The notes under the pieces are model-generated. The model ran no database searches and was not told where the DNA came from. It saw only the letters and a program-made list of their open reading frames with translations. The position numbers were made by a program, and so were the translations under genes. A DNA stretch of 40,979 nucleotides from an uncultured Oscillibacter sp. (GTDB lineage: Bacteria; Bacillota; Clostridia; Oscillospirales; Oscillospiraceae). How positions within the stretch are numbered: position 1 is the first letter of the stretch; every line of letters begins with the position of its first letter. Below are positions 1 through 40,979 of the stretch, piece by piece. The stretch is from NCBI GenBank assembly GCA_945868085.1, contig CAMBKF010000017.1, forward strand, positions 1-40,979. The letters are read 5' to 3'.

Positions 1-200
1 GCGGTTCCGCCTTTTTCCGCAGAATCTTTTATCACAAGTATTAGCCCACTCCTAATTATTTGGCTTGTTTCCCCTCCAGTTTTCGACACGCTTAAAGGAT
101 AACTGTTTATTGGGCGTGGACCAATTTCTTCCCGGCCTCCGCGGATCAATTATAGCTCGACCACGATAGATTCTCCCTATGACATACAAAAACGCCCCAT
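1..200. other. Gene-free AT-richer left edge
   Basis: I see no convincing coding region here on either strand. The stretch is visibly richer in A+T than the genes to the right. The first bases form GCGG/CCGC followed by TTTTT, which could be the end of a terminator whose left arm lies outside the window, but this is too incomplete to call. Together with the small basic ORF beside it, the stretch may be the edge of a mobile element. Confidence 0.4.
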
Positions 201-314
201 TTATTGCTTGTTTCGGTTGGACGGCTTAGGCTTGTCAGGGATCGCCTCATCCGCCTTGGGTGGGCGACCCCTGCGAGCCCCAACCAATTTTTCCGCTTTC
301 TGGTTTTCAGTCAT
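201..314 (-). CDS. Tiny basic protein with AT-hook-like motif, possible mobile-element remnant
   Basis: A 37-residue reading frame on the minus strand from ATG at 314 to TAA at 201. It is almost all charged or small residues and contains RRGRPPK (residues 14-20), an AT-hook-like core, followed by a Lys/Pro-rich tail. The frame stays open upstream to a stop at 363-365, so the ORF may be the tail of a slightly longer protein. The ribosome binding site is weak (GAAAAG just upstream). Basic proteins with this motif occur on conjugative elements of Clostridia, and the base composition differs from the neighbours, so a mobile-element remnant is a reasonable guess. I do not recognise a specific family, and this may not be a real gene. 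Confidence 0.3.
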   Translation of the reverse strand: MTENQKAEKLVGARRGRPPKADEAIPDKPKPSNRNKQ

Positions 315-460
315 AGTCTTTTCTGCTTTCGGCGGACTGCCACGGCACAGCTTTTTCGGCTTCTATAATTGGAAGTAACATGGCTTTTCGCTGAATGGAA
401 AGCGAAGCTGACTCGGGCTGGGGCGGTCTGTGTTAAAACGATAATTTTTTTGAAAATAAT

Positions 461-479
461 CTTGACAAATTTTGTCAAG
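461..479. promoter_or_regulatory. Perfect 9-bp inverted repeat over the -35 box, probable Rrf2 operator
   Basis: CTTGACAAA and TTTGTCAAG flank a single central T and form a perfect palindrome. It covers the whole -35 hexamer of the promoter at 462-490, so a bound protein would block RNA polymerase. Rrf2-family proteins are dimers that bind such palindromes and commonly repress their own operon, and the first gene downstream encodes one. That this Rrf2 protein binds here is inference from position and symmetry. Confidence 0.7.
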
Positions 480-490
480 ATTGATATGAT
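462..490 (+). promoter_or_regulatory. Promoter of the rrf2-acd-fprA operon
   Basis: A consensus -35 TTGACA (462-467) and a near-consensus -10 TATGAT (485-490) are separated by 17 bp. The operon's first ATG follows 35 bp downstream of the -10. The -35 box is embedded in the palindrome at 461-479. Confidence 0.85.
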
Positions 491-525
491 GGGACTAACA
501 AGCAAGCGAAAAGAGGATACGGAGC

Positions 526-957
526 ATGATTATCACCAAAGAGACGGACTACGCGATGCGCATTTTGCGGGTGCTGCTGGACGGGGAGAAGCATTCGGTG
601 GCCGAGATGGCGGAGACGGAGCTGATCCCCATGCAGTTTGCCTATCAGATCCTGCGAAAGCTCTCCGCTGGGGAGCTGGTGCAGGTGAGCCGGGGCGCAG
701 CCGGCGGCTGCCGGCTGTCCTGTGACCTGCGTGGCGTTTCCCTCTACGACCTCATGGCCGTCATGGGAGAGCATGACGTCCTGTGCGCCTGCATGGAGCC
801 GGGGTATGACTGCCGCTGGCAAAGCGAACACGGGAAATGCGCCATCCACTGCCAGCTAACGGAGTTACAGCGAAAGCAGGACGAGGCGTTCCGCGCCGTG
901 AGCCTGCGCAAGCTGCTGGCCGGCGGATCCGATCCCCAAGATACAAGCGAGCTGTAA
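526..957 (+). CDS. Rrf2-family transcriptional regulator, likely redox or Fe-S sensing
   Basis: A 143-residue protein with the typical Rrf2 opening (ITKETDYAMRILRVLL) and an N-terminal winged helix: recognition region around residues 24-47 (VAEMAETELIPMQFAYQILR) and wing around 55-64 (SRGAAGGC). The C-terminal half holds cysteines at 87, 89, 96, 105 and 109, with two more at 62 and 66. Family members such as IscR and NsrR bind a [2Fe-2S] or [4Fe-4S] cluster through three Cys in this part, so cluster-based sensing of O2, NO or iron status is plausible; the exact ligands cannot be read off. It is the first gene of an operon with an oxygen/NO-consuming flavoprotein system, spaced 22 bp from the next gene, and its promoter carries a palindrome that it may bind itself. 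Start at ATG 526 preceded by AGAGGA. Confidence 0.9.
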   Translation: MIITKETDYAMRILRVLLDGEKHSVAEMAETELIPMQFAYQILRKLSAGELVQVSRGAAGGCRLSCDLRGVSLYDLMAVMGEHDVLCACMEPGYDCRWQSEHGKCAIHCQLTELQRKQDEAFRAVSLRKLLAGGSDPQDTSEL

Positions 958-979
958 AATTTTAAGAGGAGGTACCCGT

Positions 980-2893
980 ATGCTGTTTCAAACCACGGCG
1001 GCGCACGAAGAGCTGCGCGCGAAGATCCGGAGCTTTGCGGAGGAGGAGATCAAGCCCCTCGCGTTTATGATGGATCAGAATAATGAGTTTCCCGAGGAGG
1101 CTGTCAAGAAGCTGGGTAAGCTGGGCTGGATGGGCATTCCCTTCCCCAAGGAGTACGGCGGTGCCGGTCTGGACGCCCTGAGCTACGCCATCGCGGTGGA
1201 GGAGCTGGCCCGTGTGGACGGCGGTGCGGGCGTCATCCTCTCCGCCCACGTCTCCCTCGGCTCATGGCCTATTTTCGCCTACGGCACCGAGGAGCAGAAG
1301 AAGAAGTATCTGATCCCGCTGGCCAAGGGCGAGAAGATCGGCGCCTTCGGTCTCACGGAGCCCAACGCCGGATCCGACGCCGGCGGCACGGAGACTACGG
1401 CGCTGGATAAGGGGGACTACTACCTCCTTAACGGCGGCAAGATCTTCATCACCAACGCTCCTAAGGCGGACACCTATGTGGTTTTCGCCGTCACAACGCC
1501 GGACATCGGCACCCGGGGTATCTCCGCCTTCATCGTGGAAAAGGGCTGGAAGGGCTTTGAGTTCGGCGACCACTATGACAAGATGGGTATTCGCTCATCC
1601 TCCACAGCGGAACTGATCTTCAATGACGTGAAGGTCCCCAAGGAAAACCTGTTGGGCAAGGAGGGCGAGGGCTTCAAGATCGCCATGTCCACGCTGGACG
1701 GCGGACGCATCGGAATCGCCGCGCAGGCGCTGGGCATCGCTCAGGGCGCGTTTGAGCAGGCGCTGAGCTATTCCAAGGAGCGCGTCCAGTTCGGAAAGCC
1801 CATCGCGGCCCAGCAGAGCATCGCCTTCAAGCTGGCGGATATGGCCACCAAGCTGCGTTGCGCCCGGTTCCTTATCTACTCCGCGGCGGAGCTGAAGGAG
1901 CAGCACGAGCCCTATGGCATGGAGTCCGCCATGGCGAAGATGTACGCCTCGGACATCGCGCTGGAGGTCACCAACGATGCCTTGCAGATCCACGGCGGCA
2001 GCGGCTTCCTCAAGGGCATGGAGGTGGAACGGGCCTACCGCGACGCCAAGATCACCACCATCTACGAGGGCACCAACGAGATCCAGCGGGTGGTCATCGC
2101 CTCCCATCTGGTGGGCAGGCTGGGCAAGAGCTCCGGCGGCGAGAGCCGCTCGGCGGCCAAGAAACCCGCGCCCATCACCGGCATTCGCAAAAAGACCATC
2201 TTCCGGGAGGGGGATGCTGTCCAGCAGGTGGCTGACCTTGTGGCGGCACTGAAAAAGGACGGACACGACTTCTCCGTGGGCATTCCCATGGATACGCCCA
2301 TCCCCAAGGCGGAGCGTGTGGTCTCCGCCGGTAAGGGCATCGGCGAAAAGAAGAACATGAAGCTGGTGGAGGACTTGGCCAAGGCCGCCGGCGCAGCTAT
2401 CGGCTCCTCCCGCCCCGTGGCGGAGACGCTGAAATACCTGCCCCTTGACCGCTATGTGGGTATGTCCGGGCAGAAGTTCACCGGCAACCTCTATATCGCC
2501 TGCGGTATCTCTGGCGCCACCCAGCACCTCAAGGGAATCAAGGACGCCTCCACCATCGTGGCTATCAACAAAAACGGCAACGCGCCTATCTTCAAGAACT
2601 GCGACTACGGCATCGTGGGCGATGTGATGGAGATTTTGCCCTTGCTCACCGCTGCACTGGACAGCGGCGAGAAGCAGCCCGCGCCGCCGATGGTGAAGAT
2701 GAAGCGTCCTACGCCGCCCAAGCCCACGCCCATCGGCGACACCTATGTGTGCGGCGGCTGCGGCTACGAGTATGTGCCGGAGCTGGGCGACGAGGACGGC
2801 GAGATCGCGCCGGGTACGCTCTTTGAGCAGCTTCCCGCCGAGTGGGTGTGTCCCGAGTGCGCGGAGACGAAGGATCAATTTATAAAGGCTTGA
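980..2893 (+). CDS. Three-part acyl-CoA dehydrogenase / ETF-alpha / rubredoxin protein
   Basis: A 637-residue fusion. Residues 1-380 are an acyl-CoA dehydrogenase with the catalytic base Glu363 in YEGTNEIQ, as in short-chain enzymes. Residues about 430-565 match only the FAD-binding C-terminal domain of ETF-alpha (YIACGISGATQHL, APIFKNCDYGIVGD). The ETF-alpha N-terminal domain and ETF-beta are absent. After a Pro/Lys-rich linker, residues 588-637 are a rubredoxin with iron ligands Cys591, Cys594, Cys624 and Cys627. Electrons could pass within one chain: acyl-CoA, dehydrogenase FAD, ETF-type FAD, rubredoxin iron. The next gene, 22 bp away, encodes a flavodiiron protein, the usual acceptor of rubredoxin electrons. 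The likely overall role is to burn acyl-CoA reducing power on O2 or NO in the cytoplasm. The domains are seen directly; the electron route and the substrate (possibly butyryl-CoA) are inferred. Start ATG after AGAGGAGG. Confidence 0.9.
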   Translation: MLFQTTAAHEELRAKIRSFAEEEIKPLAFMMDQNNEFPEEAVKKLGKLGWMGIPFPKEYGGAGLDALSYAIAVEELARVDGGAGVILSAHVSLGSWPIFAYGTEEQKKKYLIPLAKGEKIGAFGLTEPNAGSDAGGTETTALDKGDYYLLNGGKIFITNAPKADTYVVFAVTTPDIGTRGISAFIVEKGWKGFEFGDHYDKMGIRSSSTAELIFNDVKVPKENLLGKEGEGFKIAMSTLDGGRIGIAAQALGIAQGAFEQALSYSKERVQFGKPIAAQQSIAFKLADMATKLRCARFLIYSAAELKEQHEPYGMESAMAKMYASDIALEVTNDALQIHGGSGFLKGMEVERAYRDAKITTIYEGTNEIQRVVIASHLVGRLGKSSGGESRSAAKKPAPITGIRKKTIFREGDAVQQVADLVAALKKDGHDFSVGIPMDTPIPKAERVVSAGKGIGEKKNMKLVEDLAKAAGAAIGSSRPVAETLKYLPLDRYVGMSGQKFTGNLYIACGISGATQHLKGIKDASTIVAINKNGNAPIFKNCDYGIVGDVMEILPLLTAALDSGEKQPAPPMVKMKRPTPPKPTPIGDTYVCGGCGYEYVPELGDEDGEIAPGTLFEQLPAEWVCPECAETKDQFIKA

Positions 2894-2915
2894 GCCGTGA
2901 AGGAGGTAAGATAAG

Positions 2916-4127
2916 ATGTATTGCGTGCGTAAAGTAACGAACGACCTCTACTGGGTGGGCGCCAACGACCATCGCCTGGCCCTGTTTGAAAACTGCTTTC
3001 CCATTCCCCGGGGCGTAAGCTACAACGCCTACTGCCTGATGGACGAAAAGACGGTGCTCTTTGACACGGTGGACTGGTCTGCCTGCCGCCAGCTTTTGGA
3101 AAATCTGGCGTATGTGCTGGATGGCCGCGAGCTGGACTATCTGCTGGTCAACCATCTGGAGCCGGATCACGCCGCCTGCATTGAGGAGATCCTACTGCGC
3201 CACCCCAAAGTGAAGCTGATCTCCAACGAGAAGGCCTTCATGCTCATGCGGCAGTTCGGTTTCCATGTGGACGGGCATGAGTGCATCGAGGTGAAGGAGG
3301 GCGACACCTTCTCCTTCGGCAAGCACACCGTCACCTTTGTGGGCGCGCCTATGGTTCACTGGCCGGAGGCCATGGTGACCCTCGACGTCACCGACGGCGT
3401 CCTCTTTTCCGCCGACGCCTTTGGCACCTTCGGCGCACTGGACGGCAAGCTGTTTGCCGACGAGGTGGACTTCGAGCGGGACTGGCTGGACGACGCCCGC
3501 CGCTACCTCACCAATATCGTGGGCAAGTACGGCCCCCACATCCAACTCCTGCTGAAAAAGGCTGGCGGCGTTTTGGATCAGATCAAGTACATCTGCCCGC
3601 TCCACGGCCCCGTGTGGCGCAAGGATCTGGGCTGGTTCATCGAAAAATACGATACATGGAGCCGCTATGCCCCTGAGACCCAGGGCGTGCTCATCGTCTA
3701 CGCCTCTATGTACGGCAACACGGAGAACGCGGCTCAGGCACTGGCGGCGTCGCTCTGCGACAAGGGCATGAGCCGTGTGGCACTGTACGACGTGTCCTCC
3801 ACCCATGTCTCCCAACTGATCTCCGAGGCGTTTAAGTACAGCCACATCGTTCTGGCCTCTGTGACCTACAATCTCGGCATCTATCCCGCCATGCACGATT
3901 TTCTCATGGATATGAAGGCACTGAATCTGCAAAACCGCACCTTTGCCATCATTGAAAACGGCTCGTGGGCGGTGAAGTCCGGCGACCTCATGCAGAAATT
4001 CGTCAACGATGAGCTCAAAAACATGACAGTGCTCAACGAGCGCCTCAGCCTCGCCTCGTCCATGGGCACGGACAAGTGCACTGAGCTGGAAGCACTGGCG
4101 GATGCCATTCTGGAATCCATGAAGTGA
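2916..4127 (+). CDS. fprA: Flavodiiron protein (FprA type), O2/NO reductase
   Basis: 403 residues, the normal length for a two-domain flavodiiron protein. The N-terminal metallo-beta-lactamase-like domain keeps all diiron ligands: His80, Glu82, Asp84 (in NHLEPDH), His148, Asp167 and His230. The flavodoxin domain begins near residue 258 with the FMN loop ASMYGNTENA (263-272). Such proteins reduce O2 to water and/or NO to N2O, taking electrons from reduced rubredoxin. Here the rubredoxin is fused to the preceding acyl-CoA dehydrogenase, so donor and acceptor are encoded side by side. Strong ribosome binding site AAGGAGG. Third gene of the Rrf2-led operon, closed by the hairpin at 4209. Whether O2 or NO is preferred cannot be told from sequence. 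Confidence 0.95.
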   Translation: MYCVRKVTNDLYWVGANDHRLALFENCFPIPRGVSYNAYCLMDEKTVLFDTVDWSACRQLLENLAYVLDGRELDYLLVNHLEPDHAACIEEILLRHPKVKLISNEKAFMLMRQFGFHVDGHECIEVKEGDTFSFGKHTVTFVGAPMVHWPEAMVTLDVTDGVLFSADAFGTFGALDGKLFADEVDFERDWLDDARRYLTNIVGKYGPHIQLLLKKAGGVLDQIKYICPLHGPVWRKDLGWFIEKYDTWSRYAPETQGVLIVYASMYGNTENAAQALAASLCDKGMSRVALYDVSSTHVSQLISEAFKYSHIVLASVTYNLGIYPAMHDFLMDMKALNLQNRTFAIIENGSWAVKSGDLMQKFVNDELKNMTVLNERLSLASSMGTDKCTELEALADAILESMK

Positions 4128-4208
4128 CAGGCAGGGAAGTCAAAACCAAGACAACAGACAACAAACAGTCCCGCCGCGTCGGCTGCAGAAAAACCGGCTT
4201 TCAAAAAC

Positions 4209-4246
4209 AGAGCGGGCAAGCGTGATACTGCGCTTGCCCGCTCTTT
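4209..4246 (+). terminator. Terminator-like hairpin after fprA
   Basis: A perfect 14-bp stem (4209-4222 with 4231-4244), an 8-nt loop and only three T. The GC-rich stem right after the operon fits a terminator, though the short T tract makes it weaker than typical. The 80 bp between fprA and this hairpin hold no gene. Confidence 0.65.
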
Positions 4247-4292
4247 GCCCAAAAGGACATGAGAAGTGACCGGAGAAGATGAGAGGATCAAA

Positions 4293-6977
4293 ATGGAGAT
4301 CAGAAAACGAAACGGGAAGTCTGTTCCCTTTCAACAGGAGAAAATTTTCAACGCCATGAAAAAAGCGTTTGATGGACAGGGGAGGGAGATCGGGAGCAGA
4401 GAGCTGAATGAGATCCTCGCCGCCGTTCTTGACAACCTCGCCGCCGCAGCGCCGCTCACCGTGGAGCGTGTGCAGGACGAGGTGGAGCGGACGCTCATGG
4501 AGCGCGGATACTATGAGGTGGCAAAAGCGTACATCCTCTATCGCGAAAAGCGGTCTGCGCTGCGCCGCGTCCGGCATACCATCGCGCAGACGGTGGGGGA
4601 TGACTCGCTTGACGAGGTGCTGCGCCGCATCCAGATGGATTTTACCGAGGAAGTCTACTCCCTCGCGGCGCTTCAAATGAAGTTTGAGAGCTTCTGTCGC
4701 CCGGGCATGACGGAGGATGAGCGGGCTGAGGCACTGACCAAGGCAGCGGTAGAGCTGACTACGGCAGAGGCACCCAAGTGGGAGTTCATCGCGGCGCGGC
4801 TTCTGAACCACTCCTTTCGCTGTCGCAACGCACAGGAATGGGAGGGGCGCGGCGTCGGCGACCTCTATGGCAGACTTCGCTATCTGACGGATAAGGGACT
4901 CTACGGTGACTATATCCTTGCCCACTATACCCACGAGGAGATTGCCGTGGCGGAGGGCTTTCTCTGCCCGGAACGGGACGAGCTGTTCACCTACTCCGGC
5001 CTTGACCTGCTACTCAAACGCTATGTGATCCAGACACGCAGCCGCGTGCCGCTGGAAACACCGCAGGAGATGTTTTTGGGTATCGCGCTGCATCTTGCTA
5101 TGAACGAAGGCTCTGACCGCATGGGGTGGGTAAAACGCTTTTACGATATGCTCAGCCGTATGGAGGTCACGATGGCGACACCTACCATGTCTAACGCGCG
5201 AAAGCCCTACCATCAGCTTTCAAGCTGCTTTGTGGACACTGTGCCGGACAGTCTGGACGGCATATACCGCTCGTTGGACAACTTCGCAAAGGTCTCTAAA
5301 TTCGGCGGTGGAATGGGGATGTACTTCGGTAAGGTGCGCGCTGCAGGCAGCACCATCCGCGGCTTTCAAGGGGCGGCGGGCGGTGTTATCCGCTGGATCC
5401 GGCTGGTCAACGACACCGCCGTGGCGGTGGATCAGTTGGGGATGCGGCAGGGCGCTGTGGCGGTTTACTTAGACGCATGGCACCGGGATCTGCCGGAATT
5501 CCTTCAACTGCGCACCAACAACGGCGACGACCGCATGAAGGCACATGATGTGTTTCCCGCCGTGTGCTATCCGGATCTCTTCTGGCGACTGGCGGAGGAG
5601 AACATAGACGCGCCGTGGCATCTCATGTGTCCGCATGAGATCCTCACGGTCAAGGGCTACGCTCTGGAGGATTACTGGGGTACGGAATGGGAGAAGCGGT
5701 ATCTGGACTGCGTCAATGACCCGCGCATCGAAAAGCGCAGCGTCACCGTCAAGGATATCGTGCGGCTGGTGCTTCGCTCGGCAGTGGAGACCGGCACGCC
5801 CTTCGCCTTCAACCGCGACAGCGTAAATCGTATGAACCCAAACGGCCACACGGGAATGATCTATTGCTCCAATCTCTGCACGGAGATCGCGCAGAACATG
5901 GCGCCCATCGAGCATATCAGCACTGAGGTGCACACGGAGAACGGCGACACAGTGGTGGTGACAGCCACACGCCCCGGTGAGTTTGTGGTCTGCAACCTGG
6001 CGAGTCTGTCTCTCGGTAATCTGCCGGTGGAGGACGAGGCCTATATGGAACGCACGGTGGAAACGGCCATCCGCGCACTGGATAATGTGATTGACCTCAA
6101 CTTCTACCCGTTGGAATACGCGCGGCTTACCAATCAGAAGTACCGCAGCATCGGCCTGGGCGTCAGCGGCTACCACCACATGCTGGCAAAGCGCGGCATC
6201 CGCTGGGAGAGCGAGGAGCACCTTGCCTTCACCGACGCGGTGTTCGAGCACATCAACTACGCCGCCGTCAAGGCGGACGCAGCACTGGCACGGGAAAAGG
6301 GTCGTTACGCACTCTTTGAGGGCAGCGACTGGCAGACGGGCGCGTATTTTGAAAAGCGGGGTTATACCTCCGAAAAGTGGCAGGCGCTTGCGAAAACGGT
6401 GGCGGCGCAGGGAATGCGCAACGCCTATCTGCTGGCGGTCGCACCGACCTCCAGCACATCTATCCTCTCCGGCACGTCGGCGGGCATCGATCCAATTATG
6501 AAGAAATTCTTCTTAGAGGAGAAAAAGGGCAGCATGCTGCCCCGCGTTGCCCCGGAGCATGGTCAAGTCCTTTCGAGACCGTACAAGTATCAGGAAGCTC
6601 GTCTGGTGTTCCGGGAGATGATCGAGGTCCTCTGCACGGATATGTTCTCAAAGAATCTTGTGACGCAGGGCTGCTCCTGGTGGGTATCCTACGACTATAA
6701 AAGTTTAGAGGTGTGTCCTTCTTATGATGGGCCACTCAGTATGGATTTCTACGGGAGAATCCACCCTAAACACAGTAATGGGACCGTCAAGCTTCCGACC
6801 ATCACCAATAATATTCAGATCATCACTGCGCCCCTATTGAAATCTTTTGATGATAAGACTGATCACCGACTTCTATATCGGAGATTAGGCGTCTGTGCAA
6901 ATGATGTGAAAGAAGACAGCGGAGTGTTTCAGCTTAATAGGTCAAATATAATAAGCCGTGGGAACTGGCTGCAGTAG
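4293..6977 (+). CDS. Hybrid ORF: class I ribonucleotide reductase large subunit lacking its C-terminus, fused to a polymerase fragment
   Basis: Residues 1 to about 755 are a ribonucleoside-diphosphate reductase alpha chain: N-terminal ATP-cone (about 1-95), the first active-site Cys in QLSSCF, the radical-site motif NLCTEI, the second redox Cys in CNLASLSL, and PTSSTS near the active-site end. It reduces ribonucleotides to deoxyribonucleotides. After MLPRVAPE (codon ending at 6557) the similarity stops: the last ~100 residues of the family, with the tyrosine pair for radical transfer and the C-terminal redox Cys pair, are missing. The frame runs on into the C-terminal part of a Y-family polymerase. 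As written it could not work as a class I enzyme, and no small subunit lies in the window. I chose ATG 4293 over GTG 4266 because AGAGG sits 6 bases ahead of it. A real deletion fusion or an assembly error are both possible. Confidence 0.8.
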   Translation: MEIRKRNGKSVPFQQEKIFNAMKKAFDGQGREIGSRELNEILAAVLDNLAAAAPLTVERVQDEVERTLMERGYYEVAKAYILYREKRSALRRVRHTIAQTVGDDSLDEVLRRIQMDFTEEVYSLAALQMKFESFCRPGMTEDERAEALTKAAVELTTAEAPKWEFIAARLLNHSFRCRNAQEWEGRGVGDLYGRLRYLTDKGLYGDYILAHYTHEEIAVAEGFLCPERDELFTYSGLDLLLKRYVIQTRSRVPLETPQEMFLGIALHLAMNEGSDRMGWVKRFYDMLSRMEVTMATPTMSNARKPYHQLSSCFVDTVPDSLDGIYRSLDNFAKVSKFGGGMGMYFGKVRAAGSTIRGFQGAAGGVIRWIRLVNDTAVAVDQLGMRQGAVAVYLDAWHRDLPEFLQLRTNNGDDRMKAHDVFPAVCYPDLFWRLAEENIDAPWHLMCPHEILTVKGYALEDYWGTEWEKRYLDCVNDPRIEKRSVTVKDIVRLVLRSAVETGTPFAFNRDSVNRMNPNGHTGMIYCSNLCTEIAQNMAPIEHISTEVHTENGDTVVVTATRPGEFVVCNLASLSLGNLPVEDEAYMERTVETAIRALDNVIDLNFYPLEYARLTNQKYRSIGLGVSGYHHMLAKRGIRWESEEHLAFTDAVFEHINYAAVKADAALAREKGRYALFEGSDWQTGAYFEKRGYTSEKWQALAKTVAAQGMRNAYLLAVAPTSSTSILSGTSAGIDPIMKKFFLEEKKGSMLPRVAPEHGQVLSRPYKYQEARLVFREMIEVLCTDMFSKNLVTQGCSWWVSYDYKSLEVCPSYDGPLSMDFYGRIHPKHSNGTVKLPTITNNIQIITAPLLKSFDDKTDHRLLYRRLGVCANDVKEDSGVFQLNRSNIISRGNWLQ
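6558..6938 (+). pseudogene. Fragment of a Y-family DNA polymerase (UmuC/DinB-like, Firmicutes type)
   Basis: Within the hybrid ORF the residues from HGQVLSRPY to GVFQLN match the little-finger and C-terminal region of the Clostridia-type Y-family (lesion bypass) polymerase: EARLVFREMIEVL, WWVSYDYKSLE, LDFYGR-like MDFYGRIHPKHSNGTV and TDHRLLYRRLGVCA. The palm and fingers with the catalytic Asp residues are absent, and the true C-terminus that normally follows (a segment starting near FTDYEALEKE) is replaced at about 6939 by unrelated sequence. It is therefore cut at both ends and cannot be a polymerase. Identification rests on recalled family motifs. Confidence 0.75.
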
Positions 6978-7150
6978 TAAACGAAGCCTTTCAACCTTCA
7001 ACAGAATACAGGGAGAACCCTGCTTCTTAGATGGGTTAACTCATAGGGGAAAACGGGAAGTGAGTCTGCGAAAAGCCTTGAAAGCACTGGGAAAAATGCA
7101 ATAATACTGATTCAGTACGGTCTCAAAGCAGCTCGTCGCGCGCCGCAGTT
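6939..7150 (+). other. Structured non-coding-looking segment, possibly a group I intron or IStron remnant
   Basis: No coding similarity. The segment contains GGGAACTGGCTGCAGTAG with AAACGAAGCC, reminiscent of the P4-P6 part of group I introns; a hairpin CAGGG/CCCTG (7009-7013 with 7018-7022); and a longer-range pair CTTTCAA/TTGAAAG (6988-6994 with 7078-7084) where a P3-like helix could form. It begins exactly where the polymerase similarity ends (after CAGCTTAAT), as an insertion would. I could not identify the conserved P7 elements with confidence and no transposase or TnpB gene follows, so an intron identity is only a suggestion. Confidence 0.3.
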
Positions 7151-7176
7151 CAGCAAGCGCTGAGTTCACTTTCTCA

Positions 7177-7210
7177 ACAAGCACTCACTTCGGTGGGTGC
7201 TTGTTTTTTT
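7177..7210 (+). terminator. Intrinsic terminator
   Basis: A 12-bp stem ACAAGCACTCAC (7177-7188) with GTGGGTGCTTGT (7193-7204), one G-T pair, a stable TTCG tetraloop and seven T (7204-7210). This is a strong plus-strand terminator and probably ended the polymerase transcription unit. Confidence 0.9.
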
Positions 7211-7302
7211 GAGGCTGTATGCTATACTGTTGTTACAGCGCCCAAGAAATACAAAAACCGCGGCAAAGGCAGATACCACAAACGTCAGAAAGGCAGAAAA
7301 TT

Positions 7303-8144
7303 ATGCGGAGCGGCTACATAGAAACGAACGAAAATGCGTTGGCGGCACTGAAAAATGAAGACTTCGGCAAAGCACAAGAGCTCTTTCGTGCCAATGCCAA
7401 GCATTATCCAAATGGCTGCACCTTGAACAATCTCGGTGTGTTCTACTGCTATTGTGGGATACGGCAAAAAACGGCAAACAGGTGAGCGCATGGGCGCAGG
7501 GGATAAAGTATTTGCGGCAGGCGGCAGCCCGGGAAAGAAATGCCGTGATCTGCGGCAACCTGGGTGCGGCGGCATTTCAGGGTGAAAAGTATCAGGAAGC
7601 ATATGACTTTTTTCGGGAAGCACACGAAGATCGCGGAAGCTGCGTGCTGGCATACAACATGGGTGTATGTATGTATTGGGCCGGAAACTACGAGCAAGCC
7701 AAGGCGCTGCTTGCGCCGGTGCTGAACAAGGATTCTGTCGCGTGCATCCGAAAAGCCCTTGGGTCTCACCCGGTTTTTCCATTCTGCTTTTCTGCTATTG
7801 CGCTGAACGAGCCTCCGCAGATAGCCGAAGAAGCGCTGCAGCCGTTTTGGACGGAGCTGCATAACGCCGAGGATATTTATGATTTGTTTGCACTCCTGTT
7901 TTTCCTGGGGAAGTTCGAGGAGGCATGGGCATGCGCGGAAATGTTGATTGAAAACTGGGCCATTGACAAGGCCGCGGGCGCTATGATCTGGGAGTGTGCA
8001 CAGCAAGTGGGCGCAGACGCAGCCAATCTCCCAGGCTATAATGCAGTCCGGGAACGCAAGGCAGCCCGCCCAGTACTCCGGCAGCGCATAGCCGGGTTTC
8101 ACTATACCCCCACCTGCGCGGCCCTGGAGCCGTGGATACATTAA
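7303..8144 (+). CDS. TPR-like repeat protein, frameshifted at an A-run
   Basis: Two overlapping frames together give one protein of about 280 residues. The first frame (ATG 7303, MRSGYIETNENALAALKNED) carries helix-turn-helix repeat features of the TPR type (FGKAQELFRANAKHYP, TLNNLGVFY). It hits TGA at 7483. The second frame continues the same theme (GIKYLRQAAARERNAVICGN, YQEAYDFFREAH, LAYNMGVCMYWAGNYEQA) and ends at 8144. Joining them needs one extra A in the six-A run at about 7466-7471. TPR proteins are protein-interaction scaffolds; nothing shows a partner. A sequencing slip, a true pseudogene or slippage in the A-run could explain the break. The ribosome binding site of the first frame is poor. 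Confidence 0.6.
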
Positions 8145-8205
8145 AGCAACAAAGGTTTTTATACTGCTAGTTTTACACTTTAATAAATGATATTGAGGTG
8201 CTTTT

Positions 8206-8769
8206 ATGAAAAAAACATGGTTGTTATTACCCGTTATTGGTTTGATTCTGATATTGGCATCCGGTTCTTTATGCGGCTGCAGTATGCGTAAAAGCTTTTT
8301 AATGATGGATGATGAATCCATCGCCAACAAGCAATTTGAAAAGTTAATTGACGCGATCCAAACGCGGGATATGGACGCTGTGAGGGCGTTGTTTTCCGAA
8401 AATGCGCTGAAAGAAGCGGAAAATGCAGATGAATCTATCCAAGCAATGTTCAATTATTTTCATGGGACGATGGCTTCTTATAACGACTGGGCCGGACCCA
8501 ATGTTATTGCAGGGAATAATGATGACGGGACGGGACGCTATTGGAAGCGATACTATTCAACCTATGATATTGAGACAACGCAGGACAAATATCGACTTGC
8601 GATGGAAATTATAATGGCGGACACAACCGATGCAGGCAATGTGGGAATACGGTCGCTGTATATCATTCGATTCGAGGATGACACAGATCAGGATTGTGCA
8701 TACCGGGGAGACGGTGCATATACACCAGGTATCAATATCGGAAAAGCACAAGAAAATGCCGGCTTTTAA
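8206..8769 (+). CDS. DUF5104-like lipoprotein
   Basis: 187 residues with a lipoprotein signal: basic start MKKTW, a hydrophobic stretch at 5-20 and a lipobox LCGC with the lipidated Cys25. The mature part starts with a helix pair typical of the family I recall as DUF5104 (NKQFEKLIDAIQTRDMDAVRALFS, residues about 43-66), followed by a mixed alpha/beta domain of the SnoaL/NTF2-like size. The function of the family is unknown; the protein should sit on the outer face of the cell membrane. GAGG lies upstream of the ATG. It has a single-gene look, ending in a shared terminator with the convergent gene. Confidence 0.75.
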   Translation: MKKTWLLLPVIGLILILASGSLCGCSMRKSFLMMDDESIANKQFEKLIDAIQTRDMDAVRALFSENALKEAENADESIQAMFNYFHGTMASYNDWAGPNVIAGNNDDGTGRYWKRYYSTYDIETTQDKYRLAMEIIMADTTDAGNVGIRSLYIIRFEDDTDQDCAYRGDGAYTPGINIGKAQENAGF

Positions 8770-8825
8770 CTGAGGTCCCTTGAGATGATCATGACGGCAT
8801 CCGGGCATCCACCGGGCAGGGTATA

Positions 8826-8873
8826 AATCGTGCGGTCCGGAACCCAAAAGGCTCCGGACCGCACGATTTTTTT
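8826..8873. terminator. Bidirectional terminator between convergent genes
   Basis: A stem of 13 GC-rich pairs, CGTGCGGTCCGGA (8829-8841) with TCCGGACCGCACG (8853-8865), extended by A-T pairs to about 16, with an 11-nt loop. It is followed by seven T on the plus strand; the minus strand has a short T-rich tail. It serves the lipoprotein gene on the left and the cyclodeaminase-like gene on the right. Confidence 0.9.
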
Positions 8874-8877
8874 CTGT

Positions 8878-9891
8878 TTACAAGGTGACCGTCTGGCCCT
8901 GGCCGGTCTTTTGGGCTGCCTGCAGCAGCGCCGCCGCAGTGGCTATATCCTGCAGGGCGATGCCGGTGGAGTCGAAGATGGTAATATCGGAATCGGCGGC
9001 GCGCCCGGCTGCTGCGCCGGTGATGACCTGGCCGATCTCGCAGATATTTCCGGAGAATACCCCGGTCTTATAGGGCACCTCGCACTCACCCACCGACAGG
9101 CACTGGGCCGTATCATCGCCGAACACCTGGGCAGATGCAAAGAGGGCGCCGTCCACCTCCTGCTTGCCGGACATATCCGCGCCTACGCAGCTGATATGCG
9201 TGCCCGGCTGCACCCACTCCGCCTTCAGAAACGGCTGGCGGGCCGGGGTAGCGGTGAGGATCACCTGGCTATGCTTCGCAGCCGTCTCCAGATCGGGGGC
9301 GGGCAGGATCTCCGCGTGGCAGCCGCCGCAGGGAGCCAGGAGCTTTTCCACCTGGGGCACGATAGCCGCGCAGGCGGCCGCCGACTGGGCCGGATGGTGG
9401 GGATTGGCCACATAGACCGTTTCGAGCTGCGGCAGCAGGTACAGCGTGGCGGCGATGAGATAGGGCGCCAGGGCGCCGGTACCGGCCATCAGCAGGGTCT
9501 TGGCATCGGGACGGGCCAGATATTTGGCGCCGATGGCACCTGCCGCGCCGGTACGGAAATCGGTGATGGGCCCTGCGTTCAGCAGCGCCTTAGGCGCACC
9601 GGTGGAAAGGTCAAAAAGCAAAGATGTGCCGTACAGGGCGGGCAGGCCCTTGTCCGGATTGGCCCCGAACCAGGAGACCACCTTCAAACCGTAGAAGCCC
9701 AATCCATCCAGGTTGCCGGATTTGATGTCCAGGTCCGCGTGGCCGGGGTCAAATTCATGAAACACCATGGGCCACAGGGCCGCGTCTCCCTTGCTTTTCT
9801 CTACATACGCCTGCTCCACGGCCTCCACCGCCATGGGAATGGTCAGCAGCCCCTCAATGGCCGCACCGTTCAATACTGTCAATTCTGTCAT
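8878..9891 (-). CDS. Ornithine cyclodeaminase / mu-crystallin family NAD(P)-dependent enzyme
   Basis: 337 residues, normal for the family. Recognisable parts: KVVSWF with Lys70, TDFRTGAAGAI with Arg113 (the substrate-carboxylate arginine position), a dinucleotide-binding loop AGTGALAPYL (about 136-145), CVGADMSGKQEVD and the C-terminal STGIALQDIATA. Family members deaminate ornithine to proline, reduce cyclic imines, or make or break N-alkyl amino acids, so the reaction cannot be fixed. The gene follows an aminotransferase with 14 bp between them, the upstream stop lying against its AAAGGAGG site, so both act on one amino-acid metabolite. The plausible scheme is that the aminotransferase makes a keto acid or cyclic imine that this enzyme reduces, or the reverse. 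Confidence 0.85.
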   Translation of the reverse strand: MTELTVLNGAAIEGLLTIPMAVEAVEQAYVEKSKGDAALWPMVFHEFDPGHADLDIKSGNLDGLGFYGLKVVSWFGANPDKGLPALYGTSLLFDLSTGAPKALLNAGPITDFRTGAAGAIGAKYLARPDAKTLLMAGTGALAPYLIAATLYLLPQLETVYVANPHHPAQSAAACAAIVPQVEKLLAPCGGCHAEILPAPDLETAAKHSQVILTATPARQPFLKAEWVQPGTHISCVGADMSGKQEVDGALFASAQVFGDDTAQCLSVGECEVPYKTGVFSGNICEIGQVITGAAAGRAADSDITIFDSTGIALQDIATAAALLQAAQKTGQGQTVTL

Positions 9892-9905
9892 GATCTGTTC
9901 CTCCT

Positions 9906-11030
9906 TTATTTCAATGTATCCGCAAAGGCGGCTATGGCCGCCAGTCCATCCTTGAGGGTCTGCTGATCGCAGGCATAGCCGATGCGCATGCTGTGGGGCT
10001 GCTCGAAGCAGTCGCCGGGGGTGACGAAGGCGCCGGTTTTATGATACATCTCCTTGCAGAATTCGTAGGATGGGATGTCATAATCGTAGTACACCAGGGC
10101 CGTGGTGCCTGCCTTGGGCTTGGTGTAATAGAAATGCTTGTGCTCGGCCACCCAGGCATCCAAAATCGCCAGGTTTTCCCGGACGATGGCCTGGTTCCGC
10201 TTCAGCATCACGTCCCTGTGGGCCAGGGCAACAGAGGCCACTGCGTCGTCGAACAGGCCGCAGCTGATGAGGTTATAATCCCGGTGGGACAGGAAGGCCT
10301 TCAGCGCTGCCGCATCCCGGGTGGCGATCCAGCCCAGGCGCAGACCCGCCAGAGAGAACACCTTGGACATGCTGCTGACGGAGATGCCCTTTTCATACAG
10401 ATCCGCTATGGAGGGGCACCAGTCATCGGTCTGGGTCAGGTGGCGGTACACCTCATCGCAGAGGATATAGGCATCCACGCTGCGGGCAATGTCCACGATC
10501 TGCTGCAGCTGCGCCTGGCTCATCAGCGCACCGGTGGGGTTATTGGGGTTATTGATGCAGATCATCCTGGTCTCAGGCGTTACCAGGGCCTTCAGCTCCG
10601 CCAGGTCCGGCAGATAGTCGTTCTCCTGCTTGAGATGCATAATGGCCACATCCGCGCCGATGGCCTCCGGAATGGAGTACAGCTGCTGGTAGGTGGGCAT
10701 GATGCTGACCACCCGATCCCCGGCGGAAATAAGGGAGCAGAACACATGGTGATTGGCCCCCGCCGCGCCGTGGGTGGGCACCACCTGGTCCGGCTGCACG
10801 GTCTTATACAGGCCGCAGATGCCGCCGCGCAGGGCGGGGCTGCCCACAATGTCGCCATAGGTCAGCCGCTTGGCGGCGAAGTCCGTCAAAAACTTCTCCT
10901 TATCCTCGCCCGTCAGGGCAAACAGCTGGTCCAGGGACACGGAATCCACGCAGGTCTCCGCAATGTTAAAGCGCGCGCCCACTTCATATTCATTCATCCA
11001 TTCTTCCACGGCAAAGGGTTTGATGTACAT
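9906..11030 (-). CDS. PLP-dependent class I/II aminotransferase
   Basis: 374 residues of fold-type I aminotransferase. The cofactor site is intact: NPNNPTG with Asn164, CDEVY with Asp192 and Tyr195, and SSMSKVFSLAGLRLGW with the Schiff-base Lys223; an Arg in SMRIGY near residue 357 should hold the substrate carboxylate. The sequence resembles the aspartate-aminotransferase-like group that includes capreomycidine-synthase relatives, but substrate cannot be assigned. It is the first gene of a two-gene operon with the cyclodeaminase-family enzyme. AAGGAG lies 10 bases before the ATG. A ~140-nt leader with a terminator precedes it, so expression is probably controlled after initiation. Confidence 0.9.
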   Translation of the reverse strand: MYIKPFAVEEWMNEYEVGARFNIAETCVDSVSLDQLFALTGEDKEKFLTDFAAKRLTYGDIVGSPALRGGICGLYKTVQPDQVVPTHGAAGANHHVFCSLISAGDRVVSIMPTYQQLYSIPEAIGADVAIMHLKQENDYLPDLAELKALVTPETRMICINNPNNPTGALMSQAQLQQIVDIARSVDAYILCDEVYRHLTQTDDWCPSIADLYEKGISVSSMSKVFSLAGLRLGWIATRDAAALKAFLSHRDYNLISCGLFDDAVASVALAHRDVMLKRNQAIVRENLAILDAWVAEHKHFYYTKPKAGTTALVYYDYDIPSYEFCKEMYHKTGAFVTPGDCFEQPHSMRIGYACDQQTLKDGLAAIAAFADTLK

Positions 11031-11050
11031 AGCGTTTTCTCCTTTTCTTG

Positions 11051-11125
11051 TAAAAAAATATAGGCGTCCATGACCAAATCTTATCCAGCAGATGCCGGAA
11101 TACCTACGATTCGGTCACGGATGCC
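11051..11125 (-). terminator. Leader terminator (attenuator) before the aminotransferase
   Basis: Read on the minus strand, 11125-11108 pairs with 11080-11063 over 18 positions (17 pairs, two of them G-U). The loop can fold further (TATTCCGGC with GCTGGATA), and TATATTTTTTT follows. The hairpin lies between the promoter at 11180-11207 and the ATG at 11030, so it can only act as an attenuator. An alternative pairing of GGCTCAC with GTGACC just upstream would consume part of the 5' arm and could act as antiterminator. No T-box consensus is visible. Confidence 0.7.
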
Positions 11126-11179
11126 TGTGAGCCCCTCAGCCGGTGCCAAGGGAAGCATTACTGATTCAGCTTGCTTTGT

Positions 11180-11207
11180 ATTATAGCACAGAAAATGCAT
11201 TTGTCAA
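11180..11207 (-). promoter_or_regulatory. Promoter of the aminotransferase operon
   Basis: On the minus strand, TTGACA (11207-11202) and TATAAT (11185-11180) are both perfect consensus boxes with a 16-bp spacer. Transcription should start near 11173 and give a leader of about 140 nt. Confidence 0.9.
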
Positions 11208-11279
11208 GAGAAAGTTGAATAAATATTCATTCCGTGTGGTATCTTATTACGTAAAATGCAGGCGCAGGCAAAAATAGTC

Positions 11280-11313
11280 AAAAGCACCGAAACCAACCGG
11301 TTTCGGTGCTTTT
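11280..11313 (-). terminator. Terminator after the glycerate kinase operon
   Basis: AAAAGCACCGAAACC and GGTTTCGGTGCTTTT form a 15-bp stem around a small loop, ending in TTTT on the minus strand. It lies about 40 bp past the glycerate kinase stop and closes the long minus-strand sugar operon. The hairpin is symmetric and would also work on the other strand. Confidence 0.85.
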
Positions 11314-11354
11314 GGCTTTCATATGACTGTTGAAATTTTGTGCAGTTCACCCTG

Positions 11355-12515
11355 CTATGGTTTTTCCGGCGCAGAGGGGTTCTGCGTCATGCAAGCAATA
11401 AGGCGGAATATCTGCTCCGCCGTCCGGGCTATATTTTCCGCCGCATAGGCGGGCTCCATGGCCCGCTCCAGCGGCATGGCCGCCGGGAGGATGGGGAAGA
11501 AAGCATCGATGCCGCAGGCGTTGCACGCCCGGGCCTCCGGCTTGACTGCGCCCGCCAGGGCAATGACGGGGACACCCAAGCGCTTGGCCAGGGCGGCCAC
11601 GCCTACAGGGGTCTTTCCCATGGCCGTCTGCCCGTCCAGGCATCCCTCTCCCGTCAGGACAAAGTCGGCATCCCGGAGGCTTTCCTCCAGATGCAGGGCG
11701 TGCAGGACCACCTCGATGCCGGGCCGCAGCCGGGCATGCAGACAGCTTAAAAATGCAAACCCCAGGCCGCCGGCGGCCCCGGAACCGGAGATTCGGCGGG
11801 CCTGCGTGTGCAGCTCTGTCTCCACCACGGACGCAAAATGGGACACCGCGCGATCCAGGGGCTCCCGCTGCTCCGCGGTGACGCCCTTTTGAGGGCCGAA
11901 GACATAAGTTGCCCCCTGCGTGCCGCAGAGAGGATTGGCCACGTCGCAGGCCACCGAGAAGCGGCACTCCCTCAGTTCCTGCGTGACACCCGCCGCAGAA
12001 ACGGACGCCACCTCTGCCAGTGACTCTGCAAAAATCCCGCAAGGGTCTCCCCTTTTATCCCGGAAATCAAAACCCAGGGCGCTCAGCATACCCAGGCCGG
12101 CATCGTTGGTGGCGCTTCCCCCCAGGCCGACGATGAAGCTGCGGCAGCCACGGGCCACCGCGTCCAGGATCAGCTCGCCGACACCATAGCTGGTGGCGTG
12201 GAGCGGATCCCGGCGGTCCGACAGGGTGAGGCCCGCCGCGGACGCCACCTCCAAAACGGCCAGGTTCCGGCTCTCAATATATCCGTAGACGGCATCCACC
12301 GGCTCTCCGTAAGGGCCGGTGACACACTTGCGGATATACCGGCCGCCGTAGGCCTCCACCAGCGCCTCCGTGGTGCCCTCCCCGCCGTCGGCAACGGTAT
12401 GCACCGTCACGGCGGCATCCGGGATCGCCCGGAGGATGCCTTCCCGGGCGGCATTGCCCGCCTCCCGGGAGGTGAGGCTGCCTTTCATGGAATCCATTGC
12501 GACCACGACTTTCAT
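11355..12515 (-). CDS. glxK: Glycerate kinase (type 1, GarK/GlxK family)
   Basis: 386 residues, the usual length. Signature parts: MDSMKGSLTSREA at the N-terminus (residues 7-19), VADGGEGTTEALV (41-53), GLGGSATNDAGLGML and GSGAAGGLGFAFL, and TGEGCLDGQTAMGK in the C-terminal domain. It phosphorylates glycerate, in this family to 2-phosphoglycerate, feeding lower glycolysis. It is the last gene of an operon with aldehyde dehydrogenase, aldolase and dehydratase, which together could deliver glyceraldehyde, then glycerate, so the kinase is the logical final step. 21 bp separate it from the MFS gene upstream. ATG start. Confidence 0.92.
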   Translation of the reverse strand: MKVVVAMDSMKGSLTSREAGNAAREGILRAIPDAAVTVHTVADGGEGTTEALVEAYGGRYIRKCVTGPYGEPVDAVYGYIESRNLAVLEVASAAGLTLSDRRDPLHATSYGVGELILDAVARGCRSFIVGLGGSATNDAGLGMLSALGFDFRDKRGDPCGIFAESLAEVASVSAAGVTQELRECRFSVACDVANPLCGTQGATYVFGPQKGVTAEQREPLDRAVSHFASVVETELHTQARRISGSGAAGGLGFAFLSCLHARLRPGIEVVLHALHLEESLRDADFVLTGEGCLDGQTAMGKTPVGVAALAKRLGVPVIALAGAVKPEARACNACGIDAFFPILPAAMPLERAMEPAYAAENIARTAEQIFRLIACMTQNPSAPEKP

Positions 12516-12536
12516 ATGCTCAATTCTCCTATGCTG

Positions 12537-13769
12537 TCAAACTTTCGATGGGGCGGTGCTTTCTTTAAAGCAGCGGGTCAGCAGCATCGCGCCCGCCGCT
12601 GCCAGCAGCGCCCCGACGAGCATGGTCTTCCCCACGCTCAAATGCTCCAGCAGCATGCCACCGGCGTAATTGCCCAGCACCGCGCCCACTGTCGAGGCCC
12701 CGGAGCACAGGGCCTGGCCCTTTGCCTGATTGGCGGGGTCAATGACGTCCGTCACATAGTATACGGACATGCCCGTGAACAGGCTGTACGCCGCCAATTG
12801 CAGAAGGCTGGCCAGATACACCCAGGTCATGGACACAGCCGCCGCCAGGCACAGGAGCTTGACCGCAAAGGATACCGCGAAAAACAGCAGGATCTGCCTG
12901 GCGGAAAAACGCCCGCGGATGCGCTGCAAAAGTGCCATGGCCGGGAACTCCGCCGCCGCGCCCACTGCCACCGCCAGGCCCAGCTCCGCCTCCGTCCCCC
13001 CGGCCCGGCGCACGATGGCATCCATATAAGTGATGGCCATCATATGCGCGGCATAGAGCAGGACGCTGGCCGCAAGAAACCAGCAGAACCGCGGTTTTCG
13101 GCGCAGCAGCGCCGCACCGCTCAGGGTCTCGCCCGGCTGCCGGGCGGGAACGGCCCTCCCGGCCCCGGCAGAAAAGGCCGCCAGGGATAATAACACGGCC
13201 AGGCTCAGGATTATATAGGCCGCCACCAGTCCCGGGCCGCCGAAGCGGCCCAATATCACGCCCGCCAGGGCGGAAAAAGCCGCGTAGCTCACCGACCCGA
13301 CCCCACGGGCCAGGCCGTAATTCAGTGTAAGGCCCTGCTGCACCTGCTCCATGGCGGCGGCATTCAAAAAGGGCTGCACGCCGGTGATCGCAACGCCGAT
13401 CAGGCAGAAGCAGACGCCCGCCAGAGCCTTGCCGCCGGAACCGGCCAGCAAAAACAGCAGCGCCGCCGCTGCACCCAGGCTCACCAGGCCGGCGGCCGCC
13501 TTTGTGCTGGAGCCGACAGCCGCCCGGTCCGCCCAGGCAGACAGCCCCTGCTGGGCAAATACCGCCAGGATATTTGCCAGCGAGATCACAAGGCCAGCCT
13601 GGCTGTAGCTCAGGCCGCTGCCCCGGAGCAGCACCACCGCATAGACCCAAATGACGGCAAATGCCGACCAGTTCAGGCCCTGCAGCAGCATATAGCGGCC
13701 GGTAAGCGGGCTATTGCGCGCCGCATGGTCCCGCTTTGGGGAAGCTCCCCCTTGACCGTGGGTATTCAC
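12537..13769 (-). CDS. MFS transporter of the sugar-acid operon
   Basis: 410 residues, almost all hydrophobic, with about 12 predicted membrane segments and an N-terminal arginine-rich cytoplasmic tail. The layout (SYSQAGLVISLANILAVFAQ early; a charged cytoplasmic stretch RKPRF in the middle; TDVIDPANQAKGQAL in the second half) fits the LacY/nucleoside-symporter-like MFS subgroup. It sits between aldehyde dehydrogenase and glycerate kinase, so it probably carries the sugar acid or an aldehyde/acid intermediate across the cell membrane. I take GTG 13769 as start: GAGGG lies about 8 bases before it and overlaps the stop of the upstream gene, a sign of translational coupling. Substrate unknown. 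Confidence 0.8.
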   Translation of the reverse strand: MNTHGQGGASPKRDHAARNSPLTGRYMLLQGLNWSAFAVIWVYAVVLLRGSGLSYSQAGLVISLANILAVFAQQGLSAWADRAAVGSSTKAAAGLVSLGAAAALLFLLAGSGGKALAGVCFCLIGVAITGVQPFLNAAAMEQVQQGLTLNYGLARGVGSVSYAAFSALAGVILGRFGGPGLVAAYIILSLAVLLSLAAFSAGAGRAVPARQPGETLSGAALLRRKPRFCWFLAASVLLYAAHMMAITYMDAIVRRAGGTEAELGLAVAVGAAAEFPAMALLQRIRGRFSARQILLFFAVSFAVKLLCLAAAVSMTWVYLASLLQLAAYSLFTGMSVYYVTDVIDPANQAKGQALCSGASTVGAVLGNYAGGMLLEHLSVGKTMLVGALLAAAGAMLLTRCFKESTAPSKV

Positions 13770-13779
13770 GCAGGGGCCC

Positions 13780-15198
13780 TCAGTTCAAAATGACCACGGC
13801 CTTGGTCTGGCTCATTTTCTCAATGGCGTAGCGGGGGCCTTCCTTGCCGAAGCCGCTGTCCTTTACGCCGCCGTAGGGCATATTGCCGATACGGAACCCG
13901 CAGGTGCCGCCGATGATCACGCTGCCGCTCTGCAGCACCCGGGTCGCCTCCATGGCAACGGAGATGTTGTTGGTCAAAATGCCCGTGTTCAGGCCATAGC
14001 GGGAGTCATTGACCATGTCATAGGCCTCCTGCATGGTGTCAAAGGGCATGACGCAGACCACCGGGCCGAATACCTCCTCCTGCACCACACGCATATCCCG
14101 GGTGGTACCCGTCAGGACCGTGGGCCAGAACAGTGCCTTCTCCCGCCGGTTTCCGCAGTGGACCTCCGCGCCGCCGGCAACTGCCTCCGCCACCCAGCGC
14201 TCCACCCGGAGCGCCTCCTTTTCCGCGATCATGGGGCCGATGTCCGTGGTGGGATCCATGGGGTCGCCCACCACCTTGGCCTTTGCGGCCTCGGTCAGAC
14301 GGGCCACAAACTCCTCGTAAATGGATCGCTGCACATAGATCCGCTGCAAATGGATGCAGACCTGTCCCGCGTTGCAGAAGGCGGCGTCGGCGCAGCTCGC
14401 CACAGCGGATGCAAGGTCGTAATCCTCGCAGACGATGGTGGCCGCGTTGGAGCCCAGCTCCATGGCGCACTGGCGCAGGCCGATGGCGGACTTGATGCTC
14501 TTGCCCACATCTACGCTGCCGGTGAAGCTGTAAAAGGCGATCTTCTCATTGGCCGTCAGCAGCGGGCCGATGGCTGAGCCGCTGCCGGTGAGGCAGCTGA
14601 CATAGCCCTTGGGCGCTCCGGCATCCATCAGCAGCCGGCAGATCTTCAGGCCGATGACGGAGGTGACCTCCGCCGGCTTCAGCAGCACCGGGTTGCCCGC
14701 CGCCAGGGCCGGGGCGATCTTGTGGATCACCAGGTTCAGTGGGAAGTTGAACGGCGCAATGGCCGCCACGGGGCCGATGGGCTCCTTGCGGGTATAGCAG
14801 GTGCGGCTGTCCATCCAGCCGTCGCCCCAAAAGCCAAAGCAGGTGCCGTGCAGCCGCCGGGCTTCCTCGGCGGACTCCGTCAGCAGATCCACGGACCAAA
14901 GCACCTCATTTTTGGCGTCCTGGAGCGTCTTGCCCGCCTCGGCCACCATGGTCATGGCCAGGTCATCCGCCCGCTCCGACAGGAGCTGAGACGCCTTCAT
15001 CAGCACATTGTACCGGGCCAGGGCATCAAAGGGCTCAGAGCGGAAGGTCTCATACGCGGCGGAGGCAGCGGCCTCCACCTGCTCCGGCCCGGCCAGGCTG
15101 ATCTGCGCATAGGGCTCGCCCGTATACTTGTTATAGACGATATGGGTATCTTCGGTGAAAACCTCTTCGTTGCCGATAATCAGCGGATATTTTTTCAT
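13780..15198 (-). CDS. NAD(P)-dependent aldehyde dehydrogenase
   Basis: 472 residues from ATG 15198 (AAAGGA 8 bases ahead; the open frame extends further up but only over the neighbouring gene). The catalytic set is complete: Asn151 in PFNFP, Lys174 in KPAEVTS, Glu247 in MELGS and the nucleophile Cys281 in FCNAGQVC. It oxidises an aldehyde to the acid in the cytoplasm. Between an aldolase/dehydratase pair and a glycerate kinase, the natural substrate would be glyceraldehyde (giving glycerate) or lactaldehyde; this is inference from context. 13 bp separate it from the dehydratase gene. Confidence 0.9.
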   Translation of the reverse strand: MKKYPLIIGNEEVFTEDTHIVYNKYTGEPYAQISLAGPEQVEAAASAAYETFRSEPFDALARYNVLMKASQLLSERADDLAMTMVAEAGKTLQDAKNEVLWSVDLLTESAEEARRLHGTCFGFWGDGWMDSRTCYTRKEPIGPVAAIAPFNFPLNLVIHKIAPALAAGNPVLLKPAEVTSVIGLKICRLLMDAGAPKGYVSCLTGSGSAIGPLLTANEKIAFYSFTGSVDVGKSIKSAIGLRQCAMELGSNAATIVCEDYDLASAVASCADAAFCNAGQVCIHLQRIYVQRSIYEEFVARLTEAAKAKVVGDPMDPTTDIGPMIAEKEALRVERWVAEAVAGGAEVHCGNRREKALFWPTVLTGTTRDMRVVQEEVFGPVVCVMPFDTMQEAYDMVNDSRYGLNTGILTNNISVAMEATRVLQSGSVIIGGTCGFRIGNMPYGGVKDSGFGKEGPRYAIEKMSQTKAVVILN

Positions 15199-15211
15199 AT
15201 GTTCCATCCTT

Positions 15212-16375
15212 TCAACCACGAATGCCGATGCTTTCCTTGGTAAACGGCACCTTGTTCTCCTCGATAAAGCCTTCCCGGAAGGCAAAGCCCAGGCCGGGAC
15301 GGTCGGGGACGGTGATATAGCCGTCCTCGATCTGCAGGCCCTCCTGGAACACCTGGTCATACATCTCCATGGTGTAGGCCGGGGGCTCGAAGGGCAGCTC
15401 GAACCACGGGCAGTTGGGCAGGGAGGCCGCCACCTGCATATTGGCCATCAGCCCGCAGGGGTTGGACCAGGTGTGGGGGATGAACAGCTTGTTATGCGCC
15501 TCCGCCAGGGCGGCCGCCTTGCGCATCTGGAACATGCCCTCGCAGAAGGTGCTGTCGCCCTGCAGAATGTGATAGCCCGTCCGCTCCGCCAGGTCCTTGA
15601 ATTCATTGAGCCCGGTGTTTTTCTCGCCGCCGGCCAGGGGGATGTCCACCTTCCGGGCGATCAGCTCCAGACCCTCGTAGTTGAACCGAGCCAGGGGCTC
15701 CTCCAGCCAGAGAATGTTCAGCTTCTCCAGCTCCCGGGCCACATGGAGGGCCGTATAGGTATCCCAGGCGCAGTTGATGTCCACCGCGCCGGGCAGATGA
15801 TCCGCCTGGTTGGCGTCCACCATGAAGGAGATCTGCCGGCCAAATTTGGCGACGATGGCCCGGATGTCCTCTAGATCCTCCTCGGGATCCTCACTGTGCA
15901 TCCGCAGCTTTACGGCGTGGAAGCCCTTGTCGATGCAGCTCTGCACATACGTCATCCGCTCCTCCCGGCTGCGGATCTCGCCGGTGCTGGCATAGAGCTT
16001 CATTTTATTGGTATAGCCGCCCCACATCTTGTACACGGGCAGGCCGCAGTACTTTCCGGCCAGGTCCCACAGGGCCGCCTCCACCATCCAGGGCCAGCCC
16101 ATGCGCAGCTTTGCGTTGCTGATGATGGGGCGAAGCTGCTCGATCATCAGGGGATCCTTTCCGATCAGCTGGCCGCGGATAAAGGTATTTACACCCACCA
16201 CATTTTCCCAGCCGTTGGCGGTGCCCGCAGACATGCCCACGAGGCCCTCGTCCGTGACGATCCGGACCAGGGTCATGCCCACATGGTGCTGCGCCAGGCC
16301 GCTGCCCCAAGTGGGGTGAAATTCACCCGGCAGGGGACACTTTATATAATCCACAAGTACATCTGTGATTTTCAT
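15212..16375 (-). CDS. Enolase-superfamily sugar-acid dehydratase (mandelate racemase group)
   Basis: 387 residues with the N-terminal capping domain and the C-terminal barrel of the mandelate racemase/muconate lactonising family. Metal ligands are Asp187 (MVDANQ), Glu225 (WLEEP) and Glu251 (AGGEKN). One catalytic base is in KLR (Lys156, Arg158) and the other is His301 (PHTWSNP) paired with Asp274 (QGDSTF), the pattern of acid-sugar dehydratases. It should remove water from an aldonic or uronic acid to give a 2-keto-3-deoxy acid, which the adjacent class II aldolase could cleave. Which sugar acid is used cannot be read from sequence. Part of the minus-strand operon, 35 bp after the aldolase. 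Confidence 0.88.
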   Translation of the reverse strand: MKITDVLVDYIKCPLPGEFHPTWGSGLAQHHVGMTLVRIVTDEGLVGMSAGTANGWENVVGVNTFIRGQLIGKDPLMIEQLRPIISNAKLRMGWPWMVEAALWDLAGKYCGLPVYKMWGGYTNKMKLYASTGEIRSREERMTYVQSCIDKGFHAVKLRMHSEDPEEDLEDIRAIVAKFGRQISFMVDANQADHLPGAVDINCAWDTYTALHVARELEKLNILWLEEPLARFNYEGLELIARKVDIPLAGGEKNTGLNEFKDLAERTGYHILQGDSTFCEGMFQMRKAAALAEAHNKLFIPHTWSNPCGLMANMQVAASLPNCPWFELPFEPPAYTMEMYDQVFQEGLQIEDGYITVPDRPGLGFAFREGFIEENKVPFTKESIGIRG

Positions 16376-16410
16376 GAGAGTATTCCTTTCCTTTGATCGT
16401 TATTCCGCGC

Positions 16411-17256
16411 TCAGGCCTTTCCGCTGCCGCCAAAGAGACGGATCTTGTGCCGGACCAGCTCCGTGACTGCCTGATAGGGCACGTCCGTCAGCTGGTTGGC
16501 GTATTTCACCTTCTCCAGGCTGCGGGTGTGCTCCAGCGTGGCGCGGATCATGGTGTCGCTGACCTCCGTGGCCACATTGATCTTGCTGATGCCGTGGCGC
16601 ACCGCCTCCGCCAGCTGGTCATCCGGCGTGTAGGAGGAGCCGTGCAGCACCAGAGGGGCGCTGATGCGGGCGGCCAGGGTCTTCAGAAGGTCGATATTCA
16701 GACGGGGCGCGTCCTCATAGACGCCGTGGAACGTGCCGATGGACACCGCCACAAAGTCCACGCCGCTGTCCTTCCAAAAGGCCACCGCCTCATCCGGATC
16801 CGTGTAGACGATCTCGTCCCGGGTGCCGCCGTCCTCCGAGCCGCCCACATGGCCGATCTCGCCCTCCACCGGGATGTCCAGGCCCCGGCAGAATTCCACC
16901 ACGCTGCGGGTCAGGGCAATGTTCTCCTCCAGGGGGAGGGCCGAACCGTCCAGCATGACGGAGGTAAAGCCCGCCGCCACGGACTGCCCCACCTGGGACA
17001 ATGTGGCGCCGTGGTCCAGATGCACCGCCACCGGCACCCGGGCCCGCTTTGCCTCGCAGACGGCAATAGCACCCAGCACATCCAGGCCGATGAAATCCGC
17101 AAAGCCGCTCCAGATCTGCAGCATGACCGGGGCGTTCTCCGCCTCCGCCGCCGCTATGATGGCCTTGGCGCTCTCCAAATTGAAAATATTGAAGGATCCT
17201 ACCGCATAGCCCTCCTGCCGGGCCTTGCAAAGCATTTCTTTTGATGATACTAACAT
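16411..17256 (-). CDS. Class II (zinc) aldolase, fructose/tagatose-bisphosphate aldolase family
   Basis: 281 residues with the full metal site: HLDHG with Asp81 and His82, Glu133 in EGEIGHVGG, His177 in GTFHGVY and His205 in VLHGSS. The closing part KINVATEV is also typical (GatY/KbaY/FbaA group). Family enzymes cleave a ketose bisphosphate or a related keto sugar into two three-carbon units; here the neighbours suggest a keto-deoxy sugar acid or ketose phosphate as substrate. The start codon overlaps the end of the GH31 gene by 7 bp, so the two are translated together. Confidence 0.9.
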   Translation of the reverse strand: MLVSSKEMLCKARQEGYAVGSFNIFNLESAKAIIAAAEAENAPVMLQIWSGFADFIGLDVLGAIAVCEAKRARVPVAVHLDHGATLSQVGQSVAAGFTSVMLDGSALPLEENIALTRSVVEFCRGLDIPVEGEIGHVGGSEDGGTRDEIVYTDPDEAVAFWKDSGVDFVAVSIGTFHGVYEDAPRLNIDLLKTLAARISAPLVLHGSSYTPDDQLAEAVRHGISKINVATEVSDTMIRATLEHTRSLEKVKYANQLTDVPYQAVTELVRHKIRLFGGSGKA

Positions 17257-19703
17257 TCCTTTGACGCTCCTTTCCGGTAAACGGCTGTGTCCCCTTCCCG
17301 CTCAAACAGCGCGGGCGAGCCGTTTATCAACAGCTTTTGCATATTGGGCGCATGGATGCGCAGACACAGGCCGTAAGGCTCATGGCCGGTGACGGTCACC
17401 CGGGCTTCCCCGGCAGCATCCAGCGCAAGATCCAGGCGGACGGGGCCGCTCTCGGCCCGATAGGTATACCCCGCCCGGCCTTCAAAGGGGCATACCTCCC
17501 ACGTCAGCTCCTGGGGCGGAGTCTGGGACACGCACTGCCCCGGCGCGATGCGCGGGGTGGCCGTTCCGCCCCGGAAGAAAATGGGCATGACATCGATGGG
17601 AGTCTTGACGCGGATGCACTGGCCGCCCCGATACCAGCGGCCGGTGTGCAGGCACATCCAGTCCGTTCCTGCCGGGAGATACACCGCCCGCTCCGGCTCA
17701 TCGGAAAACACCGGCGCCACCAGGAGGTTCCGCCCCAGCAGATACGAATCGTCGATGTTTTTCACCATGGGATCCTCCGGGAAATCCAGGACCAGGGCCC
17801 GCAGCATGGGCGTGCCGTCCTCCGCGCAGCACCGGGCCTCGCTGTACAGGTATTCCATCAGAGAATACCGCAGGGCCGCGTACTGCCGGTAAAGCTCCAC
17901 GGCCTTTTCCCCGAATGCCCAGGGCTCCCGGGCCGAGGTGCCGTGGAACCGCACCAGGGGCGAGAGCATGCCGAACTGCATCCAGCGGATGTACACGTTC
18001 GGCTCCGGCGTACAGAAGTATCCCCCCACATCGTGGCTCCAGAACGGGAAGCCCGACAGGCCCAGGGACAGGCCGCCCCGGAGGGAATGGTACATGCCGT
18101 TATAGTCGGAATCCGAGTCACCGCCCCAGTAGACCGGGTATCGCTGGCAGCCGGCGTAAGCCGAGCGGCCCCAGATGAGGCTGTCCCCCGGATGGACCTG
18201 CTGGCAGACCTCATAGGCCGCCCGGTTATACAAAAGCGGATAGAGGTTATGCATATCCCGGCCATCGCAGCCGGCATACTGGTAGCAGTCCTGGGCATTT
18301 TCGCCGAAGTCCGTTTTGATGACCCGGATGCCCTGCTCCAGCAGGCCCCGCAGCAGGCCCTGATACCAGGCCACCGCCCGGGGATCGCTGAAATCAATGA
18401 CTGCCTCCCCAGCCTGGGCATCCGCCGGAGAGCCGTCCGCTTCCCGGGCCAGGTACCCATGCTCGGCGGCATGCTGATAGGTGTCCGCCGTCTTTTTGAT
18501 ATAGGGAAGCTGCCAGACCGACAGCCGGATCCCCATTTGCAGCAGCTTTTCCGACATGGCCGCTACATCCGGGAAGCGGCGCTTGTCAAAGGCAAAATCG
18601 TAGTCATAGGTCTTGCAGTAGGCCCAGTCTATGTGCATGACGTCGCAGGGCAGCTGCCTCTCGCGCAGCTGGGCAGCAACGGTCTCTACCTCCTCCTGGG
18701 TCATGTAGCAGTTCCTGCTCATCCACACGCCGAAGGCCCACTTGGGCGGCAAGGCGCTGTGGCCGGTGAGATCCGCATAGGCCGAGAGCACCTGTTTTTG
18801 GTCGCCCACGAAAAGGAACAGGTCCAGCCCGTCGCTCTCCACCTGGCACTCATAGGCCTTGTAATAGTAATTGCACATGGAAAAGCGGATCTTACGCGGG
18901 GTATTATAGTAAACGCCGTAGCCCCGGCTGCTGAAAAAGAAGGGGACGCACTTATAGGCCTTATTATTGGAGACGCCCACGGGATTGATGACCCAGTTCA
19001 GCAGCTCCTGGCCGTTTTTATTCAGGGGCGAAAACCGCTCGCCAAAGCCGTAAAACGTCTCGCCGGGATCCACGCACACGCTCTCGGTAAAGCAGCGCGC
19101 CTCGGTGTCCGGGTCCGTCACGCAGCCAAAGGGATAGGTCTCAAACCCTGGGAAGGCCAGGGCGGGATCCTGGGCGGGGTCATCCCCCTCCCCCTCCTGA
19201 TGGCCCCGGCGCCGGTCGTTGGTCACGTTGTGCCGGTCGTCGTTATACTGCCGGTACAGAAGCTTCCCGTTCGCGTCCGCCAGCTCCAGGCGGTAGGGGT
19301 CCTTCCAGACGGTGGCCTGCCACGACTCCGTGGAGAAACGATAGCAGTCCTCCGTTTCCTCCATGGCCATAGGCGCCGGCTCCGGCTGGGTAAGCACCAT
19401 GGGCTGGGGGTTGGGCGGGAGGCTCTGTCCATCCGCTAGGCGCAGGCGCAGCGTCCGGGGCGGGAGAAACTCCAGCGACGCCGTCATAGGCGCCCACTGC
19501 CCGGTAAAGCGGAAGGTCCGCCCCTGCATCAGCGCGCTGATCACAACGGGCTCCTTCCGGCAGACCATGGCCTGCAAATGGAGCAGAATGCGGCCGCCGT
19601 CCCGGGTGATGCCGGTCACCCGGCGGGGGAACTGCACGATGAGGCCCTCCCGGGTGAAGGCCGGCTTTGAAAATTCCTGATATTCCTGCAGATCAATATA
19701 CAT
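17250..19703 (-). CDS. GH31 glycosidase, alpha-xylosidase (YicI)-like
   Basis: 817 residues, no signal peptide. N-terminal beta-sandwich to about 310, then the barrel with the nucleophile Asp465 in VIKTDFGENA and the acid/base Asp529 in YWGGDSDSD; FPFWSHDVGGY (residues about 552-562) is also conserved. KTDFGE and the GGDS region are closer to YicI-type alpha-xylosidases than to the common alpha-glucosidases with WNDMNE. It should release xylose or glucose from imported alpha-linked oligosaccharides in the cytoplasm. It lies 12 bp behind two ABC sugar permeases, which would supply the substrate. ATG start with GAGGG. Confidence 0.88.
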   Translation of the reverse strand: MYIDLQEYQEFSKPAFTREGLIVQFPRRVTGITRDGGRILLHLQAMVCRKEPVVISALMQGRTFRFTGQWAPMTASLEFLPPRTLRLRLADGQSLPPNPQPMVLTQPEPAPMAMEETEDCYRFSTESWQATVWKDPYRLELADANGKLLYRQYNDDRHNVTNDRRRGHQEGEGDDPAQDPALAFPGFETYPFGCVTDPDTEARCFTESVCVDPGETFYGFGERFSPLNKNGQELLNWVINPVGVSNNKAYKCVPFFFSSRGYGVYYNTPRKIRFSMCNYYYKAYECQVESDGLDLFLFVGDQKQVLSAYADLTGHSALPPKWAFGVWMSRNCYMTQEEVETVAAQLRERQLPCDVMHIDWAYCKTYDYDFAFDKRRFPDVAAMSEKLLQMGIRLSVWQLPYIKKTADTYQHAAEHGYLAREADGSPADAQAGEAVIDFSDPRAVAWYQGLLRGLLEQGIRVIKTDFGENAQDCYQYAGCDGRDMHNLYPLLYNRAAYEVCQQVHPGDSLIWGRSAYAGCQRYPVYWGGDSDSDYNGMYHSLRGGLSLGLSGFPFWSHDVGGYFCTPEPNVYIRWMQFGMLSPLVRFHGTSAREPWAFGEKAVELYRQYAALRYSLMEYLYSEARCCAEDGTPMLRALVLDFPEDPMVKNIDDSYLLGRNLLVAPVFSDEPERAVYLPAGTDWMCLHTGRWYRGGQCIRVKTPIDVMPIFFRGGTATPRIAPGQCVSQTPPQELTWEVCPFEGRAGYTYRAESGPVRLDLALDAAGEARVTVTGHEPYGLCLRIHAPNMQKLLINGSPALFEREGDTAVYRKGASKEC

Positions 19704-19715
19704 ACCGCACCCTCA

Positions 19716-20546
19716 TCAGCCCTTCACCGCGCCGGCGGACAGACCGCCCACCAGGTTCTTCTGCGCAACAACAAAGAAGATGATGATGGGGACCATGGCG
19801 ATCACCGTGGCCGCCATCAGGCTGCCCCAATCCGTGCTGTACTCTCCGATGAAGGACTGAATGCCCAGGGAGATGGTCTTCTTCGAGGTGGAGGAGATGA
19901 ACAGGTTCGCGTACATATACTCATCCCAGCAGGTCATGAAGGAAAACAGGCCCGTTGCAATGATGCCCGGTCTTGCCATGGGCAGGATCACCCGGAACAG
20001 TGCCGTTGTGCGGCTGGCGCCGTCGATGCAGGCCGCCTCCTCCAGCTCCCACGGGAGCTGACGGAAAAACGTCTGCATATTCCAGATGGTAAACGGCAGA
20101 GTGAAGGAACAGTAGATCAGGATCAGTCCCAGCAGGGAATCGCCCAGATCCAGGTTCCGCATGATGACATAGTAGGGCAGGGCCAGCAGCACGGAGGGGA
20201 ACATCCGGGTATACAGGATGCCCATCTTCAGCTTCTGACTGCCCCGGACCCGGTAGCGGGTCATGCCGTAGCCGGCACAGATGGAGAGGATCATGCACAC
20301 CACCGTGGTGCAGACCGCAACGATGACGCTGTTGCGGAAATAGGTCAGAAACTTGGCTTTATACAAAACGTTGATATAATTCTCCAGTGTAAGGGATGTG
20401 GGCACGATCTGATTGACATCGTAGATCTGGCTGGAGGTCTTCAGCGAGGTCAGCAGCACATACAAAAGCGGCACAATGGCAGAGAGGGAGACCAATGCGA
20501 CAAACACATAGATCACCACGTTCATGGCCTTTCTTTTCACTTTCAT
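19716..20546 (-). CDS. Carbohydrate ABC transporter permease (MalG type)
   Basis: 276 residues with six membrane segments and the cytoplasmic EAA loop in LEEAACIDGASRTTALF, followed by VILPMARPGI, which docks with the ATPase. The C-terminal end (QKNLVGGLSAGAVKG) is typical for MalG-type (CUT1) permeases. It forms a dimer with the next permease for oligosaccharide uptake. 4 bp separate the two; GAGGAGG of this gene overlaps the end of the first. No ATPase gene is present, so a shared MsmK-like ATPase elsewhere is likely. Confidence 0.93.
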   Translation of the reverse strand: MKVKRKAMNVVIYVFVALVSLSAIVPLLYVLLTSLKTSSQIYDVNQIVPTSLTLENYINVLYKAKFLTYFRNSVIVAVCTTVVCMILSICAGYGMTRYRVRGSQKLKMGILYTRMFPSVLLALPYYVIMRNLDLGDSLLGLILIYCSFTLPFTIWNMQTFFRQLPWELEEAACIDGASRTTALFRVILPMARPGIIATGLFSFMTCWDEYMYANLFISSTSKKTISLGIQSFIGEYSTDWGSLMAATVIAMVPIIIFFVVAQKNLVGGLSAGAVKG

Positions 20547-20550
20547 CCCA

Positions 20551-21450
20551 TCAATCCTCCTCTTCTCCGATCAGCTTGGTATAGACAAACGTACACAGGG
20601 CAATGATGATGAACATTATGACGGAGATCGCAGCGGCCTGGCCGAAGTTGTGGGCGGAAAACGCCCGTCTGTACGCATAGGTGAACATGATCTCCGTGCT
20701 TCCCAGAGGACCGCCCTGGGTCATCAGCCAGACGGCGTTGAAGTTATTGATCGTGCCGATGGTGGTCAGGATCGTGGCGATGCCCAGAGTCTCCTTGATC
20801 ATGGGCAGGGTGATCTTGAAGAAGGTCTTGACCCCGCCGGCACCATCCACACGGGCGCTCTCATACATCTCATGGGGTACGGACTGCAGCGCAGCCAGCA
20901 CAAAGATCATGACAAAGGGCGTGCCCTTCCAAATACTCTCGATGACCACGGCCCACCGCGCCGTTTCCAGATTTCCCAGCCAGGAGATCCCATCGGCCAG
21001 GATGCCCAGCTTTTTCAGCACCGCGTTGATGATGCCCACGTTGGCGTCATACAGAAAGCGGAAGGTCAGCGCCGCGATGACCGACGGGACCGCCCACGGG
21101 ATCAGAGCGGTGGTGCGGAAAAAGCCGCGGCCCTTTATTTTCCGGTTCAGCGCCAGGGCGATCAGCACCGCCAGCACCACCTGCACGATGACATTGGTCA
21201 GCGTCCAGAACAGCGTGTTCTGACACGCCTGGATGTACTCGCTCTGCTTGAAGATCTCTATAAAATTCTTCAGCCCCGCAAACGTGCGGAAATCATCCGA
21301 GTTGGCCTTTGTCAGAGTGTAGTTTTGAAACGCAAGGCTGATGCCGTAGAGCATGGGGTAAATGGACACCAGGAAAATGGCAATGCAGGCAGGCACCACC
21401 AGCAGATACCCTCTCCAATTTCGTTTCAAGCTGTAATCAGAAGGTTTCAT
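20551..21450 (-). CDS. Carbohydrate ABC transporter permease (MalF type)
   Basis: 299 residues, a short cytoplasmic start (MKPSDYSLKRNW) and six membrane segments; EAA loop MYESARVDGAGGVKTFF followed by ITLPMIKETL. It is the MalF-type partner of the permease behind it in a CUT1 system. The ribosome binding site is AAGGAG. It is separated from the binding-protein remnant by a 70-bp gap holding a strong hairpin, the usual arrangement where binding protein is made in excess over permease. Confidence 0.93.
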   Translation of the reverse strand: MKPSDYSLKRNWRGYLLVVPACIAIFLVSIYPMLYGISLAFQNYTLTKANSDDFRTFAGLKNFIEIFKQSEYIQACQNTLFWTLTNVIVQVVLAVLIALALNRKIKGRGFFRTTALIPWAVPSVIAALTFRFLYDANVGIINAVLKKLGILADGISWLGNLETARWAVVIESIWKGTPFVMIFVLAALQSVPHEMYESARVDGAGGVKTFFKITLPMIKETLGIATILTTIGTINNFNAVWLMTQGGPLGSTEIMFTYAYRRAFSAHNFGQAAAISVIMFIIIALCTFVYTKLIGEEED

Positions 21451-21473
21451 GGGTAATTTCTCCTTAGATGTGG

Positions 21474-21505
21474 AAAGGAGACAAGGAGGGATCCTTGTCT
21501 CCTTT
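21474..21505 (-). promoter_or_regulatory. Hairpin between binding protein and permease genes
   Basis: A perfect 14-bp stem, 21474-21487 with 21492-21505, and a 4-nt loop GGGA. No T tract follows on the minus strand, so it is more likely an mRNA-stabilising or partly terminating structure that lets the upstream binding protein be made in excess over the permeases. Confidence 0.65.
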
Positions 21506-21521
21506 CAGAGTTTCATTCGGA

Positions 21522-21743
21522 TTAGCTATACAGTCCCTGCAGGAAGGTGGAGACCTTTGCGTCCAGATCCGCCAGAGCCGTGTCGGCATCCTTGGTGCCC
21601 AGGAACACTTCCTTGTAAGCGTTGGAGACCATCTCGTCCAGCTCGGACTGGTTGATGATGGACGGACGGGACATGGTGCTCTCGCGCTGGGCGATGAAGC
21701 TCTCCTCGTGAGGATAGTTCTTCACCAGCTCAGTGGTAGTGGG
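21522..21743 (-). pseudogene. C-terminal remnant of a sugar-binding protein of the ABC system
   Basis: About 73 residues in frame up to the stop at 21522 (TTTELVKNYPHEESF through MVSNAYKEVFLG to KVSTFLQGLYS). This looks like the last helices of a family 1 extracellular sugar-binding lipoprotein, which is what should precede the two permeases. Upstream of about 21743 the frame runs antisense through a different gene, so the signal peptide and most of the protein are missing, as is the operon promoter. The exact break is uncertain by several bases. A deletion or a misjoined assembly are both possible. Confidence 0.7.
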
Positions 21744-22968
21744 CATTGAGGGACTGAGCCCGGACGGCATGATGTCGGACATCCATGCGGCGGACAGGAT
21801 CATCCAGCGGTTCCGGGAGCAGGGGGTCAACGCCCTGTTTATCCCCCACTGCAACTTTGGCCAGGAGGAGACCGTCCTGCGGCTGGGCCGGGCCATGCAG
21901 GTGCCCCTGCTGCTGTGGGGCGAACGGGACGAGGCTCCCGACGGCTTTGCCTGGCGCACAACGGACACCCAATGCGGCCTCTTTGCCAGCGGCAAGGCTC
22001 TCTACCGCGGCGGCGTCCCCTTTACTTATATTGAAAATTGTATGATGGACGACGCGGCGTTCCGGGAGGGATTCCGGGATTTCCTCACCGCCGCGCGCAT
22101 CGTCGCCAATCTGCGGGGCACCCGCATCGCCCAGATCAGCGTCCGGCCCCAGCCCTTCCTCAGCGTGATGATCAACGAAAGCGAGCTGCTGGAGCGCTTC
22201 GGCTTTGAGGTCATCCCCGTGCCGGCCACCCAGATCCTCTCCTCCGCCAAGGCGCTGGCGGACACCCCCGAGGCAACGGCTGTGCTGAAGGGTTATACCG
22301 ACGCAGGTGTGGATACCTCCCGGATGGACCAGCAGTCCCTGCGCAACATGGCCGGCCTGGAGCTGGCTATCGAGCAGTTCGCGGCAGAAAACGGCTGCAG
22401 CTCCGTGGTCAGCGAATGCTGGAACATCTTCGGCGAAGCTTTGGGGATCCGGCCCTGCGCCGTATTCGGCAATCTCATTGACAAGGGGCTGCCTGTGGCC
22501 TGCGAAAACGATGTACACGGCGCTATCAGCATGCTCATTGCCCAGGCCTGCAACAACGGCGCCGAGCCTGTTTTCCTGGCCGACCTGACCCAGCGCCACC
22601 CCACCAACGACAACGCAGAGCTGCTGTGGCACTGCGGTCCCTTCCCCAAGGGTCTGAAAAAGAGCGGCAGCCACGCCTTCCTCTCCGAGTCCATGGGCCA
22701 GTGGGAGCTGAAGGACGGACCGCTGACGCTGGTGCGCTTTGACGGCTGCCGTGGTTCTTATCAGCTGCTGGCCGGGCCCGCGCACACCTGCCAGGGCCCC
22801 CTGACCAACGGCAACTATGTCTGGGCCGAAGTGGACGACTGGCCCCGCTGGGAACGCAAGCTGGTCTGCGGGCCGTACATCCACCATGTGGCCGGCGTAT
22901 ACGGAGACTACACCCGGGCGGTGGAGGAGGCCTGCAAGTACCTGCCGGTGTCCTTTGACCGGCCCTGA
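21733..22968 (+). pseudogene. L-fucose/L-arabinose isomerase-family protein, 5' truncated
   Basis: About 410 residues in the frame, resembling the fucose/arabinose isomerase fold: an early domain with LFIPHCNFGQEETV, a second with NLRGTRIAQISVRPQPF, metal-site-like ENDVHGAISML and a C-terminal beta domain with GPAHTCQGPLTNGNYVWAEV. Family members are usually about 470 or more residues, so some 60 N-terminal residues appear lost at the junction near 21743. There is no ribosome binding site before the GTG at 21733. The intact family isomerises aldoses to ketoses, which the adjacent PfkB and FGGY kinases could then phosphorylate. It is the first gene of the plus-strand sugar cluster. Confidence 0.7.
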
Positions 22969-23011
22969 ACGGCGGACAGCCTCCGCACATCCAACGGATA
23001 GGAGTATTTTT

Positions 23012-23983
23012 ATGAATCACGCAGAGATCGTGGGCATCGACATCCTCTGGTATGACCAGCTGGTCACGCTGCCCGAAATGCCCGCAGACAACGGCTCCGC
23101 CTTCGTGGAGGGCAGCAGCTTCCAGGGGGGCGGCAAGGTATGCTCCGCCCTGGCGGCCGCCGGGCGGCAGGGGATCCCCTGCAAGCTGCTGGCGGTGTGC
23201 GGCGACAGCCGGCGCAGCCGCTTTCTGGTGGAGGACCTGCAGCGGCACGGGGTGGACACCGCCGCCATCCGCCGGATCCCCGGCTATGAGGAGGGCTGGT
23301 CCATCGTTCTGTCCGACGCTGCCTCCGGCGGGCGGCGGATCCTGTGGCATCACGACGCCCGGCAGCCGGGACTGACCGCGGCAGATGTGGACGGCTTTGC
23401 CGGGGACATCACCCGGGCAAAGTACCTGCATCTGTGCCGGATGGACGAAACGGACCGCCGCGCCGCCCGGATCGCCCGGTCCGCCGGCACCCGGGTCTGC
23501 CTGGACGCCGACTACTATTCCCGGGAGATCCGGGAGGCCCTGCCGATGGTGGATATTCTCATCGGCTCCGAGGAGTTTTACCGCGATATGTTCCCCGAGG
23601 GCGGGGTGTTTGCCGATCATGTCCGCTCTATTTTGCGCCTGGGCCCGTCCACCGTCATCTTCACCTTCGGCAGCCGCGGCTGCCGCGGCTATGCGGACGG
23701 GGCATTTTTGGAGGTCCCGGCGTTTCAGAAGAATATCCGCGTGGTGGATACCGTCGGCGCAGGGGACGATTTCCACGGCGGGTATCTGGCCGCCCTGTGC
23801 ATGGGACGCACCGGCCCGGAGGCCGCCCGCTATGCCAGCGCCGTCTCCGCCATCAAATGCACCGCCATCGGCGGCCGGGCCGGGATCCCCACCCGCGCCA
23901 TGGTGGAGCAGTACCTGCGCGAGGGAACATTCCCCACGGAGGAGATCCTGCAGCGCACGGCGTATTACAGCACAGAGCACTGA
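23012..23983 (+). CDS. PfkB-family sugar kinase
   Basis: 323 residues from ATG 23012 with AGGAG 9 bases upstream; the open frame extends further upstream only over the previous gene. The substrate end has FQGGGKVCSALAAAG (residues 37-51) and the ATP/catalytic motif is DTVGAGDDFHGGY with the base Asp252. It phosphorylates a sugar or related alcohol using ATP. Position behind the isomerase-like gene suggests a ketose substrate in the same pathway. No lid features allow a finer call (ribokinase, fructokinase and ketodeoxygluconate kinase share this pattern). Confidence 0.9.
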   Translation: MNHAEIVGIDILWYDQLVTLPEMPADNGSAFVEGSSFQGGGKVCSALAAAGRQGIPCKLLAVCGDSRRSRFLVEDLQRHGVDTAAIRRIPGYEEGWSIVLSDAASGGRRILWHHDARQPGLTAADVDGFAGDITRAKYLHLCRMDETDRRAARIARSAGTRVCLDADYYSREIREALPMVDILIGSEEFYRDMFPEGGVFADHVRSILRLGPSTVIFTFGSRGCRGYADGAFLEVPAFQKNIRVVDTVGAGDDFHGGYLAALCMGRTGPEAARYASAVSAIKCTAIGGRAGIPTRAMVEQYLREGTFPTEEILQRTAYYSTEH

Positions 23984-24007
23984 AAAAACAACAAGGAGGG
24001 ATGCGGC

Positions 24008-24219
24008 TTGAAAACTGCGGTGACCAACGGCAAGGTCGTCATGGAGACCGGCGTCACGGAGGCGACCCTGCTCCTGGAGGGCGGAAAGATCCAGGCGATC
24101 CTGTCCCCGGACAGCGACCTGTCCGTTTACCCGGACTGCCGGGTGATCGACGCGGCGGGGCAATACGTCGTGCCCGGCGGCGTGGACGGCCATGTGCATT
24201 TCGGCGGCTTCGGCGACAT
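24008..24219 (+). pseudogene. N-terminal fragment of a dihydropyrimidinase/hydantoinase-type amidohydrolase
   Basis: TTG start with AGGAGGG 7 bases ahead. About 70 residues match the start of cyclic amidohydrolases: a small beta domain (KTAVTNGKVVMETG, DAAGQYVVPGG) and the first metal motif DGHVHFGG. The similarity stops at about 24219, and the frame ends at 24259 inside the following kinase fragment. The remaining ~390 residues with the other metal ligands are missing, so this is not a working enzyme as written. Confidence 0.7.
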
Positions 24220-24708
24220 ATGCTGCCCCATCTCCAGGGCTCCATGGCGCCGGATGTAAATCTCAACGCCAAGGGTGTTTTCTACGGCGCCACCCTGCAG
24301 CACAGCAAGGCGCATTTCGTCCGCAGCATCATGGAGAGCCTGGGCTACCTGATCTGCCGGAATCTGGAGGCCATCGACGCTATGGGCCTCGAAGTCAAGC
24401 AGATCCGCACCATGGGCGGCGGCTCAAAGTCCGACATCTGGAATCAGATCAAGGCGGACATTACCGGCAAGACCCTGCATGTGACCTACTCCTCCCAGGA
24501 TACTGCCTGCCTGGGCGCCGCGATCCTGGCGGGCAAGGCCGCCGGCGTATTTGAGAGCATCGAGGCCGCCGTGGATTCTATGGTCAGGATCAAAAAGACC
24601 TTCGTGCCCGATCCCGCCAACCGGGCGGTCTACGACAGGCAGTACAAAAAATTCAAGCTGCTGTTCCGCTCCCTGGCAGAGCTTTTCGAGCAGGACGCCC
24701 AGCTCTGA
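24220..24708 (+). pseudogene. C-terminal fragment of an FGGY carbohydrate kinase
   Basis: About 162 residues equal to the last third of a xylulokinase-like FGGY kinase: LPHLQGSMAPDVNLNAKGVF, LQHSKAHFVRSIMESLGYL, the nucleotide-binding GGGSKSDIWNQIKADITG and DTACLGAAILAG. The N-terminal sugar-binding half is missing. An in-frame ATG at 24220 lies exactly at the joint with the hydantoinase fragment and has no ribosome binding site. The joint could be a genuine deletion between two neighbouring genes or an assembly collapse. Confidence 0.75.
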
Positions 24709-24757
24709 CCCGCGGCGCGGACAAGCAGCGCAAAAACAGAAACGGAGGAAAACGCAC

Positions 24758-25096
24758 ATGGAAAAATTGGGCAAGATCATTCGCCCCAAGGACGCAAAGG
24801 TTTTCATGGACGAGCAGGAGCTGGTGCGGGAATATCTGCGCACAGATAAGATCACCTTCGGAGTCTCCCGGCTGAAGCCCGGCGCAGTGGGCGGCCTGGA
24901 CACCGGCCACGCAGAGGCGGACGAGGTATTCTTCTGCATGCAGGGCCATGTGCTCTGCTATTTCCCGGAGGATGACACCTACTACGAGCTGGAAACGGGC
25001 GATGCACTGCTGATCCCGCCTGCCACCGGGCACAAGCTGTTCAACATCGGCGAGGAGGACGCCCTCATCAGCTGGAGCTGCGCACCGCACCCCTGA
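24758..25096 (+). CDS. Small single-domain cupin protein
   Basis: 112 residues from ATG 24758, with GGAGG 9 bases upstream. The centre and end fit a single cupin barrel: GLDTGHAEADEVFFCMQGHV (motif 1, with His and Glu available for metal) and ETGDALLIPPATGHKLFNIG (motif 2, with a His). Small cupins of sugar clusters often act as epimerases, isomerases or binding proteins, but nothing more specific can be said. It lies 49 bp after the kinase fragment in the plus-strand cluster. Confidence 0.85.
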   Translation: MEKLGKIIRPKDAKVFMDEQELVREYLRTDKITFGVSRLKPGAVGGLDTGHAEADEVFFCMQGHVLCYFPEDDTYYELETGDALLIPPATGHKLFNIGEEDALISWSCAPHP

Positions 25097-25153
25097 GTCC
25101 CCAGTTCCACACAAAAAGATCCAATTATATTAATGTAAAGGAAGTATGTACTT

Positions 25154-25822
25154 ATGAGCAAACACCCCGAACTGATCGTTATGCTGACCCACAACGACCG
25201 CACCGTACCCAACGCCTATGAGATCTTTGACGCCTGCAAGGACACCAAGGCAAAATACTGGGGTTTCAAGGAAGTCGGCATCCCCCTGGATGAGATGAAG
25301 CGGCTGTGCGCCTACATGAAGTCCTGCGGCAAGACCACCTTCCTGGAGGTAGTGGCCTACACGGAGGCAGAGTGCCTGGAGGGCGCAAAAATGGCCGTGG
25401 AATGCGGCTTTGACTGCCTGATGGGCACCATCTTCTTCGATTCCATTCTGGCCTACTGCCAGGCCCACCACCTGCGCTACATGCCCTTTGTGGGCAAGAT
25501 CACCGGCCGTCCCTCCGTGCTGGAGGGCACCGTGGAGGGTATGATCGAGGAGGCCAACCGTCTCATCGCCAAGGGCGCCTACGGCATCGATCTGCTGGGC
25601 TACCGCTACACCGGTGACGCCGTGGATCTGAACAAGCGGTTCGTTGCCGGTGTCAGCGCCCCCGTGTGCCTGGCCGGCTCCGTCTCCAGCTATCAGCGGC
25701 TGGACGAGGTGAAGGACGCAGGCTCCTGGGCCTTCACCATCGGCGGCGCATTCTTTGAGAACAAGTTTGACGGCACCTTCGCCGAGCAGGTGGACAAGGT
25801 CGTTGATTACATGGCTCGATAA
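25154..25822 (+). CDS. TIM-barrel protein of unknown function
   Basis: 222 residues. Alternating beta/alpha pattern of a TIM barrel: LIVMLTHNDRTV, YWGFKEVGI, TTFLEVVAYTEAECLEGAK, FDCLMGTIFFD, GAYGIDLLGYRY, and the end APVCLAGSVSS (about 169-179) with SWAFTIGGAFFE (about 192-203), the place of the phosphate-binding loops in ribulose-phosphate-binding barrels. I do not recognise the exact family. A role on a phosphorylated sugar intermediate is plausible because kinases, an isomerase and a cupin surround it. A clear AAAGGAAG precedes the ATG. Confidence 0.75.
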   Translation: MSKHPELIVMLTHNDRTVPNAYEIFDACKDTKAKYWGFKEVGIPLDEMKRLCAYMKSCGKTTFLEVVAYTEAECLEGAKMAVECGFDCLMGTIFFDSILAYCQAHHLRYMPFVGKITGRPSVLEGTVEGMIEEANRLIAKGAYGIDLLGYRYTGDAVDLNKRFVAGVSAPVCLAGSVSSYQRLDEVKDAGSWAFTIGGAFFENKFDGTFAEQVDKVVDYMAR

Positions 25823-25836
25823 GAGCCCACATTCTT

Positions 25837-25862
25837 CCGGGCGGAGGCTCCCCTCCGCCCGG
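25837..25862 (+). promoter_or_regulatory. Hairpin between TIM-barrel and flavin reductase genes
   Basis: A perfect 11-bp GC-rich stem, 25837-25847 with 25852-25862, and a CTCC loop. No T run follows, so it is a weak terminator at best and may mark the 3' end of the sugar transcript or protect mRNA. Confidence 0.5.
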
Positions 25863-25885
25863 TCTTACAGCAGGAGGTTTTCCCT

Positions 25886-26389
25886 ATGGAACGGATCCCC
25901 ATCGGTCAGGCACAAAAGCTGACCTCTCCCAACCCCTTCGCACTCCTGACCGTCCGGAAGCCGGACGGAAAAACCAACGTAATGGCGGTCTCCTGGTGGA
26001 GCTACGCCTCCAACCACCCCGCCTCCGTGGTCGTCTGTCTCAGCAGCAAGGGCTATTCCGGCCAGTGCATCCGGGAGAGCGGTGCCTTCGGCCTGTCAGT
26101 GGTCGGCGAGGAGCTGCGGGAGGCCGCCATGCGGGCGGGTACCTGCTCCGGCCGGAATATGGACAAGGCCTGGGAGCTGGGTATCCCCCTCACCGGGGCG
26201 GATGAGTTTCCCCAGGCCATGGTGGCAGGCAGCCGCCTGTGGCTGTCCTGCCAATGGACGGACAGCCTGACCATCGGCGACCACGTCCTGTATGTGGGTG
26301 AGGTCACAGACATCCTGGGCGACGCGTCCGTGAAGGGACTGTACGCATGGAACGGCTACGACCTTTTAGACACAGTCCCCGGCGAGTAA
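25886..26389 (+). CDS. Flavin reductase-like FMN-binding protein
   Basis: 167 residues of the split-barrel flavin reductase family: PNPFALLTVRKPDGKTNVMA (residues about 15-34), AVSWWSYASNHPASVVVCLS and the loop KGYSGQCIRESGAFGLSVV, in the FMN-contact positions. It may bind FMN and reduce it or act as a small flavoprotein; partner unknown. CAGGAGG is well placed. It is the last gene before two hairpins that separate it from the convergent DegV gene. Confidence 0.85.
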   Translation: MERIPIGQAQKLTSPNPFALLTVRKPDGKTNVMAVSWWSYASNHPASVVVCLSSKGYSGQCIRESGAFGLSVVGEELREAAMRAGTCSGRNMDKAWELGIPLTGADEFPQAMVAGSRLWLSCQWTDSLTIGDHVLYVGEVTDILGDASVKGLYAWNGYDLLDTVPGE

Positions 26390-26432
26390 CGCGTCTTCCG
26401 CCGCAAGCTTTTTACTTTTCCGCCGCTTCCAA

Positions 26433-26468
26433 AAAGCCAGGCGTCCGCTTCAGCGGACGCCTGGCTTT
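26433..26468 (+). terminator. Terminator after the flavin reductase gene
   Basis: A near-perfect 16-17-bp stem, 26433-26449 with 26452-26468, around a minimal loop and ending in TTT. It lies 44 bp past the stop codon. Confidence 0.8.
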
Positions 26469-26480
26469 GCGCAATAAGCT

Positions 26481-26503
26481 CCCCGCCGGGAATGCCGGCG
26501 GGG
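26481..26503. terminator. Second hairpin between convergent genes
   Basis: CCCCGCCGG and CCGGCGGGG form a 9-bp stem around GAATG. It is just downstream of degV on the minus strand (T-poor tail AGCTTATT) and could also back up the plus-strand terminator. Confidence 0.55.
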
Positions 26504-26531
26504 CTTTGGACTATTGTAGAGCTCTGTTTTC

Positions 26532-27389
26532 TCATTCCTGCCGCAGGAACAGCACGCCCAGGGTGCCCGGGCCGCAGTGGGAGGACACGGTGCAGCCTGC
26601 CTGGGTCACGAACACCTCCCGGAATGGGGCCAGGGACTTCACCAGCTCTGTCAGCTGGGCCAGGGTCTCCTCCGACACGCCGCCGGAGTGGGTGATGAAG
26701 GCCCAGTCCTCTACCACGGTCTTGCCCACCAGCCGCTCGGCGATATACTGCCGGTAGACCCGGTCCATGGTGCCCCGGTACTTCTTGCAGACCACCAGCT
26801 TACCCTCCCGCATCTCCAGGCAGGGCTTCAGCTTCAGCACGTTGGCGCCCAGGGCCGCCACGCCGCTGCAGCGGCCGCCCTTCCACATATATTCCAGGGT
26901 ATCCAGCACGAAGCTGGTGTCGCTGTGGGGCGCCAGGCGGCGCAGGGCATCGGCAATATCTCCCGCCGCCATGCCCGCATCCCGGAGCTTGGCTCCCTGC
27001 AGGGCCAGCAAACCGCCGCCGGTGGAGAGCTGGCGGCTGTCCACCACATGGATACGCCCCGCCTCCAGCTCCGCTGCGGCTATGAGGGCGTTCTGGCAGG
27101 TGCCGGACAGGTCCGCGCTGATGTCGATGTGAACGATGTCATACCCCTCCGCCAGAATGGCGCCGAAAAACTCCTTGAACTGCTCCGGGCTCACCGCCGC
27201 CGTCTTAGGCAGGGTGCCGTCCTTGCGGAAATCGGCATAGAGATCCTCGGAGGTGTAGTGGCCGTCATCGGGGAAAATGCGCTCTCCGGTCTGGATGGTC
27301 AGGGGCACGGTGCGGATCTGAAAGCGCTCCAGCAGCGCTGGGGTCAGGTCGCAGGTGCTGTCATAGGTGATGCAAACGGGTCTGGGCAT
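26532..27389 (-). CDS. DegV family fatty-acid-binding protein
   Basis: 285 residues from ATG 27387-27389, with AGGAGG 9 bases ahead; the open frame extends further upstream without a better start. Two-domain DegV layout: VCITYDSTCDLTPALLERF at the start, TIQTGERIFPDDGHYTSEDL, the TAAVSPEQFKEFF segment, IDISADLSGTCQNA in the lipid-binding region and the C-terminal FVTQAGCTVSSHCGPGTLGV. DegV proteins bind a fatty acid; related FakB proteins hand it to the FakA kinase for phospholipid synthesis. No fakA is seen here, so the role beyond lipid binding is open. It is transcribed divergently from the response regulator. Confidence 0.93.
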   Translation of the reverse strand: MPRPVCITYDSTCDLTPALLERFQIRTVPLTIQTGERIFPDDGHYTSEDLYADFRKDGTLPKTAAVSPEQFKEFFGAILAEGYDIVHIDISADLSGTCQNALIAAAELEAGRIHVVDSRQLSTGGGLLALQGAKLRDAGMAAGDIADALRRLAPHSDTSFVLDTLEYMWKGGRCSGVAALGANVLKLKPCLEMREGKLVVCKKYRGTMDRVYRQYIAERLVGKTVVEDWAFITHSGGVSEETLAQLTELVKSLAPFREVFVTQAGCTVSSHCGPGTLGVLFLRQE

Positions 27390-27530
27390 GAAGCGGTTCC
27401 TCCTGTTTTCTTCTGTCTCCGGGTCAGTATACCCGGCCAACCTCAACACAAGCTCAAAAAAGCTCGATTTTTCGGGGGGGATGTGATAGAATCGTAAAAG
27501 AATCGCAAAAAAAGTTGAGGAGGGGCCTGC

Positions 27531-28223
27531 ATGTTTCGAATTTTAGTAGCCGAGGATGACGAGAGCACCCGCCTGCTCATGTGCGAGGTGCTGCGCCGGG
27601 CAGGCTATGAGCCCTGTCCCGCCCGGGACGGCGTGGAGGCCCTGGAGGTCATGGATCATTTCCAGTGCGACCTGGCCATTGTGGACATCACCATGCCCCG
27701 GATGGACGGCATCGCCTTTACCCAAACCCTGCGGGAGGGCAACTGCGACCTGCCGGTGCTCATGGTGACGGCCCGGGTGACCCAGGAGGACAAGCGCCGG
27801 GGCTTCCGGGCGGGGACGGACGACTACATGGTCAAGCCCGTAGATGAGGAGGAAATGCTCTGGCGCGTGGAGGCCCTGCTGCGGCGCTACCGCAGCACAG
27901 CGGAGCGGCGGCTGACCGTGGGCCGCACGGTCCTGGACCGCAGCGCCCTGCAGGTCATCACCCCCCAGGGCACCCAGCAGCTCACGGCCAAGGAGTTCAT
28001 GCTGCTGCTGAAGCTGCTGAGCTATCCCCGAACCCTTTTCACCAAGCGCCAGCTCATTGACGACATCTGGGACCTGGACAGCGACGTGGACGAGCACACC
28101 GTGGAGGTCTATATCTCCCGGCTCCGGGATAAATTCCGGGGCAATCCGGACTTTGAGCTGCGGACTATCCGGGGCTTCGGCTACATGGGGATGCCCCGGG
28201 AGGATGAAAATGCGCAGAAATAA
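27531..28223 (+). CDS. OmpR-family response regulator
   Basis: 230 residues. Receiver domain (1-120) with acidic pocket Asp9/Asp10, phosphorylation site Asp52 in VDITMPRMDG, MVTA and the Lys in MVKPVD. The C-terminal winged helix (about 125-225) has QLTAKEFMLLLKLLSY, the recognition helix DEHTVEVYISRLRDKF and the closing RTIRGFGY. It binds DNA when phosphorylated by its partner kinase, whose gene overlaps its 3' end. The ribosome binding site GAGGAGG is strong. Target genes are not evident; the PAP2 gene downstream is a candidate. Confidence 0.95.
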   Translation: MFRILVAEDDESTRLLMCEVLRRAGYEPCPARDGVEALEVMDHFQCDLAIVDITMPRMDGIAFTQTLREGNCDLPVLMVTARVTQEDKRRGFRAGTDDYMVKPVDEEEMLWRVEALLRRYRSTAERRLTVGRTVLDRSALQVITPQGTQQLTAKEFMLLLKLLSYPRTLFTKRQLIDDIWDLDSDVDEHTVEVYISRLRDKFRGNPDFELRTIRGFGYMGMPREDENAQK

Positions 28224-29271
28224 AGGTAAGAAGGAAAACCCGCCTGCCAGGCTCCTGTGGACCATGTTTCTGCTGGTGCTGGGGCTGGTGGTGGTATATG
28301 CCACCCTGGCTTTGGGTATTTATTCACTGGTACAGCAGCTGGTGCGGCTGGACGAGAGCGACTACACCCTGCTGTGGCCCATTCTTATTCTCTCCGTCAG
28401 CGCCATAGTGGGCACCCTGCTGGCCATCTTCATTTTCCGGGGGTATCTAGCCCCCCTTTCCCGGCTGATGACCGCCACCCAGGCGGTGGCCGCCGGGGAC
28501 TACTCCGTCCGGGTGGAGCTGCGGGGCGCCCGGGGCGAGGTGGCGGAGTACATCCGCAGCTTCAACAAAATGGCCGAGGAGCTGGGCAGCGTGGAGCTGC
28601 TGCAGTCGGACTTTGTGAACACCTTTTCCCATGAGTTCAAAACGCCCCTCATCTCTATCCGGGGCTTTGCCAAGCTCCTGCAGAGCAGCGACCTGACGGA
28701 CCAGCAGCGCCGGACCTACACGGACACCATCGTGCGCCAGTCGGAGCGGCTGGCGGCCATGAGCACCCATATCCTGGAGCTGACCCAGTACGAGAACACG
28801 GAGATCGTCTCCGGCAAGACCGTATACAGCCTGGACGAGCAGCTGCGCCAGTGCATTCACCAGCAGGAGCGGAGCTGGCTGCAAAAGGGGCTGACGGTGG
28901 AGGGGGACCTGGATCCGGCGGATTACTACGGCAACGAGGAGCTGGTGGAGCACATCTGGTCCAACCTCATCTCCAACGCCATCCGCTTCACCCCCGCCGG
29001 CGGGCAGATCACCGTAGTCCTGCGCAAGGGGGAGGACGAGATCACCGTGTCCGTCTCCGACACCGGCATCGGCATGGACGAGGAGACCCAGCGGCATATT
29101 TTCGACAAGTTTTACCGGGCCGAGCCGTACCCGGACAGCCGGGGCAACGGCCTGGGCCTGTCCATCGTGCGGCGGGCAGTGGAGCTGTGCGGCGGGCGGA
29201 TCGAGGTGTTCTCCCGGCCCGGCAAGGGCTCCACCTTTACCGTGACCCTGGCCCGGCCCGCCGGGAATTGA
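28210..29271 (+). CDS. Membrane sensor histidine kinase
   Basis: 353 residues. ATG 28210 is preferred to 28204 because GGAGG lies 6 bases ahead of it; the gene overlaps the response regulator by 14 bp. Two membrane segments (about 17-41 and 55-77) leave only ~13 residues outside, so it probably senses membrane state or a neighbour protein rather than a soluble ligand. HAMP about 78-125, phosphoacceptor His141 in FSHEFKTPLISI, ATPase domain with Asn252 (NLISNAIRF), DTGIGM (284-289) and GNGLGLSI (312-319). It phosphorylates the upstream-encoded regulator. All catalytic motifs are intact. Confidence 0.94.
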   Translation: MRRNKGKKENPPARLLWTMFLLVLGLVVVYATLALGIYSLVQQLVRLDESDYTLLWPILILSVSAIVGTLLAIFIFRGYLAPLSRLMTATQAVAAGDYSVRVELRGARGEVAEYIRSFNKMAEELGSVELLQSDFVNTFSHEFKTPLISIRGFAKLLQSSDLTDQQRRTYTDTIVRQSERLAAMSTHILELTQYENTEIVSGKTVYSLDEQLRQCIHQQERSWLQKGLTVEGDLDPADYYGNEELVEHIWSNLISNAIRFTPAGGQITVVLRKGEDEITVSVSDTGIGMDEETQRHIFDKFYRAEPYPDSRGNGLGLSIVRRAVELCGGRIEVFSRPGKGSTFTVTLARPAGN

Positions 29272-29308
29272 GCCTTGTTTCCTGCCGGGAGGTCCTTCCA
29301 CTTCCCGG

Positions 29309-29337
29309 TTGCAAAACGCGTTAAAGTCATGTATAGT
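29309..29337 (+). promoter_or_regulatory. Promoter of the PAP2 gene
   Basis: TTGCAA (29309-29314) and TATAGT (29332-29337) with a 17-bp spacer, followed 26 bp later by the ATG with GGGAGG. The PAP2 gene can thus be transcribed apart from the two-component genes. Confidence 0.7.
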
Positions 29338-29363
29338 ATAGGGACACATAGGGAGGTCATACT

Positions 29364-30020
29364 ATGAAAGAAAAATTGCAGCTGGGGAAGCTGGTCCCCC
29401 GGTACTCCGTTCCCTGGCTGTTGGGCGCCCTGGCATGGCAGCTGGGTCTGTATTTTTTGGCCAAGCTGCTGACGGACGGCCGCTTCCATTACGATCTGTC
29501 CATTCCGCTGGACGGCAAGATCCCCTTTATCCCCTTCTTCATGCTGATCTATTGGGGAGCATATCTCTCCTGGGGCCTGAACTATATCCTGGCCGCCCGG
29601 GAGAGCCGGGACCACTGCCGCCGCTGCATCACCGCCGACATGATCGCCAAGGCCCTGTGCTTTGTGATCTTTCTGCTGCTGCCCACCACCATCGCCCGGC
29701 CGGAGGCCGGCGGCAGCGGCCTCATTGGCTGGCTCACCCGCACCATCTACGCGGCAGACACGCCTGTGGCCCTGTTCCCGTCCATCCACTGCCTGGATTC
29801 CTGGCTGTGCTGGCGGTTCTTGGTGAAATGCGAAAAGGTGCCCCGGTGGTATAAATGGGTGAACTTTGTGTTCTCGCTGCTGGTGTGCGCCTCCACGGTG
29901 CTGGTAAAGCAGCATGTGCTCGTGGATATTTTTGCGGGCATCGCCGTGGCGGAGCTGGGCCTGCTGCTCGCCCGCCCGGTGTGGGACAGCCTGAAAAAAC
30001 GAAAAACAGCCGGGATATAA
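29364..30020 (+). CDS. PAP2-family membrane phosphatase or phosphotransferase
   Basis: 218 residues with about five or six membrane segments. The active-site pieces of the phosphatidic-acid-phosphatase type 2 superfamily are present: FPSIHCLDSW with Ser140 and His142, and KQHVLVDIFAGI with the nucleophile His184 and Asp188. The usual SRxxxxxHxxxD is changed to VKQHVLVD, as in the inositol-phosphorylceramide-synthase-like branch, and the first motif (KxxxxxxRP) is not clear. It should act on a lipid or polyprenyl phosphate at the outer membrane face. It lies next to a two-component system with a tiny sensor domain, which may respond to the cell envelope. Confidence 0.82.
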   Translation: MKEKLQLGKLVPRYSVPWLLGALAWQLGLYFLAKLLTDGRFHYDLSIPLDGKIPFIPFFMLIYWGAYLSWGLNYILAARESRDHCRRCITADMIAKALCFVIFLLLPTTIARPEAGGSGLIGWLTRTIYAADTPVALFPSIHCLDSWLCWRFLVKCEKVPRWYKWVNFVFSLLVCASTVLVKQHVLVDIFAGIAVAELGLLLARPVWDSLKKRKTAGI

Positions 30021-30072
30021 AAGAGTGCAGCCGCACCCAAGCTATTTAACGACAACGGTAAGGAAGGGTGTG

Positions 30073-30180
30073 TGAGGGAAACCCAAGAAGGGTGTCCCTC
30101 ACCATTCAAATCATCGTTATTGAAGCTTTTTCAAAGCTTCAATAACGTAGGCAGCGTGGCGTAAAATCTTTTCGCCGCGC
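30073..30180 (+). other. Cluster of three hairpins before the binding-protein gene
   Basis: Three stems in a row: GTGAGGGA (30073-30080) with TCCCTCAC (30096-30103), extended by ACCC/GGGT; a 15-bp perfect stem, 30115-30129 with 30133-30147; and GCGTGGCG (30154-30161) with CGCCGCGC (30173-30180). None has a T run long enough for a good terminator. They fill the whole gap between PAP2 and the next gene, so they may form a leader RNA or a mobile interspersed repeat. No known riboswitch consensus was recognised. Confidence 0.45.
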
Positions 30181-30213
30181 TGAAGCGCATGAGCGCTTTC
30201 GGAGGAATGCTCT

Positions 30214-30975
30214 ATGAAAAGGATCGTTTCATTTATTCTGTGTGTGCTGATGGCGGCGGCCCTGCTGGCCGGCTGCGGCGATAGAAAGCAGCGCACCACC
30301 TGGATCATCGCCGTAGACGGGGACTTCAGTCCCTTCGTGTACGCCGACGCGGACGGCAAAGCCGCAGGCCTGGATGTGGAGATCCTGGACGCCATCGCCC
30401 GGGATCAGAACTTCCAGTACGAGCTGCGCCCCTCGGACTGGGACACCGCCATGGGTGTGTTCACCTCCCACCAGGCCCAGGTCCTCATGGGCAGCATCGC
30501 CAGCTCCCAGGACCGGATAGACGGCGGATGGTACTTCTCCCAGAGCTTTTATGACGGCGTGACCCAGAGCATGGCCATGGAGCCCAGCAGCGACACCAAC
30601 ACCCTGGCGGACCTGGCCGGCAAGGCCGTGGCCGTGGTCTCCGGCACACTGGGCGCCGCCTACGCCGAGAGCGTGAAGGATGCATACGGCTTTTCCATCG
30701 CCACCTTCAGCGATTCCCCCGCCATGTACGCGGCGGTACTGAAGGGCCAGGCGGCCGCCTGCTTTGAGGATACCCCCGCCCTGCGGGACAGCATCGCCGG
30801 CGGCGTGGCCCTGGAAATGGTTCCCGGCAGCGAGGGCGCAGCCTCCGATTACTGTGTGGCCATCTGCGACGAAAAGGATCAGCCGTTTCTGGAGCTGTTC
30901 AATCAGGGCCTGGCCAACATCCGGGCCAATGGGGTCTACGACGCCATCCTCGCCAGGTACGCGGATAGCCTATAA
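30214..30975 (+). CDS. Amino-acid-binding lipoprotein (solute-binding protein family 3)
   Basis: 253 residues. Lipoprotein signal with lipobox LAGC (Cys21). The mature protein has the periplasmic-binding fold of family 3: FSPFVYADADGKAAGLDVEI (about 37-56) near the ligand site, LADLAGKAVAVVSGTLGAAYA at the domain hinge, and YCVAICDEKDQPFLELFNQGL at the end. Such proteins capture polar amino acids or cystine for an ABC importer. No permease or ATPase gene adjoins it, so it is an orphan here. The next gene set is cysteine synthesis behind a cysteine-sensing leader, so cystine or a related sulfur compound is a fair but untested guess. GGAGG before the ATG. Confidence 0.85.
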   Translation: MKRIVSFILCVLMAAALLAGCGDRKQRTTWIIAVDGDFSPFVYADADGKAAGLDVEILDAIARDQNFQYELRPSDWDTAMGVFTSHQAQVLMGSIASSQDRIDGGWYFSQSFYDGVTQSMAMEPSSDTNTLADLAGKAVAVVSGTLGAAYAESVKDAYGFSIATFSDSPAMYAAVLKGQAAACFEDTPALRDSIAGGVALEMVPGSEGAASDYCVAICDEKDQPFLELFNQGLANIRANGVYDAILARYADSL

Positions 30976-31008
30976 AAAAAGTAGGATATATTTTGTGCAG
31001 TTTGCCAG

Positions 31009-31037
31009 TTGCATTTCCCCATGGGATTCCGTATACT
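31009..31037 (+). promoter_or_regulatory. Promoter of the cysteine leader-cysK-cysE operon
   Basis: TTGCAT (31009-31014) and TATACT (31032-31037) with a 17-bp spacer. Transcription should start near 31044, about 26 bases before the leader-peptide ATG. Confidence 0.8.
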
Positions 31038-31069
31038 TTAGGGTGCAATAAGAAAGCAGGAGGACGGAC

Positions 31070-31174
31070 ATGAACCGTTTTGCCATGAACAACTGCGGCA
31101 AGGCCATCTGTATGGCCTGTTGTTGTTGCGCGCATTTTGGTCATGTATGTTCTGCTGGTTCGCCGGAGGATTGA
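31070..31174 (+). CDS. Cysteine-rich leader peptide controlling cysK-cysE
   Basis: A 34-residue ORF with a fine ribosome binding site (AGGAGG, 6 bases before the ATG). Seven residues are Cys: 9, 14, 17, 18, 19, 20 and 27, with four in a row at 31118-31129 (TGT TGT TGT TGC). It lies between a good promoter and an intrinsic terminator, directly ahead of the genes for cysteine synthesis. A run of codons for the operon's own end product is the hallmark of ribosome-mediated attenuation, as in the his, trp or leu leaders. When charged Cys-tRNA is scarce the ribosome would stall in the Cys run, leave 31151-31160 free and let the antiterminator form. The ORF and the RNA pairing are seen directly; the mechanism is inferred. 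Confidence 0.85.
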   Translation: MNRFAMNNCGKAICMACCCCAHFGHVCSAGSPED

Positions 31175-31211
31175 TTTTTCCGGGCACACATTTTGTTCAC
31201 CAACCGGCAGA
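31151..31211 (+). promoter_or_regulatory. Antiterminator pairing of the cysteine leader
   Basis: TCTGCTGGTT (31151-31160, right after the last Cys codon and 11 bases before the stop) pairs over 10 of 10 positions (one G-U) with AACCGGCAGA (31202-31211). The second strand includes the first five bases of the terminator's 5' arm, so the two structures exclude each other. A ribosome that reaches the stop codon at 31172 covers 31151-31160 and favours termination; a ribosome stalled in the Cys run leaves it free. Confidence 0.8.
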
Positions 31212-31244
31212 GGGTGCATGACGCACCCTCTGCTTTTTATTTTT
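31207..31244 (+). terminator. Attenuator terminator before cysK
   Basis: GCAGAGGGTGC (31207-31217) and GCACCCTCTGC (31223-31233) form a perfect 11-bp stem with the loop ATGAC, followed by TTTTTATTTTT. It lies 45 bp before the cysK start and can only serve to stop transcription before the operon. Confidence 0.93.
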
Positions 31245-31288
31245 GGATGCGTCGGCACCTCCTGCCCCACATAGAAAGGAAGATCATT

Positions 31289-32219
31289 GTGAACATTTAT
31301 CGCTCTGCATCCCAACTGGTCGGTCACACACCGCTGCTGCAGCCCGTGCGCTACATGGAGCAGCTCCGGCTGCCCGCCACCGTGCTGGTCAAGCTGGAAT
31401 CCTTCAATCCCGCCGGGTCTGTAAAGGACCGCGTGGCCCTGGAAATGATCGAGACCGCCGAAAAAGAGGGCAAGCTCCTGCCCGGCGGCACCATCGTGGA
31501 GCCCACCTCCGGCAACACCGGCATAGGTCTGGCGGCCATGGGCCTGGCCCGGGGCTACCAAGTCATCCTCACCATGCCCGAATCCATGAGCGTGGAGCGC
31601 CGGCAGCTGCTGGCGGCCTATGGCGCGCGGCTGGTGCTGACCCCCGCCAAGGACGGCATGGCCGGCGCCGTGGAGAAGGCCTGGGAGATCGCCGCCCAGA
31701 CCCCGGGCAGCTTCCTGGCCGGCCAGTTTGATAACCCCGCCAATCCCCGGGCCCATTACCGCACCACCGGCCCCGAGATCTGGCACGATACCGACGGGCA
31801 GGTGGACATCTTCGTGGCCGGCGTAGGCACCGGCGGCACCGTTACAGGCGTGGGCCGCTACCTGAAGGAGAAGAACCCCAACGTGCGGATTGTGGCCGTG
31901 GAGCCCGCCGCCTCCCCCCCTGCTCTCCGGCGGCAAAGCCGGGAGCCACGGCCTCCAGGGCATCGGCGCCAACTTCGTGCCGGAGAACTTTGACCGCAGC
32001 GTGGTGGACGAGGTGATCCCCGTGTGGGAGAAGGACGCCTATGCCGCCGCCCGTCTGCTGGCCGGCACCGAGGGCGTGCTGGCGGGCATCAGCTCCGGCG
32101 CCGCTCTGCACGCCGCGGGCGAACTGGCCCGCCGCCCGGAGAACGCCGGCAAGATCATCGTGGCCCTGCTGCCCGACACCGGCGACCGTTACCTTTCCAC
32201 ACCGCTGTTTCAGGAGTGA
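31289..32219 (+). CDS. cysK: Cysteine synthase (O-acetylserine sulfhydrylase), frameshifted at a C-run
   Basis: Start GTG 31289 with AAAGGAAG ahead. The protein is a PLP enzyme with Lys46 in NPAGSVKDR, the substrate loop PTSGNTGIG and the phosphate loop [10 protein letters not shown]. It makes cysteine from O-acetylserine and sulfide. Through VEPAASP the frame is normal, then a run of seven C (31914-31920) throws it out. With six C it would read [19 protein letters not shown] and continue to the stop at 32219 ([15 protein letters not shown]), giving about 309 residues, the usual length. The similarity on both sides is complete, so an extra C, quite likely a base-calling slip, is the simplest reading. 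If real, the gene is dead. The cysE start lies 3 bp past the stop. Confidence 0.88.
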
Positions 32220-32222
32220 TTT

Positions 32223-33098
32223 ATGATGAGTGAAAGCCATATCTGCGCCGCAGCCAAGGCCATGGCGCAAACCTACAACACAGGCTCCGTGCCGCTGTAC
32301 GGCAAGAAGCTGCGGCTCCCGGACCGGCAGGCCGTGATCCTGCTCATAAAGGACATCCGGCGGCTGATCTTTCCCGCCTACTACGGGGAGGCGGCTCTCA
32401 TGAGCCTGGCCCCGGAGGACTATGCCGCGCTGCTCTTAGAGCGCATCGAAAAGCAGCTTTTCCGGCAGATCGCCCTGACGCTGCCGGAGGAGCAGGAGGA
32501 CCGGGCCGCGGAGCTGGCCACCGAAATGGTGACCCGGCTCCCCAAGATCGCCCAAAAGGTCCAGCTGGACCTGGAGGCCACCTTCGACGGCGATCCCGCC
32601 GCCGGCTCCCGGGAGGAGATCCTGTTCTCCTACCCCGGCCTGTTCGCCATCCTGGTGTACCGGGTGGCCCACGAGCTCTACGACATGAAGATCCCCATTC
32701 TGCCCCGGATGATGACCGAGTACGCCCACAGCCACACGGGCATCGACATCCACCCCGGCGCGCAGATCGGCGACTATTTCTTCATCGACCACGGCACGGG
32801 CATCGTGGTGGGCGAGACCTCGATCATCGGCGATCGGGTGAAGCTCTACCAGGGCGTGACCCTGGGCGCTCTGTCCACCCGGGACGGGCACCACGCCCAG
32901 CTCGGCAAGCGCCACCCCACGGTGGAGGACGATGTGACCATCTACTCCGGCGCGACCATTCTGGGCGGCAACACCGCCATCGGCCGGGGCAGCGTGGTAG
33001 GGGGCAACGCCTTCCTCACCAGCTCCGTGCAGAAGGACACCCGGGTGGTGATCCACGCCCCGGAAACCGTGTTCAAAAGCCGCAAAGGCGAGAAATAA
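32223..33098 (+). CDS. cysE: Serine O-acetyltransferase
   Basis: 291 residues. N-terminal helical domain (about 1-150) and C-terminal left-handed beta-helix of hexapeptide repeats with the active-site region YAHSHTGIDIHPGA, FFIDHGTGIVVGET, KLYQGVTLGAL and KRHPTVEDDVTIYSGATILGG. It makes O-acetylserine from serine and acetyl-CoA, the substrate of the cysK product encoded just before. AGGAG overlaps the end of cysK, so the two are co-translated. It resembles the longer EpsC-like CysE proteins of Clostridia and gut Bacteroidetes. The short C-terminal tail is present, but I cannot judge feedback inhibition. Confidence 0.93.
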   Translation: MMSESHICAAAKAMAQTYNTGSVPLYGKKLRLPDRQAVILLIKDIRRLIFPAYYGEAALMSLAPEDYAALLLERIEKQLFRQIALTLPEEQEDRAAELATEMVTRLPKIAQKVQLDLEATFDGDPAAGSREEILFSYPGLFAILVYRVAHELYDMKIPILPRMMTEYAHSHTGIDIHPGAQIGDYFFIDHGTGIVVGETSIIGDRVKLYQGVTLGALSTRDGHHAQLGKRHPTVEDDVTIYSGATILGGNTAIGRGSVVGGNAFLTSSVQKDTRVVIHAPETVFKSRKGEK

Positions 33099-33116
33099 GC
33101 AGGAAATACGCAGTTT

Positions 33117-33146
33117 AAAGCCCTCGGCCGGTTGGCCGGGGGCTTT
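33117..33146 (+). terminator. Terminator of the cysK-cysE operon
   Basis: AAAGCCCTCGGCC (33117-33129) with GGCCGGGGGCTTT (33134-33146) around GGTT, one mispair or G-T pair, followed by the T-rich TATAGTTATTTTATT. The same hairpin would end the convergent YibE/F gene on the minus strand. Confidence 0.85.
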
Positions 33147-33169
33147 ATAGTTATTTTATTGGGAAGCTT

Positions 33170-34366
33170 TTATTTTGCCAGCGGGGCGGCTTTCTTCCCG
33201 CCCAGGAGCAGGGAGGTAATAAGCGCCGTCAGCGGGACGGCCAGAATCACGCCGATGCTGCTGGCGATGCCGCTGATGACCTCCGTGGCCATATAGGGCG
33301 AGCTGATGAGCTGCCGGGGATCCAGCCCCAGGGAGCACAGGTAGATGATAAACACCAATCCGCTGCCCAAAAATGCCAGGATCAGCGTGTTGGTCATGGT
33401 GCCCACCATGTCCCGGCCAATGTTCATGCCCGAGCGGAAAAGATCCTTGCCGCTGCGGTCCGGGGCCACGGTATGCACCTCCGTCAGGGCGGAGGATATG
33501 CTCATGGCCACGTCCATCACCGCGCCCAGGGCGCTGATGACCACCCCCGCCACCAACAGGCCCCGCAGGCCCAGGGGCGTGCCCGTCTGCCGCAGCTGCA
33601 GCAGCGGCTCCACATCCGTCAGGCGCAGGCCGTCAATGCGCAGCAGGCCCTGGGCCAGCAGGCCGAACAGCAGCGCCAGGGCCGTGCCGGCGATGGTACC
33701 CAGCGCCGCGCAGACGGTCTTGCTGCTCACGCCGCCCAGGATCACCATGGTCACGACGGTGATATACGCGCAGACGAGAAACACCGTCAGCAGCGTGGGC
33801 GCGCCCTTCATCAGCAGGGGGATCATCACAAAGAACAGGCACACCAGCGTGACGGCCAGGGCCACCAGGGATTTCGCGCCCACCTTGCCGCCCACGGCCA
33901 CCGTGGCCAGCAAAAACAGACCCACGATCACCGCCAGGCCCACGGCCCGGTCATATTCATACACCGTGGCGGTGTGGTTGCCGTCAGAATAAGTGGAGAT
34001 CAGCACCACCGCCCGCTGGCCCGTTTTCAGAGCCTGGCCGTACAGAGGCCCCACATAGTTGTAGACCTGCATGGTCTCGCCCTTGTACTGGCCCGTGCGG
34101 ATCTCGGCCAACAGCAGCTGCTCGCCCCGATAGCCGCCGTCGGATACGGCGTCGGGCTCGGTGCTGTCCGAAAGGATGTCGGTGATGACGGCGGTCTCAT
34201 ACTCGGCGTAATCCTCGCCCCGGGGCTGGGGCTGCTCATGGGTCACCGCCAGGGCCCGGACGATGATGAACACCACCACCGCGGCCGCCAGAATGATGCA
34301 GCTGAGGCGATTTTTGCCCCACCAGACGCGCACATCCAGCGGATTTATCTTCTTCCCGTTCTTCAT
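33170..34366 (-). CDS. YibE/F family membrane protein
   Basis: 398 residues. One N-terminal membrane segment (about 22-42), an extracellular domain to about 138 (ETAVITDILSD, GEQLLLAEIRTGQYKG, RAVVLISTYSDGNH) and about seven further segments from residue 140. Conserved spots are SALGAVMDVAMSISSAL and IGRDMVGTMTNTLILAFLGS in the C-terminal half, which place it in the YibE/F family of Firmicutes. Its function is not established; a transport role has been suggested for the family. It has its own promoter and stands alone on the minus strand, convergent with cysK-cysE. Confidence 0.9.
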   Translation of the reverse strand: MKNGKKINPLDVRVWWGKNRLSCIILAAAVVVFIIVRALAVTHEQPQPRGEDYAEYETAVITDILSDSTEPDAVSDGGYRGEQLLLAEIRTGQYKGETMQVYNYVGPLYGQALKTGQRAVVLISTYSDGNHTATVYEYDRAVGLAVIVGLFLLATVAVGGKVGAKSLVALAVTLVCLFFVMIPLLMKGAPTLLTVFLVCAYITVVTMVILGGVSSKTVCAALGTIAGTALALLFGLLAQGLLRIDGLRLTDVEPLLQLRQTGTPLGLRGLLVAGVVISALGAVMDVAMSISSALTEVHTVAPDRSGKDLFRSGMNIGRDMVGTMTNTLILAFLGSGLVFIIYLCSLGLDPRQLISSPYMATEVISGIASSIGVILAVPLTALITSLLLGGKKAAPLAK

Positions 34367-34396
34367 AGGAGTTTCCTCCCTCTCGTTGTTTTATTC

Positions 34397-34425
34397 AGCA
34401 TAGCAAGTTCCGGGCCGTCTGTCAA
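34397..34425 (-). promoter_or_regulatory. Promoter of the YibE/F gene
   Basis: On the minus strand TTGACA (34425-34420) and TATGCT (34402-34397) with a 17-bp spacer. The ATG follows 30 bp later after GGGAGGAAA. Confidence 0.88.
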
Positions 34426-34514
34426 GAGCATCCGCCGGAGGAAAAGTCCTCTGTTTTTTGGAGGATTCAGCAAAAATTTGCCGATATTTTTTCACTCCAA
34501 CGAAAAAAGAAGGG

Positions 34515-34543
34515 TGGCAATCCCCGGCAGCTTGTGGTACAAT
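34515..34543 (+). promoter_or_regulatory. Promoter upstream of the surface protein gene
   Basis: TGGCAA (34515-34520) and TACAAT (34538-34543) with a 17-bp spacer. Transcription would start near 34550 and give a leader of about 280 nt before the TTG start at 34829. Confidence 0.6.
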
Positions 34544-34584
34544 ATAGGTATCCACACGAAGAGTTTGCTCCAGATCTCCGGTAT

Positions 34585-34686
34585 CCTTCACAGCCTTCTG
34601 TCCTGGTCACTCGGATCCCCTCTCGGCAATACAGCATCGGTTGTGAAGGGTCGCCTGCCCGCCTTGCGCGGGATGGGCGGCTTTTT
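34585..34686 (+). ncRNA. Candidate structured leader RNA with terminator-like hairpin
   Basis: CCTTCACAGCC (34585-34595) pairs over 11 positions (one G-U) with GGTTGTGAAGG (34639-34649), enclosing a 43-nt arm. Directly after it, CCCGC/GCGGG (34658-34672) nested inside GCC...GGC makes a GC-rich hairpin ending in TTTTT at 34682-34686. The pair of a closed domain and a terminator resembles a riboswitch or small RNA. I do not recognise the consensus, and the ~140 bp between 34687 and the start codon hold no other gene. Confidence 0.45.
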
Positions 34687-34828
34687 CTATCTGCGCACTT
34701 CACGCAGCTTTTACACAAGTACGGTTTTGGATTTTTCATTGCGCTGTTACAGTGAGAGCTGAAACCGCCCTTGGAGCACCGGCGCCCGGGGCAGACCACC
34801 GTGCAAAATGAATAGGAGGGATCAGATT

Positions 34829-37800
34829 TTGAAGAAGAGAGGACATAGCAGACGTCTGCTATCCGTGCTGCTGGCACTGGTGATGCTGCTGTCGCTGCTG
34901 CCCACAGCGGTGTTTGCAGACACAACGCCGAAGGCAACGCTGATAACGGACGCCTCCACGCTGAAAGCCGGCGACCAGATCATTCTCGCGGCGTCTGCCA
35001 ACGGCAAGACCTACGCTGCGGGCAGCCTGTCCGGCAAGCTGCTCACAAGTATTGAAACCAACCCCACTGACCCGGCAGACACCGTGGAGATCTTCACGCT
35101 GGGCGGCGAGGCCGGCAAGTGGACGCTCACCGCGTCCGACGGCAAGCAGATCTATACCGCTGATGCCAAGGCGCTGAACAACACCGGCAAGGGAACCGGT
35201 ACATGGACCATCGCCATTGACGACAGCGGACTGGCCACTGTGGCCAGCACGGATTCGGCCTGCGGCCGCATCCTGTACAACGTCAAGTCTCCCCGGTTCC
35301 TGAACTACACCTCGGCCACCAACGTGAGCATGCTGCTGCCCAGCATCTATCGGCTGGAGGTCTCCCCCGCCCGTCAGAGCGGCATCGTCACAGACCTGAC
35401 CACCCTGCAGGATGGCGACACGGTCGTGATCTTTAACCCCGTTTACAAAAAGACCCTGTCCACCGAGTACAGCGGCTTCTATAACAAGGGCACTGATGTG
35501 ACCCTTGCGGAAGGCAAGCTTGATGGCTTTACCGATGTGGACAAGTGGACCGTGGGTATCAATGACGACGGCACTTACAGCTTTGCAAACGCCGACGACA
35601 AGAAGCTCTCCATGGACACCGGCTACACCAGCACCCCCGTGGGCAAGGTCAACGACAGCTGGAAGATCAGCGCCGTGGACGGCAAGGATGCCACCTTCTA
35701 CATCGACAACGCCACCCGCACCGACAAATACCGCCTCCAGTGGTATGCTTCCAAGGGCACCTGGAGCGCCTACACCGGCACGGGCGATGCCTTCGAGCAG
35801 CAGATCTACCTGGTGATCGACTCCGGCAGCGAGACCCCCGACCCTGAGCCGGAGCCCACCGCCCTCTTTAAGGACGGCGACAAGGTGGTCATCTACAACC
35901 CCGCTAATAGCAAGGCTCTGTCCAGCGAGTACAGCGGCTTCTATAACAAGGGCACCGATGTGACCATTGCAGACGGCAAGCTCACCGGTTACACCAAGGC
36001 GGACATCTGGACCGTGGGCGTCAACGCCGACGGCACCTACACCTTCTCCACCGCCGATGGCAAGAAGCTCTCCATGGATGCGAGCTATGGCAGCACACCT
36101 TTGGATAAGGTGAACACCGCCTGGGCCATTGAGAAGGCTGCCACTGACGGCTGCTACTATATTAAAAATGCCGTCCGGGGCAACTACCTGGAGTGGTATG
36201 CCGACAAGGGCAACTGGAGCAGCTACAGCAGGATCAGCGATGAGGCCCTGTTCGCTCAGGCTTTCTTCAAGGTCCGGGAGAGCGGCATCGTCACCAGCCT
36301 GTCCGATGGCGATACAGTGGTCATCTTCAACCCCGCTAATGGCAAGGCTCTGTCCAGCGAGTACAGCGGCTTCTATAACAAGGGCACCGATGTGACCATT
36401 GCAGACGGCAAGCTCACCGGTTACACCAAGGCGGACATCTGGACCGTGGGCGTCAACGCCGACGGCACCTACACCTTCTCCACCGCCGATGGCAAGAAGC
36501 TGTCCATGGATACGAGCTATGGCAGCACGCCTTTGGATAAGGCGAACACCGCCTGGACCATTGAAAACGCCAAAACCGCTGACTGCTTCTATATTAAGAA
36601 CAATGTCCGCGGAAATTACCTGGAGTGGTATGCCGACAAGGGTAACTGGAGCAGCTACAGCAGGATCAGCGATGAGGCCCTGTTTGCCCAGCAGTTCTAC
36701 CTGGTAGTGGATGACGGCGGCTCCGACCCCGAGCCTCCCACCCCCACCGGTCCCCTCACCGTGGGCAGCCAGGTGGTCATCTACAACCAGAACGCCCAGG
36801 CTGTTCTGGCCGCGCAGAACGATAACGAAAGCAGTCCCGCCATCAACAAGGCGGCCGCCACCATTGAGGACGGCAAGGCTGTCTGCGCCAACGGCGCCGT
36901 GGTGTTCACTGTGGAGCAAAACGGCGAGTATTACCGTTTCCGCAACGACACCTACGGCTATCTCTGCGCAAACGGCACCGGCAACAATGCCTTCTATACC
37001 CAGACTGCCAGTGACGACGCCGATTGGCTGGTCCGCACCTGCTCCGGCGGCGTGGGCGGCTACGAGATGGAGCACCGCACCGCCAAGTACAGCGGCCACA
37101 GCCAGTGGCTGGAGTATTACAGCGACAGCTTCAAGGTCTACTCCATGTATAAGGTCACCGACTACACCATCTACTCCTTCTCCTTCTACCCCGTGGCAGA
37201 GGGCACCAAGGTGGATGGCGGCATCGTGAACATGCCCGCCATCGACTTCGGCACCGTGCTCCCGGCCTATGTGGGGCAGGACTACCAGCTGACCTTCACC
37301 GTGGACGCCCCCTTCGGCGTGGAGGGTGACATGACCGCCGCGCTGAACGGCACCGCCCTCACCGTCACCAAGGGCGAGGACGGCACCTACACCGTCACCA
37401 TCCCCGGGGCATCCGTAAAGGGCGACAAGCTCACTGTCACCGTCAGCGGTAAGGACGGCAAGGGCGCGGACATCTCCGGCACCGCTGAGATCCCCGTCAA
37501 GGATGAGCCCGTCTTCTCCGATCCTCTGCCCGCCCGGGGCGGCCAGACCGGCGACAATAAGCGGCCCGAGATCTCCGTGGCTCTGGCCAACGCCGGTGAC
37601 GATGTCGCCGTCACCATGACCGTGAACGATACGGCTGTGACTGCAGCATACGAGGACGGCCGCGTCACCTACACCCCCGACGCCGACATGGCGGACGGCC
37701 GGGTCGACGTCAAGGTCACCGCCAAGCGCGCCGACAGCAAGTCTGCCGAGTACAGCTGGTCCTTCACCGTAGGCAAGGCCACCTATCAGCTCTACTTCGG

Positions 37801-40800
37801 CCAGCTCCACGGCCACACCCAGTATTCCGACGGCTCCGGCTCTCTGGACAGCGCCCTGAGCTATATCAAGAACCTGCCCGTCAGCGCCAACGTCCAGTTC
37901 GTGGCCTTCACCGACCACTCCAACTATTTCGATTCCAAGAATGCCCCCAATGTGGAGGCCGCCCTCTATAACACCTCCCTGGTCAAGGATTCCGATGCCA
38001 GCCACAGCTGGAAGACCTACAAGGACACCATCGCCCAGTTCAACGAGGACAACGCCGGCAGCATGGTGGCCATCGGCGGCTTCGAGATGACCTGGTCCGG
38101 CGGCCCCGGCCATATCAACACCTTCAACACCCCCGGCGTGGTCTCCCGCAACAACGGCACCCTGAACAACAAGACCGACGACGCCGGCATGAAGGCCTAT
38201 TACGCCCTGCTGAGCCAGACCGAGGGCGCAAACTCCATCAGCCAGTTTAACCACCCCGGCACCACCTTCGGCAACTTCAAGGATTTCAGCTATTGGGATT
38301 CCGTTATTGACAGCCGCATGTATATGGTCGAGGTGGGTAACGGCGAAGGCCAGATCGGCGCCGGCGGCTACTATCCCAGCTATGAGCAGTACATCATGGC
38401 TCTGGATAAGGGCTGGCACCTGGCTCCCACCAATAACCAGGATAACCATCAGGGCCGCTGGGGCAACGCCAACGACGCCCGCGACGTTATCCTCACCGAT
38501 AACTTTACCGAGGAGGGCATTTATGACGCCATCCGCGCCATGCGTGTGTATGCCACCGAGGACAAGAACCTGGAGCTGGGCTACACCGTCAACGGCCTCA
38601 TGATGGGCTCCAGCATCAAGACGGTGCCCGGCAAGCTGGACATCGAGGTCAGCGTTTACGATCCCGACCGCACCGATTCCATCTCCAAGGTGGAAGTGGT
38701 GGTCAACTCCGGCAAGGTGGCCCATGTCTGGGACGATCCCGCCGAGCTGAAGAACGGCACTCTCTCCGTCACCCTGGCTCCGGAGTATAGCTACTACTTC
38801 ATCCGCGTCACCCAGGAAGACGGCGACCTGGCTGTCACCGCCCCCGTGTGGGTGGGCGAGAGCCTGAAACTGGGTATCTCCAACATGACCTGCGGCACCG
38901 CCACCCCCGTCACCGACGAGGAGCTGACCCTGACCACCACCCTCTTCAACAGCGAGAACACCGACGCCACCGTCACCTCCCTGACTTACAGCATCGGCGG
39001 CACGGTCATCGGCACCGACAAGGCCGGCTACACCATCGCTGCCGGCAGCACCCTGGACATTCCCTTTAAGTGGATCCCCGACCAGGCCCGTGTTGCCACC
39101 GTCCTGGTCACCGCCGTGGTGAATCAGAACGGGAAAGACTACACCTTCACCAAGACCATCAGCCTGGACGTGCTGGATGCCAGCAAGCTGGTCTACATCG
39201 GCATCGATGCCTCTCATTATAATGAGTATGTAGCCGGCAACTATAAGGACAGCATGGGCAACTTCGGCAACCTGGCTGCGGAGTACAGCGTGCGCACCGT
39301 CCAGCTGAACACCAGCGCGGACCTCATCGCCGCCTGCTCCAACTCCAAGTATAAGGCCATCGTCCTCACCGCCCCCAGCCGCCGCTCGTCTGAGGCCCAG
39401 GCCGATCCCAAGACCTACAGCCCGGAGGAGCTCGCCGCCATTGCCGCGTTTAATGACGCCGGCGGCATGGTCATCCTGGCCGGCTGGAGCGACAACTACG
39501 AGAACTATCCTGTCATCCAGAATAACCCCAATACCAAGCACATGGCCGAGACCCAGAACGACGTCCTGGCAGCTCTGGGCTCCAGCCTCCGCATCAGCGA
39601 CGACGCCACCTATGACGACACCCGCAGCGCCGCTGACGGCGTGGATAAGTGGAGACTGTACTTCAGCGACTACAACATGGATAACTTCCTGGTTGAGGGC
39701 GTGGAAGTAGACGCCGATCATCCCTACGACAAGATGTACACCGAGCGCTTCAGCCACTACGGCGGCGCCTCCATCTATGCCGTGGATGCCGGCGGCAATC
39801 CCACCTCCACCCTGCCCGCCACCGTCTCCCCCGTGGTCTACGGCCACGCCACCACCAATTCTGTGGACGTGGATAAGGACGGCAGAGGCGGCGCAGGCAC
39901 CCCCAAGTACACCTATGCCGAGAACGACAGCCGCCTGCTGGTCATGGCCACCGAGCAGCTGGAGGGCAAGGGCATGGTCATCGTCTCCGGCGCGGCCTTC
40001 CTCTCCAATTTCGAGGTACAGTCCCAGCTGGATAACACCCTGGAGAAGAACTACTCCAACTACAGGATCTGCGAGAACCTGATCAACTATCTCAATCCCC
40101 CCAAGATCAGCACCATCGCCGAGGTCCATGCGGACGAGGAGGGCATCAAGTACACCGTTGAGGGTATCGTCACCTCCAACGCCTCCGGCTATGATAAGAA
40201 CACCGCCTTCTTTGACTGCATCTATATCCAGGACGAGACCGGCGGCATCAACTGCTTCCCCGTGGCCGGCGACTATCAGATCGGCGATAAGCTCCGCATC
40301 AGCGGCTCCACCAGCTCCTACCAGGGCGAGCGCCAGCTGGCCGTGACCAAGATCCGGAAGCTGGGCCACGAGACCCCCGTGGAGCCCAAGGTGGTCACCG
40401 CCGCCCAGGTGAATGACGGCTCCGTCCTGGGCCAGCTCATCACCCTCAAGGGCTATGTCACCGGCATCGAGATGGCCAACGGCCTGATCCAGACCATCCT
40501 GGTCCGGGATGCCCAGGGCAATGTGGCCCGGGTGTTCATCGACGGCTATATCACCACCTCCCAGGATGTTCAGAACGCCGCCGTGGGCTGCGCCATCGAG
40601 GCTACGGGCCTTGCCTCCTATGACAACACCTTTACCCTCGAAGACGGCACCGCCATAGCCCCCCGTATCCGCATCCGCGACCGGGCAGACATCGTCTGCA
40701 CCGCTCACACCCACGCCTTCGGCGACTGGGAGGAAACCACTCCCGCCACCTGCACCACAGACGGTGTGGAGACCCGCGCCTGCGCCTGCGGCGCAACCGA

Positions 40801-40979
40801 GACCCGGGCCATCCCCGCCACCGGCCACACCTTCGGTGCCTGGACCGTGACCACTCCCGCCACCTGCACTGCGGACGGTGTGGAGACCCGCGCCTGCGCC
40901 TGCGGTGCAACCGAGACCCGGGCCATCCCCGCCACCGGCCACACCTTCGGTGACTGGGCCGTGACCACTCCCGCCACCT
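34829..40979 (+). CDS. Giant secreted PHP-domain surface protein (runs off the right edge)
   Basis: More than 2,050 residues without a stop. TTG start with AGGAGGG 8 bases ahead; signal peptide 1-31 (RRLLSVLLALVMLLSLLPTA then VFA). In order: an N-terminal domain, three ~144-residue modules (about 190-620), a further related module, Ig-like segments (about 790-975), a PHP metallophosphoesterase domain with His994 and His996 (LHGHTQYSDG), Asp1029 and His1030 (FTDHSN), His1142 (NHPG) and His1207 (DNHQG), a CARDB-like beta domain (about 1345-1450), an alpha/beta domain (about 1455-1750), two OB-fold-like domains (about 1755-1950) and C-terminal Cys-pair repeats of 38 residues. The PHP domain is of the CehA/McbA kind and probably hydrolyses a phosphodiester or phosphate outside the cell; OB folds suggest nucleic-acid binding. 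The anchor lies beyond the window. Confidence 0.85.
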   Translation, partial: MKKRGHSRRLLSVLLALVMLLSLLPTAVFADTTPKATLITDASTLKAGDQIILAASANGKTYAAGSLSGKLLTSIETNPTDPADTVEIFTLGGEAGKWTLTASDGKQIYTADAKALNNTGKGTGTWTIAIDDSGLATVASTDSACGRILYNVKSPRFLNYTSATNVSMLLPSIYRLEVSPARQSGIVTDLTTLQDGDTVVIFNPVYKKTLSTEYSGFYNKGTDVTLAEGKLDGFTDVDKWTVGINDDGTYSFANADDKKLSMDTGYTSTPVGKVNDSWKISAVDGKDATFYIDNATRTDKYRLQWYASKGTWSAYTGTGDAFEQQIYLVIDSGSETPDPEPEPTALFKDGDKVVIYNPANSKALSSEYSGFYNKGTDVTIADGKLTGYTKADIWTVGVNADGTYTFSTADGKKLSMDASYGSTPLDKVNTAWAIEKAATDGCYYIKNAVRGNYLEWYADKGNWSSYSRISDEALFAQAFFKVRESGIVTSLSDGDTVVIFNPANGKALSSEYSGFYNKGTDVTIADGKLTGYTKADIWTVGVNADGTYTFSTADGKKLSMDTSYGSTPLDKANTAWTIENAKTADCFYIKNNVRGNYLEWYADKGNWSSYSRISDEALFAQQFYLVVDDGGSDPEPPTPTGPLTVGSQVVIYNQNAQAVLAAQNDNESSPAINKAAATIEDGKAVCANGAVVFTVEQNGEYYRFRNDTYGYLCANGTGNNAFYTQTASDDADWLVRTCSGGVGGYEMEHRTAKYSGHSQWLEYYSDSFKVYSMYKVTDYTIYSFSFYPVAEGTKVDGGIVNMPAIDFGTVLPAYVGQDYQLTFTVDAPFGVEGDMTAALNGTALTVTKGEDGTYTVTIPGASVKGDKLTVTVSGKDGKGADISGTAEIPVKDEPVFSDPLPARGGQTGDNKRPEISVALANAGDDVAVTMTVNDTAVTAAYEDGRVTYTPDADMADGRVDVKVTAKRADSKSAEYSWSFTVGKATYQLYFGQLHGHTQYSDGSGSLDSALSYIKNLPVSANVQFVAFTDHSNYFDSKNAPNVEAALYNTSLVKDSDASHSWKTYKDTIAQFNEDNAGSMVAIGGFEMTWSGGPGHINTFNTPGVVSRNNGTLNNKTDDAGMKAYYALLSQTEGANSISQFNHPGTTFGNFKDFSYWDSVIDSRMYMVEVGNGEGQIGAGGYYPSYEQYIMALDKGWHLAPTNNQDNHQGRWGNANDARDVILTDNFTEEGIYDAIRAMRVYATEDKNLELGYTVNGLMMGSSIKTVPGKLDIEVSVYDPDRTDSISKVEVVVNSGKVAHVWDDPAELKNGTLSVTLAPEYSYYFIRVTQEDGDLAVTAPVWVGESLKLGISNMTCGTATPVTDEELTLTTTLFNSENTDATVTSLTYSIGGTVIGTDKAGYTIAAGSTLDIPFKWIPDQARVATVLVTAVVNQNGKDYTFTKTISLDVLDASKLVYIGIDASHYNEYVAGNYKDSMGNFGNLAAEYSVRTVQLNTSADLIAACSNSKYKAIVLTAPSRRSSEAQADPKTYSPEELAAIAAFNDAGGMVILAGWSDNYENYPVIQNNPNTKHMAETQNDVLAALGSSLRISDDATYDDTRSAADGVDKWRLYFSDYNMDNFLVEGVEVDADHPYDKMYTERFSHYGGASIYAVDAGGNPTSTLPATVSPVVYGHATTNSVDVDKDGRGGAGTPKYTYAENDSRLLVMATEQLEGKGMVIVSGAAFLSNFEVQSQLDNTLEKNYSNYRICENLINYLNPPKISTIAEVHADEEGIKYTVEGIVTSNASGYDKNTAFFDCIYIQDETGGINCFPVAGDYQIGDKLRISGSTSSYQGERQLAVTKIRKLGHETPVEPKVVTAAQVNDGSVLGQLITLKGYVTGIEMANGLIQTILVRDAQGNVARVFIDGYITTSQDVQNAAVGCAIEATGLASYDNTFTLEDGTAIAPRIRIRDRADIVCTAHTHAFGDWEETTPATCTTDGVETRACACGATETRAIPATGHTFGAWTVTTPATCTADGVETRACACGATETRAIPATGHTFGDWAVTTPAT
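35886..36252 (+). repeat. Direct repeat copy A inside the surface protein gene
   Basis: About 367 bp nearly identical to 36318-36684 at a constant offset of 432 bp (144 codons). It encodes NPANSKALSSEYSGFYNKG through SSYSRISDEALF. The near-identity at synonymous positions shows recent duplication or gene conversion. Confidence 0.9.
36318..36684 (+). repeat. Direct repeat copy B inside the surface protein gene
   Basis: Second copy, 432 bp after copy A, with only scattered differences, such as GCG to ACG in SMDASYG/SMDTSYG. A more diverged third relative lies at about 35400-35820, so the module has multiplied more than once. Confidence 0.9.
40711..40979 (+). repeat. Tandem 114-bp repeat at the surface protein's C-terminal side
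   Basis: A 38-residue unit (HTFGDW...TTPATCT.DGVETRACAC then GATETRAIPATG) occurs twice in full and begins a third time at the window edge, with a period of exactly 114 bp. Each unit has a Cys in TPATCT and the pair CAC. Similar repeats are common in Clostridia surface proteins; the DNA copies here are almost identical. Confidence 0.9.

Follow-up and report, generated by a model that had tools for sequence, protein, structure and literature searches.

Does a ribosome translating a short, cysteine-rich reading frame decide whether the cysteine genes behind it are transcribed? This question is raised by a locus in a 40,979-nucleotide stretch of DNA from an uncultured Oscillibacter sp., which was analysed as a whole and is called the window here. 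An initial annotation had proposed a poly-cysteine leader peptide attenuator in front of cysK and cysE. Our analysis supports that interpretation in substance, and we infer the response to cysteine itself from sequence. Observed are the leader ORF with its Cys run, both the terminator and the antiterminator, and the conservation of these elements; from them we conclude that cysK-cysE is very probably under a ribosome-mediated transcription attenuator that depends on cysteinyl-tRNA.

Layout of the locus

The features of the locus are as follows.

31009..31037, + strand: putative promoter (-35 TTGCAT 31009-31014, 17-nt spacing, -10 TATACT 31032-31037)
31052..31073, + strand: arm 1, candidate protector strand (SD GGAGG 31059-31063 and the leader start region, complementary to arm 2)
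31070..31174, + strand: leader peptide ORF (34 codons, seven Cys; no NCBIfam match)
31118..31129, + strand: control codons Cys17-Cys20 (TGT TGT TGT TGC)
31145..31160, + strand: arm 2, the antiterminator 5' strand, within the leader ORF close to its stop codon
31202..31217, + strand: antiterminator 3' strand, of which 31206-31217 doubles as the terminator 5' strand (arm 3)
31206..31244, + strand: intrinsic terminator (12 pairs, 31206-31217 with 31223-31234; T-rich tail 31235-31244)
31289..32219, + strand: cysK, cysteine synthase (GTG start at 31289; reading frame broken near the C7 run 31914-31920)
32223..33098, + strand: cysE, serine O-acetyltransferase (intact)
33116..33147, + strand: terminator-like site 3' of cysE

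The ORF at 31070-31174 encodes MNRFAMNNCGKAICMACCCCAHFGHVCSAGSPED and is preceded by the strong SD GGAGG at 31059-31063. Its 34 codons, the strong ribosome binding site and the seven Cys codons, four of them consecutive, can be read directly in the sequence as first described. The Cys run ends 14 codons before the stop and lies outside the modelled stems. Between the putative promoter and the first gene there is, then, a translated-looking short ORF with SD, start and stop. The promoter had been claimed as a whole. Its -10 box is clear and has look-alikes in relatives, as judged by eye; the -35 box is weak (3/6 matches), and a consensus promoter scan detected no promoter at the leader site.

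The antiterminator had been placed at 31151-31160 with 31202-31211 as a 10-bp stem. The coordinates are right and the pairing is present, and folding extends it to 15 pairs (31145-31148 and 31150-31160 with 31202-31212 and 31214-31217). The overlapping terminator ahead of the cysteine genes was also found, with 12 pairs by our count and the T-rich tail TTTTATTTTT at 31235-31244. Counting its inner hairpin, the free segment reaches -29.4 kcal/mol, a stability seen in none of 300 shuffles; if one instead counts how many terminator-arm bases are paired, 36 of the 300 reach the value of the window. For the leader RNA 31040-31250 as a whole the folding z-score is -5.8.

Downstream, the attenuator adjoins cysteine biosynthesis genes as claimed, cysK from 31289 and then the intact cysE. 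In relatives cysK is a single open frame of roughly 310-320 codons or more, and the break at 31914-31920 in the window may be a sequencing error or a real change. The gene just upstream (30214-30975) encodes an amino-acid ABC transporter binding lipoprotein, with NCBIfam matches below cut-off that include the cystine type. Between this gene and the leader, no terminator-like site was found on the gene's strand.

The pattern of four consecutive Cys occurs once in the window; shuffled sequences average 0.13 occurrences, with one or more in 12 of 100. The Cys run alone is therefore not proof, and the proof is its conservation.

Conservation within the genus

We compared the host genome (1.96 Mb, completeness 84.5%) with 31 companions of the same genus, 32 genomes in all, and read the regions upstream of cysK (best copy per genome) and cysE; several of the genomes are incomplete. 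A Cys-rich leader stands before cysK-cysE or before cysE alone in 22 of the 32, of which 21 are complete and one (G030) is cut by the contig end with the terminator alone remaining. No leader was seen at the genes read in eight genomes: at cysK and cysE in G002, G004, G008, G010 and G019, at cysK in G007 and G029, which have no cysE match, and at cysE in G013, which has no cysK match. G012 (neither cysK nor cysE match) and G017 (partial cysK match only) are outside this tally.

The control codons fit the end product of the operon, as Cys-rich leaders stand ahead of cysK-cysE or cysE. More precisely, the leader is associated with cysE more than with cysK: of the 22 leader loci, 21 have cysE downstream, and none of nine leaderless cysK loci has it within about 1.5 kb. 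At the 22nd leader locus (G016) the contig stops inside cysK, and in G018 and G011 the leader is directly before cysE. Counting against the attenuator, six genus genomes have a leaderless cysE (G002, G004, G008, G010, G013 and G019).

Alternative stems across leaders

Stem and peptide statistics were computed for the 19 leaders known before the cysE searches. The stall model assumes that the front edge of the ribosome lies 14 nt downstream of the A-site codon's first base. When the ribosome is placed at the end of the Cys run, the free RNA of most leaders has the terminator 5' strand paired in the antiterminator; most lose this pairing when the ribosome is placed at the stop codon. Of the 19 leaders, 13 have an antiterminator energy better than 95% of shuffles and six an unexceptional one (G014, G009, G031, G023, G028 and G001); by the number of terminator-arm bases paired, only five of 19 exceed 95% of shuffles. 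In G028 and G001 there is no convincing antiterminator from the chosen stall site; G023 reads LSRR where its close relative G028 reads CCRR.

Alignment counts were made on 12 of the 19 leaders, and those omitted have another geometry (G028, G023, G003, G022, G024, G026 and G001). In the plain MAFFT alignment, 87% of the terminator (3:4) cells are paired, a value reached by none of 500 shuffles, with 31-65% when the partners are slid by 1-3 columns. For the antiterminator (2:3) 82% of the cells are paired (34-60% when slid by 1-3 columns); shuffles give 79%, and 19 of 500 are as high. A hand-set register, which leans towards structure, gives 142 of 156 antiterminator and 146 of 156 terminator cells, with two-sided changes at 12/13 and 13/13 positions, respectively. 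In this register, the arm 2 strands of G020 and G027, the most divergent ones, match their own terminators at 11 and 12 of 13 positions, respectively, and the terminators of the other leaders at 3-9. The reverse is weaker, since most other arm 2 strands pair with the G020 terminator at 9-10 positions. When the energies of arm 2 with arm 3 were compared across genomes, no specificity for the matched strands appeared (p = 0.46); many of the terminators share one sequence. Synonymous shuffling indicated tuned codons in four of the 19 leaders and was uninformative in four more, where arm 2 lies past the stop codon.

The checks proposed with the initial annotation, conservation of the Cys-codon run and covariation of the stems in relatives, thus both came out in its favour: leaders are present in 22 of the 32 genus genomes and in a second genus, and most leaders have, beyond the Cys run, a strand that pairs with the 5' side of the terminator, with compensatory changes. 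Folding and comparison indicate that antiterminator and intrinsic terminator exclude each other, G028 and G001 being unclear cases.

A probable third pairing of arm 2

Arm 2 is also complementary to the SD and start region of its own leader (arm 1). The arm 1:arm 2 duplex in the window has -21.1 kcal/mol and is part of the minimum-energy fold. Over 11 lineages, matched arms average -19.3 kcal/mol and mismatched arms -14.3 kcal/mol, and none of 100000 permutations was as good. On the alignment, 69% of the cells are paired (0/500 shuffles; slid partners 37-50%). Two-sided changes occur at seven of 18 pairs, and 66 of 500 shuffles reach seven. Compared with shuffled arm 1, the duplex is exceptional (at most 15 of 300) in only 10 of 19 leaders and is not significant in the window (31/300). 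We consider it likely, though not settled, that arm 2 pairs with the leader's own SD and start as a third state, for which there is good evidence in about half of the leaders.

In the trp layout, the protector strand overlaps the control codons. No such overlap was found in the window, where the candidate arm 1 is the SD/start region. This overlap marks the trp sub-type and not attenuation as such.

Leader peptides and alternative explanations

The 17 distinct peptides, start codons left out, contain 100 Cys (19.8%) and 59 Met (11.7%) among 504 residues, against 1.8% Cys and 2.7% Met in seven neighbouring genes. TGT makes up 60 of the 110 Cys codons in the 19 leaders and four of 34 in the neighbouring genes (Fisher p = 8e-6, a significance inflated by kinship among the leaders). 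Individual peptides include MCMPMCMCMCCC (G014) and one with MMCIMPCCCC (G015). The enrichment in Met does not extend to every lineage, and the leaders of a second genus (g102, below) have no Met beyond the start codon.

The composition bears on two other readings of the ORF. It could be an arrest peptide whose particular sequence, inside the ribosome tunnel, responds to a ligand such as cysteine or cystine, in place of a stall caused by simple Cys-tRNA starvation. A stall in the Cys run would then work the identical RNA switch, and the sequence around the run is partly conserved in close relatives. However, lineages differ in the residues before the run and yet keep their Cys and Met content. 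Codon supply accounts for this better than a fixed nascent chain does, and we regard an arrest peptide as unlikely.

Still less probable is a functional Cys/Met-rich small peptide, metal- or thiol-binding or secreted, that is expressed from the cys operon, with a terminator that merely limits read-through. Its composition, 20% Cys and 12% Met, would suit such a role, and close relatives conserve the peptide including its MNRFAM and GHxFSA ends. Over 13 aligned peptides, however, identity to the window peptide drops to 22%, M1 and M15 are the sole invariant residues, and the lengths range from 23 to 36 aa; neither of the two peptides tested has an NCBIfam match. The antiterminator arm encodes the common GHxFSA tail, which changes together with the pairing in G020 and G027 and is thus largely a coding reflection of arm 2.

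Control could also act mainly at the promoter, through an Rrf2/CymR-type or other repressor, with constant partial read-through of the terminator. By eye, Rrf2-like boxes are frequent at stand-alone cysK genes of the family, and five leaders (L093, L084, L089, L083 and L055) share the upstream element TTGACAGTAGCAATC, so that a second layer of control is possible. As the main explanation this is hardly to be expected, for it leaves the Cys run, the alternative stems and their covariation unexplained. The element TTGACAGTAGCAATC ends about 15 nt before the -10 box, and four of the five leaders add AACATTCCCAAG further upstream. Similar elements precede the leaderless cysE genes of G002 and G013 (L387 and L451). 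The shared element is perhaps an operator for a second control layer.

Control of the operon by a riboswitch (T-box, SAM or other), with an incidental ORF, is scarcely credible: T-boxes are common in all 32 genus genomes (5-15 matches per genome, 14 in the host), but the window has no match to RF00230 or any other Rfam 15 family at gathering scores, and the ORF and stems fill most of the space between promoter and terminator. An Rfam search of the window at a relaxed E-value returned only one microRNA and one snoRNA model, both at chance level.

Leaders in the rest of the family

A leader profile was searched against 400 genomes of the family at E <= 0.01. It gave 11 matches, comprising six of the ten members of the window's genus that were drawn and five others. 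Among these five, the match in G400 is a real leader directly before cysE; the remaining four have neither cysK nor cysE nearby and were rejected as leaders of this kind.

G400 belongs to genus g102, where a leader stands directly before cysE at six of eight loci; G338 has no leader, and in G425 the contig is too short. These are CCCRA leaders with terminators, for example MRRFVCISFADAVCVCCCRAQNSSAFCR in G400. Under a loose tail rule each of the six has a terminator, and each has TTTCTGC as its antiterminator arm downstream of the Cys run. Their terminator strands differ from those of the window's genus, and arm 2 and terminator have changed together (for example, GCTTTCTGCC with GGGAAGC).

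Altogether, 70 upstream regions (30 + 40) were examined among the 87 cysE matches listed for the family. Besides the genus itself, these contain the six g102 leaders and a doubtful Cys leader with a terminator in G157; upstream of 40 other family cysE genes, no further terminator-type leader was seen.

Poly-Cys leaders outside the family

Among 80 named cysK loci, CCC or CCCC leaders were found at four, in an Erysipelotrichaceae MAG (L131), a Lachnospiraceae MAG (L141), Lacrimispora algidixylanolytica (L153) and L. amygdalina (L156). A terminator follows all four by the loose rule and L153 only by the stricter one. L131 has a layout like that of the window, with a 7-bp antiterminator. Another 130 cysK loci drawn from the class include a terminator-type Cys leader at two (L228 and L229). 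L229, in G681 of another clostridial family, has the Met/Cys/Arg-rich leader MNKRLMCRGMCMRMLMCRCSRHKT and a terminator before cysK; no convincing antiterminator was seen there.

The genus of G683 is taken as Lacrimispora because G831 shares the CysK stretch and leader with L153. Its 23 cysK loci comprise 20 with a CCC or CCCC leader, one with SCC and two with none, and the terminator passes the scan at 13 of the 20 leaders. Here the last Cys codon begins arm 1 and the partner strand lies after the stop codon. The arms pair at all eight positions in 15 of the 20, with T-A to C-G swaps, a count that is favoured by the narrow arm 2 search pattern. The protector strand thus overlaps the control codons in Lacrimispora, as in trp, and therefore at least two designs exist.

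A second type of leader was observed separately. It consists of tiny ORFs with RCC, FRC or RC shortly upstream of a stand-alone cysK, such as MSFIWRYRCCRCQ and MNFTAEFRCCCCP, with no terminator detected and in some cases an Rrf2-like box; it was seen at six of 100 loci in one sample. The loci are L276 (the second cysK of the host genome, on contig C59), L269, L271, L273, L316 and L318, and further L058, L066, L072, L094, L096, L098 and L100. This type is possibly another cysteine sensor.

Proposed mechanism

We propose that, when Cys-tRNA is short, the ribosome would stall at codons 17-20 with its leading edge short of arm 2. The free arm 2 would pair with the terminator 5' strand, and RNA polymerase would read into cysK-cysE. 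With sufficient cysteine, the ribosome would reach the stop codon, arm 2 would be covered or passed, and the terminator would form. As the least certain step, arm 2 may pair with the SD and start (arm 1) when the leader is untranslated or has just been translated; this state would favour termination and block further initiation. Judging by composition alone, methionine shortage probably acts in the same way through the Met codons upstream of the Cys run.

A wider reading can be put forward tentatively, and in its entirety we lean slightly against it. The locus might be a three-state sulfur-amino-acid switch, in which Cys and Met codons jointly report the sulfur supply and an unengaged antiterminator strand closes the leader's own ribosome-binding site, so that the leader silences itself; such poly-Cys switches might have arisen or spread several times in Firmicutes, including at least one T-box-rich genus.

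Comparison with known systems

The classical ribosome-mediated attenuators are trp, his and others of Proteobacteria. The present system is like them in its leader ORF, whose control codons match the operon product, its antiterminator set against a terminator, and its intrinsic terminator before the first gene. It differs in having cysteine as the signal and Met codons mixed with Cys, and in that the strand opposing the antiterminator would be the leader's own SD/start, where the classical systems use the control-codon region. If true, masking of the leader's own SD by the antiterminator strand is an unusual wiring for an attenuator.

Cysteine-codon runs in short ORFs ahead of cysteine genes have been described in mycobacteria and further actinobacteria. 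According to the accessible part of PMC1262725, the mycobacterial runs are near the stop codon and have no conserved terminator hairpin. These polycysteine ORFs are called "leaderless" in the title of Canestrari 2020, as cited in PMC13236596 and PMC9094748, and are cited as translation attenuation in PMC13236596. The window leader, in contrast, has an SD and an intrinsic terminator, and its run lies 14 codons before the stop; going by those portions of the sources, it does not belong to the mycobacterial type.

Another comparable system is uORFC-8-2 before cysS in Rhodobacterales, a predicted Cys-codon ribosome-mediated attenuator with a terminator (PMC8632094, in the portion available), as the present one is also predicted to be. 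That system, so far as the portion describes it, is found in Alphaproteobacteria ahead of cysS and has two tandem Cys codons inside a stem, whereas the one reported here is clostridial, precedes cysK-cysE and has four Cys outside the modelled stems, and we do not assign it to the same class.

For Firmicutes, the sections consulted describe RNA control of amino-acid genes as usually by T-boxes and S-boxes, and leader peptides as rare. Two leader-peptide attenuators are nevertheless like ours in occurring in this phylum, the His leader of hisS/hisZ in bacilli (PMC2965389) and the Leu-rich ilv attenuator of Staphylococcus aureus (PMC5794164). Both serve other amino acids in other orders, and no cysteine case is named in the available text; PMC2965389 states in its accessible part that, ermC aside, leader systems had until then been shown only in Proteobacteria and Actinobacteria. 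Within the open-access literature, as far as its accessible text goes and with subscription papers and preprints outside the scope, cysteine attenuators were found for actinobacteria and Rhodobacterales and none for Clostridia.

A clostridial genus rich in T-boxes thus conserves a probable cysteine attenuator, and Lacrimispora has a counterpart of different construction; the question arises of why T-box control is not used here. As the leaders are linked to cysE, whose product performs the entry step of cysteine synthesis, that gene can serve as a marker for finding further switches of this sort. Compared with the systems above, the principle is known; what appears to be new, within the open-access scope, is its use for cysteine in a clostridial lineage, together with the possible arm formed by the leader's own SD and the mixture of Cys and Met codons.
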